A stretch of DNA of 64,000 nt, taken from Faecalibacterium prausnitzii (GTDB taxonomy: Bacteria; Bacillota; Clostridia; Oscillospirales; Ruminococcaceae). Each line of letters begins with the position of its first letter. Position 1 is the stretch's first letter. This document shows, in pieces, positions 1 to 64,000 of this stretch. The stretch spans positions 248,001-312,000 of the forward strand of contig NZ_PRLE01000002.1 in assembly GCF_003287495.1 (NCBI RefSeq), given 5' to 3'. The position numbers and the translations under genes were made by a program. The notes below the pieces were generated by a model. The model saw nothing but the letters and a program-made list of their open reading frames with translations, was not told where the DNA came from and searched no databases.

Positions 1-601
1 CCGCGAAAGAGAGGCCGCGTTTCTTCCATTCCTGCTGAATCGTTTTCAAATGGGTAGAAATATTGGTCGTATTGGTGGTTTTAACCGGAGCGAACAGTGC
101 ATCAAACTTTTGTCTTTCATCGCCGCAAAGGGATTCTGGGTCAGAATCCAGTGTTTCATAGTCCATAAACAGGGTGTCCTCGGCTGAGTCAAGGTCTGCC
201 TTGCCCGTGACAGTGATAAAATCACCGAACAGCCCACAAGCAGTGATCCGACAGTTCCAGCCGGGGAAGGTATCGTATTTTTCTGTCCATGCGTCCTGCA
301 TGGAGTAGGGATCGTATTTCAGATCCAAAGGCTTGGCATTTTCAAACCCTGTGGTGAGCCATGCCGGGTCCACAGCATTGTTGAACTTTTGCACATGATC
401 AAAGAAAGTCTGTATCCGCAGGTCGGATACGCCGGCATCCTGCAAAAGTTTGGAAAGAAGATCCTGTGTATCCGAATCTGCCAAATTGGAGTATTCGATC
501 TGCTGAAGGACAGGCAGAGAAGTTTTTGGAGTGCAGCCCCCTGCCAGAAACACACCGCAAAAAAGTGCAGCGGTGCAGACAAGAAAAGTTCGACGTTTCA
601 A
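1..601 (-). CDS. Lipoprotein, DUF4300-like (3' end outside window)
   Basis: This is an exported lipoprotein of unknown function; 200 codons are visible and the gene runs off the left edge. Translation opens at a TTG (601-599), because an in-frame TGA lies three codons upstream and a GAGGTGA ribosome site sits at a normal distance. The product begins MKRRTFLVCTAALFC and reaches a lipobox LAGGC at about residue 23, so it should be lipid-anchored outside the membrane. The following text (QQIEYSNLADSDTQDLL, then FFDHVQKFNNAV and WNCRITA) resembles the DUF4300 family of Firmicutes lipoproteins as I recall it; that family match is from memory. A hairpin (arms CTCCACCAT / ATGGTGGAG, about 652-683) lies in its 5' leader. 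The gene is unrelated to its neighbours and probably belongs to the chromosomal side. Confidence 0.65.
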   Translation of the reverse strand, partial: MKRRTFLVCTAALFCGVFLAGGCTPKTSLPVLQQIEYSNLADSDTQDLLSKLLQDAGVSDLRIQTFFDHVQKFNNAVDPAWLTTGFENAKPLDLKYDPYSMQDAWTEKYDTFPGWNCRITACGLFGDFITVTGKADLDSAEDTLFMDYETLDSDPESLCGDERQKFDALFAPVKTTNTTNISTHLKTIQQEWKKRGLSFA

Positions 602-780
602 AAATGGTCACCTCGTTGCGTTTTTCGGAAAATTTCTTTGAGTGCCGGAGTCTCCACCATAGGCGAAGATAGCAATGGTGGAGGTCTCGTAACGAATGGT
701 ATCACAGATAAACAAAAAAAATCAATGACTTCTGTCGTATTTGACCATATATAATGTTGCAGTATCCATATCCCATACGG

Positions 781-1329
781 CTAACGCCCATTGGGGGGAA
801 AGACAATGCAGCAGTTTTCTGAACGATTTTCTTCATGTCGGACACAACAGGAGTATACCCAAGTTGGAATAAGAATTTTCCGTTTTTTTCCGAATGGAAG
901 GTTCAAATCGCTTTCCAGATAGACGGAGGATACCAACTTACGAAGCGCGGAACGGCAATCCCATAGATTTCCCCATGCTGCAGTGGGAGTTTGAAGAAAA
1001 GCCTCGTCCACATTATAATAGGCCGTAATCGTGATGTGCGTGATGCTTTCCTTTGTATAAGATTTTTAGAGCCAGGAAGATCCATATGGCATCTTTTCCA
1101 GACCGATTTCACAGAGATAATGCTGCTCCTCAGAGATGGGTTTCTTCTTTTTCGTACATTTCCTCGCTTGTATAACGGCAGGCAGATGTTCTTCGGCGGG
1201 GCTTCTTCCAAGAAAAATCACTCGTGAAGATTGAAACGGGAGTTTTACGGTACGCAGTGCCAGCAAACAATGCAGACGTATATACATCTGCTTATTTTGC
1301 GTTGCAAAATACTTGTTGGGAACACCCAA
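781..1329 (-). pseudogene. Decayed coding stretch, unrecognised
   Basis: The ~790 bases between the lipoprotein gene and hsdR hold no intact gene. In one minus frame, 1329 to 781 reads as protein-like sequence broken by a single TAA (1065-1063). The two halves, ending GLEKMPYGSSWL and continuing KSYTKESITHITITAYYNVDEAF, keep a plausible amino-acid mix across the stop. No clear ribosome site precedes it and I cannot name a family. It could be a dead gene left by rearrangement next to the restriction remnant, or chance open frame. Nothing else could be supported in 602-1390. Confidence 0.3.
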
Positions 1330-1390
1330 ACCCTTGAACTACATCCCGTGGATGCAGGCTGTTTTAAGCAAATAAAAAGGGAAAACTGTT

Positions 1391-4363
1391 TTACTTCTTG
1401 CGGAATTCTCCATATAGCCACTCTGCCAATGCCGACATAATAGCCTTATACTTGCTGGTGTCCTCAAACAGGGAAGAGAAGGTGTCCTGCGCTTCAAGAT
1501 AGCTGTCCTGTGCGGCAGTGTCAAAGGCTTTGGGGAAGATGCTCTCGGTAAAGATCTGCGGGTCGGAGCTGCGCGCCAGCTTTGCCAGCTTCGGGTCGGC
1601 CAGCAGACGGTCATGCAGGGCGGTAAGTAGCACCCGGTCGGCATTGGTGAACTCACCCTTGAACTTCTCGTTGATCTTCAAAATGATCTCGTCCAGCGGC
1701 TCCTTGGGGTCGTGGCCGAGAGCGCCTTTCTGGGTGACCGGCTCGTAGACGCCTTTGGCGTGTTCCAGCTCGATGGCACCGGCAAAGGTCTTTTGCAGCT
1801 TGTAATACTCCAGCTGCAATTTGCCCTCCAGATCCAGCGGAGAGACCTCGTCCGGCGGCAGCAGCTTGAGCAGGTAAGCGCAGAATACGTTCTCCTTGTG
1901 CAGCTCTTCATCGAACATCCGCGCCACCTGTGAAACGTAGCCGTACCACTTGACAAGGCTGCGCAGCAGGCGGCGGAACTGGTACCGCTCGGCCTGCGTT
2001 TTCTGGTTGTAGCGGTCTGCCACCGGCTTCAAGACGCTGCTCATGCGGCCCACGGCGTTTTTATCCTGCTTGGTGCTGCGGAAATACTCCTTGGCAAAGG
2101 CTTCCACGTCTGCATCGGAATAGACCGCAAAGCTCCGCAGCTCCTTCTGGGTCTTGTAAATGAGGTCAGTGTTGGCCTCCTGCTCCAGAAAGGTCTCCTG
2201 ATAAAACGGCTGGAAGGCCTCCCGGATGTCCTCTGCCTTGTTCACAAAATCCAGCACAAAGGTGTCGGTTTTGCCGGGACAGGTACGGTTCAGGCGGGAG
2301 AGGGTCTGCACCGCCTTGACGCCCTTTAACTTTTTGTCCACGATCATGGTGTGGAGCAGCGGTTCGTCAAAACCGGTCTGGTATTTTTCTGCTACGATGA
2401 GCACATTGAAGTTGTTGTGGAACTCCTTTTTGGTCTGGCTCTCCGCAATGTGGCTGCCGTCGGCGCGGACATTCAGGGACTGCTCCGTGTACTCCACGCC
2501 GCCGTCCGGTACGGCACCGGAAAATGCCGCTAAGATCTGCACATCGTTATAGCCCTGCTCCGCAATGTAGCGCTTGACCTCGTGGAAGTACCGCACCGCC
2601 GCCAGCCGGGAGGAGGTGACCACCATCATCTTGCCCCGTCCGCCGATCTTGTGGCTGGTGGTCTCCCGGAAGGTCTCTACAATGATCTTTGCCTTCTGGC
2701 TGATGTTGTAGGGGTGCAGCTCTTCATACTTGCGGATGAGCTTCGCCGCTCGGCTGGCGGGCAGGTCGGGGTTGTCCGGGATGGTCTTGGCGATCTTGAA
2801 GCAGGTGGAATAGGTCATGTAGTTTTGCAGCACATCCAGAATGAACCCTTCTTCAATGGCCTGCCGCATACTGTAAATGTGGAAAGGGTGGTGGCTGCCG
2901 TCCGGGTACTCGGTGCCGAACAGTTCCAGCGTGGCGGCTTTTGGGGTGGCGGTAAAGGCAAAGAAGGACAGGTTCTTGTGCCGTCCGTGGGAGGTCAACT
3001 CCTTCACCAGTGCATCCTCCGGGTCGATCTCGTCCTCCGCTTTGCCTTCCAGCTCGGCATATTCCCGCAGTGCGTCCTCGGTATCGGCAAGGGCGGCTTT
3101 CAGCTTCAAAGCAGAGGTGCCGGTCTGAGAGGAGTGCGCTTCGTCGATGATGACGGCATAGTTCTTCCCGGCGGTCTTGTTCACCTCGGTGTAGATGACC
3201 GGGAACTTTTGCAGCGTGGTGATGATGATGCGTGCGCCGTTGTTGATGGCATCCCGCAGGTCGCCGGAATTTTTGTCCTCGCCGATGGCCTCCACCGCAC
3301 CCAGCGTATGGTCAAAGCCGGAGATGGTCTCCTGCAGCTGTGCGTCCAGCACGGTGCGGTCAGTCACCACGATGACACTGGCAAACACCGGCTTGTTCTC
3401 GGTGTTGAACAGGGAAGCCAGCCGGTACGCCGTCCATGCAATGGAGTTGGACTTGCCCGACCCGGCGCTGTGCTGGATGAGATAGTGCTGCCCGGCACCT
3501 TTCTGCCGCACATCTGCCACCAGCTTGCGCACCACGTCCAGCTGGTGATACCGGGGAAAGATCAGGGTCTTGCCGTCCTGCAGGCTCATAAACTTTTGCA
3601 GGATGTCCATCATGCTGTCTTTCTGGAACACTTCTTCCCAGAGGTAGGCGGTAAGGTAGCCGTTGGGGTTGGGCGGGTTGCCAGCGCCGCCGTCCCGCCC
3701 GGCACCGTTGGAACCCTGATTGAAGGGCAGAAAGCGGGTGTCCTTGCCTGCCAGCCGGGTGGCCATCCACACCTCGGTCAGGTCTACGCAAAAGTAGCCC
3801 AGAATGCGCTTATTGAACTGGAAACACACCTCCCGCGGGTCCCGGTCGTGCATCCACTGCTGCTTGGCGTTCTCCACGGTCTGCCCGGTGAACTGGTTCT
3901 TCAGCTCAAAAGCGAACACCGGGATGCCGTTTACTGCCAGCACCATGTCCACCGAGTTGTGGGTGGTGTCGGAGTAGAACCACTGCCGGTTGCAGGTAAT
4001 CTCGTTTTGGGCGTAGCGCTGGGCGTCCTTCTGGTTCAGCGCGGACTCCGGCTGAAAATAGCACACCCGGAACCGCCGTCCCCGGTGCTTGAACCCATAC
4101 CGCAGCACCGAGAGCAGTCCGTCCGCATCGCAGGCATTGTTAAAGGCCGTGCAGAACTTCCGCACCGGGTTTACCGGGTTCTGCTTTTCAAAAAATGCCC
4201 ACTCGTTGGGCTGGGTCTTTTGCACAAAGCGGATCAGGGTATCCACAAACAGCCCCAGCTTGGGGTCGTAGCAATCCCCGTTGCGGGTGTAGCCCCCGGC
4301 AGGGGAGAGCAGCGCCGCTGCAATGTCCGATTCAAACTGCTTTTCGGTGGTGTTGAGGGGCAT
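1391..4363 (-). CDS. hsdR: Type I restriction enzyme, R (HsdR) subunit
   Basis: HsdR is the ATP-driven translocase and nuclease subunit of a type I restriction-modification complex; it needs HsdM and HsdS to act. At 990 residues it has full family length. The N-terminal PD-(D/E)xK nuclease is visible as D139 and E153-L-K155 in [10 protein letters not shown]. The SF2 motor follows: Walker A GSGKS at 301-305, DEAH at 407-410, TATPK at 471-475, and a motif-VI region near [13 protein letters not shown]. The start is ATG at 4363 with AAAGGAGGT just upstream. It is the last gene of a minus-strand operon, 19 bases after the unknown gene 4383-5459. Neither hsdM nor hsdS is in the window, so in this segment it is an orphan. 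It is GC-rich, unlike the gene before it. Confidence 0.95.
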
Positions 4364-4382
4364 GGTTAGACCTCCTTTTGAA

Positions 4383-5459
4383 TTATGAAAACATATCAGA
4401 AATTCTTTTGACGTCAGCTATGGCGGTGTTTTGTATCTGTTTGGATAAGTCAGAATCTAGGATGGAATTGGAGTAATCTTGATATATGAAATCAAGACAC
4501 GGGGAAGAATGAATCTTTTGATAATATGTTTTAAAATCCACTTTATTGGCGATGGTTTCGCTGTCGTATAAATGATAAAAAAGCGATGCATATAGAGATT
4601 TTACAAATAAATTTTTGAAAAAAGGTGACTGTTCAAAATAAGGAGAGAAAAATGTTACATAATTTCGCACAACGCGACTACGAATATAAGGAACAAGGTT
4701 ATATGTGACTGCAATCAGAGAAATATGTAGGGCCTGTAAAGTGTCTTGAAGAAGAGCGAAAACAGCTTTTTGGGCTAAGGGCGTATTGCTTCCGTCTAAC
4801 GGACTGCCGTAATGATTGAAGTAATTAGTGACTTTTGTTTCGAATGAGTCAGATGGATTGTCGTTATCAGAAAACACGATGAAACGTTTCGCTTCATCGT
4901 GTATCATGGCATCAAGCTCAGAAAAATTTTTGACAGAAAAAAGTTGGTCAGCTGTAATACTGTCTTTGAAAAAGGATAAGAGGGCCTTTTCACCTGATTC
5001 TTTTGGAATAGGCTGTTCTAGACCAAAACATGTAATAGGAAGTAAAATGAACTCCGAGGAAAAATTCTCTAGAATGTTTAAATCATCATAGTAAGAAGAA
5101 AGAATTTCTTTTTTCAATAGATTGTAAACTGAATCTGAAATAGAATTCTTTATTGTTTCAGAGAATTTGGCTAGAGGATCATCAACAATATGAATACTTC
5201 CTAAAGTTGAAAAGGGATAGTGCTCGTTATAATCTATATCTAAATATGTGCCTCCGGCTAAGAAGTAAGCATTAGAGCCGGTAGGAATATATTGAAGAAA
5301 TAATTTTACATAGTTTCGTTTTCTGTACCAGAAAAGACCTATTTCATCCATTACATACTGAAAATCATTGGAATGAACAATATCTTTTAATCCTTGCAAA
5401 AGTTCTTTGTATTCTAATTGAACTTCATGCATTTTGTCAGATAGATATTCGTTACTCAA
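4383..5459 (-). CDS. Unknown protein in restriction operon
   Basis: I do not recognise this 358-residue protein. It looks soluble, has no signal peptide and no obvious catalytic motif, and is rich in aromatic residues and Ser/Asn. The start is TTG (5459-5457), placed 8 bases after GAGGTG and overlapping the end of the upstream gene by 8 bases, which implies translational coupling. It is distinctly AT-rich whereas hsdR next door is GC-rich, so the two probably have different origins even though they share one transcript. Genes inserted between type I subunits are often accessory defence or regulatory genes; applying that here is inference. Confidence 0.75.
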
Positions 5460-6204
5460 ACTTTTTCACCTCACTTAGTAACTGAGTGGGAATAGAAAGC
5501 TCATTATTAAGTAACATCAGTATTTTATTCATGGTACGAACGCAGTCCTTCCAAACAGAGGGAAGTTTTTGCTCATTATCGCTATCTAGAACGAGATGAA
5601 ACTGATGTGCTGGATTATCACACTTTAGCAATGAACTTTCCCGGATAGCACCCCATAGTCCATGTTCAAAGGAAGAATCATAGTCATAGAATAGACCGTA
5701 TAGTTCCTCTTCTCCAACGTCTTTAGCTTTTAGACGGATGTTTTGTTTGTCAAAGTAAGATGTATCCATATCAATGAATTCTTCATCACAGTATTCATTG
5801 ACAAGGCACTGCAATAACACATAATTGACGTGACCATCTTTAAAGGAGCAAGGATTAGAGCGTTCACGCTCCATGACAAGTTTATACAGCCCAATGCCGT
5901 AATATTGGTATTCGTCCCAAATAGTTGGCTTTTCTTTTTCATGCTTTAGAAGATACTTCATTATAATGTAATCTTCGATGATGTTTCTAATAATACTCCG
6001 GCCAGAGATTTCGTTATATAATTGATGCTCAATGAGTTCAGAGATGCGTTTATATGCATAAGTGGCAATTCCACACAAGACTATATTTCGAGTGTTTAAA
6101 GGCTCTAAGGTGGATGTGATTTGGTCTAGGTATTCAAAAATTTCATGAAGATAATTTAAATATACTTCTGGGTTTTTTGCTAAGGGGCTAGAGATATAAT
6201 AGGG
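5452..6204 (-). CDS. DUF5677-like protein, probably 5'-truncated
   Basis: The open frame is 250 codons from just after a TGA (6207-6205). The run SGRSIIRNIIEDYIIMKYLL resembles the core helix of DUF5677 proteins, which are uncharacterised and often found in defence islands; that assignment is by eye. No ATG or GTG occurs in the first 42 codons, and the first usable codon, TTG at 6078, has no ribosome site and would cut off clearly protein-like sequence (NPEVYLNYLHEIFEYLDQI). I therefore think the gene lost its 5' end near 6205, where the polysaccharide region begins. It overlaps the next gene by 8 bases. Confidence 0.6.
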   Translation of the reverse strand, partial: PYYISSPLAKNPEVYLNYLHEIFEYLDQITSTLEPLNTRNIVLCGIATYAYKRISELIEHQLYNEISGRSIIRNIIEDYIIMKYLLKHEKEKPTIWDEYQYYGIGLYKLVMERERSNPCSFKDGHVNYVLLQCLVNEYCDEEFIDMDTSYFDKQNIRLKAKDVGEEELYGLFYDYDSSFEHGLWGAIRESSLLKCDNPAHQFHLVLDSDNEQKLPSVWKDCVRTMNKILMLLNNELSIPTQLLSEVKKFE

Positions 6205-6339
6205 TCAACCAAGAAAAATCACGATAACTAAAGGGTTTTAACGGCTCGACTCGTTCAACAAAAGTATTTATTTGCTGACAGGCTGCGGAGATGCTAAAAT
6301 CCAGAAGTTATAGGTGGGAGGTTTTGGCGCAGCTCTGTT

Positions 6340-6369
6340 TTGACCCACAAAATGAGCAGCAAGTAAAAA
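6340..6369 (+). promoter_or_regulatory. Candidate promoter of polysaccharide operon
   Basis: TTGACC (6340-6345) is followed after 18 bases by TAAAAA (6364-6369). The -35 box is good and the -10 box weak. It is correctly placed upstream of a leader hairpin and the first glycosyltransferase gene, in a stretch (6205-6508) that otherwise holds no gene. Confidence 0.35.
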
Positions 6370-6387
6370 ATCAAGGAGAACGAATCG

Positions 6388-6427
6388 AGCCTACGGTGGA
6401 TTGCCATTGAGTGATCCGCCGTGGGCT
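6388..6427 (+). promoter_or_regulatory. Leader hairpin before polysaccharide operon
   Basis: AGCCTACGGTGGAT (6388-6401) pairs with ATCCGCCGTGGGCT (6414-6427) as a 14-bp stem with two G-U pairs and a 12-base loop, followed by a weak T-rich run. It lies about 80 bases before the first gene. It could be a weak intrinsic terminator or an attenuator. Polysaccharide operons of Firmicutes often carry antitermination leaders, for example those read by NusG-like LoaP, but no such factor is in the window. Confidence 0.5.
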
Positions 6428-6508
6428 TGTTTGCTGTTAAAAGAAAATTGAAAAAAACATTCTAAAGTTAGATGAGTAGATAAAGGGGTACTGGGAGGAA
6501 GCAAACCT

Positions 6509-7582
6509 ATGGCGGAGAAAAAGAAAATACTGTACATAGTCGAAGCTATGGGCGGAGGCGTATTTACTTACATTGTAGATTTAGCAAATGAACTGGTAAA
6601 TAAATATGATATGTACATTGCGTATGCAGTAAGAAAGCAGACACCGAAAAATTATAAGGACTATTTTGACAAAAGAATTCATCTGATTGAAGTAAAGAAT
6701 TTTGGAAGAGCAATCAATCCAACAAAGGATATTGCTGCGTTCTTTGAGGTAAAGAAAATTGCGGCAGAGGTAAAACCAGATGTGATTCATCTACACAGCA
6801 GCAAAGCAGGGGCGATTGGTCGAGTTGCATTTGATGGAAAAATTCCGATGTTCTATACGCCGCATGGATATAGCTTTTTAATGGAGAATTGTAATCCTAC
6901 AAAACGCAGAGTTTTTAAGTTGATTGAGTCAGTTTGTGCCAAAAGAAACTGTACTACAATTAGCTGCAGTGTAGGTGAGCATCAGGAAACCTTAAAGCTT
7001 ACCAAGAATGCTGCTTATGTGAATAATGGCATCAATATGAAAGAACTTCAAGAGATTGTTAACCAGACAGAAAAAGTAGCGCATCCGTTTACCGTTTTTA
7101 CCCTCGGAAGAATTTGCTACCAGAAAAATCCAACATTATTCAACACGATTGCAGAATTGTTGCCGGATGTCAGATTTGTCTGGATTGGAGATGGTGAGCT
7201 GCGGGAGGAACTGAAAAATAAAAATATCGAAATTTCAGGATGGGTGGATAGGACAACTGCGATTAAGTATGCAGTCAATGCAGATGTATTTCTTCTCCCA
7301 AGCAGATGGGAGGGACTTCCAATTTCGTTGTTGGAGTCTATGTATATGAGAAAAGTCTGTGTTGTCAGCAACGTAATTGGCAACAGAGATGTGATTCATA
7401 ATGGCGAAAATGGTTTTGTATGCTCGAAAATCGAAGATTATATAAGTGCAATTAAGGGCGCACAGAATGAGCAGGGGTATTTGAAAGAGCGAGCATATCA
7501 AGATATTGTTGGAGTGTATAATACGAAAGTTATGGCAAAGCAGTATAGTAGTATCTATCAAAATGCAATGCTTAATAAATAA
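6509..7582 (+). CDS. Glycosyltransferase family 4
   Basis: A cytoplasmic GT4 (GT-B fold) glycosyltransferase that would move a sugar from a nucleotide-sugar donor to the growing lipid-linked repeat unit. It has 357 residues, normal for the family. The N-terminal acceptor domain starts KKKILYIVEAMGGGV and contains PDVIHLHSSKAGAIGR; the donor domain contains FTLGRICYQKNP, and the E-x7-E motif is E268-GLPISLL-E276. The ATG at 6509 follows GGGAGGAA. It is the first gene of the AT-rich polysaccharide operon and is followed after 13 bases by a pyruvyl-transferase-family gene. Donor and acceptor sugars cannot be read from the sequence. Confidence 0.9.
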   Translation: MAEKKKILYIVEAMGGGVFTYIVDLANELVNKYDMYIAYAVRKQTPKNYKDYFDKRIHLIEVKNFGRAINPTKDIAAFFEVKKIAAEVKPDVIHLHSSKAGAIGRVAFDGKIPMFYTPHGYSFLMENCNPTKRRVFKLIESVCAKRNCTTISCSVGEHQETLKLTKNAAYVNNGINMKELQEIVNQTEKVAHPFTVFTLGRICYQKNPTLFNTIAELLPDVRFVWIGDGELREELKNKNIEISGWVDRTTAIKYAVNADVFLLPSRWEGLPISLLESMYMRKVCVVSNVIGNRDVIHNGENGFVCSKIEDYISAIKGAQNEQGYLKERAYQDIVGVYNTKVMAKQYSSIYQNAMLNK

Positions 7583-7595
7583 TGGGGGAAAACGT

Positions 7596-8906
7596 GTGAA
7601 TAGATATTTGATTGTGCCTGGATGCTCCGATTTGAATCGAGGAGATCAAGCATTGGTATGGGAAACAAAGAGGATTGCAGAGGAATGTGGTTTTACAGGG
7701 AAATTTTATCTTACATCTGAACAGAATGAACCTGTAATTCAAAGCGAGACCAAAGGACTTGAAATAGTATATCCTATACTGGAGCATCCATCTAGAAAAT
7801 TCAAAAGCAAAGAGAATATTAAGTATACAAGAACATTGAAGATTAAATGGGGGCTTGTTGCACTTTTTGATTTGCTGAATAGTTTTCTGATTCTAGCCAA
7901 TCCAACAAGAAAAATAGTAAAAAAGTTTTCAAGTGAAGAAAAAACAAGGGCAATTGAAATCATGGAACAGACGGATGCTGTTTTTATGAAAGGTGGTGGA
8001 CTGTTACAAACATACGGAGGATTGGCATCGACATATAGTATGTATTTTTGGGTGTATCCATTGCTGCTTGCTCACAAACTCGGAAAACCTGTCTATATTA
8101 TGCCAAATTCTTTTGGACCATTTGAAGGGCCGTTTGTAAAGGAAATAGCAAAATTAGCATTAAGAAAGTGCAAGGTAGTTACAACGAGAGAAACCTTCTC
8201 GCAAAAAATGCTTGAAGATCAATTGGGAATATCGGTAGAAAATCATGCTGATTTGGCATTTGAACTACCTAAATCAAATATTGATAGAAATGCGCTCTAC
8301 AGGAAATTTGATTTGCCAGATGATAGAAAAATTGTCGCATTAACAATGCGTCCATATCGTTTTCCACATTCGCCCAACCCGGAAAAGGCTTACTTGAATT
8401 TTAAACACGAAATGGCAGAATTCATAGATTGGATATATGAAAATGGCTACATGCCTGTTATTGTGGAACATACACTTGCAGTAAATGCACATGAAAATGA
8501 TGGTGCATGTATTCGAGATGTTGTGGCGATGCTCGACAAAAATAGGTATCGAATTATTTCGGATTCAACATATAACTGCGAAGATCTAAAATGTATCTAT
8601 AGCTTTTTTCAGTATATTGTAGGAACGCGATTTCACTCAATGATTTTTTCGTTTGGTTCTAATGTTCCAGGCATTGCAATTTCGTATACGGGAAATAAAT
8701 CAACGGGAATTATGCATGATATGGAACTGGATGATTATGTCATGGATATTAACGATGTAACGGCAGAAAGCCTGAAAAGAAAGTTTACAATGCTAGTAAA
8801 AAATGAAAAAGATGTAAGGCAAAAAATACTCAATTATAGAAAATTTGCAGTAGAGTCACGTGTTGAGCTAAAAGAAAAAATGAAGAGTGAGAAAGGAATT
8901 TTATGA
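7596..8906 (+). CDS. Polysaccharide pyruvyl transferase family protein
   Basis: Members of this family (CsaB-like) transfer pyruvate from phosphoenolpyruvate to a sugar as a ketal, adding negative charge to wall polymers. The 436-residue product starts at GTG 7596 after GGGGGA; a longer reading frame starting at 7506 would overlap the previous gene and lacks a ribosome site. Family signs are the N-terminal GCSDLNRGDQAL, AVFMKGGGLLQTYGG, MPNSFGPF and a late GTRFHSMIFSFGSNVPGIAISY. Its end overlaps the next start by four bases (ATGA), so translation is probably coupled. A second member of the family lies at 13670-14944; some members are not pyruvyl transferases, so the exact reaction is uncertain. 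Confidence 0.85.
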   Translation: MNRYLIVPGCSDLNRGDQALVWETKRIAEECGFTGKFYLTSEQNEPVIQSETKGLEIVYPILEHPSRKFKSKENIKYTRTLKIKWGLVALFDLLNSFLILANPTRKIVKKFSSEEKTRAIEIMEQTDAVFMKGGGLLQTYGGLASTYSMYFWVYPLLLAHKLGKPVYIMPNSFGPFEGPFVKEIAKLALRKCKVVTTRETFSQKMLEDQLGISVENHADLAFELPKSNIDRNALYRKFDLPDDRKIVALTMRPYRFPHSPNPEKAYLNFKHEMAEFIDWIYENGYMPVIVEHTLAVNAHENDGACIRDVVAMLDKNRYRIISDSTYNCEDLKCIYSFFQYIVGTRFHSMIFSFGSNVPGIAISYTGNKSTGIMHDMELDDYVMDINDVTAESLKRKFTMLVKNEKDVRQKILNYRKFAVESRVELKEKMKSEKGIL

Positions 8907-10063
8907 AATTGGTGTTTGCACACGACCACAAATTGCGGTTGATTGATGGAAAGTATTATACGGTGGGGGGACTTAGAGATTCTATAACAGATCGTTATAT
9001 GGAATACTTTGATTCTTTGACGATTTTTTGTAGAGCAATTGAAAAGCAACCATATGATACGCAACTTTTTGAATTGAAAAATCCCAAAATTAAAGTGAAA
9101 CCAGTATCAAACGGCTCTTTAATATTGTCTCAAAGTGCTTTGAGAATGATGGAAGAGGAAATAAAAAATGCAGATGCTTTGATAGTGAAATTACATAGTA
9201 AAATTGCAGAATATGCAATAAAGTATGCTAGAAAATATAAAATTCCATATCTTGTAGAAGTTGTAGGCTGTCCGTGGGATGCATATTGGAATCATAGCAT
9301 AAAGGGAAAAATCGTTGCACCAATGATGACTCTTTCTACAAAAAAAGAAGTGAAAAGGGCACCATATGCTGTTTATGTAACGAAAGAATTTTTGGAAAAA
9401 AGGTATCCTTGTGATGGAAAATGGATAGATTGTTCGGATGTTGAACTGCAAAGCGTGGATGAGACAGTTCTTTCAAGAAGATTGGAAAAAATTCAAAGAA
9501 TGGGGGAACAATTGACCCTTGGAACATTGGCACAAGTTGATGTTAGATATAAGGGGCAAGAATATGTAATACATGCAATTGCAGAACTGAAAAAAAGGGG
9601 GAAAATTGTTAAATATAAATTGGCTGGAAGCGGCAGTAATCAATACCTTCATGATATAGCGAAGAAATATGGAGTAGATAACCAAGTGGAATTTTGCGGC
9701 GTTTTGTCGCACGATCAAGTTTTTGGCTGGCTAGATGACATAGACTTTTATATACAGCCTAGCAAACAGGAAGGACTTCCGCGCTCGATGGTAGAGGCAA
9801 TAAGTAGGGCTTGTCCCTCAGCTGGTTCAACGGCTGGTGGAATGCGCGAACTGGTTAGCAGTGATTACATTTTCCATAAAGCAAATGTCAATGAGATAGT
9901 GAATCTTATTGATGGCCTGACAAAAGAGAAATTAACTCAAGAAGCGTGTAGAAATTTTAAGACAGCTCAAAATTATAAAAAAGAAGTATTAGATGCTAAA
10001 CGTAGAACTTTCTATAAAAATTTTGCGGAAAGATGTTGGCAGCATAAGCAGGGAGAGGTTTAA
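8903..10063 (+). CDS. Glycosyltransferase family 4
   Basis: A second GT4 enzyme, 386 residues. The N-terminal domain begins MKLVFAHDHKLRL. The C-terminal donor domain has TLAQVDVRYKGQEYVIHAIAELKKRGK, FCGVLSHDQVFGWLDDIDFYIQPSKQEGLPRSMVEAISRACP and thus the E-x7-E pair (EGLPRSMVE). The ATG overlaps the stop of the preceding gene (ATGA), and the next gene starts 2 bases after its stop. A run of six G (8965-8970) lies near the 5' end in an otherwise AT-rich gene. It probably adds one sugar of the repeat unit in the cytoplasm. Confidence 0.88.
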   Translation: MKLVFAHDHKLRLIDGKYYTVGGLRDSITDRYMEYFDSLTIFCRAIEKQPYDTQLFELKNPKIKVKPVSNGSLILSQSALRMMEEEIKNADALIVKLHSKIAEYAIKYARKYKIPYLVEVVGCPWDAYWNHSIKGKIVAPMMTLSTKKEVKRAPYAVYVTKEFLEKRYPCDGKWIDCSDVELQSVDETVLSRRLEKIQRMGEQLTLGTLAQVDVRYKGQEYVIHAIAELKKRGKIVKYKLAGSGSNQYLHDIAKKYGVDNQVEFCGVLSHDQVFGWLDDIDFYIQPSKQEGLPRSMVEAISRACPSAGSTAGGMRELVSSDYIFHKANVNEIVNLIDGLTKEKLTQEACRNFKTAQNYKKEVLDAKRRTFYKNFAERCWQHKQGEV

Positions 10064-10065
10064 GG

Positions 10066-10971
10066 ATGGCTACGGTTACAGTACTAATGTCAACATATAA
10101 TGGTGAAAAGTATTTAGAAGAACAGATTGATAGCATAGTAAAGCAAGAAGGAGTAAATGTTAAGATACTCGTTCGAGATGATGGGTCAACAGATGGAACA
10201 CAAAAAATGCTTGACCAATTTCAAGAAAAAGGAATTCTTCATTGGTATACAGGACATAATTTAAGAAGTGCAAAAAGTTTTTTAGACTTAGTATCATGCG
10301 CACCGATGTCAGACTATTACGCGTTTTGTGATCAAGATGATGTGTGGAACTCAGACAAACTTTATCGTGCAATAAGTAAACTTGAATGTCTAAAGGATGA
10401 CTCCAAACCTAGATTATATTGCAGTAACTACCAGTTGGTCGATGCTAAGCTGGAAAACCTGCCAGATAATGGTCATATAAGCACCGTAACATTTAATGCA
10501 GCACTTGTTTCAAGCTGTTGTACAGGATGTACAGTAGTGTTTGATAGAAAACTGCTGGAGATTTTAAAAATTGGTTCACCTAAAGTGGTGGTAATGCATG
10601 ATGACTGGGTTCATAAAGTATGTTTGGCTGTTGGTGGAACAGTGATATATGATGATTATAAAAGTCTTAAATATCGGCAACATGGAGCTAATGTGGATGG
10701 TGGAGTGCATAACGTAAGAAGCAAATTCCAAAATATTTTTAACAGGATTCGTAGTAAAGATAGAGTACGAAGTCGGCAAATTGGGGAAATTCTAAGGATA
10801 TATAGAAGTGTGATGCCACATAATTATGTGATTCTTGCGGATAAAATTGCGACATATGCTGACAAAAATATATTTTGCCGTATTCAGTTAGCATATGACC
10901 ATGAAATTCGAACACCTTACAAAAGGCTGAATAAAGGGTACAGAGCTGCAATAATTTTAAGATATTATTAA
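10066..10971 (+). CDS. Glycosyltransferase family 2
   Basis: An inverting GT2 (GT-A fold) glycosyltransferase of 301 residues. The N-terminus is the family signature TVTVLMSTYNGEKYLEEQIDS, followed by ILVRDDGSTDGT and the metal/donor region YYAFCDQDDVW. Later MHDDWVHKVCLAVGG resembles the conserved WD region of rhamnosyltransferase-like members, so a deoxyhexose donor is possible but not shown. There is no membrane segment. It starts 2 bases after the GT4 gene and is followed after 28 bases by a polymerase-like gene. Confidence 0.9.
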   Translation: MATVTVLMSTYNGEKYLEEQIDSIVKQEGVNVKILVRDDGSTDGTQKMLDQFQEKGILHWYTGHNLRSAKSFLDLVSCAPMSDYYAFCDQDDVWNSDKLYRAISKLECLKDDSKPRLYCSNYQLVDAKLENLPDNGHISTVTFNAALVSSCCTGCTVVFDRKLLEILKIGSPKVVVMHDDWVHKVCLAVGGTVIYDDYKSLKYRQHGANVDGGVHNVRSKFQNIFNRIRSKDRVRSRQIGEILRIYRSVMPHNYVILADKIATYADKNIFCRIQLAYDHEIRTPYKRLNKGYRAAIILRYY

Positions 10972-10999
10972 GCCTTGTATGACATAGGAGAATATATAA

Positions 11000-12229
11000 G
11001 TGAAAATTAAAGTAAGAAAAAAAGAGATGGAAGTTATTCCTCTTTTGTTCTTTGCGATATTTTACACACTAACAAGAGCTTGGTGCGCAACCAAATTGGG
11101 AGCAATATCTTATATAGCATTTATAGGGATAATATGCACTTTTATAGTTGGATATATAATTACATATAAAAAGCAGAGCGTTAAAATATGTAAAAATTCC
11201 TTTTGGATATGTTATGTATTATATTTGGCCTATATTCTGCTCAATATGTTAGCGGAAGCCGATGCAAGTTCATATGCGATATTTGAATATGTGTTTTATA
11301 TGATGTTTTTATTTGCGATGTGCTATGTTATGGATAATATTGCATTTGAAACAGTCTTGTCAGTGTATGAAATTATTGGTGTAATTATTGCAATAGAAGC
11401 AATTTGGGAGTTTTTTTCAGGAAATATTTTATTTCGGTTAAATTCGGAAATCCAAGTGATTCGAAGAGCCTATGGTTTGATCGGATCGCCACTTACGCTT
11501 GGTATGACGCTTGCCTGTATTGCGTTGATTTCGATGTACAGAGGAATGATTTCCGATAAGAAGCATTACTTAATTGGATTACTTTCAATTATAGGGTTAT
11601 TCTGTACACAGTCACGGGGACCATTAGTAGGATTTACTGTTGGTTTTGCAATCATGGTTTTCATACATAATTATTCTATGAATAGAAATGCAAGATTGCC
11701 ATTTTTGGAGGGAGGCTTAAAAGCTGTTGCTGCTTTATGCGCTTTGTACATTTTAATCAAATGGTTGAGTAGCTACAATGGAATTGCTAATACGATTTAT
11801 CAACGTATTCAAACAATACTGGTTTGGAATTCCACTGAGAGTGCGAACTACCAACGAATGTCAAAATGGCAGGAAGCATTTGATTTATTTAAGATGAATC
11901 CAATATTTGGAATTGGTGTTAGTTCAACAGGATCAAGAGCCACGACTGGTATTGTTCTAGAAAGTGGAGTGCTAAAAAAACTTGTCGAGACAGGTATAAT
12001 GGGGTTTGCGTTATATTACTATATGATGATTGGTGAGTCCTTAAAAAATATAAGACGGGCTGCGAAACATCATACTAAATATTGCGCATTAGCTGCAGGC
12101 GTGATGAGTTCAATTTTTGTTGAAAATTTTATCATGCAGATTGTAGAATCGGCGGGAGTATTTATGATTTTTATGTGGTTCTTTACATATTTGATTGTTG
12201 TTAATCGGGGGGGGGATGGAATAGAATAA
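11000..12229 (+). CDS. O-antigen ligase/polymerase family membrane protein (Wzy-like)
   Basis: A polytopic membrane protein of 409 residues with about ten hydrophobic segments, a large extracytoplasmic loop near residues 240-320, and the conserved FCTQSRGPLVGF stretch of the O-antigen ligase/Wzy superfamily. It would join repeat units on the outer face of the membrane. Translation starts at GTG 11000 after AGGAGA. A run of nine G (12207-12215) sits six codons before the stop: the current frame ends NRGGDGIE, while a net change of -2 or +1 G would extend the protein through the 94-base gap to a stop just inside the next gene. A second polymerase-like gene follows directly. Confidence 0.8.
   Translation: MKIKVRKKEMEVIPLLFFAIFYTLTRAWCATKLGAISYIAFIGIICTFIVGYIITYKKQSVKICKNSFWICYVLYLAYILLNMLAEADASSYAIFEYVFYMMFLFAMCYVMDNIAFETVLSVYEIIGVIIAIEAIWEFFSGNILFRLNSEIQVIRRAYGLIGSPLTLGMTLACIALISMYRGMISDKKHYLIGLLSIIGLFCTQSRGPLVGFTVGFAIMVFIHNYSMNRNARLPFLEGGLKAVAALCALYILIKWLSSYNGIANTIYQRIQTILVWNSTESANYQRMSKWQEAFDLFKMNPIFGIGVSSTGSRATTGIVLESGVLKKLVETGIMGFALYYYMMIGESLKNIRRAAKHHTKYCALAAGVMSSIFVENFIMQIVESAGVFMIFMWFFTYLIVVNRGGDGIE
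12207..12215 (+). repeat. G9 homopolymer at 3' end of polymerase gene
   Basis: Nine consecutive G in AT-rich DNA, inside the coding sequence of the polymerase at 11000-12229. Slipped-strand changes here would alter the last residues. With 7 or 10 G the frame continues as WNRIIQKIISTIDKKLAF and onward, to a TAG that overlaps the start of the next gene. Confidence 0.8.
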
Positions 12230-12323
12230 TACAGAAAATTATTAGTACTATAGATAAAAAACTCGCCTTCATTGGATGCAGTGGTTTGTATTCCATATCA
12301 AGATCAATGGAGGTGAGTCACTT

Positions 12324-13673
12324 ATGTCGTTGCTAGTATTTTTTGTTTTGACAATTGTTTTATTGTATATTACCTTTGAAGTAAGCAATAAAGATATATT
12401 ATCACCAGGGGTATTGTTACTACTAGGATATTTGGTCGCTACGATATTTGGAATATATAACATTGAAAGATGGAAAACGAATATTTCTGATTTTATGCTA
12501 ATTGTAGTTTCATTGGGCATTGTGTTCTTTGTTATCGGAGATGCGCTTGGTAGAAAAATTAGAATTCGTCCATCAAGAACAAAGAATAATATTTCTTCGA
12601 TGCAGTTGAAGAATCTTGAAGGAAAACAGGGCCTAATAAAATTAGCATTTGTCAGTTTGTTTTGCCTGCTATTTACATACTTAGTATGGAAAGAGATGGT
12701 TCGAATAGCATATGCCGATTTTAAGTCGTGGGGAAATATAGTTTATAACTATAAAATAAATAAGGCAAACTATGCTATGTCTGGACTGGGAAAATGGGCC
12801 GGAAAATTGACAAAAGCAAGTGCTTATGTTTATTTGCTTGTCTTTGCAAATAATATAACTCAAAGCGAAAAGCTTAAGCTAAAAAGCATGAAAAAGAATA
12901 TAATATATTTGATTCCGGGAGTTTTTTATTGTGTACAGCAATGGATTTTGGGTGCAAGAATTGGTGTTATTGGATTCATGGTTTCTATAGCATTTTCGAT
13001 AGGAATCTGCCGATGGATAAAATATAGAAAAGTTTATAAAATCAATATAAACACATTGATTAAGGGCTTTGTTGGCGCAATGGTGATTTGCGTGTGTTTC
13101 TTTAAAATCAAGGAACTTGTGGGACGACAGCAAGAAAGTCTAGGAGTGTTAGATTATGTGGCAACCTATCTGGGGGGATCGTTTGATTTGTTTAGCCAAT
13201 ATATGAGAGAGACTAGAGGAGCATTTAAAGGATATGAAAGTTTTTCGGGCGTTGTGGACAATTTGCAGTCGTATTTTGGGGTATTGAAAAATGTGACAAT
13301 AGTTACATCGCATGAATTTAGAAATGCGGCTACAGGAGTTACAATTGGAAACACTTATACGGGCTTTAGAAATTATTACAATGACTATGGAATTTTTGGA
13401 GTTTGTATTTTGTCGAATATGCTAGCAGTGATTTTTTCGAGTACATATACTAGGATAAAGAGATTAAATAGAGTGAAACAAGGAGATTTGGTTCTCATTG
13501 TTTTTTATTCGACACAGATTTTCTGTATGCCATTTCACTTCTTTACAGATTACTTTTTTCCTAGAATATCGTTGAATATGGTAATTGACTTCATGCTCAT
13601 TGTAATTCTTACATGTTTTGTGTTTAACAAAAAAGATTTAATATTAAAGGCAGAGGAAATAGAAAAAATATGA
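12324..13673 (+). CDS. Oligosaccharide repeat unit polymerase (Wzy-type)
   Basis: An integral membrane protein of 449 residues with about ten to twelve hydrophobic segments, resembling the O-antigen polysaccharide polymerase family that joins lipid-linked repeat units. ATG 12324 follows GGAGGTGA; an upstream ATG at 12276 in the same frame has no ribosome site. Charged loops include SKDILSPGVLLLLGY early and GRQQESLGVLDYVATYLGGSFDLFSQYM in the middle, the latter encoded partly by a G6 run (13172-13177). The end overlaps the next gene by four bases. Two polymerase-like genes in one cluster is unusual; one may act as a ligase or serve another polymer. Confidence 0.75.
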   Translation: MSLLVFFVLTIVLLYITFEVSNKDILSPGVLLLLGYLVATIFGIYNIERWKTNISDFMLIVVSLGIVFFVIGDALGRKIRIRPSRTKNNISSMQLKNLEGKQGLIKLAFVSLFCLLFTYLVWKEMVRIAYADFKSWGNIVYNYKINKANYAMSGLGKWAGKLTKASAYVYLLVFANNITQSEKLKLKSMKKNIIYLIPGVFYCVQQWILGARIGVIGFMVSIAFSIGICRWIKYRKVYKININTLIKGFVGAMVICVCFFKIKELVGRQQESLGVLDYVATYLGGSFDLFSQYMRETRGAFKGYESFSGVVDNLQSYFGVLKNVTIVTSHEFRNAATGVTIGNTYTGFRNYYNDYGIFGVCILSNMLAVIFSSTYTRIKRLNRVKQGDLVLIVFYSTQIFCMPFHFFTDYFFPRISLNMVIDFMLIVILTCFVFNKKDLILKAEEIEKI

Positions 13674-14944
13674 AAATACTTGTATTACATGCACACACAG
13701 CAAATCGTGGAGATGAGGCTGCAGTAAAAGCAATGGTGGATGAAATTCTTGAAGCAAAACCGAATGCCAATATAACGATTTGTATCAATGGAAATACTTT
13801 TTATCCCAATATGCCTGAGCAAGTCAAACAGATAGGACGTATGCCTAAGTTGCATTCAAAAATGGCATTGCTGGAGTTCTATTTGTTTTATCTGACGGGT
13901 ACAAAATTTGCTATATCGAAAGAATGCAAAGAATTTAGGACGGAATTACTTGAAGCTGATTTGGTATTGCATGCACCGGGAGGCCCTTCAATTGGCGATA
14001 TTTATTCGAAGGTTGAAAAGCTATACTTATATCGGCTCAATCTTGCGAGACAGCTGAAAATTCCTTATATGTTCTATGCGCCTTCTATGGGGCCGTTTAA
14101 TAGTGGAAAAAACGATGATCTTAGAAAAAAAGTAATCTCAGGCGCGGATAAAGTTGTTGTACGAGATCCGATTTCAAAGCAGTATCTTAACCAATACCTT
14201 CCAAACGTTCAAGTGGAGCAACATTTGGATTCTGCGCTGCAGCATGATGTTGAAATTCAGAAGTATGATGATATTTATAACAGTTATGCAGCACTAAAGG
14301 AATTTATTCGGATTCATCCTAAGTGCCTTGGAATTACTGTTACGGATTTGGCATGGCATCCTACACATGGAAAAACAAAGTTACAGACTCTGATTCCTGA
14401 GGTTTTTCAGAAATTTGTAGATGAAAAGATAGCAGAGGGTTATGGAATTGTCTACATTCCGCAACTGTATGGCGCAAATGATGATACAACATTGATGAAT
14501 CAATTTATGCGGCAGAAACACACGTTTATGGTAGAAGCAAATAAGCCTGAATACGATGCATACTTTCAACAATATGTTATTGGAAAGTTGTACGCAGTTG
14601 TTGGAATGCGCTATCACAGTAATATTTTTTCTGCAAAAATGGGAACGCCCTTTGTGTCTGTCTCCTATGAGCAAAAAATGAAAGGATTTATGGAAAAGAT
14701 TGGGCTGGACGAATACTGCATTCCAATTGACGAATTGACGTTAGAATGTTTGGAAGATACTTTCAATAAGATGTGCAATAATTATCCGGCATATAAAGAA
14801 AAACTAAAAGAAAAACATCTTCAGATGAAAAAGGATTCTCATAGAACAACAGAAGATGCACTTGCTATACTGGAGAAAAAACATGTTAAGAAAAATAAAA
14901 AACAATCTAAAAATTGCATTGAACCGAGCAGGAATGTTCCTTGA
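13670..14944 (+). CDS. Polysaccharide pyruvyl transferase family protein
   Basis: The second pyruvyl-transferase-family gene of the cluster, 424 residues. It opens MKILVLHAHTANRGDEAAVKAM, where NRGDEA matches the family's N-terminal glycine/Asp motif, and continues LVLHAPGGPSIGD, YAPSMGPFNS and VVGMRYHSNIFSAKMGTPFVSVSYE. It should be cytoplasmic. Its ATG overlaps the previous stop, and its own 3' end overlaps the nitroreductase-like gene by 62 bases. The Lys-rich C-terminal tail lies in that overlap, which is long for an operon and may mark an extension by frameshift or a fused boundary. Confidence 0.85.
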   Translation: MKILVLHAHTANRGDEAAVKAMVDEILEAKPNANITICINGNTFYPNMPEQVKQIGRMPKLHSKMALLEFYLFYLTGTKFAISKECKEFRTELLEADLVLHAPGGPSIGDIYSKVEKLYLYRLNLARQLKIPYMFYAPSMGPFNSGKNDDLRKKVISGADKVVVRDPISKQYLNQYLPNVQVEQHLDSALQHDVEIQKYDDIYNSYAALKEFIRIHPKCLGITVTDLAWHPTHGKTKLQTLIPEVFQKFVDEKIAEGYGIVYIPQLYGANDDTTLMNQFMRQKHTFMVEANKPEYDAYFQQYVIGKLYAVVGMRYHSNIFSAKMGTPFVSVSYEQKMKGFMEKIGLDEYCIPIDELTLECLEDTFNKMCNNYPAYKEKLKEKHLQMKKDSHRTTEDALAILEKKHVKKNKKQSKNCIEPSRNVP

Positions 14945-15866
14945 ATTTTATCAGGACTATAAAAACTATAAAAGGTGGAATTATAATAATCCTGCAGTAA
15001 AGACGCGCGCAGCACAAGAATCAAAGATGCTTCGACAGACCCACATGATTGAAAAGGGAATGTCACTATCTGCTCCGCGAAAGGGGTTCGGCCAGCAGAA
15101 AATTAAAGAACTCTTTGAAATGATGGATCAGTATTTGAAATTGGGTTATCCTTCTGATGGTATGCCTTTTCAAGATGCAATCATAGTACTGAATGCTTAT
15201 GTTCAGATGCAAAGAAAGCTTGGCTATGAAAATGCTGATATGATAGAAAAGCTGAAAAGCTATGATAAATATCGAATTGACGGTCTTACAGCAGGTATAA
15301 AACATGATACGAGAGAAAATTTGTTAAGTAATGCTGACAAGCCGTTCCCGGAGTTCTTTTACAGTCGGCATTCAATGCGTCAATTTGATGGTAGAACTAT
15401 CAATGTTGAGGATATAAAAAAGGCTATTAAAATTGCCCAGAAAGCACCGACAGCGTGTAATCGTCAGGCCAGTAAGGTTTATATGTATACAGACAAGGAG
15501 ACAAATGTAGCTTTGGGGGAACTGATTGCCGGAAACACAGGGTTCCAGCAAGAAGTTCAAAATTATTTGGTTGTTACTGCGGATGTTTCGGCATTTTATG
15601 ATACCTTTGAACGAAATCAAGTGTATGTGGAAGCGGGCCTGTTTTCGATGGCACTTGTTGAAGCATTGCATTATTATGGGATTGGAAGTTGTATTCTTCA
15701 AAATGGAGAATATCATAAAAAGAATAGAAAATTTAAGGATATTTGTAAAAATATCCCCGAAAATGAGCGAATTATCTTGTTTGTTGCAATCGGATATTAT
15801 AAGGACGAGTTCTCCTATGCAGTATCTTTGCGGAAGAATGTTGAAGATGTATTCGTTGTAAAATAA
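14883..15866 (+). CDS. Nitroreductase family protein
   Basis: A 327-residue protein whose C-terminal half is a nitroreductase-type FMN oxidoreductase: SRHSMRQFDGRTINVEDIKKAIKIAQKAPTACNRQ is the typical FMN-binding start, and VEAGLFSMALVEALHYYGIGSCIL the conserved dimer/flavin helix. The N-terminal ~120 residues (HMIEKGMSLSAPRKGFG) are not the usual short lead and may be specific to polysaccharide clusters. The ATG at 14883 follows GGAG and lies inside the end of the previous gene. Nitroreductase-like genes occur in some capsule loci, but their substrate there is unknown to me; a redox step on a sugar precursor or a lost activity are both possible. Confidence 0.8.
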   Translation: MLRKIKNNLKIALNRAGMFLEFYQDYKNYKRWNYNNPAVKTRAAQESKMLRQTHMIEKGMSLSAPRKGFGQQKIKELFEMMDQYLKLGYPSDGMPFQDAIIVLNAYVQMQRKLGYENADMIEKLKSYDKYRIDGLTAGIKHDTRENLLSNADKPFPEFFYSRHSMRQFDGRTINVEDIKKAIKIAQKAPTACNRQASKVYMYTDKETNVALGELIAGNTGFQQEVQNYLVVTADVSAFYDTFERNQVYVEAGLFSMALVEALHYYGIGSCILQNGEYHKKNRKFKDICKNIPENERIILFVAIGYYKDEFSYAVSLRKNVEDVFVVK

Positions 15867-15885
15867 TAAAGGAATATTTATCGAG

Positions 15886-17289
15886 ATGGTAGATAGAAAT
15901 AAAGAACTAGCTGTAAATACAGTTATACTTGGAATTGGCCAATTGATTCCTAAATTTTTAGCGATACTTTTACTTCCACTATTGACATCATATCTTACAA
16001 CAGATGAATACGGAAATTACGATCTGATTTTAAGTATTGCAAGTTTACTGATTCCTATTGTGACAATGCAAATACAGCAGGCCGTATTTAGATATTTACT
16101 TGCATCAAAAAGTGTAGAAGATAAAACTTTCTATGTGACGAGTTCACTTGTATATATCGGTGCTTCATCTATTGTATGCTATCCAGTTGTTTATTTAATC
16201 TTGAGATTATTAAAGATTGATTCGTTTTCAGCATTACTAATCTGCATCCTGTTTTTAAGTGAGGCCCTTTATTCGTTATTGGGACAAATTGTACGTGGGT
16301 TAGGGTATAATGCTAGATATTCTGTAAGTGTTGTTGTTTATTCTGCGGTGAATCTTGTGGCAACAGCGGTGATGTTAATGGGATTTCACTTGGGGTTGCA
16401 GGGTGTCATTATCTCTCTAACAATAGGCTATTTAGGCGCAGATACATATATGGTGATTGCGTCGGGAATGATTAGCTACTTTGAGTTAGACAAATTTTCA
16501 TCGGTGTCTTTGAAGGAACTATTGAATTTTTCAATGCCGATTATTCCGAGTTCAATTGCATTGTGGGTGGTAAATTTATCGGATCGACTAATTATTATCC
16601 ACTTCATGGGTGCAGCAGCAAATGGAATATATGCAGTTGCAAATAAGATACCCTCGTTGTACAGTACGGCATATGGTATTTTTAATTTAGCATGGACAGA
16701 AACGGCAGCTAAGGTTTCTGATGATGGAGACCCGGCAGAATATTATACAAAGCTCTTTTCTGGATTATTTAAATTTTTGATTGGAGTTATGCTAGCCTTG
16801 ATAGCAGTAACACCGATTATCTTTAGAGTGCTTGTCAAGGGAGACTATGGCACAGCTTTTTTTCAAGTTCCGATATTGTATTTTGGAATATTCTTTAATA
16901 GCATTGTTAATTTCTATAGTGGTATTTATATTGCGCTTAAGAGAACAAAACAAGTGGGATACTCATCGGTTGCAGGAGCGATAATTAACGCAGCAATCAA
17001 TGTGCTATTGATTGGGGAAATTGGACTCTATGCAGCATCAATTTCAACTGCAGTATCTTTTTTGGTGATTGCTATTTATAGAGCTGTTGACCTTAATAAA
17101 GTGATAGAGATAAAATATAATATGAAAGAAATCGCAATTGGGATGGGGATGTTTTTGGTATCCACAATTTGCTTGAACAGCAATCAAATGTGGATGATAA
17201 TTTTGTGCTGGTGCTTTGCAGGAATCTATAATATTACTCAAAATATGCAAATTGCAAAAAGAATTATGGGAAAATTCTTAAAAAAGTGA
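15886..17289 (+). CDS. wzx: Polysaccharide flippase (Wzx-like, MOP superfamily)
   Basis: This 467-residue membrane protein with about 12-14 hydrophobic segments would flip lipid-linked repeat units across the membrane for the Wzy-type polymerases. It starts ELAVNTVILGIGQLIPKFLAILLLPLLTSYL, a standard Wzx opening, and has the YGNYDLILSIASLLIPI stretch just after it and AANGIYAVANKIPSLY in the middle. The start follows the nitroreductase-like gene by 19 bases, with a weak ribosome site (AAAGGAATATTTATCGAG). With two polymerase candidates, GTs and modifying enzymes beside it, a Wzx/Wzy-dependent pathway is the best reading. A priming glycosyl-phosphate transferase and chain-length regulator are not in the window. 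Confidence 0.9.
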   Translation: MVDRNKELAVNTVILGIGQLIPKFLAILLLPLLTSYLTTDEYGNYDLILSIASLLIPIVTMQIQQAVFRYLLASKSVEDKTFYVTSSLVYIGASSIVCYPVVYLILRLLKIDSFSALLICILFLSEALYSLLGQIVRGLGYNARYSVSVVVYSAVNLVATAVMLMGFHLGLQGVIISLTIGYLGADTYMVIASGMISYFELDKFSSVSLKELLNFSMPIIPSSIALWVVNLSDRLIIIHFMGAAANGIYAVANKIPSLYSTAYGIFNLAWTETAAKVSDDGDPAEYYTKLFSGLFKFLIGVMLALIAVTPIIFRVLVKGDYGTAFFQVPILYFGIFFNSIVNFYSGIYIALKRTKQVGYSSVAGAIINAAINVLLIGEIGLYAASISTAVSFLVIAIYRAVDLNKVIEIKYNMKEIAIGMGMFLVSTICLNSNQMWMIILCWCFAGIYNITQNMQIAKRIMGKFLKK

Positions 17290-17315
17290 TTGTCATGTAA
17301 GGGAGGTTACATTAT

Positions 17316-18213
17316 ATGATTGGGAAACATGCGTATCTGATAATGGCGCATAATCAGCCAGAACATTTAAGGAAACTCTTGGACGTGCTTGACAACGAAA
17401 GAAATGATATTTTTATTCATCTAGATAAAAAATCCAGTATTGATCCCCAATCGCTCTCGGATATTTGCCAGAAAAGTAAAATGTACTTCACGAATCGACT
17501 AAATGTTTATTGGGGGGGGTACACAGATTGAGGCTGAATTGATTTTACTGGAAGCAGCTGTTTCCAAAGGACAATATCAGTATTATCATTTGTTGACAGG
17601 AGTAGATTTTCCATTAAAAAAGCAATCAGAAATTTTACGTTTTTTCGATGAGCATTATGGGGAAAATTTTATCAGCATCAATGAGGTAAAAAACACTAAA
17701 TATTTAGCGAGAGTGAAGTATTACTATCCTTTGCAAGACCATAAGCAAAATCTGTTGATTAAAATTTGCAGAAAAGTGCTGATAATATGTCAACGCATGT
17801 TTAGTGTGGATAGAACAAAGAGGTATTCGCAAATAAAAAAGTGGGCAATTGGGTCAGCATACTTTGACATAACCGATGATGTTGCTAGATATTTGGTTGG
17901 AAAAAAGAACGAGATAAAAAGTGTGTTTGGAAGCACATTTTGTGCAGATGAAATGTTTTTGCAAACATTAGTTTTAAATTCGGAAATGTATAGAAATTTA
18001 AAGCTTTATAAATCTAGTAAGAATAATCCATATATTCAAAATACTTATATGGATGTCCTTCGCGCGATAGATTGGACAAGAGGAAAACCGTATGTGTGGA
18101 AAAAAGGGGATTATGGTATTTTAATTGGTTCTAATTGTCTCTTTGCAAGAAAATTTGATTTTACAAATAACCCGGAAATTGTAGAGATGCTATATGAGAA
18201 AATCAAGGAATGA
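17316..18213 (+). pseudogene. Core-2/I-branching type glycosyltransferase (GT14), out of frame at G8
   Basis: The gene encodes a GT14-like transferase, a family that includes beta-1,6-N-acetylglucosaminyl and xylosyl transferases. ATG 17316 follows GGGAGG. The first frame reads HAYLIMAHNQPEHLRKLLDVLD and FIHLDKKSS, then stops at 17531 after YWGGYTD. The rest continues in another frame as TQIEAELILLEAAVSKGQYQYYHLLTGVDFPLK. The break is at eight G (17512-17519). Removing one G gives YWGGTQIEAEL and a 298-residue full-length protein; the span is one base over a multiple of three. It is therefore either a phase-variable gene in the OFF state, a recent mutation, or a sequencing error. Confidence 0.85.
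17512..17519 (+). repeat. G8 homopolymer controlling the GT14 frame
   Basis: Eight G in AT-rich DNA. Seven G would put both halves of the glycosyltransferase in one frame. Position inside the 5' third of the gene gives an ON/OFF switch if the tract slips. Confidence 0.8.
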
Positions 18214-18264
18214 TACATAATTGGAACTTTTCTTTGCAGATATTAGGTGTGAAGAAATAGAGTA

Positions 18265-18293
18265 TTGCTTTAAGATTTCTACAGTGATATACT
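18265..18293 (+). promoter_or_regulatory. Sigma-A type promoter
   Basis: TTGCTT (18265-18270), 17 bases, TATACT (18288-18293). It lies just after the polysaccharide cluster and 36 bases before the start of the coiled-coil gene, which it would drive. Confidence 0.5.
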
Positions 18294-18328
18294 TAATATA
18301 TATAAAGAGGAAAAGAGGTCTGTATATT

Positions 18329-18658
18329 ATGCCCCGTCTTAAAGGTAGCAAGAATAAGCTCAAAACTGTGACCGCCGATTTTGCAACACAGATTGCAGAA
18401 AAGCAGTCCGCAAAGGAAGCACTCACAGCGGAAATCGCGTCCATCACCGCCAACATTGACACTTTAAAGGCTGACCTGAAAGAGAAGAAGACTGCTCTGA
18501 AGAAGGCCGAAAAAGAAGTAGCAACGCTGGAAGCAAAAAAGGCAAAGGCAGACGCCAAAGCTGCGGAAGAAACAAAAAAAGCAGAAGCAGAGTCCGTTCT
18601 GAAAAAACTGCTTGCCGAAGGCATGAGTGCCGATGAAATTCTCGCAAAACTGAAATAA
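18329..18658 (+). CDS. Small Ala/Lys-rich coiled-coil protein
   Basis: A 109-residue basic protein starting MPRLKGSKNKLKTVTADF. ATG 18329 follows AAAGAGGTC; an in-frame upstream start at 18221 has no ribosome site. Residues 20-85 form a continuous Ala/Lys/Glu-rich coiled coil, and the C-terminus LLAEGMSADEILAKL looks like a small helix-turn-helix or H-NS-type tail. The basic, PRLKGSKNK opening suggests nucleic-acid contact, but the function is not known to me. It has its own promoter and a strong terminator, so it is a one-gene unit between the polysaccharide cluster and the ICE control region. Confidence 0.75.
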   Translation: MPRLKGSKNKLKTVTADFATQIAEKQSAKEALTAEIASITANIDTLKADLKEKKTALKKAEKEVATLEAKKAKADAKAAEETKKAEAESVLKKLLAEGMSADEILAKLK

Positions 18659-18663
18659 CACGA

Positions 18664-18711
18664 AAAACCCGTGATGGACAGGCATAACGCACTGTTCATC
18701 ACGGGTTTTAG
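18664..18711. terminator. Bidirectional terminator
   Basis: AAAACCCGTGATGGACA (18664-18680) pairs with TGTTCATCACGGGTTTT (18693-18709), a 17-bp stem with one G-U pair and a 12-base loop, flanked by A- and T-runs so it can end both the coiled-coil gene and the opposing ImmA-like gene. Confidence 0.85.
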
Positions 18712-18729
18712 GGTTATAAGAGTATACAG

Positions 18730-19284
18730 TTACCCAACGGCAACATCAAACTGAAAATGTGCCGGAAGGTTGAACTGCTTGATAAACGCATGGTGCTGGG
18801 CGTGATAGTGCCGTAGATCATATCCTAGATGATGCAGTTCCAGCAGCTTCACCAGCACCAGATTGAGGTGGATTCCCTTGGCGGCAGCAATCTGGGCAGC
18901 ATCCAGTCCGTGCCGCGTCATTTGATAGACTTCATTACTGTCCAGCATCAGATGGGATGTGAAAGCGTTATGCTCATAAAGAAGGATGTGCTTGTCCTTA
19001 ATGGTCAAAAACTTGTTCAGAGTATGCAAGTCCATAAGCAGCTGATGCTCCAGATAATGTCCGAGTGCATAGCCGCACACCATCTGCTTCGTCTGTTTGT
19101 CCAGCTGGCGATTGATAAGGATCAATGGCTTATCAAAATAGAGCGAAAGTAAACCCAGCATATCTTTAATGCGAGATGTTTCACTGATGTCCAGGCTGCA
19201 ACTGCGCGCAATCTGTTTGATGTTGCGAGTTCCGACATTTTGGACAAGTTCATTAGCAGCTTGGTGAATAAATGCAGAATCCAT
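18730..19284 (-). CDS. ImmA/IrrE-like protein with degenerate metalloprotease motif
   Basis: The 184-residue protein sits after the XRE repressor gene, the position held by ImmA-type proteases that cut ImmR-type repressors to induce ICEs. The ATG at 19284 follows AAAGGAGAT. The helix MVCGYALGHYLEHQLL aligns with the family's AHELGHYLLH, but the metal-binding His and catalytic Glu of HExxH are Tyr and Ala here (YALGH); only LGHYLEH remains. The surrounding architecture (IKQIARSCSLDIS at the N-terminus, NAFTSHLMLDS later, a C-terminal helical domain with HTH-like AAQIAAAKGIHLNLVLVKL) fits the family. It may therefore bind the repressor without cutting it. The family assignment rests on this partial motif and the context. 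Confidence 0.65.
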   Translation of the reverse strand: MDSAFIHQAANELVQNVGTRNIKQIARSCSLDISETSRIKDMLGLLSLYFDKPLILINRQLDKQTKQMVCGYALGHYLEHQLLMDLHTLNKFLTIKDKHILLYEHNAFTSHLMLDSNEVYQMTRHGLDAAQIAAAKGIHLNLVLVKLLELHHLGYDLRHYHAQHHAFIKQFNLPAHFQFDVAVG

Positions 19285-19329
19285 AATGTAATCTCCTTTC
19301 GGGGATGGCATAGTGAATAGAACAGTGAT

Positions 19330-19731
19330 TTACAGGTTCATGATTCGTTCCTTTTCTCGTTTTTGTTCTCGATACTTAAAATAGGCTTTGTGCATTTCAT
19401 ACATAATGCCGTCCATATCCTGCGGGGTCAACTCTCCGCTGGCAAATAGTTCAGTAAGCTCAAATGCGAGATGCTGGGCTTCTATTTTGCCCTTTTTTCC
19501 GTAGGCTTCGGCGGCACGTTCGATAAATAAAGACTGATCCGGCTGTAAATAGGTCAAAGGTACATGGAATATATCAGCCATCTTTTCGAGCATTTCAACA
19601 CTGCGAGGATAGCGGCCATCACGCTCCCATCCGATGATCGTTCGTTTGTTGATACCCAGGCATTGCGCCAATTCGTCTTGTGTTAAAGAATGTTTCTTTC
19701 GTAGATCGCGAACTTTCTCCCCAAATTTCAT
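19330..19731 (-). CDS. XRE-family transcriptional repressor of the ICE
   Basis: A 133-residue repressor with an N-terminal lambda-Cro/XRE helix-turn-helix: KVRDLRKKHSLTQDELAQCLGINKRTIIGWERDGRYPRS, recognition helix near residues 28-37. The C-terminal half is helical and charged and probably mediates dimerisation or contact with the ImmA-like partner, which begins 46 bases further on. It is transcribed away from the conjugation genes, and the gap between it and the first rightward gene (19732-20015) holds a consensus promoter, the usual layout of an ICE lysogeny-type switch. Its ribosome site (AAAGGTTGCAAAC) is modest. Confidence 0.88.
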   Translation of the reverse strand: MKFGEKVRDLRKKHSLTQDELAQCLGINKRTIIGWERDGRYPRSVEMLEKMADIFHVPLTYLQPDQSLFIERAAEAYGKKGKIEAQHLAFELTELFASGELTPQDMDGIMYEMHKAYFKYREQKREKERIMNL

Positions 19732-19833
19732 GTTTGCAACCTTTCTATGGAGTAGTTATCGTGCTGTAACAATGTGCAATGGAATTTGTAAATATTCAAT
19801 CAGTAAGATGCAATAAATTTTCACATTTTCCTC

Positions 19834-19862
19834 TTGACACGGCGATATGACTTGCTTATAAT
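19834..19862 (+). promoter_or_regulatory. Consensus promoter facing the conjugation genes
   Basis: TTGACA (19834-19839), 17 bases, TATAAT (19857-19862): both boxes are exact consensus. It lies in the divergent gap beside the XRE gene and points right. So strong a promoter in an ICE control gap is expected to be held by a repressor; no clear operator palindrome was found by eye. Confidence 0.8.
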
Positions 19863-20015
19863 ATATGCTATATTCTATCATCTTTTGGATTATTATACCG
19901 TAAAAATCGTAAATATGCAAGATGAAAAAGGTGAAAAAAGAGCGGAAGTTCAAAAGGTGAAGTTGAATAGAAGATAAGAAGAAACTTAAACCAACACAAA
20001 GGAGGCCGTGAGAAG

Positions 20016-20222
20016 ATGAGCAACGGAGAACATGAAATCCGCACCCCAAAGGGGCTGCGGATCGGGAATCGCAGTGTCGTTGATGGAAAGAATATGCTTC
20101 AGATCAAGCGTGGTGGCTGTGAAGATTATATTTCTGCTGAATCTCTGGTGGAGTGTATTCACGGCCTTCCCGTGAAGAGTATCGAATTTTTTACAGTAGA
20201 GAACCATCGGAAAGAAGCCTGA
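20016..20222 (+). CDS. Small hypothetical protein
   Basis: A 68-residue soluble protein (MSNGEHEIRTPKGLRIGNRSV) that I cannot assign. The ATG follows AAAGGAGG with 10 bases between, so it is probably translated. It is the first gene downstream of the consensus promoter at 19834-19862 and the only one before the terminator at 20371-20439, so it would be the most strongly expressed early product of the ICE when the repressor lifts. A small regulator or antirepressor is a guess from position only. Confidence 0.6.
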   Translation: MSNGEHEIRTPKGLRIGNRSVVDGKNMLQIKRGGCEDYISAESLVECIHGLPVKSIEFFTVENHRKEA

Positions 20223-20370
20223 AGCAGAGTGCTTCATCGGACACTGAAAGCGCAGAGGTGGAATCTTAGGCGGCACTTGGTTAGCCGACCAGCTCCATCA
20301 GACGTTCTTTTGGGTCTACAATATAATATCTGTTTGTTTAGAGCGATACCGTAGCAATATGTGATATAGG

Positions 20371-20439
20371 CCGGAACAGAATGAGCGAATGCAGCGCAGT
20401 AGTGCGCCTGTGAGTAACTCATCCTGTTCCGGTTTTTTT
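20371..20439 (+). terminator. Intrinsic terminator
   Basis: CCGGAACAGAATGAG (20371-20385) pairs with CTCATCCTGTTCCGG (20418-20432) with one mismatch, followed by seven T. It separates the first small ICE gene from the sigma-like gene. Confidence 0.75.
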
Positions 20440-20450
20440 AATTTTTTTTT

Positions 20451-20500
20451 CAAAAACACCTTGCGAAATGCCCTTCCAGCAATTCTATATATGAGAGACT
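20451..20500 (+). repeat. Direct repeat copy 1 (promoter-like box)
   Basis: Contains CACCTTGCGAAAT, then ATTCTA and GAGAG at the same spacing as two copies at 21373 and 21473. TTGCGA and TTCTAT are 16 bases apart. It precedes the leader of the sigma-like gene. Confidence 0.65.
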
Positions 20501-20536
20501 AAACATCACACCTTAAAAGTGAATCATGAAATAGCG

Positions 20537-20611
20537 ATGCAGTAGGAGAAGTCTTAGACTTCCCGTTCAAAAAAAACGGGTAAGTCTGGGACAACTTTTG
20601 CTGCATTTTTT
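20537..20611 (+). promoter_or_regulatory. Long leader hairpin with T-run before sigma-like gene (attenuator-like)
   Basis: Outer arms ATGCAG (20537-20542) and CTGCAT (20601-20606) enclose a second stem, AGACTTCCCGTT (20556-20567) with AACGGG and AAGTCT (20575-20587), extended by GTCTT pairing with GGGAC. TTTTTTG follows. It lies between repeat copy 1 and the sigma-like gene, so it would end or attenuate the transcript before that gene. Confidence 0.6.
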
Positions 20612-20653
20612 GTTTCAGACCGCCCGCAGCCAAAAGGCAGAAAGGTGGACATT

Positions 20654-21292
20654 ATGATGACATTCAAGGATCTGAAAAAGCTTGTTGAACTCCCTTCGTA
20701 CAAGGAACAGCGTGTTCCAACCGTGAAGGCACTTGAGGTATCTGGTGTGCCAGTGGTTACCGAAAAGGTCTTGGAAAATCATGGCAGCATCAATGTCTAC
20801 CAGAACGGTTATGTGATCTACCGGGCGCACAAGAGGGTGACAGTTTTTTCTCTCCGCGACTGTGTACATTATAAATATGATGCAGCAGAAGGGGCGGGAC
20901 ATCACATTGAGGAAGCAGAGTTTGACGACTACGAGTGGCACATCCGGCTTGTTCTGGAAGGCGAGGATCGGATTTTTATGAACTATGAGATCATCCAAGG
21001 AAAGTGGATGCCATCCCGTGAGGACAGGGAGTATAAAGAAGAAATCCTGGAGGGAGTCGATGAAGCAGTCAGCACACTGGAAAGAATGATAAGTGAAGAA
21101 AGAGTGGAAGAATTGCTCTCTACTTTGACTGATTTGCAGAGAAAGGTCGTTCACATCCACCTGTTCCATGGTCTGTCTTTCACAGAGGCGGCAAAACACC
21201 TTGGCATGACTCGCCAGAATCTTACCGGAATTTATAACGCAGCAATTTACAAGATACAGAAAAAGCATTTCCGGGCATTGTGCAGCTGCTAA
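20654..21292 (+). CDS. Sigma-70-like regulatory protein
   Basis: A 212-residue protein whose last ~60 residues are a sigma region 4-type helix-turn-helix: ELLSTLTDLQRKVVHIHLFHGLSFTEAAKHLGMTRQNLTGIYNAAIYKIQKK. Regions 1-3 are not obvious; the N-terminal ~140 residues (YQNGYVIYRAHKRVTVF and so on) look like a separate mixed alpha/beta domain. Starts at 20654 and 20657 are both ATG; AAAGGTGG precedes them. ICEs of this type often carry such a factor for their transfer genes. Its closeness to three promoter-like repeats suggests it may read them, which is inference. A terminator follows 20 bases after its stop. Confidence 0.8.
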   Translation: MMTFKDLKKLVELPSYKEQRVPTVKALEVSGVPVVTEKVLENHGSINVYQNGYVIYRAHKRVTVFSLRDCVHYKYDAAEGAGHHIEEAEFDDYEWHIRLVLEGEDRIFMNYEIIQGKWMPSREDREYKEEILEGVDEAVSTLERMISEERVEELLSTLTDLQRKVVHIHLFHGLSFTEAAKHLGMTRQNLTGIYNAAIYKIQKKHFRALCSC

Positions 21293-21312
21293 CAGATACA
21301 TAATTAAAAGAT

Positions 21313-21357
21313 GAGCCGTCCAATCAGAAAACACGCTGAATTGGGCGGCTCAAAAAT
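21313..21357 (+). terminator. Intrinsic terminator after sigma-like gene
   Basis: GAGCCGTCCAAT (21313-21324) pairs with ATTGGGCGGCTC (21340-21351), followed by AAAAATTTTTT. Confidence 0.75.
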
Positions 21358-21372
21358 TTTTTGAACTTTTTT

Positions 21373-21422
21373 CAAAACACCTTGCGAAATAGCCCTTTTC
21401 CGATTCTAGGAGTGAGAGGACA
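21373..21422 (+). repeat. Direct repeat copy 2 (promoter-like box)
   Basis: CAAAACACCTTGCGAAAT, then CCGATTCTA and GTGAGAGGACA. It shares nearly all positions with copy 3, 100 bases downstream, and most with copy 1. AT-rich partial palindromes (TTGAACTTTTTTCAA) precede it. Confidence 0.7.
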
Positions 21423-21472
21423 CAAAAATTCTCCACCCCAATCGGAAGGTTCACAAAATGTTCAAAAAGTTT

Positions 21473-21524
21473 TTTGAAAACACCTTGCGAAATGACCTTT
21501 CTCCGATTCTAAGGATGAGAGGAC
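21473..21524 (+). repeat. Direct repeat copy 3 (promoter-like box)
   Basis: GAAAACACCTTGCGAAAT, then CTCCGATTCTA and ATGAGAGGACAA. The palindrome TTCAAAAAGTTTTTTGAA sits at its left edge. It is the closest copy to the RepA gene, about 260 bases upstream of it. Confidence 0.7.
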
Positions 21525-21674
21525 AATACAAAACCTCTCACCGGAACCTTGAAAATTGAATAAGCCATCCCAGAGAGATACTTCTGATACTGAATGTGCA
21601 TCCTGCGTGTCTTGTCAGAGAAAACGCCGCTGAAATATGGGGCAGGAACGGGCTGGGGCAGAATGGCAAAGCTC

Positions 21675-21741
21675 AAATAACAGCAGATACAATGCGGCGG
21701 AGTGTCGCAAGATGCTCCGTCGTAGGAATGTACTGTTATTT
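21675..21741 (+). other. 67-nt hairpin upstream of repA (leader or origin element)
   Basis: Outer arms AAATAACAG (21675-21683) and CTGTTATTT (21733-21741) match perfectly. Inside, TACA/TGTA and a 9-bp GC-rich stem (GCGGCGGAG with CTCCGTCGT, two G-U pairs) close a 12-base loop. It ends about 40 bases before the RepA start. It may be a translation-control leader, a replication origin or an oriT; the sequence does not decide. Confidence 0.55.
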
Positions 21742-21783
21742 ATAATAGTGCAAATCCAGCAGGAGGGGAGGTGATGAATCTAC

Positions 21784-22665
21784 ATGAAGTACCCGTATTT
21801 CAGAGGTCTGGAAGCAGACCGATACAGTTTCTACCGTGTGCCGAAAGCACTCATCAAGGTAGACCTGTTTGAAAAGATGTCTGGCGATGCAAAGCTGCTT
21901 TATGCAGTCTTGCTGGATCGGATGAATCTCTCGCTTAAAAATGGCTGGCAGGACGAGAATGGAAATGCCTACATCATCTGTACGATAGATGAAATCATGG
22001 ATTCGATTCGATGTGCCAGACAAAAAGCGGTCAAACTGCTGGACGAGCTGGAACACGAATATCAGCTTATTGAGCGGCGCAGGCAGGGCTTGGGAAAGCC
22101 GAACCTGCTCTATGTGAAAGACCTTTATGCGGGGCTTTCGCAATCGAACTACTGGAAGTATGAAAATCATACTTCCGGTGGTATGAAAAACGAACTTCCG
22201 GGAGTTCCAAAATCAAACGGAAGTAATACTGAGAAGATAAATAAGACAGATAATAGTGAAACTGATCTTATCTATCCGGCTGAATTACAGGAAGAAGAAC
22301 AGTATCGCCGCTATTTCAAGGAAGCTCTGGAACTGGAAATTCTGGAACAGGGCTATCCGGCAGATAAAGCGGTTCTGTATGAAATTCTGGAACTGCTGGT
22401 GGAAACCGTCACCAGCAGAAAGAAATTCCTGCGCATCTGTGGCGAGGATAAGCCGAAGGAGGTGGTGAAAAGCCGCCTCATGAAGCTGGATTCTTCCCAT
22501 ATCCAGTACATATTGGAGTGCTTAAAAGAAAACAGCACTCAGATTCGGAACATCAAGCAATACCTGCTGGCAACGCTCTATAATGCGCCTGTGACCGTGG
22601 ATAGCTATTATTCCGCACAGGTTCGGCATGAATTTGGGTGGGGCGGCAGGGTAGATAAAAATTAA
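21784..22665 (+). CDS. repA: Replication initiator (RepA N-terminal family)
   Basis: A 293-residue initiator of the kind used by ICEs and plasmids of Firmicutes for replication after excision. The N-terminal domain is clear: YFRGLEADRYSFYRVPKALIKVDLFEKMSGDAKLLYAVLLDRMNLSLKNGW, followed by the winged-helix stretch ICTIDEIMDSIRCARQKAVKLLDELE. The C-terminal part (about 155-290) matches the usual second domain, with AVLYEILELLVETVTSRK. The ATG follows GGAGGTGATGAATCTAC. A long structured leader and two promoter-like repeats lie upstream. It heads a block running through the antirepressor and PcfB to virD4. Confidence 0.88.
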   Translation: MKYPYFRGLEADRYSFYRVPKALIKVDLFEKMSGDAKLLYAVLLDRMNLSLKNGWQDENGNAYIICTIDEIMDSIRCARQKAVKLLDELEHEYQLIERRRQGLGKPNLLYVKDLYAGLSQSNYWKYENHTSGGMKNELPGVPKSNGSNTEKINKTDNSETDLIYPAELQEEEQYRRYFKEALELEILEQGYPADKAVLYEILELLVETVTSRKKFLRICGEDKPKEVVKSRLMKLDSSHIQYILECLKENSTQIRNIKQYLLATLYNAPVTVDSYYSAQVRHEFGWGGRVDKN

Positions 22666-22678
22666 GGAGGACAACCCC

Positions 22679-23341
22679 ATGAACATCGTATTCATGAGTA
22701 TGGACACGCTGCCCTCTACGCTGTGGGCGCGTGATCTGTACGACCAGATGCACATTCGCAGTGATTTCCGCAAGTGGTTTCCGCGTATGTGCCAGTATGG
22801 TTTCATCGAGGGTCGCGACTACGAGTATATGCCTCGTGTCCGGCTGCAGGATGAGGGCGGGCGCACGGTCCAGCGGTATGTAAAAGACTACCGTATCACG
22901 CGGGACATGGCAAAGAAGCTCTGCAAGCTGCACCACACGGCGGTCGGTGCGGCGTACCATCCGCAACCGTTTGACTGGGATGCGCTGCTTGGCCTGCTGC
23001 ATAAGAAGCCGCCGCGCCGGAGCGGCTACGAAGCGCAGTTGAGCGATTCAGATTCGCTGGTTACGACTACGCAGATCGCCAAAGAGTACGGCTGTGGAGC
23101 CAAGGTATTCAATCGGCTGCTGCATCTGCACGGCATCCAGTACCGGGCCAACGGCCAGTGGGTGCTGTATTCGGAACACCACGGCAAGGGTTATACGTCC
23201 AGCCTGGCGTTTCGGCTCCAGCGCAGCGATGGCTCCGAAGTGGAAAAGCTGCACACTGCATGGACGCAGAAAGGCCGGAAGTTCCTTTATCACACTTTGA
23301 AGCGGCGTGGAGTGCTGCCGCTGGCTGAACAGGGAGGTTAA
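22679..23341 (+). CDS. Antirepressor-like protein (AntA/KilAC type)
   Basis: A 220-residue protein with an N-terminal AntA/AntB-like region (LWARDLYDQMHIRSDFRKWFPRMCQYGFIEGRDYEY and YRITRDMAKKLCKLHH) and a C-terminal KilAC-type DNA-binding domain (LVTTTQIAKEYGCGAKVFNRLLHLHGIQYRANGQWVLYSEHHGKGYT). In phages such proteins counter the main repressor; in this ICE it may antagonise the XRE regulator at 19330-19731, which is inference. The ATG follows AAGGAGG and lies 13 bases after repA. Confidence 0.85.
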   Translation: MNIVFMSMDTLPSTLWARDLYDQMHIRSDFRKWFPRMCQYGFIEGRDYEYMPRVRLQDEGGRTVQRYVKDYRITRDMAKKLCKLHHTAVGAAYHPQPFDWDALLGLLHKKPPRRSGYEAQLSDSDSLVTTTQIAKEYGCGAKVFNRLLHLHGIQYRANGQWVLYSEHHGKGYTSSLAFRLQRSDGSEVEKLHTAWTQKGRKFLYHTLKRRGVLPLAEQGG

Positions 23342-23345
23342 GCCT

Positions 23346-23531
23346 ATGAATTTTACCGACAATCCGTTTGAACGCATGATGCGCCAGCGTCCGGGAACGG
23401 ACAGCGGCCATCCCTGCAAGCACTGCCGGCACAAATGGGAGTGCGGCTATCTGCTGCACCAGTGCCGTAAGAAGTTCCGCTCGGTGCTGGGCGATACCGC
23501 GCCGCCTGCGGCCGGGGCAGTCCGCCCCTGA
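23346..23531 (+). CDS. Small cysteine-rich protein
   Basis: A 61-residue protein with CKHCRHKWECGYLLHQC near its middle, a plausible four-Cys zinc site. The ATG at 23346 follows GGGAGG, 4 bases after the antirepressor stop. The family is not recognised; it sits in the repA-pcfB block and is probably co-expressed. Confidence 0.6.
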   Translation: MNFTDNPFERMMRQRPGTDSGHPCKHCRHKWECGYLLHQCRKKFRSVLGDTAPPAAGAVRP

Positions 23532-23562
23532 TGCAGCGGTGATAGATGGGAGGTGAGCAACC

Positions 23563-24060
23563 ATGCAGGAAGAAGTCAACGAGAAAACCATTTCGCTGTG
23601 CATCAAAGGAGGAAAAATCACCGCACAGATTTTGAAAGCGGCTTTGATAAAGCTGCTGGCAGAGATGGACAAGAAAAAGCAGCGGGGGAAAGGAGAAAAA
23701 AGCCAATGTAAGAAAACGGGTCGGCAGAGCATCAAGAGCCTGCAGAAGAGCGGCGCGCAGATCACGAACATCGTTGTCACAGACAATAATATCAAGTCCT
23801 TCGACCGGGTAGCCCGGAAATATGGCATTGATTATAGTCTGAAAAAGGTGGAACAGGAGGGAAAAAGCGAATATCTGGTCTTTTTCAAGGCCAAGGACGT
23901 GGATGTTATGACCGCCGCCTTTAAGGAGTACACCAGCGAAACGCTGAAAAAACAGAAGCGTGAATCGGTACGCAAGAAGCTGGAAAAGGTGAAAGAGGAA
24001 CTTTCCAATCACCGTCAGCTCAAGAAAGAAAAGAAGAGGGAGCAGGAACCGATACGATGA
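23563..24060 (+). CDS. pcfB: PcfB family protein (DUF3801)
   Basis: PcfB-like proteins are small conjugation accessory proteins encoded just before the coupling protein; the pCF10 namesake belongs to the substrate-recruiting apparatus. The 165-residue product has the expected pattern: SLCIKGGKITAQILKAALIKLLAEM at the N-terminus, GRQSIKSLQKSGAQITNIVVTDNNIKSFDRVARKYGIDYSLKK in the middle, and a basic, Lys/Glu-rich coiled tail. Its stop overlaps the virD4 start (ATGA), as is normal for this pair. Confidence 0.88.
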   Translation: MQEEVNEKTISLCIKGGKITAQILKAALIKLLAEMDKKKQRGKGEKSQCKKTGRQSIKSLQKSGAQITNIVVTDNNIKSFDRVARKYGIDYSLKKVEQEGKSEYLVFFKAKDVDVMTAAFKEYTSETLKKQKRESVRKKLEKVKEELSNHRQLKKEKKREQEPIR

Positions 24061-25124
24061 AAAATCAGAAAACACCTGCCCGCCTGCCGCGCAAAGCACC
24101 GTCCAACCAGACGGGTGGGACGGCATGGGGCAAAAAAATGGCTGCGGAAATCAGCCGGATGGCGCAGGCAGCAGATATGAAAAGGCTGATCCTGTTGAAT
24201 TTTCCGTACATCATCGCCTTTTACATGGTGGAGAAAGCCGCATGGCTCTACCGCCATTGCAATGGCGATTCCGTGGTGGACAGGCTGATGGTTCTTTTTA
24301 TGAACTTTGGCCTGGCCTACAAAAGTGTCTTGCCCAGCTTTCACCCATTCGACCTGATGGTGGGGCTGGTCGGCGCAGCTGCACTGAAAGCAGTGATCTA
24401 CTTCAAAGGGAAGAACGCGAAGAAGTATCGGCAAGGCGAGGAATATGGCTCTGCCCGGTGGGGCAACCAGAAGGACATCGAACCTTTTATTGACCCGGTA
24501 TTCGAGAACAACGTCATCCTCACACAGACCGAACGGCTGATGATGAGTGGTAGACCAAAGCATCCGAAGTACGCCCGCAATAAGAACGTCATTGTGATCG
24601 GCGGCAGTGGAAGCGGTAAGACCCGATTCTACGTCAAGCCGAATTTGATGCAGATGCCCCAAAAGGTAAGCTATGTCATAACTGACCCCAAGGGTACGAT
24701 CATTATCGAGTGTGGAAAGATGCTCTCGGATGCCGGGTATAAAATCAAAGTCCTGAACACCATCAACTTCAAAAAATCCATGCGGTACAATCCGTTCCAT
24801 TACATCCGCAGTGAGAAGGATATTCTGAAACTGGTCAATACCATCATCGCCAATACAAAGGGCGATGGAGAAAAATCCGGCGAAGATTTCTGGATCAAAG
24901 CCGAACGCCTGCTCTACTGCGCACTGATCGGCTACATCTGGTATGAAGCCCCGGAGGAGGAGCAGAACTTTTCCACGCTGCTGGAGTTCATCAACGCCAG
25001 CGAAGCCCGCGAGGATGACGAAGAGTTTAAGAATCCTGTGGATGAACTGTTTGAGGAATTGGAACAGAAGAAACCGGAGCACTTTGCAGTCCGTCAGTAT
25101 AAGAAGTATAAGCTGGCGGCCGGT
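24057..25124 (+). pseudogene. virD4: Coupling protein VirD4/TcpA, N-terminal half (split by IME)
   Basis: This is the first 356 codons of the type IV coupling ATPase that brings the relaxosome to the mating channel. Two N-terminal hydrophobic segments (IIAFYMVEKAAWLYR; LMVGLVGAAALKAVIYF) anchor it, and YGSARWGNQKDIEPFID is a family hallmark. Walker A is GGSGSGKT at about 182-189. The normal protein breaks off at YKLAAG; the rest (KTAKSILISCGARLAPFDI) resumes at 34109, beyond the inserted element. Walker B (LLDEFANIG) is on the other half, so neither half can be a working ATPase. The frame runs on without a stop into the serine recombinase gene. The rejoined gene would encode about 628 residues. 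Confidence 0.92.
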
Positions 25125-25184
25125 GTTGTATGCTCTAAAAGACTTCTTAATCAAGCGGTTGGGAAGTCTCTTAGAACACACAAC
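25125..25184 (+). repeat. 22-bp-stem hairpin at left end of the IME
   Basis: Positions 25125-25146 pair with 25163-25184 along all 22 positions, with three G-U pairs and a 16-base loop. It starts one base inside the left junction and ends 27 bases before the recombinase ATG. It may be a recombinase-binding arm, or an RNA hairpin that controls transcription or translation entering from virD4. No long T-run follows. Confidence 0.75.
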
Positions 25185-25211
25185 CTAAAACCGAAGAAAG
25201 GAGCGCAAGTT

Positions 25212-27089
25212 ATGAGAAAAAATGAGAAAATCACAGCTCTGTACGAACGACTGAGCCGTGATGACTTTGGCAAAGATGATGACCAACAGCGTGAGAGCAA
25301 TTCCATATCCAATCAAAAGGCAATGTTGGAGGAGTTCGCCGCACGGCAGGGCTTTACAAACATTGTCCATTTCACGGACGATGGCATTAGTGGTACTTGC
25401 TTTGACCGTCCCGGATTTTTAGCAATGATGAAAGAAGTGGAAGCCGGGAATGTGGAGTATTTGTGCATCAAGGACATGAGCCGCATGGGTCGTGACTATC
25501 TGAAAGTCGGTCAGATTATGGAAATCCTGCGTCAGCGTGGCGTTCGCCTTATCGCCATCAATGACGGCGTGGACAGTGCCAGAGGGGACGATGATTTTAC
25601 CCCTTTCCGCAACATTATGAACGAATACTACGCCAGAGACACCAGCCGTAAAATCCGTTCCACTTTCCAGTCCAAAGGCAAGTCCGGCAAGCACCTCACA
25701 GGCACGGTCATTTACGGCTATCTTTGGAACGAAGCCAGAGACCAATGGTTGGTTGACCCCGAAGCCGCCGAGGTGGTCAAGCGCATCTTTGCCATGACGA
25801 TTGACGGCTACGGTCCGTATCAGATCGCCAGCAAGCTGAAAGAAGAAAAAGTCCTCATTCCGTCCGCTTACCTTGCCCGGCACGGCGAGGGCGTGAACAA
25901 AAATAAGACCTTCAAAGATGTGTACGGCTGGGGTTCTTCCACCATCTGCAACATTCTTGAAAAGCGTGAATATCTGGGACACACCATCAACTTCAAGACC
26001 CGAAAGCACTTCAAGGACAAGAAAAGTCATTATGTCCCGGAGGACGAATGGACAATTTTCGAGAATACCCATGAAGCTATCATTGACCAGCAGACCTTTG
26101 ACCTTGTGCAGAAAATCCGTGGGAATGTCAGACGCTACCCGGACGGCTGGGGCGAAGCAGCTCCCCTCACAGGCTTGCTTTATTGTGCCGATTGCGGCGG
26201 CAAGATGTATGTCCACCGTACCAACAACGGCAAGCGTATTTCTCAATATACCTGTTCCCAATACAGCAAAGTCCCAGTTGGAAAGCTCTGCACGACACAG
26301 CACCGTATCAATGAAGATGTGGTACTGTCCCTTGTTTCCGAAATGCTCAAAGCTATTGCCGAGTATGCGAAGCATGACAGAGCCGAGTTTGTCCGAGTGG
26401 TGCAGGAAGCGCAGTCCAGCCAGCAGACGGCAGAGGTCAAGAAACAGCGGACACGCCTTGCCACCGCAAAGCAGAGAGTTTCCGAGCTGGAAGTCCTGCT
26501 CTGCAAAATCTATGAGGACAACATTTTAGGAAAGCTGTCTGACAGCAGATATGCCACTCTGGACGCTCAATATGAAAAGGAGCAGACCGAGCTTACCGCT
26601 GAAATCTCTGTTCTGGAAAAGGCTATCAAGAGCTACGAGAAGCACGAAAAGGACGCTGACCGTTTTATCGCTCTGATTGACAAGTATGAGAACTTCGACA
26701 AGCTGACGATTGCCATGCTCAATGAGTTTATTGAGAAAATCCTTGTGCATGAGCGTGACCGCAAGGGCAGTATTCAGACCACACAGGAGGTCGAGATTTA
26801 CTTCAATTTCGTGGGTCGTTTCGTTCCCCCTGCGTTTGGCGAAGTGGAGCTTACCCCGGAGGAATTAGAGGAAATCCGCAAGCGTGAGGAACGCAAGGAC
26901 AGGCTCCACCAGAACTACTTGAAGCGGAAAGCCAATGGTAAACAGAAAGAGTATGAGGAGCGCACGAAAGCCAAGAAAAAAGCGGAGATTGAAGCCAGAA
27001 AACAGGCAATCCGCACCGAGGATATTGCCAGAGGGGTATTTATCCCGGTGAGCAGTTTGCCGCAGCTGGGACCGAGAAAGGGAGCGTGA
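25212..27089 (+). CDS. Large serine recombinase (TnpX/TndX-like)
   Basis: This 625-residue recombinase would excise and integrate the IME through a serine-DNA intermediate. The N-terminal catalytic domain begins ITALYERLSRDDFGKDD, with the nucleophile at S15, and includes HFTDDGISGTCFDRPGF, KDMSRMGRDYLKVG and RKIRSTFQSKGKSG. The recombinase domain follows (IYGYLWNEARDQWLVDPEAAEVVKRIF), then a zinc ribbon (LLYCADCGGKMYV ... YTCSQY ... LCTT), a coiled coil, and a DUF4368-like tail. The ATG at 25212 follows AAAGGAGCG. The upstream virD4 frame is continuous with it, so some product might arise by read-through; I annotate the internal start because of its ribosome site and typical N-terminus. Confidence 0.95.
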   Translation: MRKNEKITALYERLSRDDFGKDDDQQRESNSISNQKAMLEEFAARQGFTNIVHFTDDGISGTCFDRPGFLAMMKEVEAGNVEYLCIKDMSRMGRDYLKVGQIMEILRQRGVRLIAINDGVDSARGDDDFTPFRNIMNEYYARDTSRKIRSTFQSKGKSGKHLTGTVIYGYLWNEARDQWLVDPEAAEVVKRIFAMTIDGYGPYQIASKLKEEKVLIPSAYLARHGEGVNKNKTFKDVYGWGSSTICNILEKREYLGHTINFKTRKHFKDKKSHYVPEDEWTIFENTHEAIIDQQTFDLVQKIRGNVRRYPDGWGEAAPLTGLLYCADCGGKMYVHRTNNGKRISQYTCSQYSKVPVGKLCTTQHRINEDVVLSLVSEMLKAIAEYAKHDRAEFVRVVQEAQSSQQTAEVKKQRTRLATAKQRVSELEVLLCKIYEDNILGKLSDSRYATLDAQYEKEQTELTAEISVLEKAIKSYEKHEKDADRFIALIDKYENFDKLTIAMLNEFIEKILVHERDRKGSIQTTQEVEIYFNFVGRFVPPAFGEVELTPEELEEIRKREERKDRLHQNYLKRKANGKQKEYEERTKAKKKAEIEARKQAIRTEDIARGVFIPVSSLPQLGPRKGA

Positions 27090-27093
27090 TTTT

Positions 27094-27471
27094 ATGAAAG
27101 AGTTGAAACCGAGAATCCATGAGAACGGTATGGACTATGTGTTGGTGGGCGACTACTATGTGCCGGACTTGAAGCTGCCGGAGGAACGCCGACCTATTGG
27201 GCATTGGGGACGCTTGCACCAGTCCTATCTGAAATTGCACCGTCCCATGCTTTACAACGAGCTAATTTTGTCCGGCAGGCTCCACACCGTCGTTGCCGAT
27301 CTGAACGAGCAGGCGGCAGACAGGCTGGACTTGATTATCCGGCAGATGATGAAAGCCGAGGGCGTGACCGAAGCCATGAAAGCGGAAAATCAGATGTTAT
27401 GGGTGCAGTCAATGAACTCCATCCGCTGCCGGGCAGAGGAAATCATCAAGACGGAACTAATCTACTGTTGA
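27094..27471 (+). CDS. tnpV: TnpV family transposon-encoded protein
   Basis: A 125-residue TnpV-type protein, a family carried by mobilizable transposons and ICEs of Clostridia whose role is not settled. Landmarks are YVLVGDYYVPDLKLPEERRPIGHWGRLHQSYLKLHRPMLYNELILSGRL and the end WVQSMNSIRCRAEEIIKTELIY. It starts 4 bases after the recombinase stop, with GGGAGCG at the end of that gene as ribosome site, so the two are co-expressed. A paralogue with the same pattern ([13 protein letters not shown] ... SGRL ... EIVLKELVY) is nested at 48151-48492. Confidence 0.9.
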   Translation: MKELKPRIHENGMDYVLVGDYYVPDLKLPEERRPIGHWGRLHQSYLKLHRPMLYNELILSGRLHTVVADLNEQAADRLDLIIRQMMKAEGVTEAMKAENQMLWVQSMNSIRCRAEEIIKTELIYC

Positions 27472-27484
27472 GAGAGGTAAAGCT

Positions 27485-27769
27485 ATGATTTTGGAAGCCA
27501 TGTATAATGGGGAGTTTTATCCCTGCGAGACAGTTGTACCTACATCACCGGAATACCGAAAGGCAGTCATAGCCTGTGAAAAGCTCATGGAGCAGTTGTC
27601 CCAGCGGCTCAGCAAAGAGGACTATGAGCTGGTGCAGGAACTCCGGGCGCAGACAGCAATCGCCCAATGTGAAGAAAGTGAAAGTCACTTCAAGTATGGC
27701 TTTTCCGCTGGGCTGATGTTCAGCAGGAAGCCCATGAACAAGTGCAGCAGAAGAAAGAAAAATAGATGA
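27485..27769 (+). CDS. DUF6809-like small protein
   Basis: A 94-residue protein (ILEAMYNGEFYPCETVVPTSPEYRKAVIACEKLMEQLSQRLSKEDYELVQEL, then FKYGFSAGLMFS). Proteins of this build are common small genes of clostridial mobile elements; I place it in DUF6809 from memory. The ATG follows AGAGAGGTAAAGCT. It begins 13 bases after tnpV and is closed by a hairpin at 27776-27806, so it ends the recombinase operon. Confidence 0.65.
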   Translation: MILEAMYNGEFYPCETVVPTSPEYRKAVIACEKLMEQLSQRLSKEDYELVQELRAQTAIAQCEESESHFKYGFSAGLMFSRKPMNKCSRRKKNR

Positions 27770-27775
27770 AGAAAG

Positions 27776-27810
27776 CCGCCTGAGCAGAAAGAAACTGTTC
27801 GGGCGGTTTC
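27776..27810 (+). terminator. Hairpin terminator of recombinase operon
   Basis: CCGCCTGAGCAG (27776-27787) pairs with CTGTTCGGGCGG (27795-27806), with a 7-base loop and TTTC after it; the T-run is short. Confidence 0.6.
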
Positions 27811-27900
27811 AGCATTCGCCAGTAGATTTATTCACACTCTTGTGATAAAATTTACTACAATAAAGAGCGTGATAGCACTAATTTTATGGGGGGATGCTTA

Positions 27901-29433
27901 ATGAATAGAATTTTGAAAAAATTTTTACAGCGGGGTGTCGATTTAAGTCCTGTGGGAGTTGAACTCCGTGAGGATAATACAAATTATTTTTGTACCCCAA
28001 AAGGGGCATCGGTTTTTGGATGGGCAGGGATAGATGGTATCCACTTCTGTTTCATTCGTGGATTTGGAGAGATGGTTTTCTCTGTCAGCCCCATGAATAC
28101 TTCTCCTGATTATGTTCATCCAGTAGCTGAAAATTTTACCGACTTTCTGCGGCTTATACTGGCTTGTGGTGATGTGGCGGCAGTGGAACAAGCGTGGATG
28201 TGGAACGAAGCACAGTTTGAAGCCTTTCTCAATGAAAACCCTACAACCCAGGAACAACAGCAAACTTTATCGGAAATTTCAGAGAAGATGAATTTGTTGC
28301 CTATGGAACAACCGTGGACATATATCAAAAACCTGCAATCTTCCTTTGATTACAGTCAGATTAAATACACAGAAGATTATTACGATAATGATATGACTTC
28401 AGAGGCAGAATTGGTTGCCCCTGAATGGAAGGTCTACTTTGATGGAGATTTCTGGGGACATCGAGGTAAAGACCGTGCCGGAAAAGAGATCAAGCTGGAT
28501 AAACAATTCGATTGGGCTGGATATCATTGGGTAATTCCGGCAGCTTATTCATGTAGCAAAGGACTTGTCGTTGATTTTTGTATGCGAGTTGATTCAGAAA
28601 GCATCCGTGACTTCATGAAAAAATGGAATCTGGACTGGGAAAATGACTCATGTGAAAATTTTACCCGTGAGCAACAGATGCAGATGGAATGGGAAAACCC
28701 ACTTTGTTTTAACTTCAAACCTTGCTTGAAGTTAAACGAGAAAATATTACAGACAACCCATGGCTGCGCTGTGAGCTTTAATCCTTGTCTGCCAGATGGC
28801 GTTATCAATGAGTTGGAAGCAAAATGGGCAATCGACCATTATGGGCTGGATAGTACTTATGGCTGGGTCATATGCAGAGACGTATTTCCTTGGGGAACCA
28901 AGCATCACCCTGAAATCAATAAACTTTTTCTTACAATGGAGCAGCAACCAGGACAAGTTCCAGGCTCACATTTCAAAGTTCACGCACCCGGAGATTCATT
29001 TATGTTTTCCCATCCTGTTAGCGGAATAACCCATACACTGACCGTGCAGGAAATAGAACAGCAGACAGTTCCTCAAAATAGTTTTGGTTCTGATCGCTGG
29101 ATTTATCCGACACATTATATTGCCATGAGTTATACACTTACCCCTGAACCGATGGAGAACATTTCGGTTTTTGACTGTGATGAAGGCGATAGACCGATAG
29201 AAGTTACACCAGACGATCATTCGTTCCGTCCAGTTGGCAGTAGTTCCTGTTTTGTTGTTGGTGTTATTGGTGGTGCAGATGGTCCGACAGCAGTTATATA
29301 TGGAACAAATTCACAAGAAAAACTTCATGCTGCTTGTTCTGCTCTGCACTTTGAACCGGTTGGTGATGATGTCGAGTGGCGTATCGTGTTCAATGTTACG
29401 CAGTTTGACAAAGAAACATTCCCAATTATCTAA
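27901..29433 (+). CDS. Uncharacterised IME cargo protein with GGADGPT motif
   Basis: A 510-residue soluble protein that I cannot assign to a function. ATG 27901 follows GGGGGGATGCTTA; a GTG/ATG further upstream adds only five codons. The N-terminal 110 residues (FGWAGIDGIHFCFIRGFGEMVFSVSPMN) look like a compact alpha/beta domain. The middle repeats Trp-rich text (WKVYFDGDFWGHRGKDRAGKEIKLDKQFDWAGYHWVIPAAYS). The C-terminus has VVGVIGGADGPTAVIYG, matching the GGADGPT signature of sodium-pumping decarboxylase beta subunits, yet without their membrane helices. It stands alone between the recombinase operon and the oriT-like region, closed by hairpins on both sides, the usual place for IME cargo. 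A defence or toxin/immunity role is conceivable but unsupported. Confidence 0.8.
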   Translation: MNRILKKFLQRGVDLSPVGVELREDNTNYFCTPKGASVFGWAGIDGIHFCFIRGFGEMVFSVSPMNTSPDYVHPVAENFTDFLRLILACGDVAAVEQAWMWNEAQFEAFLNENPTTQEQQQTLSEISEKMNLLPMEQPWTYIKNLQSSFDYSQIKYTEDYYDNDMTSEAELVAPEWKVYFDGDFWGHRGKDRAGKEIKLDKQFDWAGYHWVIPAAYSCSKGLVVDFCMRVDSESIRDFMKKWNLDWENDSCENFTREQQMQMEWENPLCFNFKPCLKLNEKILQTTHGCAVSFNPCLPDGVINELEAKWAIDHYGLDSTYGWVICRDVFPWGTKHHPEINKLFLTMEQQPGQVPGSHFKVHAPGDSFMFSHPVSGITHTLTVQEIEQQTVPQNSFGSDRWIYPTHYIAMSYTLTPEPMENISVFDCDEGDRPIEVTPDDHSFRPVGSSSCFVVGVIGGADGPTAVIYGTNSQEKLHAACSALHFEPVGDDVEWRIVFNVTQFDKETFPII

Positions 29434-29439
29434 AAATAC

Positions 29440-29457
29440 CCTTAGAACTCTAAGGGC
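29440..29457 (+). terminator. Short palindromic hairpin after cargo gene
   Basis: CCCTTAG and CTAAGGG pair around a 4-base loop, 6 bases after the cargo stop. No T-run follows, so termination may be partial. Confidence 0.45.
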
Positions 29458-29711
29458 GCACTTCTATACTCTCTATCGAGAGTAGTGCGTCCTGCGGAGC
29501 TTCATTCCCGGTCAGCAGAAGAAAACTGCTTGACCGAGAATGTTGCGTCACTTCGTTCCGTCAAGGTGGCTACACCCCCTTGCGCCGCTAAAGCGGCTAT
29601 CCCTTGTGGACTTGCCGTCCGCAAACAGCATAAAATGCTGTTCGCCGCCAGCAAGTTTGAAAAACTGAATACCGAAAAACTGACCGTTGACTGGTCGCAC
29701 TATGCGAAAAG
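29457..29711 (+). other. Non-coding region with nested inverted repeats, putative oriT of the IME
   Basis: The gap before the mobilisation genes has several stems. ACTCTC/GAGAGT (29468-29483) is flanked by CGCACT/AGTGCG. CATTCCCGGTCAGCAG (29503-29518) pairs with 29526-29542 apart from one bulge and one mismatch. Then come a CCGC/GCGG hairpin and CAGCATAAAATGCTG. This is the expected place for the relaxase target, just upstream of DUF3847 and MobL. The nick site cannot be fixed from one sequence. A short open frame across it lacks a ribosome site and was not annotated. Confidence 0.45.
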
Positions 29712-29726
29712 TTGACGGTCTTTTTT
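29686..29726 (+). terminator. Terminator-like hairpin before mobilisation genes
   Basis: GACCGT and ACGGTC flank an inner TCGCA-CTA-TGCGA hairpin, followed by TTTTTTT. It would stop transcripts entering from the cargo side. Confidence 0.6.
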
Positions 29727-29759
29727 TATCCCCAAAATCAAAAAAGGAGGTCAATCCCA

Positions 29760-30119
29760 ATGACAAAACCGAAAACCCTCGACCAGCTCCGAGCTGAAAA
29801 GGAACGAGCTGAGACGCAGCTTGCGCAGGAACAGCACAAGCTGGAGCGTCTGGAGAACCGAAAGAAGTATCTGGAGAAAGGCGAACGCACCAAGCGCACC
29901 CACCGCCTTTGCAATCTGGGCGGCACGGTTGAGAGCCTTGCCCCGGAGGTCAAAGATCTCACACGCACCGAAATGACAGGGCTGATGGAACAAATCTTTT
30001 CTTTGTCCGAAGTCCAGCGAGCCGTCCGTCACATGACGATTACCCACATCAGCCAAGCAAACAGAGAAAAGGAGTTGAAAGCCGATGGCACTATTTCATC
30101 TGAGCGTCACGCAGACTAA
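29760..30119 (+). CDS. DUF3847 family protein, mobilisation accessory
   Basis: A 119-residue protein with an N-terminal basic coiled coil (LDQLRAEKERAETQLAQEQHKLERLENRKKYLEKGERTKRTHRLCNLGGTVES), typical of DUF3847 proteins encoded directly before MobA/MobL relaxases in Clostridia. By analogy with MobC-type proteins it may help the relaxase bind oriT; that is inference. The ATG at 29760 follows AAAGGAGG. Its last 35 bases overlap the relaxase gene, so translation is coupled. Confidence 0.85.
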   Translation: MTKPKTLDQLRAEKERAETQLAQEQHKLERLENRKKYLEKGERTKRTHRLCNLGGTVESLAPEVKDLTRTEMTGLMEQIFSLSEVQRAVRHMTITHISQANREKELKADGTISSERHAD

Positions 30120-31581
30120 GCGAAGCGCAGGACAGTCCGCTATCGCTTCTGCTGCCTACCGAGCCGGGGAGCGATTGTATAGCGAGTATTACGGCGAATA
30201 CAGCGACTACACCCGCAAGGGCGGCGTGATCTGCTCTGACATTCTCTTGCCGTCCCATGCACCGCCAGAATACGCAGACCGCCAAACCCTATGGAACGCC
30301 GTGGAAAAAGCCGAGCGTGGAAAGAACGCCCAGCTTGCATACAGCTTTGACATTGCCTTGCAGAATGAATTTTCCCTTGAGGAAAACATCGCTCTTGCAA
30401 GGCAATTTTTATTGGAGAACTTTGTGAGCCGGGGCATGGTGGTTGACTTCGCCGTACACCAGCCAGACCGGGAGGACGGCGGCATACCCAATCCACATTT
30501 TCATGTGCTTTGCCCTATCCGCCCCATCGAGCAGAACGGCAAATGGGGGCTAAAGCAACGCCGGGTGTATGAGCTGGACGAGGACGGCAACCGTATCCGG
30601 GACCAGAACGGCGAGTTTGTTTTCAACGCCGTTCCCACTACCGACTGGGGCAGTCCCGAAACGCTGGAATACTGGCGGCAGACATGGGCGGAGCTATGTA
30701 ACGCCAAGTTTGCGGAAAAGGGGCTTGACGTTCGTATCGACCACCGAAGCTATGAGCGTCAGGGCGTGGAGCTTCTTCCCACCGTCCACGAGGGCGCAAC
30801 CGTCCGGGCAATGGAGAAGAAAGGCATACGCACCGAGAAGGGCGAGTTCAACCGCTGGATCAAGGCAACCAATGCCGTTATCCGGGACATCAAGAAGAAA
30901 ATCGCTCTCCTGTTCGATTGGATTGCCGAAGCAAAAGCAGAGCTTGCCAAGCCGCAGGCACCCGACCTTGTTTCTCTGCTGAACGCCTATTACACCCAGC
31001 GCAGAGCCGGGGCGTATTCGCAGAAAGGCAAGGTCAGCAATCTAAAGGAGATGAACGAGACTTTCAATTATCTCCGGGCAAACGGCATTTATTCCCTTGA
31101 AGATTTGGAACACCGTGTCAGCGAACACAGTGCTACCACAGAGAGCTTGAAGAAAACGCTGGACGAACAGACCGCCCGAATGAAAGCAATTAAGCAGCTC
31201 TATGACAGCTCCGCTGCTTTCCAGAGCTTGAAGCCTGTCTATGACGGCTTGCAGAAAATCAAGTTTGAGAAGCCCAGAGCCAAGTACAAGGCAGAGCATG
31301 AAACGGAACTGAAACAGTTCTACGCCGCCAGACGCAAGCTGACCGGAGAGTTCCCGGACGGCAAGGTGGATATGAAAAAGCTGACCGAAGAGTATGACGA
31401 GCTGGAACAGGCGCACAACACCACCTATGGCGAGTTTAAGACCGTCAGAGACGATTTACACCGTCTTTGGAAGGTCAAGTCATGCGTAGATACTGCCGCC
31501 CGATTTAACGAGCGTACAGAGGAACAAAAGCTCCAAAATCGACCCAAAACACGACACAAAAAGGAGGATATGACACGATGA
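30085..31581 (+). CDS. mobL: MobQ-type relaxase (MobA/MobL family)
   Basis: The relaxase nicks oriT and pilots the single strand into a mating channel. It has 498 residues. Motif I is the typical start ALFHLSVTQTKRSAGQSAIASAAYRAGERLY; the metal-binding motif III is GGIPNPHFHVLCPI, with H138 and H140. The rest (KWGLKQRRVYELDEDG, WRQTWAELCNAKFAEKGLDVRIDHRSYERQGVELLPTVHEG) follows the family closely, and the C-terminal half is coiled-coil rich. Only the IME's relaxase was found in the window; I saw none for the host ICE. The stop overlaps the next start (ATGA). Confidence 0.94.
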   Translation: MALFHLSVTQTKRSAGQSAIASAAYRAGERLYSEYYGEYSDYTRKGGVICSDILLPSHAPPEYADRQTLWNAVEKAERGKNAQLAYSFDIALQNEFSLEENIALARQFLLENFVSRGMVVDFAVHQPDREDGGIPNPHFHVLCPIRPIEQNGKWGLKQRRVYELDEDGNRIRDQNGEFVFNAVPTTDWGSPETLEYWRQTWAELCNAKFAEKGLDVRIDHRSYERQGVELLPTVHEGATVRAMEKKGIRTEKGEFNRWIKATNAVIRDIKKKIALLFDWIAEAKAELAKPQAPDLVSLLNAYYTQRRAGAYSQKGKVSNLKEMNETFNYLRANGIYSLEDLEHRVSEHSATTESLKKTLDEQTARMKAIKQLYDSSAAFQSLKPVYDGLQKIKFEKPRAKYKAEHETELKQFYAARRKLTGEFPDGKVDMKKLTEEYDELEQAHNTTYGEFKTVRDDLHRLWKVKSCVDTAARFNERTEEQKLQNRPKTRHKKEDMTR

Positions 31582-31880
31582 AAAAATACGACTGGAAGAA
31601 CGAGTACAACCCCATCCGCAGAACGGCAAAACGCCTTTTGAGCGGAGAAGCTTTGACCGATGGCAGACCGCTTTCCGACCTGATCGAGCTGGACGAACAC
31701 ACCCGGAAATGCCTTGCCTTTGAAGCCACCCTCACCGACCGCCAGATTGATATGTTGCAGGAGCTGGGCTATCTGCCTGTTATCATGAGACAGTACGGCG
31801 AGGAATGTGCGAACTGCCCCTACACGCTGGACGAGCGTGAGCATGGCATTTGCAGACGATGCGCTGTTTTCAAGAAGTAA
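31578..31880 (+). CDS. Small protein with C-terminal cysteine cluster
   Basis: A 100-residue protein starting KKYDWKNEYNPIRRTAKRLLSGEALTDGRPLSDLIELDEHTRK. The C-terminus, CANCPYTLDEREHGICRRCAVF, has two Cys-x2-Cys pairs that could bind zinc. The family is unknown to me, though the position between a MobL relaxase and a primase-like gene recurs in clostridial IMEs as I recall. It overlaps the relaxase stop by four bases and is followed by the primase gene after 11 bases. Confidence 0.75.
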   Translation: MKKYDWKNEYNPIRRTAKRLLSGEALTDGRPLSDLIELDEHTRKCLAFEATLTDRQIDMLQELGYLPVIMRQYGEECANCPYTLDEREHGICRRCAVFKK

Positions 31881-31891
31881 GGAGGACGCCC

Positions 31892-33763
31892 ATGCAGTAC
31901 ACCCAAGCACAGATCGACAGGGCAAACGCCGTCAGTCTGGAAGATTTTCTCCGCACACAGGGAGAGACGCTTATCAAAAGCGGACGGGAATACCGCTGGA
32001 AAGAACATGACAGCCTGACCGTCCGGGGAAACAAGTGGTTTCGCCACAGCCAGAGCAAGGGCGGCTATCCCATTGATTTTGTCATGGAGTTTTACGGCAA
32101 GTCCTTTCCCGAAGCTGTCCAGCTCTTAACCGGCGAAAGCGGTGAGGGACAGAGCAAAGCCAGCACAGCACCGCCCACAGCGTTTCACTTGCCCTTGCAC
32201 AACAGGACAGCCGACAGAGCAATCCAATATCTCACAGAAAGCCGAGGTCTCAACAAAACGCTTGTTGAGGCTTTTCTTCTTTCCGGGGATATTTACGAGG
32301 ACGTAAAACGGCACAATGTTGTGTTTGTCGGCAGAGACCGAAGCGGTACGCCGAGATACGCCCATGTGCGAGGAACGGCAGACCCATTCAGGCAGGACAT
32401 TGCCGGGTCTGACAAGTCCTATCCATTCCGCTATGAGGGGAACGGCAATCAGCTCTTTGTCTTTGAAGCGCCGATTGACCTGTTATCGTTCATCTGCCTT
32501 TATCCGCAAGACTGGCAGACAAGGAGCTATATTGCCCTGGGCGGCGTTTCAGGCAAAGCCCTTGACCGTTTTCTTTCTGAACGCAAGGACACCCAAAAAG
32601 TATTCCTCTGCCTTGACAGTGACACCGCAGGAAGTGAAGCCTGCTCCCGACTGGCACAGTCCATTCCCGGCGAGATCGCCGTCATTCGCCTTGTTCCGGC
32701 AAGGAAAGATTGGAACGATGTTCTCCGTCAGCAAGGGGACATTCCCAGCCGCAAATTCATAGCCGAGACAATCACGCTGCGAGAGCTGCCCACTGCCCAG
32801 CCTGTTCCCATGCTCCGCATGGCAGATGTGGAGCTTACGAGCGTGGAATGGCTATGGTTTCCGTATATCCCCTTTGGAAAGCTGACGATCATACAGGGCA
32901 ACCCCGGCGAGGGCAAGACCTACTTTGCCATGCGTCTTGCGGCGGCTTGCACCAACCGAAAGCCCTTACCCGGTATGGAGACACTTGAGCCTTTCAATAT
33001 CATCTATCAGACCGCTGAGGACGGTCTGGGCGATACCGTTAAGCCCCGGCTGATGGAAGCTGACGCAGACCTTGAACGAGTGCTTGTTATTGACGATAGA
33101 GACACGCCGCTGACCCTTGCTGATGAGCGCATCGCAAGAGCAATCCGAGAGAACAACGCAAGGCTGGTTATCATTGACCCGATGCAGGCGTTTCTGGGCG
33201 CAGATGTGGACATGAACCGGGCAAATGAAGTCCGTCCCATCTTCCGTAGTCTGGGAGACATTGCACAGGCTACCGGATGCGCTATCGTGCTGATCGGACA
33301 TCTGAACAAAGCCGCAGGAACGCAAAGCACCTATCGGGGATTAGGGTCTATCGACATTACGGCGGCAGTCCGCAGTCTGCTCTTTATCGGCAAGCTGAAG
33401 GACAGCCCCACAACGAGGGTGCTTATCCATGAGAAAAGCTCCCTTGCGCCGCCCGGACAGTCCCTTGCCTTTTCTCTGGGAGACGAGAAAGGCTTTGAAT
33501 GGATAGGAGCTTATGACATTACCGCTGACGAGCTTCTTGCCGGGACAGACACCGCCAAGACCGAGAGCAAGACCGCACAAGCGCAAATGCACATTCTGGA
33601 ACTGCTGGCAGATGGAAAGCGTATGCCAAGTGCAGAGCTGGAAAAGACGGTCAATGAGCGTGGGATTTCCTCACGCACCATGAGAACGGCAAAGAGCCGT
33701 ATCGGGGACAGGCTTGTGACCGAGAAAGACGGCACAGCATGGGTCTGCTATCTCCGAGACTGA
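31892..33763 (+). CDS. DUF3991/TOPRIM primase fused to RepA-like helicase
   Basis: A 623-residue replication protein. Residues 1-90 are a DUF3991/CHC2-like DNA-binding part (FLRTQGETLIKSGREYRWKEHDSLTVRGNKWFRHSQSKGGYPIDFV). A TOPRIM domain follows, with acidic core FLCLDSDTAGSEA near 238-250. From about 310 there is a RecA/RepA-type hexameric helicase: Walker A GNPGEGKT near 336, Walker B LVIIDPMQAFLGADVDMN, and VLIGHLNKAAGTQSTYRGLGS. A C-terminal winged helix (MPSAELEKTVNERGISSRTMR) ends it. It could prime and unwind the excised IME or complete strand synthesis after transfer. The ATG follows GGAGG. Confidence 0.88.
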   Translation: MQYTQAQIDRANAVSLEDFLRTQGETLIKSGREYRWKEHDSLTVRGNKWFRHSQSKGGYPIDFVMEFYGKSFPEAVQLLTGESGEGQSKASTAPPTAFHLPLHNRTADRAIQYLTESRGLNKTLVEAFLLSGDIYEDVKRHNVVFVGRDRSGTPRYAHVRGTADPFRQDIAGSDKSYPFRYEGNGNQLFVFEAPIDLLSFICLYPQDWQTRSYIALGGVSGKALDRFLSERKDTQKVFLCLDSDTAGSEACSRLAQSIPGEIAVIRLVPARKDWNDVLRQQGDIPSRKFIAETITLRELPTAQPVPMLRMADVELTSVEWLWFPYIPFGKLTIIQGNPGEGKTYFAMRLAAACTNRKPLPGMETLEPFNIIYQTAEDGLGDTVKPRLMEADADLERVLVIDDRDTPLTLADERIARAIRENNARLVIIDPMQAFLGADVDMNRANEVRPIFRSLGDIAQATGCAIVLIGHLNKAAGTQSTYRGLGSIDITAAVRSLLFIGKLKDSPTTRVLIHEKSSLAPPGQSLAFSLGDEKGFEWIGAYDITADELLAGTDTAKTESKTAQAQMHILELLADGKRMPSAELEKTVNERGISSRTMRTAKSRIGDRLVTEKDGTAWVCYLRD

Positions 33764-33905
33764 CAACAGGAACACGGCAAGCGTGGCAAAGACGGCAAGG
33801 TTTTTATAGATACCTTAATGTTGCCGCCTTGCCTTGTTCCCTCATACCGACATCGCCCGATGATGAACAGTCACCGGGCATTTTTCATTTACAGGAGGAT
33901 TTTGA

Positions 33906-34064
33906 ATGAACAATACCGCAACCAACACCGCCCCTTGCCCGACTGTCAGAAAGCAGATCGGAAAGACAACCTATATCGTCCGTGTGCATTTCAGCCAGAC
34001 CGCAAAAGAGACGATGGAGGACAAAATCAAGCGTCTGCTCCGTGAGGAAGTCCGCAAAATGTGA
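33906..34064 (+). CDS. tnpW: TnpW family transposon-encoded protein
   Basis: A 52-residue protein (TVRKQIGKTTYIVRVHFSQTAKETMEDKIKRLLREEVRKM), the usual length and text of TnpW, which sits at the end of Tn4451-like and related elements. The ATG follows AGGAGG. It ends 46 bases before the right junction, as expected. Its role is not established; a small accessory to excision is one idea. The upstream 142 bases hold a GCCCG/CGGGC hairpin followed by ATTTTT (about 33855-33885), a likely terminator of the primase gene. Confidence 0.85.
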   Translation: MNNTATNTAPCPTVRKQIGKTTYIVRVHFSQTAKETMEDKIKRLLREEVRKM

Positions 34065-34108
34065 CTTCTTTGTGAATTTGATGAAAAAGTCCTTGACTTT
34101 TCGTCTCT

Positions 34109-34930
34109 GGCAAAACGGCAAAATCCATCCTCATTTCCTGCGGTGCCAGACTAGCCCCATTTGATATTGCGGAGCTGCGTGACCTTATGGCCTATGATGA
34201 AATGGAACTGGATTTTCTGGGGGATCGCCGCACGGCCTTGTTCGTTATCATTTCCGACACGGACGATACCTTCAATTTCGTGGTGTCCATCATGTACACC
34301 CAGCTTTTCAATCTGCTTTGTGACCGTGCAGATGATCAATGCGGAGGTCAGCTAAAGTATCATGTGCGGCTGCTACTTGATGAGTTTGCGAACATCGGTC
34401 TGATCCCGAAGTTTGATAAGCTGATCGCCATCATCCGCAGCCGCGAGATTTCGGCATCCATCATCCTGCAGTCTCAGAGCCAACTTAAAACCATCTACAA
34501 GGATGCCGCAGAAACCATCATCGGCAACTGCGATACCATGCTGTTCCTCGGCGGCAAGGAAAGTTCGACGCTCAAAGAAATTTCCGAAACGCTGGGAAAA
34601 GAAACAATCGACCTATATAACACATCCGACACACGCGGTCAAAGCCCATCCTTTGGTACAACCTACCAAAAGACCGGAAAGGAGCTTATGAGCCGGGACG
34701 AACTTTCTGTCATGGATGGCAGCAAGTGTATCCTGCAGCTGCGCGGTGTCCGGCCATTCCTCAGCGACAAATTCGACATTACCAAGCATAAGCGGTACAA
34801 AGAACTGTCGGACTTTGATAAGAAGAACGCTTTCGATGTGGAACGCTACCTGAAGCACGAACTAAGGCTGCGGATGGATGAAGAATTTGATTGCTACGAG
34901 GTGGATGTGTCCGAAGAAAGCACAGCATAG
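34109..34930 (+). pseudogene. virD4: Coupling protein VirD4/TcpA, C-terminal half (split by IME)
   Basis: The remaining 273 residues of the coupling protein, in frame from the right junction: GKTAKSILISCGARLAPFDIAELRDLMAYDEMELDFLGDRRTALFVIISDTDDTFNFVVSIMY. Walker B is LLDEFANIG, followed by the conserved IATIRSREISASIILQSQSQL-type segment (IAIIRSREIS here), LGGKESSTLKEISETLGKETID, and ILQLRGVRPFLSDKFDITKHKRY. There is no start with a good ribosome site inside it (the first ATG is at 34187), so this half is probably not made while the IME is present. The maff2 gene follows. Confidence 0.92.
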
Positions 34931-35022
34931 GAAGGAGGTCATTATCCGAAGTAAATTCGCCCGTCCGCCTGTCCGGGCAGGCCCCGTGGCAGGAAATTCA
35001 CCCGACTGATCTCTACATTTTG

Positions 35023-35124
35023 CGATTCCAAAAGGCTGATTTTTGTGAAAATGAAAGGAGAAGCCAGAATTGCAGGAAGCAGGCAGCACCGAAGATGTGC
35101 CAGCCTGTTTTTCTTTTGGAATCG
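35023..35124 (+). other. Structured spacer between virD4 and maff2
   Basis: A perfect 12-bp inverted repeat, CGATTCCAAAAG (35023-35034) and CTTTTGGAATCG (35113-35124), encloses a hairpin (CAGGCAGCAC with GTGCCAGCCTG, 35080-35107) followed by TTTTTCTTTT. Alternative pairings could make this an attenuator ahead of maff2 and the channel genes. The 232-base gap holds no convincing gene. Confidence 0.5.
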
Positions 35125-35162
35125 TACTTTTTATCAATGCTGCAATCTGGCGAAAAACGACT

Positions 35163-35277
35163 ATGGAATTCTTCAATCAGGCTATTACCGTTCTGCAGAC
35201 TCTCGTTGTTGCCATCGGCGCGGGCCTTGGTGTTTGGGGCGTTGTGAACCTCATGGAAGGGTACGGAAACGACAACC
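35163..35277 (+). CDS. Maff2 family protein, 5' exon (interrupted by group II intron)
   Basis: Exon 1 of a small membrane protein: MEFFNQAITVLQTLVVAIGAGLGVWGVVNLMEGYGNDN, with one hydrophobic helix. Maff2 proteins are about 70 residues long and lie between virD4 and the VirB6-like gene in Tn1549-like ICEs; a VirB2-like or channel-lining role is often assumed. The intron interrupts the codon after GYGNDN. Joining 35277 to 38041 gives C+CT (Pro) and continues GAKSQGMKQLMSGG, the expected family text, for 71 residues in total. The ribosome site before the ATG is weak; an upstream TTG at 35070 with GGAG would add 31 residues but does not match the family start. Confidence 0.85.
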
Positions 35278-38040
35278 GTGCGATGCGTTCCTGACTGAAA
35301 AGGTCAGGCACAAGTTGAAGGACTAAAGAAGTCCAGAATCTTGGAGAACTGATATTTCGATGGATGAAATGAGGGAGTAACGCCCCGAAGCGTCCACACT
35401 GATACTCCGACTGGCATAGGCGCGCAACCGCCGATTGTCAGAAGCTCGGTGAAGTCGGCAGAAAGATGTCGTAGTTCTGGCCGCAAGGTCAGAGCCGAAA
35501 GCTGTCCAGAGGTGGACGGTGCATCGGATATGCCGGGTGTCAGCCGCCCATGGTTAGTATGTATGGAAATACTGACGAACTTCTGAATGTACAAGTCTAA
35601 ACGTTGATACCATCGAAATGGTGGTACTCCTTATATGGAGGTATTCGTGGATGAGTAAGAATGGTTGTTATGAAAGTCCATGTGCCGTTACAGGCGGCAC
35701 GATTCGGAAAGAATTGAATACAGGCTTAGAGGAAGAACCTAAAGGTGGCCCATGATAGAAATATCGGAACGCAGGAAGCTGAAAACATTTAGCCTGTTGC
35801 AAGGCTGTGAGATGGTGGATGGGAATACCTTCGTGAGAGGGCAATAACCATTCTTTGTTTCAGTGAAAGTAGTGGCGTAGTACCTGTGAAACCGTGAAAA
35901 AGTAAGCGGTGGAGGGAAGGCCACAAGTCGAATTCAGTGAAAGTAACATCAAGATACAACAAACACAGCTTCGAGTAAGACTAAGAAAATCCAACCCGAA
36001 AGGAGAGGATGCCTGTGTTGACTTCGGAGCGGCGAGAAAAGAAGCAAGGAAAAATCCGAAACTCGGAATACTACGGCATGGAATTCATCTTTGATACGTT
36101 GTATGCAGAAAGCAGGAATGGCAAAACATTCAATCACCTCATGGAAATCATTGAGAGTGAAGAAAACATTAAACTGGCATACCGAACTATCAAAAGGAAC
36201 CATGGAAGTAAAACGCCGGGTGTAGATAAAAAGACAATACGAAATCTCGCAAAACTAAGCGAGGATGAGTATGTCCGCCTTGTAAAGAAGAAATTCAGTA
36301 ATTACCATCCTCGCCCAGTAAGGCGTGAGGAAATACCAAAGGGTAATGGAAAAACCAGACCACTGGGGATTCCGGCGATCTCAGACCGTATCGTGCAGCA
36401 ATGTATATTACAAGTCATGGAGCCAATCTGCGAAGCGAAGTTCAGTGAAAATTCTAACGGATTCCGCCCAAATCGTTCCGCAGAAACAGCCATTGCACAG
36501 TGTTGCAGGTTGATACAGGTACAACACCTGTACCATGTAGTAGACCTTGATATTAAAGGCTTCTTCGACAATATCAATCACACAAAGCTGATACGGCAAA
36601 TATGGTCACTTGGTATTCGGGATAAGAAACTGCTGTGCATTATAAAACAGATGCTAAAAGCCCCTGTTATCCTGCCGAATGGTGAAAAGATTTACCCCAC
36701 CAAAGGTACGCCGCAGGGCGGAATCCTTTCACCACTACTTGCTAATATCGTGCTGAACGAACTGGACTGGTGGATTGCATCCCAGTGGGAAAATATGCCG
36801 ACCAGAACGGAATTCACGATACGGCATAATCGTGCAGGTGCAGAAATAAAAAGCCACGTCTATCGGGCATTGCGGCGCAGTAATCTGAAAGAAATGCACT
36901 CGGTTCGGTATGCGGACGATTTCAAGATTTTTTGCTCATCCCATGCGGATGCAGTAAAGGCATATCATGCAACAGCCAAATGGTTGAAAGACCGGTTGGG
37001 GCTGGATGTTAGCCCGGAAAAGTCGAGAATTGTCAATCTGAAACGGCAGTATTCAGAATTCCTTGGTTTTAAGCTGAAAGTGCAAAAGCGCAGCAATAAG
37101 TACGTTGTAAAATCGCATTTGTGCGACAAAGCGTACAAGAAGGTTCAAAAGAAGCTCACGGAAGAAGTGAAAAAGCTGGAACACTCGGCAGATGATAAGG
37201 CTCAGTTCATGCAACTGATGACCTATAATGCTGTGGTGGCAGGAATACACCAGTATTACTGCATTGCAACGGCTGTTTCTGAGGACTTTGGAAAGCTGGC
37301 TTATGGGGTCAAAAAGCAGATGCACAATCGTCTGCGGAATGACCTGACACGCAAAGGTGAACTGAAAAAGGGCTATATCAAAGAAAAGTACGGAAAAAGC
37401 AGTCAACTGCGATTTCTGCATGGACGGCCAGTAGTTCCTATTGGATATGTTCAGAGCAGAAATGCCCAGCACAAAAGGAAATCGGTCAACAAGTATACGC
37501 CAGAAGGTCGGGAACTGATTCACAAGAATCTGAACATCGACACTAAGACGATGCTTTGGCTGATGCGAAACCCTGTGCAGGGTAGGTCGATAGAATACGC
37601 AGATAATCGCATATCTCTGTATGCAGCGCAGCATGGAAAATGTGCAGTGACAGGTTCAATCATGGAAGCCCATGAAATCCACTGTCACCACAGGAAACCT
37701 ATTGCGAAAGGCGGCACAGATGAATACGGAAACCTCGTTCTTATATCGGCTCCAGTCCACAAACTTATCCATGCTTCTGACATGGCTACCATAAAGTTTT
37801 ACCTGAATCTTCTCAATCTCGATAGTACGCAAATTTTAAAGCTGAATAAGTTTCGTGAGATGGCAGAAATGCCTTTGATTGATTAAAAATCTTTTCTTGT
37901 TCAAGCTACGAAGTGTGTAAGTTGTATTGCAAGCCCTGTGCAACTGAATTCGATGGAACGCCGTGTGCGGTGAAAGCTGCACGCACGGTGTGGAGCCGGG
38001 GAAAAGTTGGAGATTATATCAAAGACTTACCTATGGCTAT
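35278..38040 (+). mobile_element. Group II intron in maff2
   Basis: 2763 bp. The 5' end GTGCGATGCG fits the GUGYG boundary. The 3' end has a domain V-like hairpin at about 37957-37993 (GCCGTGTGCGGTGAAAGC with GCACGCACGGTGT) and a domain VI-like stem ending in CTATGGCTAT, ending in AT. The first ~730 bases are the structured RNA part with no gene; the encoded reverse transcriptase follows in domain IV. Splicing at these ends exactly restores the Maff2 frame, so the intron is probably silent for the ICE if it splices. It carries an HNH-bearing protein, so retrohoming is possible. Confidence 0.9.
36009..37886 (+). CDS. ltrA: Group II intron reverse transcriptase/maturase with HNH domain (LtrA-type)
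   Basis: The multifunctional intron-encoded protein, 625 residues. The reverse-transcriptase fingers and palm run from about 60 to 380: RREEIPKGNGKTRPLGIPAISDRIVQQ, NGFRPNRSAETAI, DLDIKGFFDNINH, TPQGGILSPLLANIVLNELD, and the catalytic SVRYADDFKIF near residue 300. The maturase (X) domain follows. The C-terminal HNH endonuclease is CAVTG ... EIHCHHRKPIAKGGTDEYGNL near 544-585. It aids splicing, nicks DNA and copies the intron at a new site. GGAG lies only 3 bases before ATG 36009, so GTG at 36015 is a plausible alternative start. All key motifs are intact. Confidence 0.95.
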   Translation: MPVLTSERREKKQGKIRNSEYYGMEFIFDTLYAESRNGKTFNHLMEIIESEENIKLAYRTIKRNHGSKTPGVDKKTIRNLAKLSEDEYVRLVKKKFSNYHPRPVRREEIPKGNGKTRPLGIPAISDRIVQQCILQVMEPICEAKFSENSNGFRPNRSAETAIAQCCRLIQVQHLYHVVDLDIKGFFDNINHTKLIRQIWSLGIRDKKLLCIIKQMLKAPVILPNGEKIYPTKGTPQGGILSPLLANIVLNELDWWIASQWENMPTRTEFTIRHNRAGAEIKSHVYRALRRSNLKEMHSVRYADDFKIFCSSHADAVKAYHATAKWLKDRLGLDVSPEKSRIVNLKRQYSEFLGFKLKVQKRSNKYVVKSHLCDKAYKKVQKKLTEEVKKLEHSADDKAQFMQLMTYNAVVAGIHQYYCIATAVSEDFGKLAYGVKKQMHNRLRNDLTRKGELKKGYIKEKYGKSSQLRFLHGRPVVPIGYVQSRNAQHKRKSVNKYTPEGRELIHKNLNIDTKTMLWLMRNPVQGRSIEYADNRISLYAAQHGKCAVTGSIMEAHEIHCHHRKPIAKGGTDEYGNLVLISAPVHKLIHASDMATIKFYLNLLNLDSTQILKLNKFREMAEMPLID

Positions 38041-38141
38041 CTGGCGCAAAGTCGCAGGGCATGAAGCAGCTCATGTCCGGCGGCGGTGTCATCCTCATCG
38101 GCACCCAGCTGATCCCGCTGCTCTCCGGTCTGTTCGGCTGA
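38041..38141 (+). CDS. Maff2 family protein, 3' exon
   Basis: Exon 2 encodes GAKSQGMKQLMSGGGVILIGTQLIPLLSGLFG, the second hydrophobic helix and end of Maff2, after completing a Pro codon with the last base of exon 1. Exons of 115 and 101 bases add up to 72 codons including the stop. Alone it has no start, so it is expressed only after intron splicing. The VirB6-like gene follows after 29 bases. Confidence 0.85.
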
Positions 38142-38170
38142 TCAACAAGCGATAGGAGGAAAACCCGCCA

Positions 38171-39043
38171 TTGTTCGATAATATTTTCGCAGCAATCGAA
38201 AAATGGATGAGGGAACTTCTTTCCGGCATGGTGGAGTCCAACCTGAGTACGATGTTCACGGCGGTCAACCAACAGACCAGTGAGATCGCTGCTCAGGTCG
38301 GGCAGACACCGCAAGGGTGGAACAGCAGTATTTTCAGCATGATCCGTAACATTTCGGATTCGGTGGTGATTCCCATTGCAGGAATCATCATTACGCTGAT
38401 CCTCTGCTACGAACTGATATCGATGCTGACGGAACGAAACAATTTGCACGATGTGGACACATGGATGTTCTTCAAGTATTTCGTGAAGATGTGGATCGCG
38501 GTCTATCTCGTCAGTCATACGTTCGATATTGCAATGGCGGTATTTGACATTGGACAGTCGGTGGTAAATTCTTCCTCCGGCATTATCCGTGGCAATACCG
38601 CCATTGATATTAGTTCCCTTTCCATGCAGATGCAGGCGGCAATGGCAACGATGGCGATTGGCGAACTGGTGACGCTGGCATTGGAAACCCTTGTTGTAAG
38701 CTGGTGTCTGAAAATTCTGTCGGTGGTTATCACGGTAATTATGTACGGCAGAATGATAGAAATATACCTCTACACTTCGCTTGCTCCGATTCCATTTGCA
38801 ACTATGAGTAACCGTGAATGGGGTCATGTGGGTACGAACTACTTCCGAGGTCTGTTCGCGCTGGCATTCCAGGCGTTCCTGATGATGGTCTGCGTGGCAA
38901 TCTATGCAGCCCTCATCGGCAGCATCCGGGTATCTTCGGATATTCACTCGGCTTTGTTCGGCACGATGGCCTACACGGTGATTCTTTGCTTCTCGCTGCT
39001 CAAAACGGGAAGTCTGTCCAAACAGATCTTTGGCAGTCACTAA
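38171..39043 (+). CDS. VirB6/TrbL-like channel membrane protein
   Basis: A 290-residue polytopic membrane protein with about six to seven hydrophobic segments (for example VIPIAGIIITLILCYELISML and LFALAFQAFLMMVCVAIYAALIG). It matches the inner-membrane channel component encoded between Maff2 and PrgI in Tn1549-like ICEs, corresponding to VirB6/TrbL. The N-terminal 60 residues (FDNIFAAIEKWMRELLSGMVESNLSTMFTAVNQQ) are outside or amphipathic. Translation starts at TTG 38171 after AGGAGG, 12 bases upstream. Confidence 0.85.
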   Translation: MFDNIFAAIEKWMRELLSGMVESNLSTMFTAVNQQTSEIAAQVGQTPQGWNSSIFSMIRNISDSVVIPIAGIIITLILCYELISMLTERNNLHDVDTWMFFKYFVKMWIAVYLVSHTFDIAMAVFDIGQSVVNSSSGIIRGNTAIDISSLSMQMQAAMATMAIGELVTLALETLVVSWCLKILSVVITVIMYGRMIEIYLYTSLAPIPFATMSNREWGHVGTNYFRGLFALAFQAFLMMVCVAIYAALIGSIRVSSDIHSALFGTMAYTVILCFSLLKTGSLSKQIFGSH

Positions 39044-39058
39044 ATCCGGGAAAATCCA

Positions 39059-39118
39059 ATGAAAGGAAAAGACAGCAGACAACGCCGTTTCCCGGCGGCG
39101 GTCTGGCTGTTCTGGTGA
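39059..39118 (+). CDS. Possible 19-residue ORF between virB6 and prgI genes
   Basis: ATG 39059 to TGA 39118 would encode MKGKDSRQRRFPAAVWLFW; the start has only GGGAAAATCC upstream. Its stop lies 3 bases before the PrgI start (TGATAAATGG), which suggests coupling, so it may serve to deliver ribosomes to prgI rather than make a functional peptide. This is weakly supported. Confidence 0.25.
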   Translation: MKGKDSRQRRFPAAVWLFW

Positions 39119-39121
39119 TAA

Positions 39122-39490
39122 ATGGCCTATGTGACGATTCCCAAAGACCTTTCCAAAGTGAAGAACAAGGTCTTTCTGAACCTGACAAAGCGCCAGCTTG
39201 TGTGCATGGGTTTCGCAGCAGGCATCGGCGTTCCGTTTTATTTTCTCATGCGCGATACGCTGGGGACCAGCAATGCAGCGGCAGGCATGGTGCTTCTGAT
39301 GCTGCCGGAATTTTTCTTTGCACTGTACGAGAAAAACGGGATGCACCTTGAAACCATCCTGACGAACTTCATCAGCGTCCGATTCAAACGCCCTGCGGTA
39401 CGCCGTTATGAGGTCGAAAACCTGTATGAGCGGGAACTGGAAACCGCAGCACCGATCCAGAAGAAAGGAGGCATCTTTGGTAAAAAGTGA
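39122..39490 (+). CDS. prgI: PrgI family protein (VirB3-like)
   Basis: A 122-residue membrane protein. It begins AYVTIPKDLSKVKNKVFLNLTKRQLVCM, the conserved PrgI opening, followed by two hydrophobic helices (GFAAGIGVPFYFLM; AAGMVLLMLPEFFFALY), then a basic cytoplasmic tail. In type IV channels of Gram-positives it works with the VirB4 ATPase, as VirB3 does. No strong ribosome site precedes the ATG, which fits coupling to the mini-ORF upstream. Its last 14 bases overlap the VirB4 gene. Confidence 0.9.
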   Translation: MAYVTIPKDLSKVKNKVFLNLTKRQLVCMGFAAGIGVPFYFLMRDTLGTSNAAAGMVLLMLPEFFFALYEKNGMHLETILTNFISVRFKRPAVRRYEVENLYERELETAAPIQKKGGIFGKK

Positions 39491-41882
39491 ACCGAAGAAG
39501 AAACCGCAGCCGGGCGGCTTCTTCCAGAAGTTCTTTCATAAACCCGAAAAGAACCAGAAGGAACAGCGGCTCACCGTGCAGCGTTCCATTCCATATCTGG
39601 AAATGGGGCGCGACGGTATCTGCAGGGTGGAGGAACATCTGTATTCCAAAACCGTCCGATTCTACGACATCAACTACCAGTTGGCGCAGAATGAGGACAA
39701 AAACACCATCTTTGAAAGCTGGTGCGACTTCCTCAACTATTTCGATGCCAGTATCCGCTTCCAGTTGTCGTTCATAAACCATAAAAGTGACATGAGCGAG
39801 TACAACAAGGTCATTCAAATCGAGCCGCAGCACGACGCGTTTGACGATGTGCGTATGGAATATGCACAGATGCTGAAACAGCAGCTTGCCAAGGGCAATA
39901 ACGGTCTGGTTCGGACGAAGTACATCACGTTCAGCATCGAAGCAAAGAGCGTCCGGGAAGCAAAGCCCCGGCTGGAGCGTATCGAAACCGATATTCTCAA
40001 TAATTTCAAGGTGCTGGGCGTGAAAGCCTATCCGCTGAACGGTGTGGAACGGCTTCAGATTATGTACGAAACCTTTCATCAGGAGGAACAGCAGAAGTTC
40101 GATTTCAGTTATGACCGCATCCTGCAGAGCGGCATGACGACCAAGGACTTCATTGCTCCGACCAACTTCCTGTTCAAGAGTGGCAAGGACTTTATGATGG
40201 GCGACACCTACGGTGCAGCATCCTATCTGAACATCCTTGCCCCGGAACTGACGGATAAGGTGCTGGCCGAGTTTCTGGACATGGACAAAAATCTGGTGGT
40301 CAGTATCCATGTGCAGTCGGTAGACCAGTTGAAAGCCATCAAACTGATCAAGGGTAAAATCACCGACCTTGATCGTATGAAGATTGAGGAGCAGAAGAAA
40401 GCTGTGAGGTCTGGTTATGATATGGAAATTATTCCGAGCGACCTTGCAACTTATGGCGGCGAGGCCAAGAAGATTCTGGATGATCTGCAAAGCCGCAATG
40501 AGCGTATGTTCCTTGTTACGGTGCTGTTCCTCAATACGGCTAAGACCAAGCAGGATCTGGATAGTGCTGTGTTTCAGACTGCTGGTATCGCTCAGAAGTT
40601 CAACTGCACACTGAATCGTCTGGATTATTTGCAGGAGCAGGGCCTTATGAGCAGCCTGCCGCTGGCAAATAATCTCGTTCCCATCAAGCGCGCACTGACG
40701 ACCACTTCCACTGCGATTTTTGTTCCGTTTACGACGCAGGAGCTTTTCATGGAGGGCGATTCTCTCTATTACGGTCTGAATGCGGTATCCAACAACATGA
40801 TTATGGCAGACCGTAAGCAGCTTAAAAATCCCAATGGTTTGATCCTCGGTACACCGGGCAGCGGTAAGTCGTTTAGTGCAAAGCGTGAAATCACGAACGT
40901 GTTCTTCACCACAACGGACGATATTATCGTTGCAGACCCGGAGGGAGAGTATTATCCGCTGGTAGAAGCGTTGGGTGGTCAGGTTATCCATATCTCGTCC
41001 ACCAGTAAGGATTATATCAATCCGATGGACATTAACCTGAACTACGCGGACGATGATAACCCGCTGGGCATGAAATCGGACTTTATTCTTTCCCTGTGCG
41101 AACTTATCATGGGCGCACGGGATGGCATGGAGCCGGAAGAAAAGTCGGTCATTGACCGCTGCCTGCCGCTGGTCTACCAGAAATATCTGAATGACCCGAA
41201 GTCCGAAAATATGCCCACGCTCGGTGATTTGTACGACTGTCTGCGGGAGCAGAAAGAACGGCAGGCGCAGCGTATTGCAACGGCACTGGAAATCTACGTC
41301 AATGGTTCGCTGCGAGTGTTCAACCACCAGACGAATGTGGAACTGGATAACCGCATTATCTGTTTCGACATCAAAGAATTGGGCAAACAGCTCAAAAAGC
41401 TGGGTATGCTTATCGTTCAGGATCAGGTCTGGAACCGTGTCACCATCAACCGCAACGCAAAGAAAAATACGCGATACTATGTCGATGAATTCCATTTGCT
41501 CTTAAAGGAAGAGCAGACCGCAGCATACAGCGTCGAAATCTGGAAGCGGTTCCGAAAATGGGGCGGTGTACCGACAGGAATTACACAGAACATCAAGGAT
41601 TTGTTGGCTAGCCGGGAAATCGAGAATATCTTCGAGAACAGTGATTTTATCTATATGCTGAACCAGGCATCCGGCGACCGACAAATCCTTGCGAAGCAGC
41701 TGAATATTTCACCGTTCCAGCTGTCGTATGTAACGAACAGCAACGAGGGCGAGGGGTTGCTGTTCTACGGCAACACGATTATCCCGTTCAAGGATAAGTT
41801 CGATACTTCGCTGAAACTGTACAGCCTGATGACCACGAAGCCCAATGAGATGGGAAAATACAAGGAGAAGAAAGAAGCATGA
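39477..41882 (+). CDS. virB4: VirB4-type conjugation ATPase
   Basis: The main motor ATPase of the mating channel, 801 residues. It starts at TTG 39477, 5 bases after AAAGGAGG and inside the end of prgI. The N-terminal part (KTVRFYDINYQLAQNEDKNTIFESWCDFLNYFDASIRFQLSFINHKSD) is the usual VirB4/TraC-like domain. Walker A is GTPGSGKS at about 458-465; IIVADPEGEYYPLVEALGGQVIHI and the later YYVDEFHLLLKEEQTA (Walker B) and GVPTGITQNIKDLLAS complete the RecA-like core. All motifs are intact. Next gene overlaps by four bases. Confidence 0.95.
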   Translation: MVKSEPKKKPQPGGFFQKFFHKPEKNQKEQRLTVQRSIPYLEMGRDGICRVEEHLYSKTVRFYDINYQLAQNEDKNTIFESWCDFLNYFDASIRFQLSFINHKSDMSEYNKVIQIEPQHDAFDDVRMEYAQMLKQQLAKGNNGLVRTKYITFSIEAKSVREAKPRLERIETDILNNFKVLGVKAYPLNGVERLQIMYETFHQEEQQKFDFSYDRILQSGMTTKDFIAPTNFLFKSGKDFMMGDTYGAASYLNILAPELTDKVLAEFLDMDKNLVVSIHVQSVDQLKAIKLIKGKITDLDRMKIEEQKKAVRSGYDMEIIPSDLATYGGEAKKILDDLQSRNERMFLVTVLFLNTAKTKQDLDSAVFQTAGIAQKFNCTLNRLDYLQEQGLMSSLPLANNLVPIKRALTTTSTAIFVPFTTQELFMEGDSLYYGLNAVSNNMIMADRKQLKNPNGLILGTPGSGKSFSAKREITNVFFTTTDDIIVADPEGEYYPLVEALGGQVIHISSTSKDYINPMDINLNYADDDNPLGMKSDFILSLCELIMGARDGMEPEEKSVIDRCLPLVYQKYLNDPKSENMPTLGDLYDCLREQKERQAQRIATALEIYVNGSLRVFNHQTNVELDNRIICFDIKELGKQLKKLGMLIVQDQVWNRVTINRNAKKNTRYYVDEFHLLLKEEQTAAYSVEIWKRFRKWGGVPTGITQNIKDLLASREIENIFENSDFIYMLNQASGDRQILAKQLNISPFQLSYVTNSNEGEGLLFYGNTIIPFKDKFDTSLKLYSLMTTKPNEMGKYKEKKEA

Positions 41883-42199
41883 ACACACCGAACATTTTTG
41901 ACCGACTGAGCCGCAAGATTCATCATCACTCTGACATGGAGCCGCACGAAAGCGATTCCGGCCCGCCTTTTGATGAGGTGGAGCCGCTCAACTTCCACGA
42001 TGAAGAATCGGTGGTACATACGGTGCTGGAAGATTTCTATGCGGTTGGCACACTGGCCGATGAACTGACTGACAGCTTTCACATGGAAGCCTACGGTTAT
42101 CTTGACCGTGAGGAAGTGAACGCCCGCCTGATCGCCTTTGCCCGGAAGCTGGAACAGGTGCTTGACAAGTGGGAAACTCACGCAGCCCTGATCGCATGA
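41879..42199 (+). CDS. Small acidic protein between VirB4 and C40 peptidase
   Basis: A 106-residue acidic protein (NIFDRLSRKIHHHSDMEPHESDSGPPFDEVEPLNFHDEESVVHTVLEDFYAVGTLADELTDSFHMEAYGYLDREEVNARL). No motif recognised. The ATG overlaps the VirB4 stop, so it belongs to the channel operon; the ribosome site is AAGGAGAAGAAAGC. It is probably cytoplasmic. Confidence 0.7.
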   Translation: MNTPNIFDRLSRKIHHHSDMEPHESDSGPPFDEVEPLNFHDEESVVHTVLEDFYAVGTLADELTDSFHMEAYGYLDREEVNARLIAFARKLEQVLDKWETHAALIA

Positions 42200-42218
42200 C
42201 GGTTCCAGCCGGAAGGAG

Positions 42219-44228
42219 GTGATTTTCATAGCAGACAAAAAGTTTCGGGGCAGAGATAAAATCGTCCAGAAAATGACCAAGGATGGTCTGGTGGATGAAA
42301 ACCTCCGCACCGGGGAACAGAAGTCCGCGACCGCAGCAGAAAAGCCGGAGCAGGAAGATTCGGCAAAAGAAACTGCGGAAAAGGAAACAGATGAAGAACC
42401 TATCGTGGAAGAAGAACGGTGCATGGATGCCGGGGACGGGGAGGAGGATGCACCCCGGCATCACAGCACCGCCAAGCAGAGCGCGGACTATTACAAAGCC
42501 CATCAGGAGGAGGGCAAGCCGAAGGATGCGCCTGCGGAATCGGATGCAGAACCGCAGACCAAGAAAGGACGACTTTCCTTTGAGGATGAAAAAGGCGGCA
42601 TTGTCCGTGGCGTAGGAATGGGCGTTAAGAAGGTGGCCAAGAAAGGAGTGGATACCGCCACCGGGTTTGCCCATCAGAAAGTACATCAGGTGGAAAAGGA
42701 CAATTCCGGTGTGGAAGCTGCCCATAAGTCGGAAGAAGCCGCCGAACGCCTGCACCATTTTGTCAAAGGCAGGAAAAAGCCCAAAGATAAATCTGCCAGA
42801 GCGGAGAAAAGAGGTGGGGAGGATCAGAAATCCAGCCGCCTGAAATTTTCCGAGAGCGAGGGCGGCACTGCAGAAAATGCAGCAGAACCGTCGCTGAAAA
42901 AGAAACAGCCCCAGTCACCACCGACTGCCGCAGGAGGTGAAACAAAAACAGTCGGCGCGAAGTTTTACCAGAAAAAGCAGTATAAGGATGCCTATGCAGC
43001 CGCCAAGCGCGGTCAGAAAGCCGGAACTGCCGCCAGCAAGCAGGCGGCAGCGGCAACCAATACCATTACGGAGAAAGCAAAAGCGGCGGTGCAGGAGATC
43101 GTCGCGCAGAATAAAACCCTGTGGGTCAGTATTGGTGTGGGCATCCTGTTGGTGATGGTCATGCTGGGAGCCTTTTCAAGCTGCGGTGCGGCGATTCAGG
43201 GGACCGGCAGTACCTTTGTAGGAACGACCTACCCCAGCAAGGATGCCGATATGAAAGGTGCAGAAGAAGATTATCTGAAACTGGAAAAGGAACTGGATAA
43301 GCAGATTCGGCAGATGGAATCCACACATCCGGGCTATGATGAATACCGCTATCAGCTGGATGAGATCGGGCATGACCCGTATCAGCTGATTTCTCACCTG
43401 ACGGCGGTTTATGAGCAGTTCACCAGAGGACAGGTCAAGCCTGTTATCAAGGAACTGTTCAAGCAGCAGTATCTCCTGGAAGTGTGGGAAACCATTGAGA
43501 TTCGCACTCGTATGGAAACCAGAGTAGGGGTTCGGCCAACGATTGATGCTTTTGGGAATGTCAGCATGGAAACCTATACCTATCAGGAAGAAGTGGAATA
43601 TGAGTACAAAATCCTCAATGTCCTGCTGAAAAATAAGGGCTTCGATACCATCGCGCGGAAGAACATGAACCAGAAGCAGACCGGGCGGTACGATGCCTAT
43701 AACCTGACCTACGGAAACCGCCCCGAACTGTTCGGCGCAGGATCACCGACTTACAGCGGCGGCACAACGGGCAGTATTGGCACAGGCGGTGGTACTGGTG
43801 GTTCTGGCGGTGGTTTCAAATATGATATTCCATCGGAAGCTCTGTCGGATGAAAAGTTTGCAAGGATGATTGAGGAAGCTGAAAAATATCTCGGTATGCC
43901 GTATGTGTGGGGCGGAAGTTCCCCAAGCACCAGTTTTGACTGCTCTGGCTTCGTCTGCTGGGTCATCAATAACTGCGGCAATGGGTGGAGCGTTGGGCGT
44001 ACAACGGCCAACGGTCTGCGCGGGAAGTGCAGCTATGTTTCTCCTGCGGATGCACAGCCCGGCGACCTGATCTTCTTTGAGAAAACCTATAACACCGTTG
44101 GCGCGTCGCACGTTGGAATCTATGTCGGCAATGGCATGATGATCCACTGCGGCGACCCCATTTCCTATACCAGTATCAATTCGACCTACTGGCAAAGCCA
44201 CTTTTTAGGCTTTGGCCGCATCAACTGA
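42219..44228 (+). CDS. Membrane-anchored NlpC/P60 (C40) peptidoglycan hydrolase, CD1108 type
   Basis: A 669-residue wall hydrolase that would open peptidoglycan for the channel. Residues 1-285 are charged, low-complexity and probably cytoplasmic (ADKKFRGRDKIVQKMTKDGLVDEN, then Lys/Glu/Ala-rich). One membrane helix, LWVSIGVGILLVMVMLGAFSSC, sits near 305. After a spacer domain and a Gly-rich linker, the NlpC/P60 domain has the catalytic Cys575 in FDCSGF and His631 in ASHVGIY, with MIHCGDPISYTS following. The start is unclear: GTG 42219 overlaps the ribosome site AAGGAGGTGA, while family proteins start at ADKK, where the codon is ATA (42231). Only the C40 domain is present, without the lysozyme-like domain of some relatives. 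Confidence 0.88.
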   Translation: MIFIADKKFRGRDKIVQKMTKDGLVDENLRTGEQKSATAAEKPEQEDSAKETAEKETDEEPIVEEERCMDAGDGEEDAPRHHSTAKQSADYYKAHQEEGKPKDAPAESDAEPQTKKGRLSFEDEKGGIVRGVGMGVKKVAKKGVDTATGFAHQKVHQVEKDNSGVEAAHKSEEAAERLHHFVKGRKKPKDKSARAEKRGGEDQKSSRLKFSESEGGTAENAAEPSLKKKQPQSPPTAAGGETKTVGAKFYQKKQYKDAYAAAKRGQKAGTAASKQAAAATNTITEKAKAAVQEIVAQNKTLWVSIGVGILLVMVMLGAFSSCGAAIQGTGSTFVGTTYPSKDADMKGAEEDYLKLEKELDKQIRQMESTHPGYDEYRYQLDEIGHDPYQLISHLTAVYEQFTRGQVKPVIKELFKQQYLLEVWETIEIRTRMETRVGVRPTIDAFGNVSMETYTYQEEVEYEYKILNVLLKNKGFDTIARKNMNQKQTGRYDAYNLTYGNRPELFGAGSPTYSGGTTGSIGTGGGTGGSGGGFKYDIPSEALSDEKFARMIEEAEKYLGMPYVWGGSSPSTSFDCSGFVCWVINNCGNGWSVGRTTANGLRGKCSYVSPADAQPGDLIFFEKTYNTVGASHVGIYVGNGMMIHCGDPISYTSINSTYWQSHFLGFGRIN

Positions 44229-44239
44229 AAGGAGAGCCG

Positions 44240-44512
44240 ATGGGCAAAAAATTACAGAAATATCTGGATGAAGCCGAAAAGACGGAACAGCAGATCGCGG
44301 AACTGGAAGAACGGCTGAGAACCATCCGGGCAGCACAGAAAAAGGAAGAGGACAGCGAGATCATTCGTGCCATCCGCAGCACCAAGATGGGCGGGCGCGA
44401 ACTGCTGGCTCTGCTGGACAACATTCAGGCGGGCAATGTGACGTTCCTGACCGCTGTAAACAAGGCTTCGGAAGAAGCAGAAACGGAGGAAGCGATTGAA
44501 AAAGATGCTTAA
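44240..44512 (+). CDS. DUF4315 family protein
   Basis: A 90-residue helical protein: KKLQKYLDEAEKTEQQIAELEERLRTIRAAQKKEEDSEIIRAIRSTKMGGRELLALLDNIQAGN. This is the typical DUF4315 text; the gene is almost always placed between the C40 peptidase and DUF4366 in Tn1549-like ICEs. A coiled coil covers residues 5-40. Function is unknown; its place points to the mating channel. The ATG follows AAAGGAGAGCCG and its end overlaps the next gene by 17 bases. Confidence 0.9.
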   Translation: MGKKLQKYLDEAEKTEQQIAELEERLRTIRAAQKKEEDSEIIRAIRSTKMGGRELLALLDNIQAGNVTFLTAVNKASEEAETEEAIEKDA

Positions 44513-45155
44513 ACGGCTGGGTGTTGTTATTCCCAGCACAATTCTGACCCTGATGATGGCGGTGGGCTTTTCGACCCCGGCCTTTGCCTATGTGGATACC
44601 ACTGAGGTGGCAGAGGAACCTGTGCAGGTAATCGAGGAAGCAGAGCCGACCGAGGAAGAAAAGATCCCATTCACCATCGCGGGCAACGGTGAGGTGGAGG
44701 ACAACATGGTGGATGACCCCAGTAAGGAGTTCTTCACGGTCAAGACCAAGGGCGGCAACACATTCTTTCTGGTGATCGACCGGGCGCGAAACAGTGAGAA
44801 CGTCTATATGCTCTCGATGATCGACGAGTACGATTTGCAGGAGTTTCTGGACGATGAAGATCGGAACGGCAAACAGGAAGAAGAAACACCTGCGGTAGTC
44901 CTGCCCGAAACCAAACCCGAAACCACCCCGGACGTAGAAATCGAAGAACCGAAAGAGGAATCAAGCGGCGGCATGAATAAGATTCTGCTGCTGGTATTCG
45001 TGGCTGCGCTGGGCGGTGCAGGTGTTTTCTTCTATTTCTACATTTATAAGCCGAAGCCGAAAGAAGAAACGCCGCAGAGTGAAAATCTGGAAACCGACCA
45101 GAGCCTTGCGACTGTGAACGAGGATAATCAGTCCAGCAACGAAAATGGCACATAA
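44496..45155 (+). CDS. DUF4366 family exported membrane protein
   Basis: A 219-residue protein with a cleavable signal (KKMLKRLGVVIPSTILTLMMAVGFSTPAFA, cut after AFA), an external domain with FTIAGNGEVEDNMVDDPSKEFFTVKTKGGNTFFLVIDRARNSENVYMLSMIDEYDL, a Pro/Glu-rich linker, and one C-terminal membrane helix (ILLLVFVAALGGAGVFFYFYIY) with a short acidic tail. The NTFFLVIDR core is the DUF4366 signature. It probably contributes to the extracellular side of the mating apparatus. Translation starts at TTG 44496 after GGAGG. A terminator follows at 45176. Confidence 0.9.
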   Translation: MKKMLKRLGVVIPSTILTLMMAVGFSTPAFAYVDTTEVAEEPVQVIEEAEPTEEEKIPFTIAGNGEVEDNMVDDPSKEFFTVKTKGGNTFFLVIDRARNSENVYMLSMIDEYDLQEFLDDEDRNGKQEEETPAVVLPETKPETTPDVEIEEPKEESSGGMNKILLLVFVAALGGAGVFFYFYIYKPKPKEETPQSENLETDQSLATVNEDNQSSNENGT

Positions 45156-45175
45156 GAAAACCGTAACATAAGGAT

Positions 45176-45209
45176 GCAGGGGTAGTCGAAAGGCTATCCC
45201 TGCTTTTTT
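45176..45209 (+). terminator. Intrinsic terminator after channel genes
   Basis: GCAGGGGTAG (45176-45185) pairs with CTATCCCTGC (45194-45203), followed by six T. It separates the channel operon from topB, probably only partly since topB has no clear promoter of its own. Confidence 0.8.
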
Positions 45210-45225
45210 CAAAAAGGAGAAAGCG

Positions 45226-47274
45226 TTGAAATATCTGGTGATTGCAGAAAAGCCGAATGTATCCAGAGCCATAGCCAAGGTGATCGGTGCATATCGGCAG
45301 GAGGACGGGTATCTGGAGGGTGGGGATTGCGTGGTAAGCTGGTGTCTGGGGCATCTGGCAGAGTATGCAGCCCCGGAACATTACGATGAACGCTATGAGA
45401 ACTGGCGTTTTGAGGATTTGCCGATTCTCCCTGTTGAGTGGAAACTGCTGGTACACAATACCAAGAAGCCGCAGTTCAATGTTCTGCGCAAACTGCTCCG
45501 CAGCAAGAAATTTGATTATGTGGTGAACGCCTGCGACGCAGGGCGCGAGGGTGAAGCAATTTTCCGTCGTGTGTATGCCCTTGCCGGAAGTAAACTCCCC
45601 ATCAAGCGGCTGTGGATCAGCAGCATGGAGGATGCCGCCATCCAGCAGGGCTTTGAAAACCTGAAAGATGGTGCGGCCTATGATAACCTGTTTGCAGCGT
45701 CCGAGTGCAGAGCAAAAGCAGACTGGCTGATCGGCATGAACGGAACCCGCGCTTTTACGAAAAAGTACGGCAGAAAGCAGACCATTGGTCGTGTGCAGAC
45801 CCCGACGCTGGCGATGCTGACCGAACGGCAGGCCAAAATCCAGAACTTTGTAAAAGAACCCTATTATAAAGTGGAACTGTCCGGCGCGGGTGTTGTGGCG
45901 GCATCGGAACAGATGGCGCAGGAGCAGGATGCCGATACCATGCAGGCTGCTTGCGATGGACAGTGCGCCGTGGTTGGCAGCATCGAGCGCAAGAGGGCAG
46001 AAAAGAAGCCCCCGAAGCTGTATGACCTGACAACTTTGCAGAGAGAAGCAAACCGCTATTACGGCCTGACCGCCAGCCAGACCTTGCAGGCGGCGCAAGA
46101 ATTGTACGAAGAAAAGCTGGTGACATACCCCAGAACGGACAGCCAGTTTGTGACCGAGGATATGCGCAAGACGGTGGAATCTCTGGTGCTGGCCTTAGAT
46201 GGCGCGGCGGCAGACGTAAGCTGCGTTATCAACAACAGCAAGGTCACAGACCATCATGCGCTCCTGCCGACAATGCAGGGCGCAAAGTGTAATAAGGCAA
46301 AGCTGTCCGAAACCAAACAGAAGATTCTTTCGCTTATTATCTGGAAGCTGGTGCAGGCTGTGCAGCCGCCGTTCATCTACGAAGATGTTCTGGTGACGGT
46401 ATGCTGCCAGGGCAGGAACTTCACGGCAAAATATAAGGACATTTTGCAGCCCGGATACACGGCAAAGCCCGTTCCGTTTGTGGAGCCGGAAAAGGACAAG
46501 GATGTACCACTTCCCAAAAAGATGGAGCAGGGAATGGTTCTTCCTGTGGTACGGGCAGAGAAAAAGCAGGGCTTTACTTCGCCGCCGAAAATCTACACCG
46601 AAGATACTCTGCTGTCGGCCATGGAAACGGCAGGCAACAAAGAATTCGATAAGGACACCGAGAAGAAAGGTCTGGGAACACCGGCAACCCGTGCTGCGAT
46701 TCTGGAAAAGCTGGTATCCTCCGGCTATGTACAGCGTAAAGGCAAACAGATGATTCCCACGGAGGACGGTGTAGCCGCAATTCGCAATATCCCGGACTAC
46801 CTGAAATCCGCCAGCATGACAGCTGAATGGGAAAATGACCTGCTGCGGATGGAACGCGGCGAGATCAAGCCCCATGATTTTATGCAGGGCATCCACGGAC
46901 TGCTCGATAAGATGCTGGCTGACCTGCGGCAGATTCCTACCGTCGCGGCAACTCCCAATTATAATAAGGTAAGCGTGGGAAACTGTCCGGTCTGCGGAAA
47001 CCCTGTGCATGAAAGCAAACTCAGCTTTTGTTGTGCAGACCGTAGCTGCAAATTTGCACTCTGGAAAGAAAGCAGATACTTGTCCAACATGAGAAAGACG
47101 CTGGACAGGAGGATGGCAGTAGACCTTTTGAAGAAAGGTCGCACCCATGTAAAAGACTTTTATTCCGTGAAAAAAGATAAGACATTCGCTGCTGACCTTG
47201 TGATGCGCGTCGAAGATGGCCGCGCACAGTACAGTTTGGAATTTCCCAAAACACCGATGAAAAAGAAAACGTAA
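45226..47274 (+). CDS. topB: DNA topoisomerase III
   Basis: A type IA topoisomerase, 682 residues, encoded by most ICEs of this group and thought to resolve DNA during transfer or replication. TOPRIM domain: YLVIAEKPNVSRAIAKVIG at the N-terminus and VNACDAGREGEAIFRRVY with the acidic triad. The catalytic Tyr lies in LVTYPRTDSQF near residue 301. The C-terminus has a zinc-binding part, CPVCGNPVHESKLSFCCADRSCKFALWKES. Translation starts at TTG 45226 after AAGGAGAAAGCG. It is followed after 14 bases by the giant helicase gene. Confidence 0.95.
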   Translation: MKYLVIAEKPNVSRAIAKVIGAYRQEDGYLEGGDCVVSWCLGHLAEYAAPEHYDERYENWRFEDLPILPVEWKLLVHNTKKPQFNVLRKLLRSKKFDYVVNACDAGREGEAIFRRVYALAGSKLPIKRLWISSMEDAAIQQGFENLKDGAAYDNLFAASECRAKADWLIGMNGTRAFTKKYGRKQTIGRVQTPTLAMLTERQAKIQNFVKEPYYKVELSGAGVVAASEQMAQEQDADTMQAACDGQCAVVGSIERKRAEKKPPKLYDLTTLQREANRYYGLTASQTLQAAQELYEEKLVTYPRTDSQFVTEDMRKTVESLVLALDGAAADVSCVINNSKVTDHHALLPTMQGAKCNKAKLSETKQKILSLIIWKLVQAVQPPFIYEDVLVTVCCQGRNFTAKYKDILQPGYTAKPVPFVEPEKDKDVPLPKKMEQGMVLPVVRAEKKQGFTSPPKIYTEDTLLSAMETAGNKEFDKDTEKKGLGTPATRAAILEKLVSSGYVQRKGKQMIPTEDGVAAIRNIPDYLKSASMTAEWENDLLRMERGEIKPHDFMQGIHGLLDKMLADLRQIPTVAATPNYNKVSVGNCPVCGNPVHESKLSFCCADRSCKFALWKESRYLSNMRKTLDRRMAVDLLKKGRTHVKDFYSVKKDKTFAADLVMRVEDGRAQYSLEFPKTPMKKKT

Positions 47275-47288
47275 AGGAGGTTTGACCC

Positions 47289-50200
47289 TTGCCACAGATT
47301 AACGATATTCGAGAATTGGCGCAGCAGAACGCCCGGTATGTCAGTAACTCGCCACAGGACTGGATGAGTTATCTGGATGTGGCGGCGCGGCTGTACCGCT
47401 ATTCGTTCACCGATGCGCTCCTGATCCACGCACAGCGGCCCGATGCGACCGCCTGTGCAGAACTGGAACTCTGGAATCAGAAAATGAGCCGATGGGTCAA
47501 CCGTGGTGCAAAAGGCATCGCGCTTCTGGATGATACCGGACCGCGTACCAGACTGCGGTATGTGTTCGATATTGCTGACACCCATCTGGTGCGCGGCGGA
47601 AAAACACCGCTCTTATGGAATCTGGACAGCCACGAGCATGAGCAGGCTATCTTAGACCATCTGGCAGATACCTACGGTTTATCCCAGACGGACAGCATGA
47701 ACGCTGCTCTGCTGGAACTGGCACAGCAGCTGACCGCCGACAATCTGGATGAAGCGATGGACGGTCTGGCCTATGAGGTGAAAGACACTTTTCTGGAAGA
47801 ACTGGACGAAGATAACATCCGTGTCCGCTTCCGGGAACTGATGACCAACAGTATCTTCTATACGCTTTCCCGGCGTTGCGGGCAGGAGCCTATGGATGTG
47901 CTGGACGATGATGACTTTATCCGCATCGTGGATTTCAACAAGCTGCAGGTGCTGTCGTTCCTTGGCAACGCGGTTTCCGAACAGTGCGAAGCGGTTCTTT
48001 TTGACATTGGCCGTGAGATGCGGAAAATTTACAAAAAAGAAATCACGCAGCAGCTTGAAAAAACTGTTGACAGCTTGTATAATACCAATACAGACTTTAG
48101 TGTATTAAAGCGTGAAACTGAAGAAGCCACGACCAAAGGAGGACAAGAAAATGGAGTTGACGTATTACCGCAAGGGAGATTATCTGTTCCCGAATCTGGC
48201 CGTGCAGGACGAGCCGCAGACCATCGGGAAGTACGGGATGCTGCGCAGGACGTATCTGAAAGAGAACCGCAAGAACTGGTATCAGAGTATGCTGATGAGC
48301 GGCAGGCTGAACCAGCATCTGGCGCAGATCGAGGAAGAAGCGGAAAGCAGGGTGGAAACGCTGCTGGACAGCCTGAACGAGAAGTTCCCGGCACCGAGCA
48401 AGGAGCAGGACCCGCTGGCATGGGCGGCGCACCAGAACAACCTGACAGCGATGGCCGAGGAGATCGTCTTGAAGGAATTGGTGTACAATTAACTGAATCG
48501 ACAACGGAACAGGATTTGAGCGAAGCAGAGGAAGAAATTGCCTCTGCTTTTTCTTTTCCTGATCTGCCGACCGTGGAACAGCAGATCCGCGCCATTGAAG
48601 CACCGATCCAGGCGCGGTATGCGGATGAAATTGCACTTGATTCCGAGGTGGTTGATGAAGTTCTGCGCACGGGCAGCAACCGCAGTAAAGGTCAGCTTCG
48701 TCTGATCTACAATTTCATGGTTGAGAAAACCCCGGAAGAGTACACGGAGTTCGTGAAAAACGAATATGGTACGGGCGGCAAAGGCTTTGAAATTGACGGT
48801 TCAAAGTATGCAGTCTGGTTCGATGATCTGGGGCTTCGCATTGCAGCAGGTGACACGGCCAAGGGCGGCACGCTTGTCAATGCGTTTTTGTCGTGGGAGG
48901 ATGTGAGCAACCGTATCTATGAACTGCTCCGGCAGGGTGAGTATGCGCCGCAGGCGGTTCTGGATGCTGCACGGCAGAATGCTTTGCAGGAACACGCGCA
49001 GACATTGGCTTATATGGAGCGCGACTTGGCCGATGGCGTTGCCGAAGCAGTGTTTCAGGATACAGAAATCTTCAGGGGCGGTTTCCCGGAACTGACGGAC
49101 AGACTGGCGGGCCTGCTGGACGATGCAGCTTTTCTGACCGATCTCAATGAAAGATTGTCCGCGCTGGGAGAAGCCTATGCCGAAGATAAAGACCTGATGC
49201 GGATGCACTTTTATAAGCCGGATAAGGTTGCGGCGCTGTTCCAGCAGTTTGCAAAGCCTTATCAGAACTACTCGGCGCGGGATGGCTTTCACTGGAATGA
49301 GTACAAACGATTCATCACGGAAGATGAAATCAATGGATATTTTACACGGGGCAGCAATTACTCGGACAGTCGGCTGGCAATCTATTCATTCTTTCTGAAC
49401 CACGAGGACAAAAAAGAGCGGGCAGACTTCCTGAAAGACCATTACGGAATCGGCGGCAGCAGCCATGCGCTCTGCGGGGCAGACGATTCCCACGAAGATC
49501 ACGATGGCAGGGGCATTGCTTTGGAGCGTGGCCCATACGGGAACCCGTATGCCAGCGTTCATTTGAACTGGAATCAGGCTGCAGGCCGAATAGAGCGGCT
49601 CATCCACGACAGTGAATATCTGAAACCTGCGGACTACTCCCGGATGCCTGTCTATGAGCGCGAGCGGATGGCAATGCGGGTGATGGGATTCTATCACCAT
49701 CTGCCGAACGAGGTAGAACGTCCTTATCCGCAAGACCTTTACCATGAAGAAGGCCGAAAAGCTCTTGTTGAAAAGCTGACAGACTCCGAACAGTCGGCAA
49801 AACTTCTGGAGCAGATGGACAATGCACTGCTGTCTGTGCCGCTGGATTCGGAAGAATATGAGCGCAAGGCAGAATTCCTCTCTATCCTGCACCAGTATGT
49901 CGAGGGAACGTACACGATTTTCCCGGAAAAGAAAAGGGCTGTTGAGATTGCGGTTCCTGAACAGGGGCAGATGTCTATGTTCGACTTTATGGAGCAGGAG
50001 CCGCAATCGAAAGAGCAGTCAACCGCCGCAGCGGTTGAGGAACCTCGAAAGGCAAAAGTCGTTGCACGGTATCAGTCAACGGTGATGATGCAGGCGGGAT
50101 ATATCGAGGATATTGCAATTCTGCAATATTCCGATGGCAAATTCTATAACCATTACAACTATGACGAAGAAACGGGAACAGGTACAGCAGAAACAGGGCC

Positions 50201-53200
50201 GTTTAACAGTCTGAATGATGCAAAGGCGGTTATTTGTCAAACGAGAGAAGATGCAAAAGCAGTAGAATCGTTTGAAAATCAGCCTAAGCAAATGTACAGC
50301 AGAGAAAACGGCAGTTTTCTGTATTTGGACAATAACCATCTGTACCGCATTGAGCGTTCCAATGCGCATGACGTTTATCTGAAAGATATGGAAAATTCGG
50401 CGGTGGCTGGCCGGGTCATTCCGTTACCGTCATATAGCGAAACGCTGGCGAAGAATCCGCTGAACGATTTCCTGAAACTGGATGCAGACCATACCCAGAA
50501 AGACAGCCGCAGCATCTATAAAGAATGTCTGTACACGCTGCTGGAAAAGGTAGAGCGCAGCGAAATCTATCCGCTGCTGCGTGATCGCGATACCACCGAG
50601 GAAGAAGCGGAAAATCTGATCCGTGAGAAAATCGAGGATTTGTTTGCTTCCGGCGAGGTGGAAAATGCTGCTTACTCCGAGGCTATCGACACATGGGCGC
50701 ACTTCGGAGAGTGGATTCAGGAAGATATTTTCCAGCGCACCTATCAGGACGTTATTACGGACAGGCGGGATGCCGTTGCACTGTATCAGGATAGCAAGGA
50801 CGCACCGCAATGGGTGCGCGGCATGATGGTTCCGTATGCAGCGGAAGAGAAGGCCGTTGAGCCGACCTTGCAGCCCCTGCCGCTGGATGCCGCCAACGAG
50901 TATAACGCGCTGAAAGAACGTCACCCGGATGCTCTGGTCGGCTACGAGCAGTACGGAAACTTTGAGTTCTACGGCGGAGATGCAAAGCGCGTTTCCGAAC
51001 TGCTTGGAACAAAAATTCTGGAAAAGGAAACCGCGTTCGACAAAGTTGAGGTATCTGGTTTTCCGCGTGAACAGTGGGCTTCACAGGCAATGAGGCTCTG
51101 GAAGCAAGGGGAGAACGTCTATCTGTCCGGCCAGCAGGAAGATGGAACCCATGCCCAAACGAAATACTTCCGCAGAGAGGAATATCTGCCTGTTAATACC
51201 ATCATCGAACTGGACGATAGAGAGTTCCGCGTGGATTCTGTCAACTTTGAGCAGGGAACGGTCAGCTTGCAGGACATGACCCTTGCGAAAGAAGCTCGGT
51301 ATCCGATCTTCCGAACGGAACCGCTGGATTACATTCGGCACCTGTATGAGCAGGCAGATGTGCCGATGGAAGAAGCAGTGGAAATCACGGTCTTTACGGC
51401 TCTGCACAACGCTGGCGTTGCATACGAGGATTTTTCCCCGGAGCAGATGGATGTGATCTATTCGGTGGCAGAATCAGGCGGCGAACTGGAAGAACTGCTC
51501 AACCCTGACTTTCCGCCGGAACAGATGCAGCTGATCGCAGATGTGCAGAACCGAACGGATGCCATCAGCCGTGCAGCGGCAGAGGAAGCCCTTGAACCAC
51601 TGACCCAGCAGCCTATGACCACGGCAGAGGTCAACCATGCAAGGCGGCAGCACAATCTTCCGCTGGACAGTGGAGCAGAAACGGAACTGCCTGCGCAGTC
51701 CAAACAGGAGTCTATGAACTTCCGTATTACGGACGATGATCTCGGTGCAGGAGGGCCGAAAGCAAAGTATAAAGCCAATGTGGAGGCCATTCGGGTGCTG
51801 CAAACGCTGGATGCAGAGCAACGGCAGGCTACCGCAGAAGAGCAGGAGATGCTTTCCCGGTATGTGGGCTGGGGCGGCATTCCGCAGGCGTTCGACGAAA
51901 ACAATGCGGACTGGACAAAGGAACACGCTGAATTGGAATCGCTGCTCACGGCAGATGAGTATAAGGAAGCCCGTGCCAGTACGCTGAATGCGTTTTACAC
52001 TTCTCCTACGGTCATCAAGGCGATGTACGAAGCCCTGGGCAATATGGGATTGTCCAAAGGCAACGTGCTGGAACCGTCCTGTGGTGTCGGCAATTTCATG
52101 GGTCTGGTGCCGGAGAGCATGGAGAAGATTCGGATGTACGGCGTGGAGCTGGACGGCATTTCGGGCCGCATTGCACAGCAGTTGTACCAGAAAAACAAGA
52201 TTGCGGTGCAGGGCTTTGAAACCATGCAGTTCCCGGACAGCTTTTTCGACTGTGTTGTGGGCAATGTGCCGTTTGGCAATTATAAGGTGCCGGATAAGCG
52301 GTATGATCGCCACAATTTCCTCATCCACGATTATTTTATCGCCAAGAGCCTTGACCTTGTGCGTCCGGGCGGTGTGGTGGCGGTGGTAACGTCCAGCGGT
52401 ACGATGGATAAGAAGGATTCTTCTGTCCGTGAGTACCTTGCCAACCGCGCCGATCTGGTCGGCGCAATTCGTCTGCCGAACAACGCGTTCCAGCGTAATG
52501 CCAACACGAGCGTAGTTGCGGACATTCTGTTCCTGCAGAAGCGTGACCGTGCGGCAGTGGAGAGGGCTGACTGGGTGGATCTCTCTGAAACACCGGAAGG
52601 CTACTCCATCAACCAATATTTCGCGCAGCATCCTGAGATGGTGCTGGGGGAGATCACCACCGAAAGCACTCAGTATGGCAAGCAGGAAACTACGGTCAAA
52701 CCCATCGAAGGCGCAGACCTTGCCAAGCAGTTAAAAGAGGCGGTCGGCAACATCCATGCCACCATCACGGAGCCGGAAATCTCCGACGATGAACTAGATG
52801 TGCAGGAAGAACCCATTCCGGCAGACCTAAGTGTGAAGAATTTCAGCTTCACGAATGTGGACGGACAGATTTACTACCGTGAAAACTCCTTTATGAACAA
52901 GGTGGAACTGCCTGCCGTAACTGCAGAGCGAGTGCTGGGCATGATCGCTCTGCGGGAAACCACCCGGAAGCTGTTGGACTGCCAGCTGCATGATGGTTCG
53001 GATGCGGAAGTACAGCTTTTGCAGAATGAACTGAAACAGCAGTACACCGCATTTAAGGCGCAGTATGGTCTTATCAACAGCACTGCCAACAAGCGAGCGT
53101 TCCGACAGGACAGCAGCTATTGTCTGCTGGCATCGCTGGAAATCCTAGATGAAGAGAAGAATCTCAAACGGCTTGCCGATATTTTTACAAAGCGCACCAT

Positions 53201-56200
53201 CCGTAAGCCGGAGCCTGTTACCTCAGTGGATACGCCAAGCGAAGCCCTGGCACTTTCCATTGGAGAAAAAGCAAAGGTGGATGTGCCGTTTATGGTGCAG
53301 CTCTGCGGTAAACCGGAACAGGAGATCACGGATGAACTGGCAGGTGCGATTTTCCGAAACCCTGTGACACAGCAGTGGGAAACCTCGGATGAATACCTGT
53401 CAGGCAATGTTCGTGAAAAACTGGCCACAGCAGAAACCTTTGCGGCAAACCATGCAGAATATCAGATCAATGTGGACTACCTGAAACGGGTACAGCCCAA
53501 GGATTTGGATGCTTCAGAAATTGAAGTACGGCTGGGTGCGAACTGGGTGAAGCCGGAGTACATCACGCAGTTTATGAAGGAAGTGTTCAAAACACCGAAC
53601 TACTATGCTGGTATTGACATTAAAGCAACCTATTCCGAAATTTCAGGTGCATGGAACATTTCGGGCAAGTCGCTGGATCGCGGCAATCCGCTTGTTACCA
53701 ATACCTACGGAACCCTGCGCGTCAATGCTTATAAGCTGTTGGAAGATGCCCTGAACCTCCGGGATACCAAGATCTACGATACGATTCACGATGCGGATGG
53801 CGACCACCGTGTACTGAATAAGCAGGAAACCATGCTTGCACAGCAGGCACAGGAATCCATTCGGGAAGCGTTCAAGCAGTGGATTTTCAAGGATTTAGAC
53901 CGCCGCGAGGATTTGTGTGCGACCTATAACCGGATTTTCAATGCGATTCGTCCTCGTGAGTACGATGGCAGTCATATTCGTTTTGAGGGCATGACCCCGG
54001 AAATCTCCCTGATGCCGCACCAGAAAAATGCCGTAGCGCATATTCTCTACGGCAACAATACGCTGTTAGCGCATTGCGTGGGCGCAGGAAAGACCTTCCA
54101 GATGATCGCTGCCGGCATGGAAAGCCGCAGGCTGGGCCTATCGCAGAAAAACCTCTATGTGGTGCCGAACCACCTCACAGAGCAGTGGGGCGCAGACTTC
54201 CTGCGGCTCTATCCCAATGCCAATGTGCTGGTGGCAACGAAAAAGGACTTTGAACCCAGCAATCGAAAGCAGTTCTGCTCCCGTATCGCAACCGGCGATT
54301 ACGATGCCATCGTGATCGGTCATTCGCAGTTTGAGCGAGTGCCGCTTTCCCCGGAACGACAGAAAGCCATTGTGGAGCGTCAGATCGACGATATTACACT
54401 GGCTTTGGCAGATGCCCGGAGTGAGGATAGCCGCAGTTTTACGGTCAAGCAGATGGAAAAAACAAAGAAAACACTGGAAGCAAAGCTGCAAAAGCTGAAC
54501 GACCAGACAAGAAAGGATGATGTGGTTACATTTGAGGAACTGGGTGTTGACCGTCTGTTTGTGGACGAGTCACATTTCTATAAAAATATGTTCCTCTACA
54601 CAAAAATGCGAAATATCGCAGGTATTGCCCAGACCGATGCGCAGAAGTCCAGTGATATGTTTGCAAAGTGTCAGTATCTGGACGAACTGACAGGCGGCAA
54701 GGGAGTGACCTTTGCAACGGGAACCCCGGTCAGCAACTCGATGGTGGAGCTGTACACCATTATGCGTTATCTCCAGTATGACACCCTGCAGAAGATGGGA
54801 CTGAGCCACTTCGATGATTGGGCGGCATCCTTTGGCGAAACTGTCACGGCAATCGAGCTTTCCCCGGAAGGAACCGGCTACCGTGCGAAAACACGTTTTG
54901 CCCGGTTCTTCAATCTGCCGGAGCTGATTTCTCTGTTCAAGGAATCGGCAGATGTACAGACGGCGGATATGCTGAACCTGCCCGTGCCGAAAGCGGAGTA
55001 CATTAACGAAGTGCTGAAACCCAGCGAGATACAGGAAGAAATGGTAAGTTCCTTTGCAGACCGTGCCGAAGCTGTACGCAACGGTAATGTGAATCCCAGA
55101 TTCGATAATATGCTCAAGATCACCAACGATGGCAGAAAACTGGCACTCGACCAGCGGCTTATGAATGATATGCTGCCGGATGAGCCGGAGAGTAAGGTGA
55201 ATCGCTGTGTGGACAATGCGTTCAAGGTCTGGGAAGAATCTGCGCCGGACAAGGGAACACAGTTGATTTTCTGCGATTTATCGACACCAAAGGCAGATGG
55301 TACATTCAATGTTTATGATGATGTGCGGGAAAAGCTGGTGGCGAAAGGTGTTCCTCGTGAAGAAGTGGCGTTCATTCACGAGTATAACACGGAAACCAAA
55401 AAGGCTGACCTGTTTGCAAAGGTGCGCGCTGGTCAGGTGCGTATTCTGATGGGGTCTACGCCGAAACTTGGCGCAGGAACCAATATTCAGGATCGGCTGA
55501 TTGCCCTGCATCATCTGGATTGTCCGTGGAAGCCCTCTGACCTGGAACAGCAGGAGGGGCGTATTCTCCGGCAGGGAAATCGGAATAAGCAGGTAAAAAT
55601 CTATCGTTACATCACTGAAAATACGTTTGATTCGTATATGTGGCAGATTCTGGAAAATAAGCAGAAGTTCATCTCGCAGATCATGACTTCCAAATCGCCT
55701 GTCCGTGCCTGCGATGATGTGGACGATACCGCGCTGTCCTATGCCGAAATCAAGGCACTGGCAACGGGCAATCCCTACATCAAGGAAAAGATGGATCTGG
55801 ATATTCAGGTCAGTAAGCTGAAGCTGCTGAAAGCCAACCACACCAGCCAGATTTATAGTTTGGAATCGGATATTGCGCGCCGCTATCCGCGAGAAATCGC
55901 TGCGGCAAAGGGTCAGATCGAAGCCCTGAAAAACGATATGGAAGCGGCAAAACCGCTTCTGGCGCAGGATAAAGACCACTTCGCTATGGAGATCAGCGGT
56001 AAGGTGTACAGCGAACGCAAGGAAGCGGGTGCGGTCATCATTGAGGCTTGCAAGGCTCTGAAAGCAGCAGGCACCGAGGGCAGAATCGGCAGCTACGGTG
56101 CGTTTGAACTGCATTCCCGGTTTGACAACTTCGATAAGGTGTTCCGCCTGTCCATCAAGGGCGCATGGAACTATTCGATGGAAGTCGGCAAAGACCCGCT

Positions 56201-56621
56201 GGGTAATATCCTGCGCGTTACCAATGCACTGGCAGGTATCGAAAGAGCATTGCCGCAGGTGGAACGCAGACTGGAGACCTTGGAACAGCAGTTGGCGCAG
56301 GCAAAGGAAGAAGCCAAACGTCCTTTCGCGCAGGAAGCAGAATTGGCCGAAAAATCTGCGCGCCTTGCGGAGCTGAACTCTCTGCTCAACATGGACGAAA
56401 AGGGCGGTGAGGATGCGCTGGGAGTGGATGAGGATGCAGCCGAAACCGAGGTTGCAGATAAGCCACGTCAGCCTGTGAACTATGCGGGCCGCGTTGCAGA
56501 GCGCACTGCGGACAATGTGCGGAAACCCTCTGTGCTGGCACAGCTTCATGCAAAGCAGGCAGGGCGCAGCGCAGAACCGCAGAAATCCCAGAAGCGAAAA
56601 AGTCACGAAATGGAACTATAA
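47289..56621 (+). CDS. Giant DNA methylase/SNF2-type helicase polyprotein
   Basis: A 3110-residue protein of the type carried by large ICEs and phages. Translation starts at TTG 47289 after AAAGGAGG. The N-terminal ~240 residues are ArdC/LPD-like ([41 protein letters not shown]). Residues ~288-401 are a Gly/Glu/Arg-rich linker overlapping tnpV in another frame. Long LPD-type domains follow. The methylase has EPSCGVGNF near 1595 and NVPFGNY, an NPPY-like motif that suggests N6-adenine methylation. The helicase has Walker A VGAGKT near 2260, VDESHFYKN near 2424, ATGTPVSNS and [19 protein letters not shown]. It likely protects or remodels ICE DNA on entry. Confidence 0.93.
48151..48492 (+). CDS. 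tnpV: TnpV-like protein nested in the helicase gene (alternate frame)
   Basis: A 113-residue protein encoded in the +1 frame inside the helicase gene. The ATG at 48151 has AAAGGAGG at 48135-48142, a better site than that of most host genes. The text [68 protein letters not shown] and the end [14 protein letters not shown] match the TnpV at 27094-27471 position by position in its key features. The helicase frame over the same bases is low complexity, so the TnpV frame appears to be the constrained one. Both frames are open, so both products can be made. Confidence 0.8.
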
Positions 56622-56631
56622 ATAGGATAAC

Positions 56632-56670
56632 CCCGTTAGATCTCTGCAAGGAATCTAACGGGATATTTTT
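56632..56670 (+). terminator. Intrinsic terminator after helicase gene
   Basis: CCCGTTAGAT (56632-56641) pairs perfectly with ATCTAACGGG (56653-56662), followed by ATATTTTT. Confidence 0.8.
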
Positions 56671-56685
56671 GAAAAAGGAGGGCAT

Positions 56686-57147
56686 TTGCTGACATTAACA
56701 CCGATCAATCTGAAAACGGCAAACGCGTTTGTGCAGCAGTATCACCGCCACCATAAACCGACGCGAGGACATAAGTTCTCCATTGGCGTATCGGACAATG
56801 GCGCATTGGTGGGGGTTGCTATCTGCGGCAGACCCGTGGCACGGCGGCTGGACGATGGCTATACGCTGGAAGTCAACCGTCTATGTACGAATGGAACGCC
56901 GAATGCTTGCAGTATTTTGTATGCGGCGGCATACCGTGCAGCACGGGCCATGGGCTACAACAAAGTTGTTACCTACATTCTGGACACGGAGAATGGCAGC
57001 TCCCTGAAAGCTGCCGGCTACACCTGTGAGGGCAGAGCCGGAGGCTTGGAATGGAACGGCGCGAAGGCACCGAAACAGGCTGACCAATATCCGCGCCAGA
57101 TGAAAACACGATGGGTCAAGAAAAAGGAGGGCTTGCATGGCAGTTGA
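56686..57147 (+). CDS. XF1762 family protein (Mom-like, GNAT fold)
   Basis: A 153-residue protein related to the XF1762/Mom group. Phage Mu Mom modifies adenine in phage DNA to block restriction. Visible family text: TPINLKTANAFVQQYHRHHKPTRGHKFSIGVSDNGALVGVAICGRPVARRLDDGYTLEVNRLCTNGTPNACSILYAAAYRAARAMGYNKVVTYILDTENGSSLKAAGY, with a GNAT-like core. Translation starts at TTG 56686 after AAAGGAGGG. Between the methylase/helicase and the ArdC-like gene it fits a role in evading restriction. Whether it alters DNA here is not known. Confidence 0.8.
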   Translation: MLTLTPINLKTANAFVQQYHRHHKPTRGHKFSIGVSDNGALVGVAICGRPVARRLDDGYTLEVNRLCTNGTPNACSILYAAAYRAARAMGYNKVVTYILDTENGSSLKAAGYTCEGRAGGLEWNGAKAPKQADQYPRQMKTRWVKKKEGLHGS

Positions 57148-60100
57148 CCGCAAACAGCAGATGAAAGAAATCACGGAACGGCTGGAGCAGGGCGTAAAGG
57201 ACATTTTTACATCGGAAATGTACACGACGTACCTGCGCACGATGGCAAAATTCCATAATTACAGCTTCAACAATACGCTGCTGATCGCTATGCAGCGGCC
57301 TGATGCCACACTGGTGGCAGGGTTTAACGCATGGAAGAATAAGTTCAACCGCTACGTCAAAAAAGGCGAAAAGGGCATCCAGATCATTGCTCCGGCTCCC
57401 ATCAAGGAAGTGGAAGAACGTGAGAAAATCGACAAGGATACGGGTCTGGCTGTGCTAAACGAAAACGGTGAACCAGAAATGGAACGTGTGGAGTATGTGG
57501 TTCCGCGTTTCCGCGTGACGACAGTCTTCGATGTTTCACAGACGGATGGGGAACCGATTCCGTCGCTGGAAGTGAACGAACTGACGGCCAGTGTCAAAGA
57601 CTATGCGCTGCTTACGGCGGCAATCGAGCAGGTATCACCGGTGCCGATGCGGTTCGATGAAATCGAAGGGGAAGCTAAAGGATATTACAGTGATGCTGAC
57701 AAAGAAATCTGCATTCAGGTCGGCATGGGCAAGAGCCAGACCATAAAGACGATGATCCACGAGGTTGCTCATGCGATGCTGCATAACAGCGATTTCATGA
57801 AGCAGAACGGCGAGGAAAAAGATCGGCTCACAAAAGAAACCGAAGCCGAAAGCATTGCATTTACGGTTTGCTCGGCTCTGGGCATTGATACATCCGACTA
57901 TTCTTTCCCGTATGTGGCAAGCTGGGCCAGCGGCAAGGAGATGAAAGAATTGAAAGATTCGATGGATACGATTCGATTGACCGCTGCCGACTTTCTGGAA
58001 AAGCTGGAAACGGCGATGGCAGAAAGGAGTGCAGAGCGCATGACCGCGATGCAGTATGCGGAAAAGCTGATTGCCAATAGGGAGCAGGAAAAAACGATTT
58101 TCGATGATGAACAGCGAAACCTTATCGTGAATTTTGCTTTCAAGCTGGATGACCGGGCAGCAACGGAAGAACTGGTAAACGGTCTGGCGGCTGCACTGGC
58201 CGAGGATGACAAAGAAGAAGTCAACCGTCTGATGTACGATGCGCAGGAGAAAATCGAAAATCTCCCGGATGGGATGATTGGCCTTTCGGAAATGCACGAC
58301 TACGGTTATCTGAACGATGATGTGCTGCCGCTGACGAAAGAGGGCGCACGGGAGTGGCATCGGCTGGGTGAGAGGATTTATCCGCTGTTCCGGGATGGGA
58401 CGGCAGGTGATTATGTAAGCCAAGAGGGAATCGAGCAGCACGATGGCATTTTCGGCATTAAGGCAGACGCATGGGATGCGATCCTGCTGGAGCAGCGGGA
58501 AGATTATGCAGAGGACGAGTATGCACGCCCGGATTTTCCGCTGACAGTGATAAACCGTGAACAGGCTTTACGACTGTATGACGAGGGGAAGCAGATTTAT
58601 CTTGTCCGCATCAGTCCGTGGCCGATTCTTGTCACGGCACGAGAGGAAATCGAGCGCGGAAGTGATACCTTCCAGATTGCAATAGCAGATTTGGAGCAGG
58701 AGCGGAACATGACAGAACAGGAAAATGTGCTGCTGTATGGCAGCGAAAAGCAGTTCGGTATTTATCAGATTACAGAGCGTGACCCGGAACATAACTATCG
58801 TTTCATGGGGCTGGACTATGTGCAGAAGAAAGGCATGACGGTTTCCCGTGCAGATTATGACCTGATCTATGCCGCACCGCTTACGGACAAGGATACGCTG
58901 GATGGCATTTATGAACGGTTCAATATCCAGCGGCCGGCAGACTTTACAGGGCATTCGCTGTCGGTCAGTGATGTGGTGGTACTCAATGATGGCAGTACGG
59001 TCAAAGCCTACTATGTGGACAGTATCGGTTTTGCGGAACTGCCGGATTTTTTCAAGGAAAGGAATATGGATTTGCAGAAAGAGAACCTTTTGAACGAAAA
59101 ATTGCAGGAAATCGAAATCTTTGATAAGCCTGGTCTTTTTAGCAATGGCCGACTGCGGGATGAAGATGTGCCGGAGGGCTTATATCGCTATGATCTGCGC
59201 GGCTCGGACTACGACCCAGGCCAGCCCATTACAGTGGAGAAAACTGTGGTGGTGAACCATGCGGCATCTGTTCTGATGGTCGAAGAACTTGACCTTGGCG
59301 CAGAGGGGCGGTTGGAACTGGGCGAGGAAGGACTGAACTTCACAGGCGCAGAGTTGACTGTGCGAGAGTTCATGGAGGAACAGCAGCAGAAAAGAAATGG
59401 ACTGATCCACGGTGATTCCGACCACATCGCAGTCGAAGGGCATATCGGCACATGGTACGCCATTGATGAAACAGAAGTCGGCGGCGAAAAGTTCTTCCTG
59501 CTGGAGCATGAGGAACACGGCGATATGGCGGCCTGTGTTGCAGTCAATGAGCAGGGCAAGCTGGTGGCAGAGGATTTGTGGAACGGCTTCGATGAGGATT
59601 TTCAGGAGGCCGTGCAGAAATACTTCTCTGAAAAATGGAATATGCCGAAAAAAGAAGATGTGGTATCGGAGATCATTGAAAAGGCTGCGCCTGTGCCGGA
59701 CAACAGCGCACAGGACTATTCGGATGTGCCTGTCTACTATGAGCCGTTCAGCTATGCCAAAGAAAATGACGAGGTGGATTTATACCGTACATCCTATCGG
59801 CTGAACAGCGAGTGCAAGCAGGCAATCCATGAAGCGATTGCGGACAATTATGATGGAATGTACCTTGGCGATGGTGTAGTCGATCAGGTGGTGCGGCAGT
59901 ACGGCATGGAACGTGTGGGCTACATCCTGGCAAACACCTTGCACCACAAAAGTTATGATGGCCGCTTTTCTCACAGCAACAAGGAATGGGCAGAGCAGGT
60001 CAGCACCCCGGAGCATAACGTAGAGCGTATGACGTTCCGCACGGATTGGGTGGTTGACAGTCATCCGGCTGTTTTGGATGGCTTTGTGACGATGTACCGG

Positions 60101-61174
60101 GATGAACTGGAAGCGCAGAAAAAGCTGGAACAGGAACAGCCTTTCATAAAGCAGTTCTATGTGGTCGAAAATTTGCAGGCCGCGCCTTTGAAAATTGAGC
60201 GGTTCGGCAATCTGGACGATGCAATGTCGCAGTATCAGGCGCTTCCGAACCATTGCATGAAAGCCTTGGGTGTGGAGAAAAATCCTGATCCGCTGCCGGG
60301 GTCGCTGGATATTTTGCAATGCAAGAACGGCATTGACACCATCGTAGAGGACTACAAAACGGTTCCGGGCTGGGATAACCCGTATATCCAGAATCATGTT
60401 TTCCAGCCGTTACAGGGGGCCTTAGCCGTGCAGGATGTGGAACTGGCCTACGAATTGCCGGATGCCTATTTCCATATCCAGACTTGTGAGGATGGTTTCG
60501 ACTATACCTTATATAATAAGGACTTCACGGAACGGGATGGCGGCATTCTCGAAACGGATGGAGATAAGCCTGTGCGGGAGGCTATGACGGAACTGCTTGC
60601 AGAGTTTGGCTGCGATGCGGCAGAGGGTAAAGTCATGGACGCGGCAGAACTGCGGGAACAGGCCAATACGGTGGCTGAACAGCAGGCAGAAGTTTTGAAA
60701 GAAAAACTCGCCGCAGAAAGACCTGCGCCTGAAGAAACGCTCAGCTTTTATGTTGCGGAGTGTTTGGAGTTTACGTTTGCGGGAGAGTTCCACGACCATC
60801 TGACGATGGAAGAAGCTTTGGAAGCCTATGACAAGATTCCGTCCGAACGGATGAACGCCGACAAGTGCATTGGATTCTGCATCGAGGAAGATGGCGGCTT
60901 TGTTGGAATGTATGAGTTGGTCGTGAACGATAAAGTACAGCGCGAGAACATCAATTCCATCAACTATTTCAGGGATGATAAGCTGGTGCAGCAGGCGATC
61001 TCCGATATGGAAAAACTGATGGCGGCACGGCAGCAGAGTAAAGAACAGGAACACAGCAACACGAAAAAGTCTGTTCTGGATGCCCTGCGCAGTCTGAAAG
61101 CTAAAAAGCAGGAGCAGCCTGCACAGGAACAGGATAAGCCGAAGAAAGCGAAAAAGAAAGGGATGGAGTTATGA
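57137..61174 (+). CDS. ArdC-like antirestriction / large polyvalent protein with zincin domain
   Basis: A 1345-residue multi-domain protein. The N-terminal ArdC-like ssDNA-binding domain is residues 1-130 (YTTYLRTMAKFHNYSFNNTLLIAMQRPDATLVAGFNAWKNKFNRYVKKGEKGIQI). A zinc metallopeptidase-like domain follows with HEVAH at 208-212 and a downstream E in ETEAESIAFTVC. The remainder (about 290-1345) is a chain of small domains resembling YodL, DUF4316 and large-polyvalent-protein modules (for example EQALRLYDEGKQIYLVRISPWPILVTAREEIERGSDTF). ArdC proteins protect incoming single strands from restriction. The ATG overlaps the XF1762 gene by 11 bases and its stop overlaps the TTRAP start. Confidence 0.85.
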   Translation: MAVDRKQQMKEITERLEQGVKDIFTSEMYTTYLRTMAKFHNYSFNNTLLIAMQRPDATLVAGFNAWKNKFNRYVKKGEKGIQIIAPAPIKEVEEREKIDKDTGLAVLNENGEPEMERVEYVVPRFRVTTVFDVSQTDGEPIPSLEVNELTASVKDYALLTAAIEQVSPVPMRFDEIEGEAKGYYSDADKEICIQVGMGKSQTIKTMIHEVAHAMLHNSDFMKQNGEEKDRLTKETEAESIAFTVCSALGIDTSDYSFPYVASWASGKEMKELKDSMDTIRLTAADFLEKLETAMAERSAERMTAMQYAEKLIANREQEKTIFDDEQRNLIVNFAFKLDDRAATEELVNGLAAALAEDDKEEVNRLMYDAQEKIENLPDGMIGLSEMHDYGYLNDDVLPLTKEGAREWHRLGERIYPLFRDGTAGDYVSQEGIEQHDGIFGIKADAWDAILLEQREDYAEDEYARPDFPLTVINREQALRLYDEGKQIYLVRISPWPILVTAREEIERGSDTFQIAIADLEQERNMTEQENVLLYGSEKQFGIYQITERDPEHNYRFMGLDYVQKKGMTVSRADYDLIYAAPLTDKDTLDGIYERFNIQRPADFTGHSLSVSDVVVLNDGSTVKAYYVDSIGFAELPDFFKERNMDLQKENLLNEKLQEIEIFDKPGLFSNGRLRDEDVPEGLYRYDLRGSDYDPGQPITVEKTVVVNHAASVLMVEELDLGAEGRLELGEEGLNFTGAELTVREFMEEQQQKRNGLIHGDSDHIAVEGHIGTWYAIDETEVGGEKFFLLEHEEHGDMAACVAVNEQGKLVAEDLWNGFDEDFQEAVQKYFSEKWNMPKKEDVVSEIIEKAAPVPDNSAQDYSDVPVYYEPFSYAKENDEVDLYRTSYRLNSECKQAIHEAIADNYDGMYLGDGVVDQVVRQYGMERVGYILANTLHHKSYDGRFSHSNKEWAEQVSTPEHNVERMTFRTDWVVDSHPAVLDGFVTMYRDELEAQKKLEQEQPFIKQFYVVENLQAAPLKIERFGNLDDAMSQYQALPNHCMKALGVEKNPDPLPGSLDILQCKNGIDTIVEDYKTVPGWDNPYIQNHVFQPLQGALAVQDVELAYELPDAYFHIQTCEDGFDYTLYNKDFTERDGGILETDGDKPVREAMTELLAEFGCDAAEGKVMDAAELREQANTVAEQQAEVLKEKLAAERPAPEETLSFYVAECLEFTFAGEFHDHLTMEEALEAYDKIPSERMNADKCIGFCIEEDGGFVGMYELVVNDKVQRENINSINYFRDDKLVQQAISDMEKLMAARQQSKEQEHSNTKKSVLDALRSLKAKKQEQPAQEQDKPKKAKKKGMEL

Positions 61175-61410
61175 GTAATGTGCGTTTTGATGAACTGGAA
61201 TTGATGCTGATGGCGATATTTGAACAGCCGACACTCAAAGATACGATTCAGGTGTTGACGGAGGTCCAGCCGCTTGTGGCAGAGGAGGCGGAGATGGCTG
61301 CGCTGGTTCAGCAGACCATCCCGAAGATGCAGCAGTTGAATGAGCAGCAGTTCAAGGGGCTGGAACTGGAATGGCATAGGCCGGAGGAGCCGGAAAAGGA
61401 GAAAACGTAA
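61171..61410 (+). CDS. Transposon-transfer assisting family protein (TTRAP)
   Basis: A 79-residue helical protein: NVRFDELELMLMAIFEQPTLKDTIQVLTEVQPLVAEEAEMAALVQQTIPKMQQLNEQQFKGLELE. This is the usual form of the TTRAP family, small genes of Tn1549-like ICEs named for a presumed part in transfer. The ATG overlaps the ArdC-like stop (ATGA), with AAAGGGATGGAG upstream. It is one base from the next gene's ATG. Confidence 0.85.
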   Translation: MSNVRFDELELMLMAIFEQPTLKDTIQVLTEVQPLVAEEAEMAALVQQTIPKMQQLNEQQFKGLELEWHRPEEPEKEKT

Positions 61411-61411
61411 A

Positions 61412-62218
61412 ATGATAAACCAGTATAGAGTTTTCCAAATCAAAGAGGTGCATCATCAGCATTGGGCAAAATCCTATGCACAGCAGGTAGAGGACGGCTT
61501 TTTGATTCATCATCAGAATTACCAGAGTGCATATAAAGGAAAGCCTGCCCCCAGCGATACGCCGATGACAGCCCGGAAGCGGCTGGAAGAAAAGCGACCA
61601 AACACATTTGTTGGACGGTCGTTTGGTGTTGGCGATGTGATCGTATGGGATGAAGAAAAGGGTCGGAAGTTTTTCTACGTCGATAAAGAAGAACTGGTAG
61701 AGTTCGGTGGCTTTATGGATGCTGATGCAGCCGGAAACACTGTCGTCTACATGGTTCCCAATTATCAGATTGATGGAAAGACTGGAACGTGGCTTCCGTA
61801 TGACAGCGAAGTTGTAGAGGGTGTTTGCTTTTTTATGATGCGCAATGAGCAGCGCAAAGATGCTGTTTCTCCAGTCGTGGTAGACAGTAAAGGCGTATTT
61901 GTGACGGATGCTCCGAACGGCTTTGAAAATGTTCGCTCCATACTTACAGAGTATGTTCATCGTGCTGAAAAGAAGCAGCAGGATATGACCGAGCATGAAA
62001 AATGCTTGACGAACGGAACGTATGAACGTGCGCGGGAATCCGGCACAGAGCAGAATTACGACATGATAGATGGTTGCGTGAATAATGTGCCGAAAAAGCC
62101 ACGGCGCATTGGTGGCAGATGGTCGGTGCTGGATCGGCTGCATATCAAGCAGGCACAGCGGAAACAGAAAGACCAGACCCAGCAACAACAGCAGCAGGAG
62201 AGAAGCCGTAAAAACTAA
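61412..62218 (+). CDS. YodL-like domain protein of ICE
   Basis: A 268-residue protein. The N-terminal part (YRVFQIKEVHHQHWAKSYAQQVEDGFLIHHQNYQSAYKGK) resembles the YodL-like domains of ICE and phage large polyvalent proteins; the middle (GRSFGVGDVIVWDEEKGRKFFYVDKEELVEFGGFM) fits the same group. The C-terminus is basic with a Gln run (QTQQQQQQERSRKN). The ATG at 61412 follows GGAGAAAACGTAAA right after TTRAP. A terminator ends the operon. Function is unknown; it is probably the last ICE transfer-region gene in the window. Confidence 0.75.
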   Translation: MINQYRVFQIKEVHHQHWAKSYAQQVEDGFLIHHQNYQSAYKGKPAPSDTPMTARKRLEEKRPNTFVGRSFGVGDVIVWDEEKGRKFFYVDKEELVEFGGFMDADAAGNTVVYMVPNYQIDGKTGTWLPYDSEVVEGVCFFMMRNEQRKDAVSPVVVDSKGVFVTDAPNGFENVRSILTEYVHRAEKKQQDMTEHEKCLTNGTYERARESGTEQNYDMIDGCVNNVPKKPRRIGGRWSVLDRLHIKQAQRKQKDQTQQQQQQERSRKN

Positions 62219-62235
62219 AAATCCGTTATGACGCA

Positions 62236-62275
62236 GAGTGGTGGTTCCTATAACAAGGAGCCGCCACTCTTTTTT
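62236..62275 (+). terminator. Intrinsic terminator ending ICE operon
   Basis: GAGTGGTGGTTCC (62236-62248) pairs with GGAGCCGCCACTC (62257-62269) with two G-U pairs, followed by six T. Confidence 0.85.
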
Positions 62276-62295
62276 GTGTGGAAAACAAAGATGTC

Positions 62296-62324
62296 TTGAT
62301 ATTTTTGAAAATCACGAGTATAAT
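62296..62324 (+). promoter_or_regulatory. Promoter of the abiE operon
   Basis: TTGATA (62296-62301), 17 bases, TATAAT (62319-62324), 50 bases before the antitoxin start. No obvious operator palindrome was seen; AbiEi-type proteins are known to repress their own promoter. Confidence 0.75.
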
Positions 62325-62373
62325 AATAACAGAACAGAAAATAAAAAACACGAAACTGTGAATGGAGGGCAGT

Positions 62374-63012
62374 ATGGAAACATTATATGAGTATCTTCTG
62401 AAAAATTACAAACCGAATGAGCCAATTTTCCTTGCTGATCTTCAAATCGAAGGCATGAGCCGCGCCAACCTTCGACAGCAGATAAAAAAACTTACCGATG
62501 CTGGAAAGGTAAAGCGGTTTGATAGTGGGGTTTACTTCTTGCCGAAAAAAACGATTTTCAAATCAGGGTCACAGCTTCCACCAGAAAAAGTGTTGGAATG
62601 TAAATATCTGAGAGATAAGGATAAGCGATGCGGCTATGTGAGTGGTTTGATGTTCTTTAACCAGATGGGGCTAACGACACAGGTTCCTATGCTGTATGAA
62701 GTTGTATCGAATAAAGCAACGAACGAATACAGGGAAACATCTCTGGCAAAGTCGCGGGTGATTGTTCGTAAGCCGAAAGTGCCAGTGACAGAATCCAATT
62801 ATAAGGTGCTGCAATTCCTTGATTTGCTGAAAGATGTAGATGTGTATTCGGAAGTTACGGGAAAGCCTTTGCAGGAGCGATTATATCAATATATGAGCGA
62901 TGCAAGTTTGAGCCTTTCAGAAATGGAACCGTATTTTTCTTATTACCCGGATAAGCTGTACAAAAATCTGGTAGAAACAAGGGTGATTTATAATGGCATA
63001 CTTGCACAGTGA
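62374..63012 (+). CDS. abiEi: AbiEi-like antitoxin (type IV toxin-antitoxin)
   Basis: A 212-residue antitoxin and probable self-repressor. The N-terminal winged helix (LYEYLLKNYKPNEPIFLADLQIEGMSRANLRQQIKKLTDAGKVKRFDSGVYFLPKK) is typical of AbiEi/DUF6088 proteins. ATG 62374 follows TGGAGGGCAGT; the ATG 12 bases earlier overlaps that site. The C-terminal part carries the antitoxin function in studied members. Its end overlaps the toxin gene by 20 bases, keeping the two in step. In lactococcal and streptococcal systems the pair stabilises mobile elements or aborts phage infection. Confidence 0.88.
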   Translation: METLYEYLLKNYKPNEPIFLADLQIEGMSRANLRQQIKKLTDAGKVKRFDSGVYFLPKKTIFKSGSQLPPEKVLECKYLRDKDKRCGYVSGLMFFNQMGLTTQVPMLYEVVSNKATNEYRETSLAKSRVIVRKPKVPVTESNYKVLQFLDLLKDVDVYSEVTGKPLQERLYQYMSDASLSLSEMEPYFSYYPDKLYKNLVETRVIYNGILAQ

Positions 63013-63907
63013 TAGAGAACAATTCCGGGATGCGATTGACTTGGCCTATGAGCAGACTGGTGTTATGGTACAGGCAATCGAAAAAGATTATTATGTTACG
63101 ATGTTACTGCGGCTTTTGGCTCAGAAGATGCCGTATATCGTTTTTAAGGGTGGCACATCATTGAGCAAGTGCCATAAAGTGATTCGCCGCTTTTCTGAAG
63201 ATATTGATATTACGATTGATACGCTGCTATCACAAGGACAGAAGAAAAAGATAAAGCAGGCAATCGTGGATTCGGCACAAGAACTTGGAATGACGATTGA
63301 AAATCTGGACGAAACCAGAAGCCGCCGTGACTATAATCGCTATGTGATCGCATACGATTCAGTCATTCCGATGGCAAGCGATGCGCTGAAAGCGGCGGTT
63401 TTGTTGGAGACATCTTATACGGCAGTATCCTTTCCAACTGTTTTACTGCCTGTCCATAGCTACATTGGCGACATGATGGAGCAGGAAGCCCCAGATGCGA
63501 TTGAAGAATATAATCTAAATCCGTTTGAAATGAAAGTGCAGGGAATTGACCGAACACTGGCGGACAAGGTTTTTGCAATTTGCGATTATTACTTGCAAGG
63601 AAAAGTTGCAAAACATTCTCGCCACCTCTATGATATTTATAAGCTGCTGCCGCTTGTGCCGCAGGATGAGAATTTTAGAGAACTTGTAAAAGAGGTACGA
63701 GCAGTTCGCGCACAATCGGTCATTTGCCCCTCTGCATTGCCGGAAGCCGATGTTCCAGAATTACTTGAAAAAATCATAAGAGAAAAAGCATATAAACAGG
63801 ACTATGATAGCCTGACAACGCAGCTATTGGAAGAAAACGTGCCGTATGATACGGTGATAGCCGCATTGAAGAAGGTTGCAGAAAGCAGCCTTTTTGAAAA
63901 CAACTGA
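62993..63907 (+). CDS. abiEii: AbiEii-like nucleotidyltransferase toxin
   Basis: A 304-residue DNA polymerase-beta-like nucleotidyltransferase toxin. The core motif is FKGGTSLSKCHKVIRRFSEDIDITID near residues 50-76, with GGTSLSK for nucleotide binding and SEDID for metals. LNPFEMKVQGIDRTLADKVFAICDYYLQGK and RHLYDIYKLLPL complete the AbiEii/AbiGii pattern. Studied relatives transfer nucleotides to tRNA or other targets and stop growth. The ATG lies inside the antitoxin gene. A strong terminator follows. Confidence 0.9.
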   Translation: MAYLHSDREQFRDAIDLAYEQTGVMVQAIEKDYYVTMLLRLLAQKMPYIVFKGGTSLSKCHKVIRRFSEDIDITIDTLLSQGQKKKIKQAIVDSAQELGMTIENLDETRSRRDYNRYVIAYDSVIPMASDALKAAVLLETSYTAVSFPTVLLPVHSYIGDMMEQEAPDAIEEYNLNPFEMKVQGIDRTLADKVFAICDYYLQGKVAKHSRHLYDIYKLLPLVPQDENFRELVKEVRAVRAQSVICPSALPEADVPELLEKIIREKAYKQDYDSLTTQLLEENVPYDTVIAALKKVAESSLFENN

Positions 63908-63918
63908 AAAATTGAGAT

Positions 63919-63963
63919 GCCAGCCACAGGACTTTCAGAGTGAAGTCTTGTGGCTGGCTTTTT
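63919..63963 (+). terminator. Intrinsic terminator of abiE operon
   Basis: The arm starting GCCAGCCACAGGACTT (63919) pairs with TGAAGTCTTGTGGCTGGC (63941-63958) with a bulge and a G-U pair, followed by five T. Nothing further was recognised to the window end. Confidence 0.85.
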
Positions 63964-64000
63964 CATGCCATCGCTTAGAGTGATGGTTCGTGACTGCGCT

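Follow-up and report, generated by a model that had tools for sequence, protein, structure and literature searches.

Long gene pairs in which one gene is fully nested in another on the same strand have, to our knowledge, rarely been documented in bacteria. Among the closest described systems is comS within srfA of Bacillus subtilis; the srfA genes are giant, and ComS is small. The nested gene is on the strand of its host and out of frame with it, and the two products have independent functions according to the available part of the account (PMC12350097). Within mobile elements, ardD lies inside tniA, a gene for the movement of Tn5053, but on the complementary strand, and its antirestriction activity has been tested, as far as the accessible text of that report tells (PMC3533173). 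TnpV (Pfam family PF14198) is known from Tn4451 and relatives, where homology to lambda Xis led to the proposal that it is an excisionase (PMC3158075, in the portion available); nesting is not described for these named copies in the available passages. Polyvalent proteins of conjugative elements combine ArdC-N, MutS-I, methylase and SNF2 domains in one polypeptide, and the main text of their description, in the part available, contains neither TnpV nor the word "overlapping" (PMC5512222).

The locus described here brings together three known kinds of thing, an overlapping gene pair, TnpV and a polyvalent helicase: a tnpV gene of the same family lies within the gene of a giant polyvalent helicase that appears to share its set of domains with the conjugative-element proteins. 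Like comS in srfA, it is on the same strand and out of frame, and like ardD in tniA it is a mobile-element gene nested in a gene for the movement of the element. It differs from ardD in its strand. Unlike comS in srfA, which concerns one organism, the nested pair is retained throughout a large helicase family of mobile elements that spans several classes, and constraint is clearly divided between the two frames. The nested tnpV is very probably a conserved gene within a gene. With tnpV present, the unusual helicase linker is accounted for as the shadow cast by a second protein, and TnpV, long neglected, acquires a constant setting in which its function becomes testable. No description of nesting in a helicase gene was found in the literature on TnpV, or on TnpV together with helicases, in a search that lay mostly outside subscription papers and covered its sources in part.

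The nested tnpV gene and its host

The window (the whole stretch of 64,000 nucleotides that was analyzed, positions 248,001 to 312,000 of Faecalibacterium prausnitzii contig NZ_PRLE01000002.1) carries on its plus strand a gene for a polyvalent helicase of 3,110 amino acids (47289..56621), recognized as an open reading frame (ORF) and by Pfam profile search. The product comprises an ArdC-N-like N-domain, a linker, a MutS-I-like region, an Eco57I-type methylase and an SNF2 helicase. The SNF2 and Eco57I profiles exceed their cut-offs; the ArdC-N profile (PF08401) had no match in this product in the Pfam search, and helicase residues 3-82 resemble an ArdcN-bearing neighbour gene (E=1.5e-11). The first 274 residues (helN, 47289..48110, plus strand) contain the N-terminal domain and no part of tnpV, and were used as the query in homology searches. 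Behind the helicase gene, a small ORF (56686-57147) matches the Mom family (E=3.2e-6).

The nested tnpV gene (48151..48492, plus strand) occupies the +1 frame of the helicase gene over approximately helicase residues 288-401; it encodes 113 amino acids (48151-48489) and ends with a TAA stop codon (48490-48492). It is assigned from its profile match, its substitution pattern (dN/dS) and its predicted structure. The product matches PF14198 over profile positions 1-111 of 111 with 113.7 bits (curated cut-off 27, E=5.5e-33), and TnpV is its only Pfam match above cut-off. A Shine-Dalgarno (SD) sequence, AAAGGAGG (48135..48142, plus strand), lies 8 nt upstream of the ATG, and GAAAGGAG precedes the tnpV start in many homologues. 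K84, W91 and E104, all in the second half of the protein, are invariant in a 36-row TnpV alignment, and the same three residues and N96 in a 28-row alignment. A chance ORF was considered and is ruled out by the family match alone; synonymous shuffles agree. Over the same bases, the helicase frame (48150..48491, plus strand) is a stop-free, low-complexity linker of 114 residues (G 20, A 14, E 13, R 12), whose sequence is largely set by tnpV. A sequence-only reading had described this locus as a full-length TnpV preceded by a strong ribosome site, with a Gly/Glu/Arg-rich linker as its other frame, and both descriptions hold.

The genome has four TnpV genes, of which two are in the window, one in an integrated mobilizable element and the other in the conjugative element, as that reading had counted them. 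The stand-alone gene of the mobilizable element (27091..27471, coding to 27468, plus strand; PF14198 E=1.7e-43) lies behind a large serine recombinase, whose domains are in the ORF 23964-27089 just ahead of it. The resemblance noted earlier between the two proteins amounts to approximately 31% identity (35 identical residues). The mobilizable element splits a virD4/traG gene, the 5' part of which is in frame with the large serine recombinase in one ORF of 1,041 amino acids (23964-27089), and the last part of which is found at 34097-34930. Downstream of the split virD4, the region 35985-37886 encodes a reverse transcriptase that also matches HNH weakly, a combination known from group II introns.

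Distribution of the nested arrangement

The helN query, which excludes tnpV, matched 64 of 295 genomes of the order (E≤0.001). An alignment of distant helicase forms with helN as its first row (A2) matched 30 of 398 genomes of the phylum (E≤1e-8) and 71 of 130 genomes of another family in the class (E≤1e-20); A2 was built solely from helicases with a nested ORF, and very distant helicases lacking tnpV are possibly under-sampled in these matches. Genome searches were confined to the phylum, and collections of plasmid and phage records were searched besides. Matches were examined as loci in the order (70), the phylum (40), the other family (48, with L128 duplicated) and a further search (3), together with 11 of the 282 plasmid and phage records that matched helN.

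Loci found by helicase queries alone comprise 158 distinct N-domains, in 145 of which the helicase frame stays open for at least 700 nt. A nested TnpV (109) or a diverged relative of it (33) is present at the same place in 142 of these 145. Both alternative frames were allowed, and only the +1 frame occurred, always within the open helicase ORF. With a helN score of at least 80 bits and an open helicase frame, a nested TnpV or TnpV-like ORF was found in 139 of 139 loci. By its own account, the sequence-only reading would be contradicted by homologues in which the helicase frame is conserved and the +1 frame commonly broken; such genes were sought among these 139 loci and not found, the nearest cases being four partial copies. 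In these (L097, L100, L101 and L103), the nested ORF matches approximately 69-97 of 115 TnpV profile positions, the helicase frame is open, and the copies may be decaying. Both frames are maintained in the family, and since nearly all related helicase genes examined nest tnpV at the same place, one stretch of DNA has apparently long encoded two proteins.

The three open ORFs that lack nested tnpV (L133, L138 and L142) are weak helN matches (48-72 bits), as is that of L184, an open ORF without tnpV at the same place as L142. Thirteen further helN domains have a helicase frame that closes before 700 nt or reaches a contig end; the nested gene is present in four of them and absent in nine. Three of the nine (L077, L099 and L220) have a helicase frame that ends 246-366 nt past helN; L096 stops at a contig end, L105 is a fragment, and L136, L139, L141 and L147 are weak matches (27-67 bits).

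Nesting was also found in plasmids of Cohnella, Virgibacillus and Listeria seeligeri (Bacilli) and in Anaerococcus (Tissierellia), and other records called plasmids carry nested copies as well. The nested ORFs of a Streptococcus-Anaerococcus type are only weakly related to TnpV when taken alone (E 2.6e-6 to 0.07 in four loci), and intermediate helicases match both the TnpV model and the model of this type. A young, element-specific overlap is ruled out by nesting in diverged helicases together with the 139 of 139 count. As judged from the homologous sequences, the nested arrangement is family-wide and old. The overlap first noticed in the window is real and has a wider reach than was supposed, and the accompanying proposal that a pre-existing tnpV was captured as an event of this element is not supported in that form, given this distribution and the stand-alone copies not forming one clade.

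Gene tables show the overlap in part. In the five plasmid records whose table lists either frame (L107, L108, L112, L113 and L114), it gives TnpV or the helicase and never both, which points to an annotation blind spot, although this table is known to be incomplete.

Translation signals and selection on the two frames

An SD core lies within 20 nt of the tnpV start in 62 of 70 nested loci versus 1809 of 37852 background windows (4.8%); L004 and L005 are both the window, and the 70 loci are at most 69 distinct places. The core, as defined here, is absent in the other 8 loci, and two loci have a TTG start. These signals bear on how TnpV is made. It could in principle be joined to the helicase N-domain by frameshifting, without internal initiation, and in some loci the +1 frame is indeed open for up to 357 nt ahead of the TnpV profile start. 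However, the +1 frame is closed by a stop that ends 3 nt ahead of the profile start in L107 and L117 and within 45 nt of it in 43 of 104 loci, and most loci have an SD core and an ATG, which leaves the frameshift fusion highly improbable.

Substitutions were counted by helicase codon position in 34 close pairs of loci. In helN, positions 1, 2 and 3 carry 946, 704 and 2554 of 4204 changes, and downstream of the overlap they carry 1960, 1644 and 3600 of 7204, a region where a few pairs align poorly. Over the overlap, the counts are 780, 407 and 272 of 1459. Because helicase position 1 is position 3 of tnpV, the 780 changes there mean that third positions of tnpV vary most and its second positions (272) least. 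A similar shift is present in 30 pairs of a diverged family (f27), with 153, 116 and 739 changes in helN, 256, 56 and 98 in the overlap, and 272, 204 and 824 downstream. The pairs used for these counts (34 and 30) reuse a locus up to twice, and those used for dN/dS are disjoint (20, and 14 for f27). The dual-frame substitution comparison that the sequence-only reading had suggested falls clearly on the side of tnpV: dN/dS is 0.212 and 0.153 in the tnpV frame (20 and 14 pairs, respectively), 1.67 and 1.55 in the helicase frame over the same bases, and 0.135 and 0.088 in helN. Between the window and its three nearest Faecalibacterium copies, 24, 12 and 20 nucleotide changes alter 7, 4 and 6 residues of TnpV and 18, 11 and 16 residues of the helicase. 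These substitution patterns show the nested tnpV to be a protein-coding gene, with purifying selection acting on its +1 frame.

The helicase linker as the second frame of tnpV

Over tnpV, the helicase frame lacks stops in all 104 distinct nested genes, compared with 2 of 67 stand-alone tnpV genes. The other 65 stand-alone genes have 1-18 stops in the corresponding frame, and both stop-free ones come from the genome of the window. Six stand-alone copies share 69-75% identity with the closest nested copy, and in each the equivalent frame contains 3-8 stops. When tnpV codons were shuffled synonymously, an open helicase frame was expected in 4.6 of 70 loci with the gene's own codons and in 0.23 of 70 with the codon usage of the same helicase, and 70 of 70 were observed. 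Openness of the helicase frame is thus selected, as the stop-free counts, the shuffle expectations and the stops in near stand-alone copies together indicate.

Constraint on the linker beyond openness looks weak, and its sequence is mostly a by-product of tnpV. The linker has an excess of G, R, D, S and P and few K, F, Y, I and L. Among 1500 random pairs of loci, linker identity is 0.164, 0.218 and 0.269 at TnpV identity bins of 0.2, 0.3 and 0.4, and shuffled tnpV codons yield 0.146, 0.194 and 0.240 in the same bins. At TnpV identity of at least 0.7 (13 pairs), linker identity exceeds the shuffle by more (0.51 versus 0.39 and 0.64 versus 0.46), although shared descent would also yield this. 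The dS of tnpV is approximately half that of helN (0.237 versus 0.460 and 0.108 versus 0.215), and this, together with a linker identity slightly above what tnpV imposes, suggests that the helicase frame may hold some constraint of its own. Purifying selection on tnpV and the high dN/dS of a helicase frame that nonetheless stays free of stops suggest that tnpV codons largely write a flexible, open linker.

A ribosome would be expected to traverse the stop-free overlap and make one long helicase, in which the overlap peptide is a flexible joint between the ArdC-like N-domain and the remainder of the protein. TnpV would be made through internal initiation on the helicase mRNA, an arrangement that would keep it always co-expressed and co-inherited with the helicase.

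Origin of the overlap

A TnpV tree with 71 nested rows and 57 stand-alone ones switches label (nested or stand-alone) nine times; after removal of 11 long-branch rows, it switches five times, and the hypothesis that all stand-alone rows form one clade is rejected (p=0.0002). The tree, which is unrooted, rests on 114 columns and includes long branches; the 11 rows were removed after the first tree had been seen, and the labels had been fixed beforehand. Several stand-alone tnpV genes resemble nested copies more closely than they do most of their stand-alone counterparts, and since the stand-alone genes do not form one clade, tnpV may have moved out of helicase genes as well as into one. With the tree unrooted, operon fusion, capture and overprinting are all compatible with it.

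In an operon fusion, an ArdC-like gene, tnpV and a helicase gene would once have stood in a row, the first stop would have been lost, and read-through would have turned the second frame of tnpV into a linker. This is a possible origin, put forward tentatively: it accords with a TnpV model that is compact and confident, with the weak constraint on the helicase frame over tnpV, and with a tnpV start 16-175 nt beyond the end of the N-domain profile in the loci examined. An unfused order of ArdC-like gene, tnpV and helicase was, however, not found in the short flanks of the 67 stand-alone tnpV genes, and an extra TnpV-like ORF just upstream of the helicase occurs in L103 alone. There, a second TnpV-like stretch is on the minus strand (L103:3773-4480), and its ORF ends at the start of the helicase ORF with the nested copy.

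Capture would instead place a stand-alone tnpV, by luck open in the helicase frame, into a linker that already existed. Mobile elements commonly carry stand-alone tnpV, and cargoes inside snf2 genes have been published that bear TnpV, in the available part of that report (PMC9815147). Nested tnpV in all 139 well-matched open helicases, very diverged ones included, weighs against capture, since no close relative lacking tnpV shows an empty site, as does the scatter of the stand-alone copies over more than one clade; capture is accordingly somewhat doubtful.

Among overlapping genes, the older frame is usually more constrained. The more constrained frame here is tnpV, and the contrast between it and a linker under weak constraint makes fusion or capture more likely than overprinting, that is, a birth of tnpV de novo in the helicase linker followed by escape to mobilizable elements. 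Overprinting is unlikely on these grounds and is read from an unrooted tree of 114 columns, although the most diverged TnpV forms are found mostly nested, 42 stand-alone rows cluster together next to nested rows (support 91), and nested copies are the nearest relatives of several stand-alone ones. The very diverged forms also include stand-alone ones (L204 and L206), which counts against it. L183, L204 and L206 carry very diverged TnpV-like ORFs; L206 has two close together, and the one in L183 is in the +1 frame of another helicase-like ORF.

Structure and possible role of TnpV

The AlphaFold2 model of TnpV (pLDDT 90.7, pTM 0.71) is a beta hairpin with four helices. Searches with it gave no match at E≤0.001 in the PDB, none at Z≥5 in a second comparison against 87 chains, and no useful fold match in BFVD (best E 0.32). 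The PHROG that matches TnpV carries no functional label. Xis has a winged-helix DNA-binding fold; on the question of such a fold in TnpV, the hairpin and four helices found no strong match either way.

A lambda Xis-like excisionase, the role postulated in print for Tn4451 (PMC3158075, as far as its available text goes), would suit the finding that 15 of 67 stand-alone tnpV genes have a serine recombinase in their flank. In contrast, a recombinase is found beside none of 104 nested genes (short flanks and a single recombinase query in both cases), plasmid records carry nested copies, and the nested product matches TnpV alone among Pfam families above cut-off and has a pI of 5.2; an excisionase is thus quite improbable. 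Since nested copies on plasmid records and the missing flanking recombinase leave the excisionase role unsupported, an accessory role beside the helicase is favoured. TnpV could be a small helical accessory of the helicase/methylase polyprotein in the transfer or establishment of element DNA, with mobilizable elements keeping stand-alone copies for the same activity; this is a reasonable possibility, if an uncertain one. The earlier argument that TnpV is useful to both the mobilizable and the conjugative unit is plausible as a putative role. A broader generalization is more speculative: in Bacillota, the polyvalent SNF2/methylase helicases of conjugative elements might in most cases encode two proteins at the same place, with TnpV as the obligate partner that writes the linker and stand-alone tnpV genes as escaped copies tapping the DNA-processing machinery of the helper.

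An acidic DNA mimic was considered as another role and rejected for most TnpV rows, in which net charge gives no strong signature (median -2 in nested and -1 in stand-alone rows); the f27 type alone shows one (-10.5). A stand-alone TnpV gene is also present on a Klebsiella IncHI2 plasmid (L259:2998-3360), near an aminoglycoside resistance gene. In BFVD, the TnpV model weakly matches part of a viral protein of 1,093 residues (Q8W6J4_2; prob 0.97, E 0.69, TMq 0.50, rmsd 2.5), where the modelled fold would perhaps correspond to a TnpV-like domain within a large protein.
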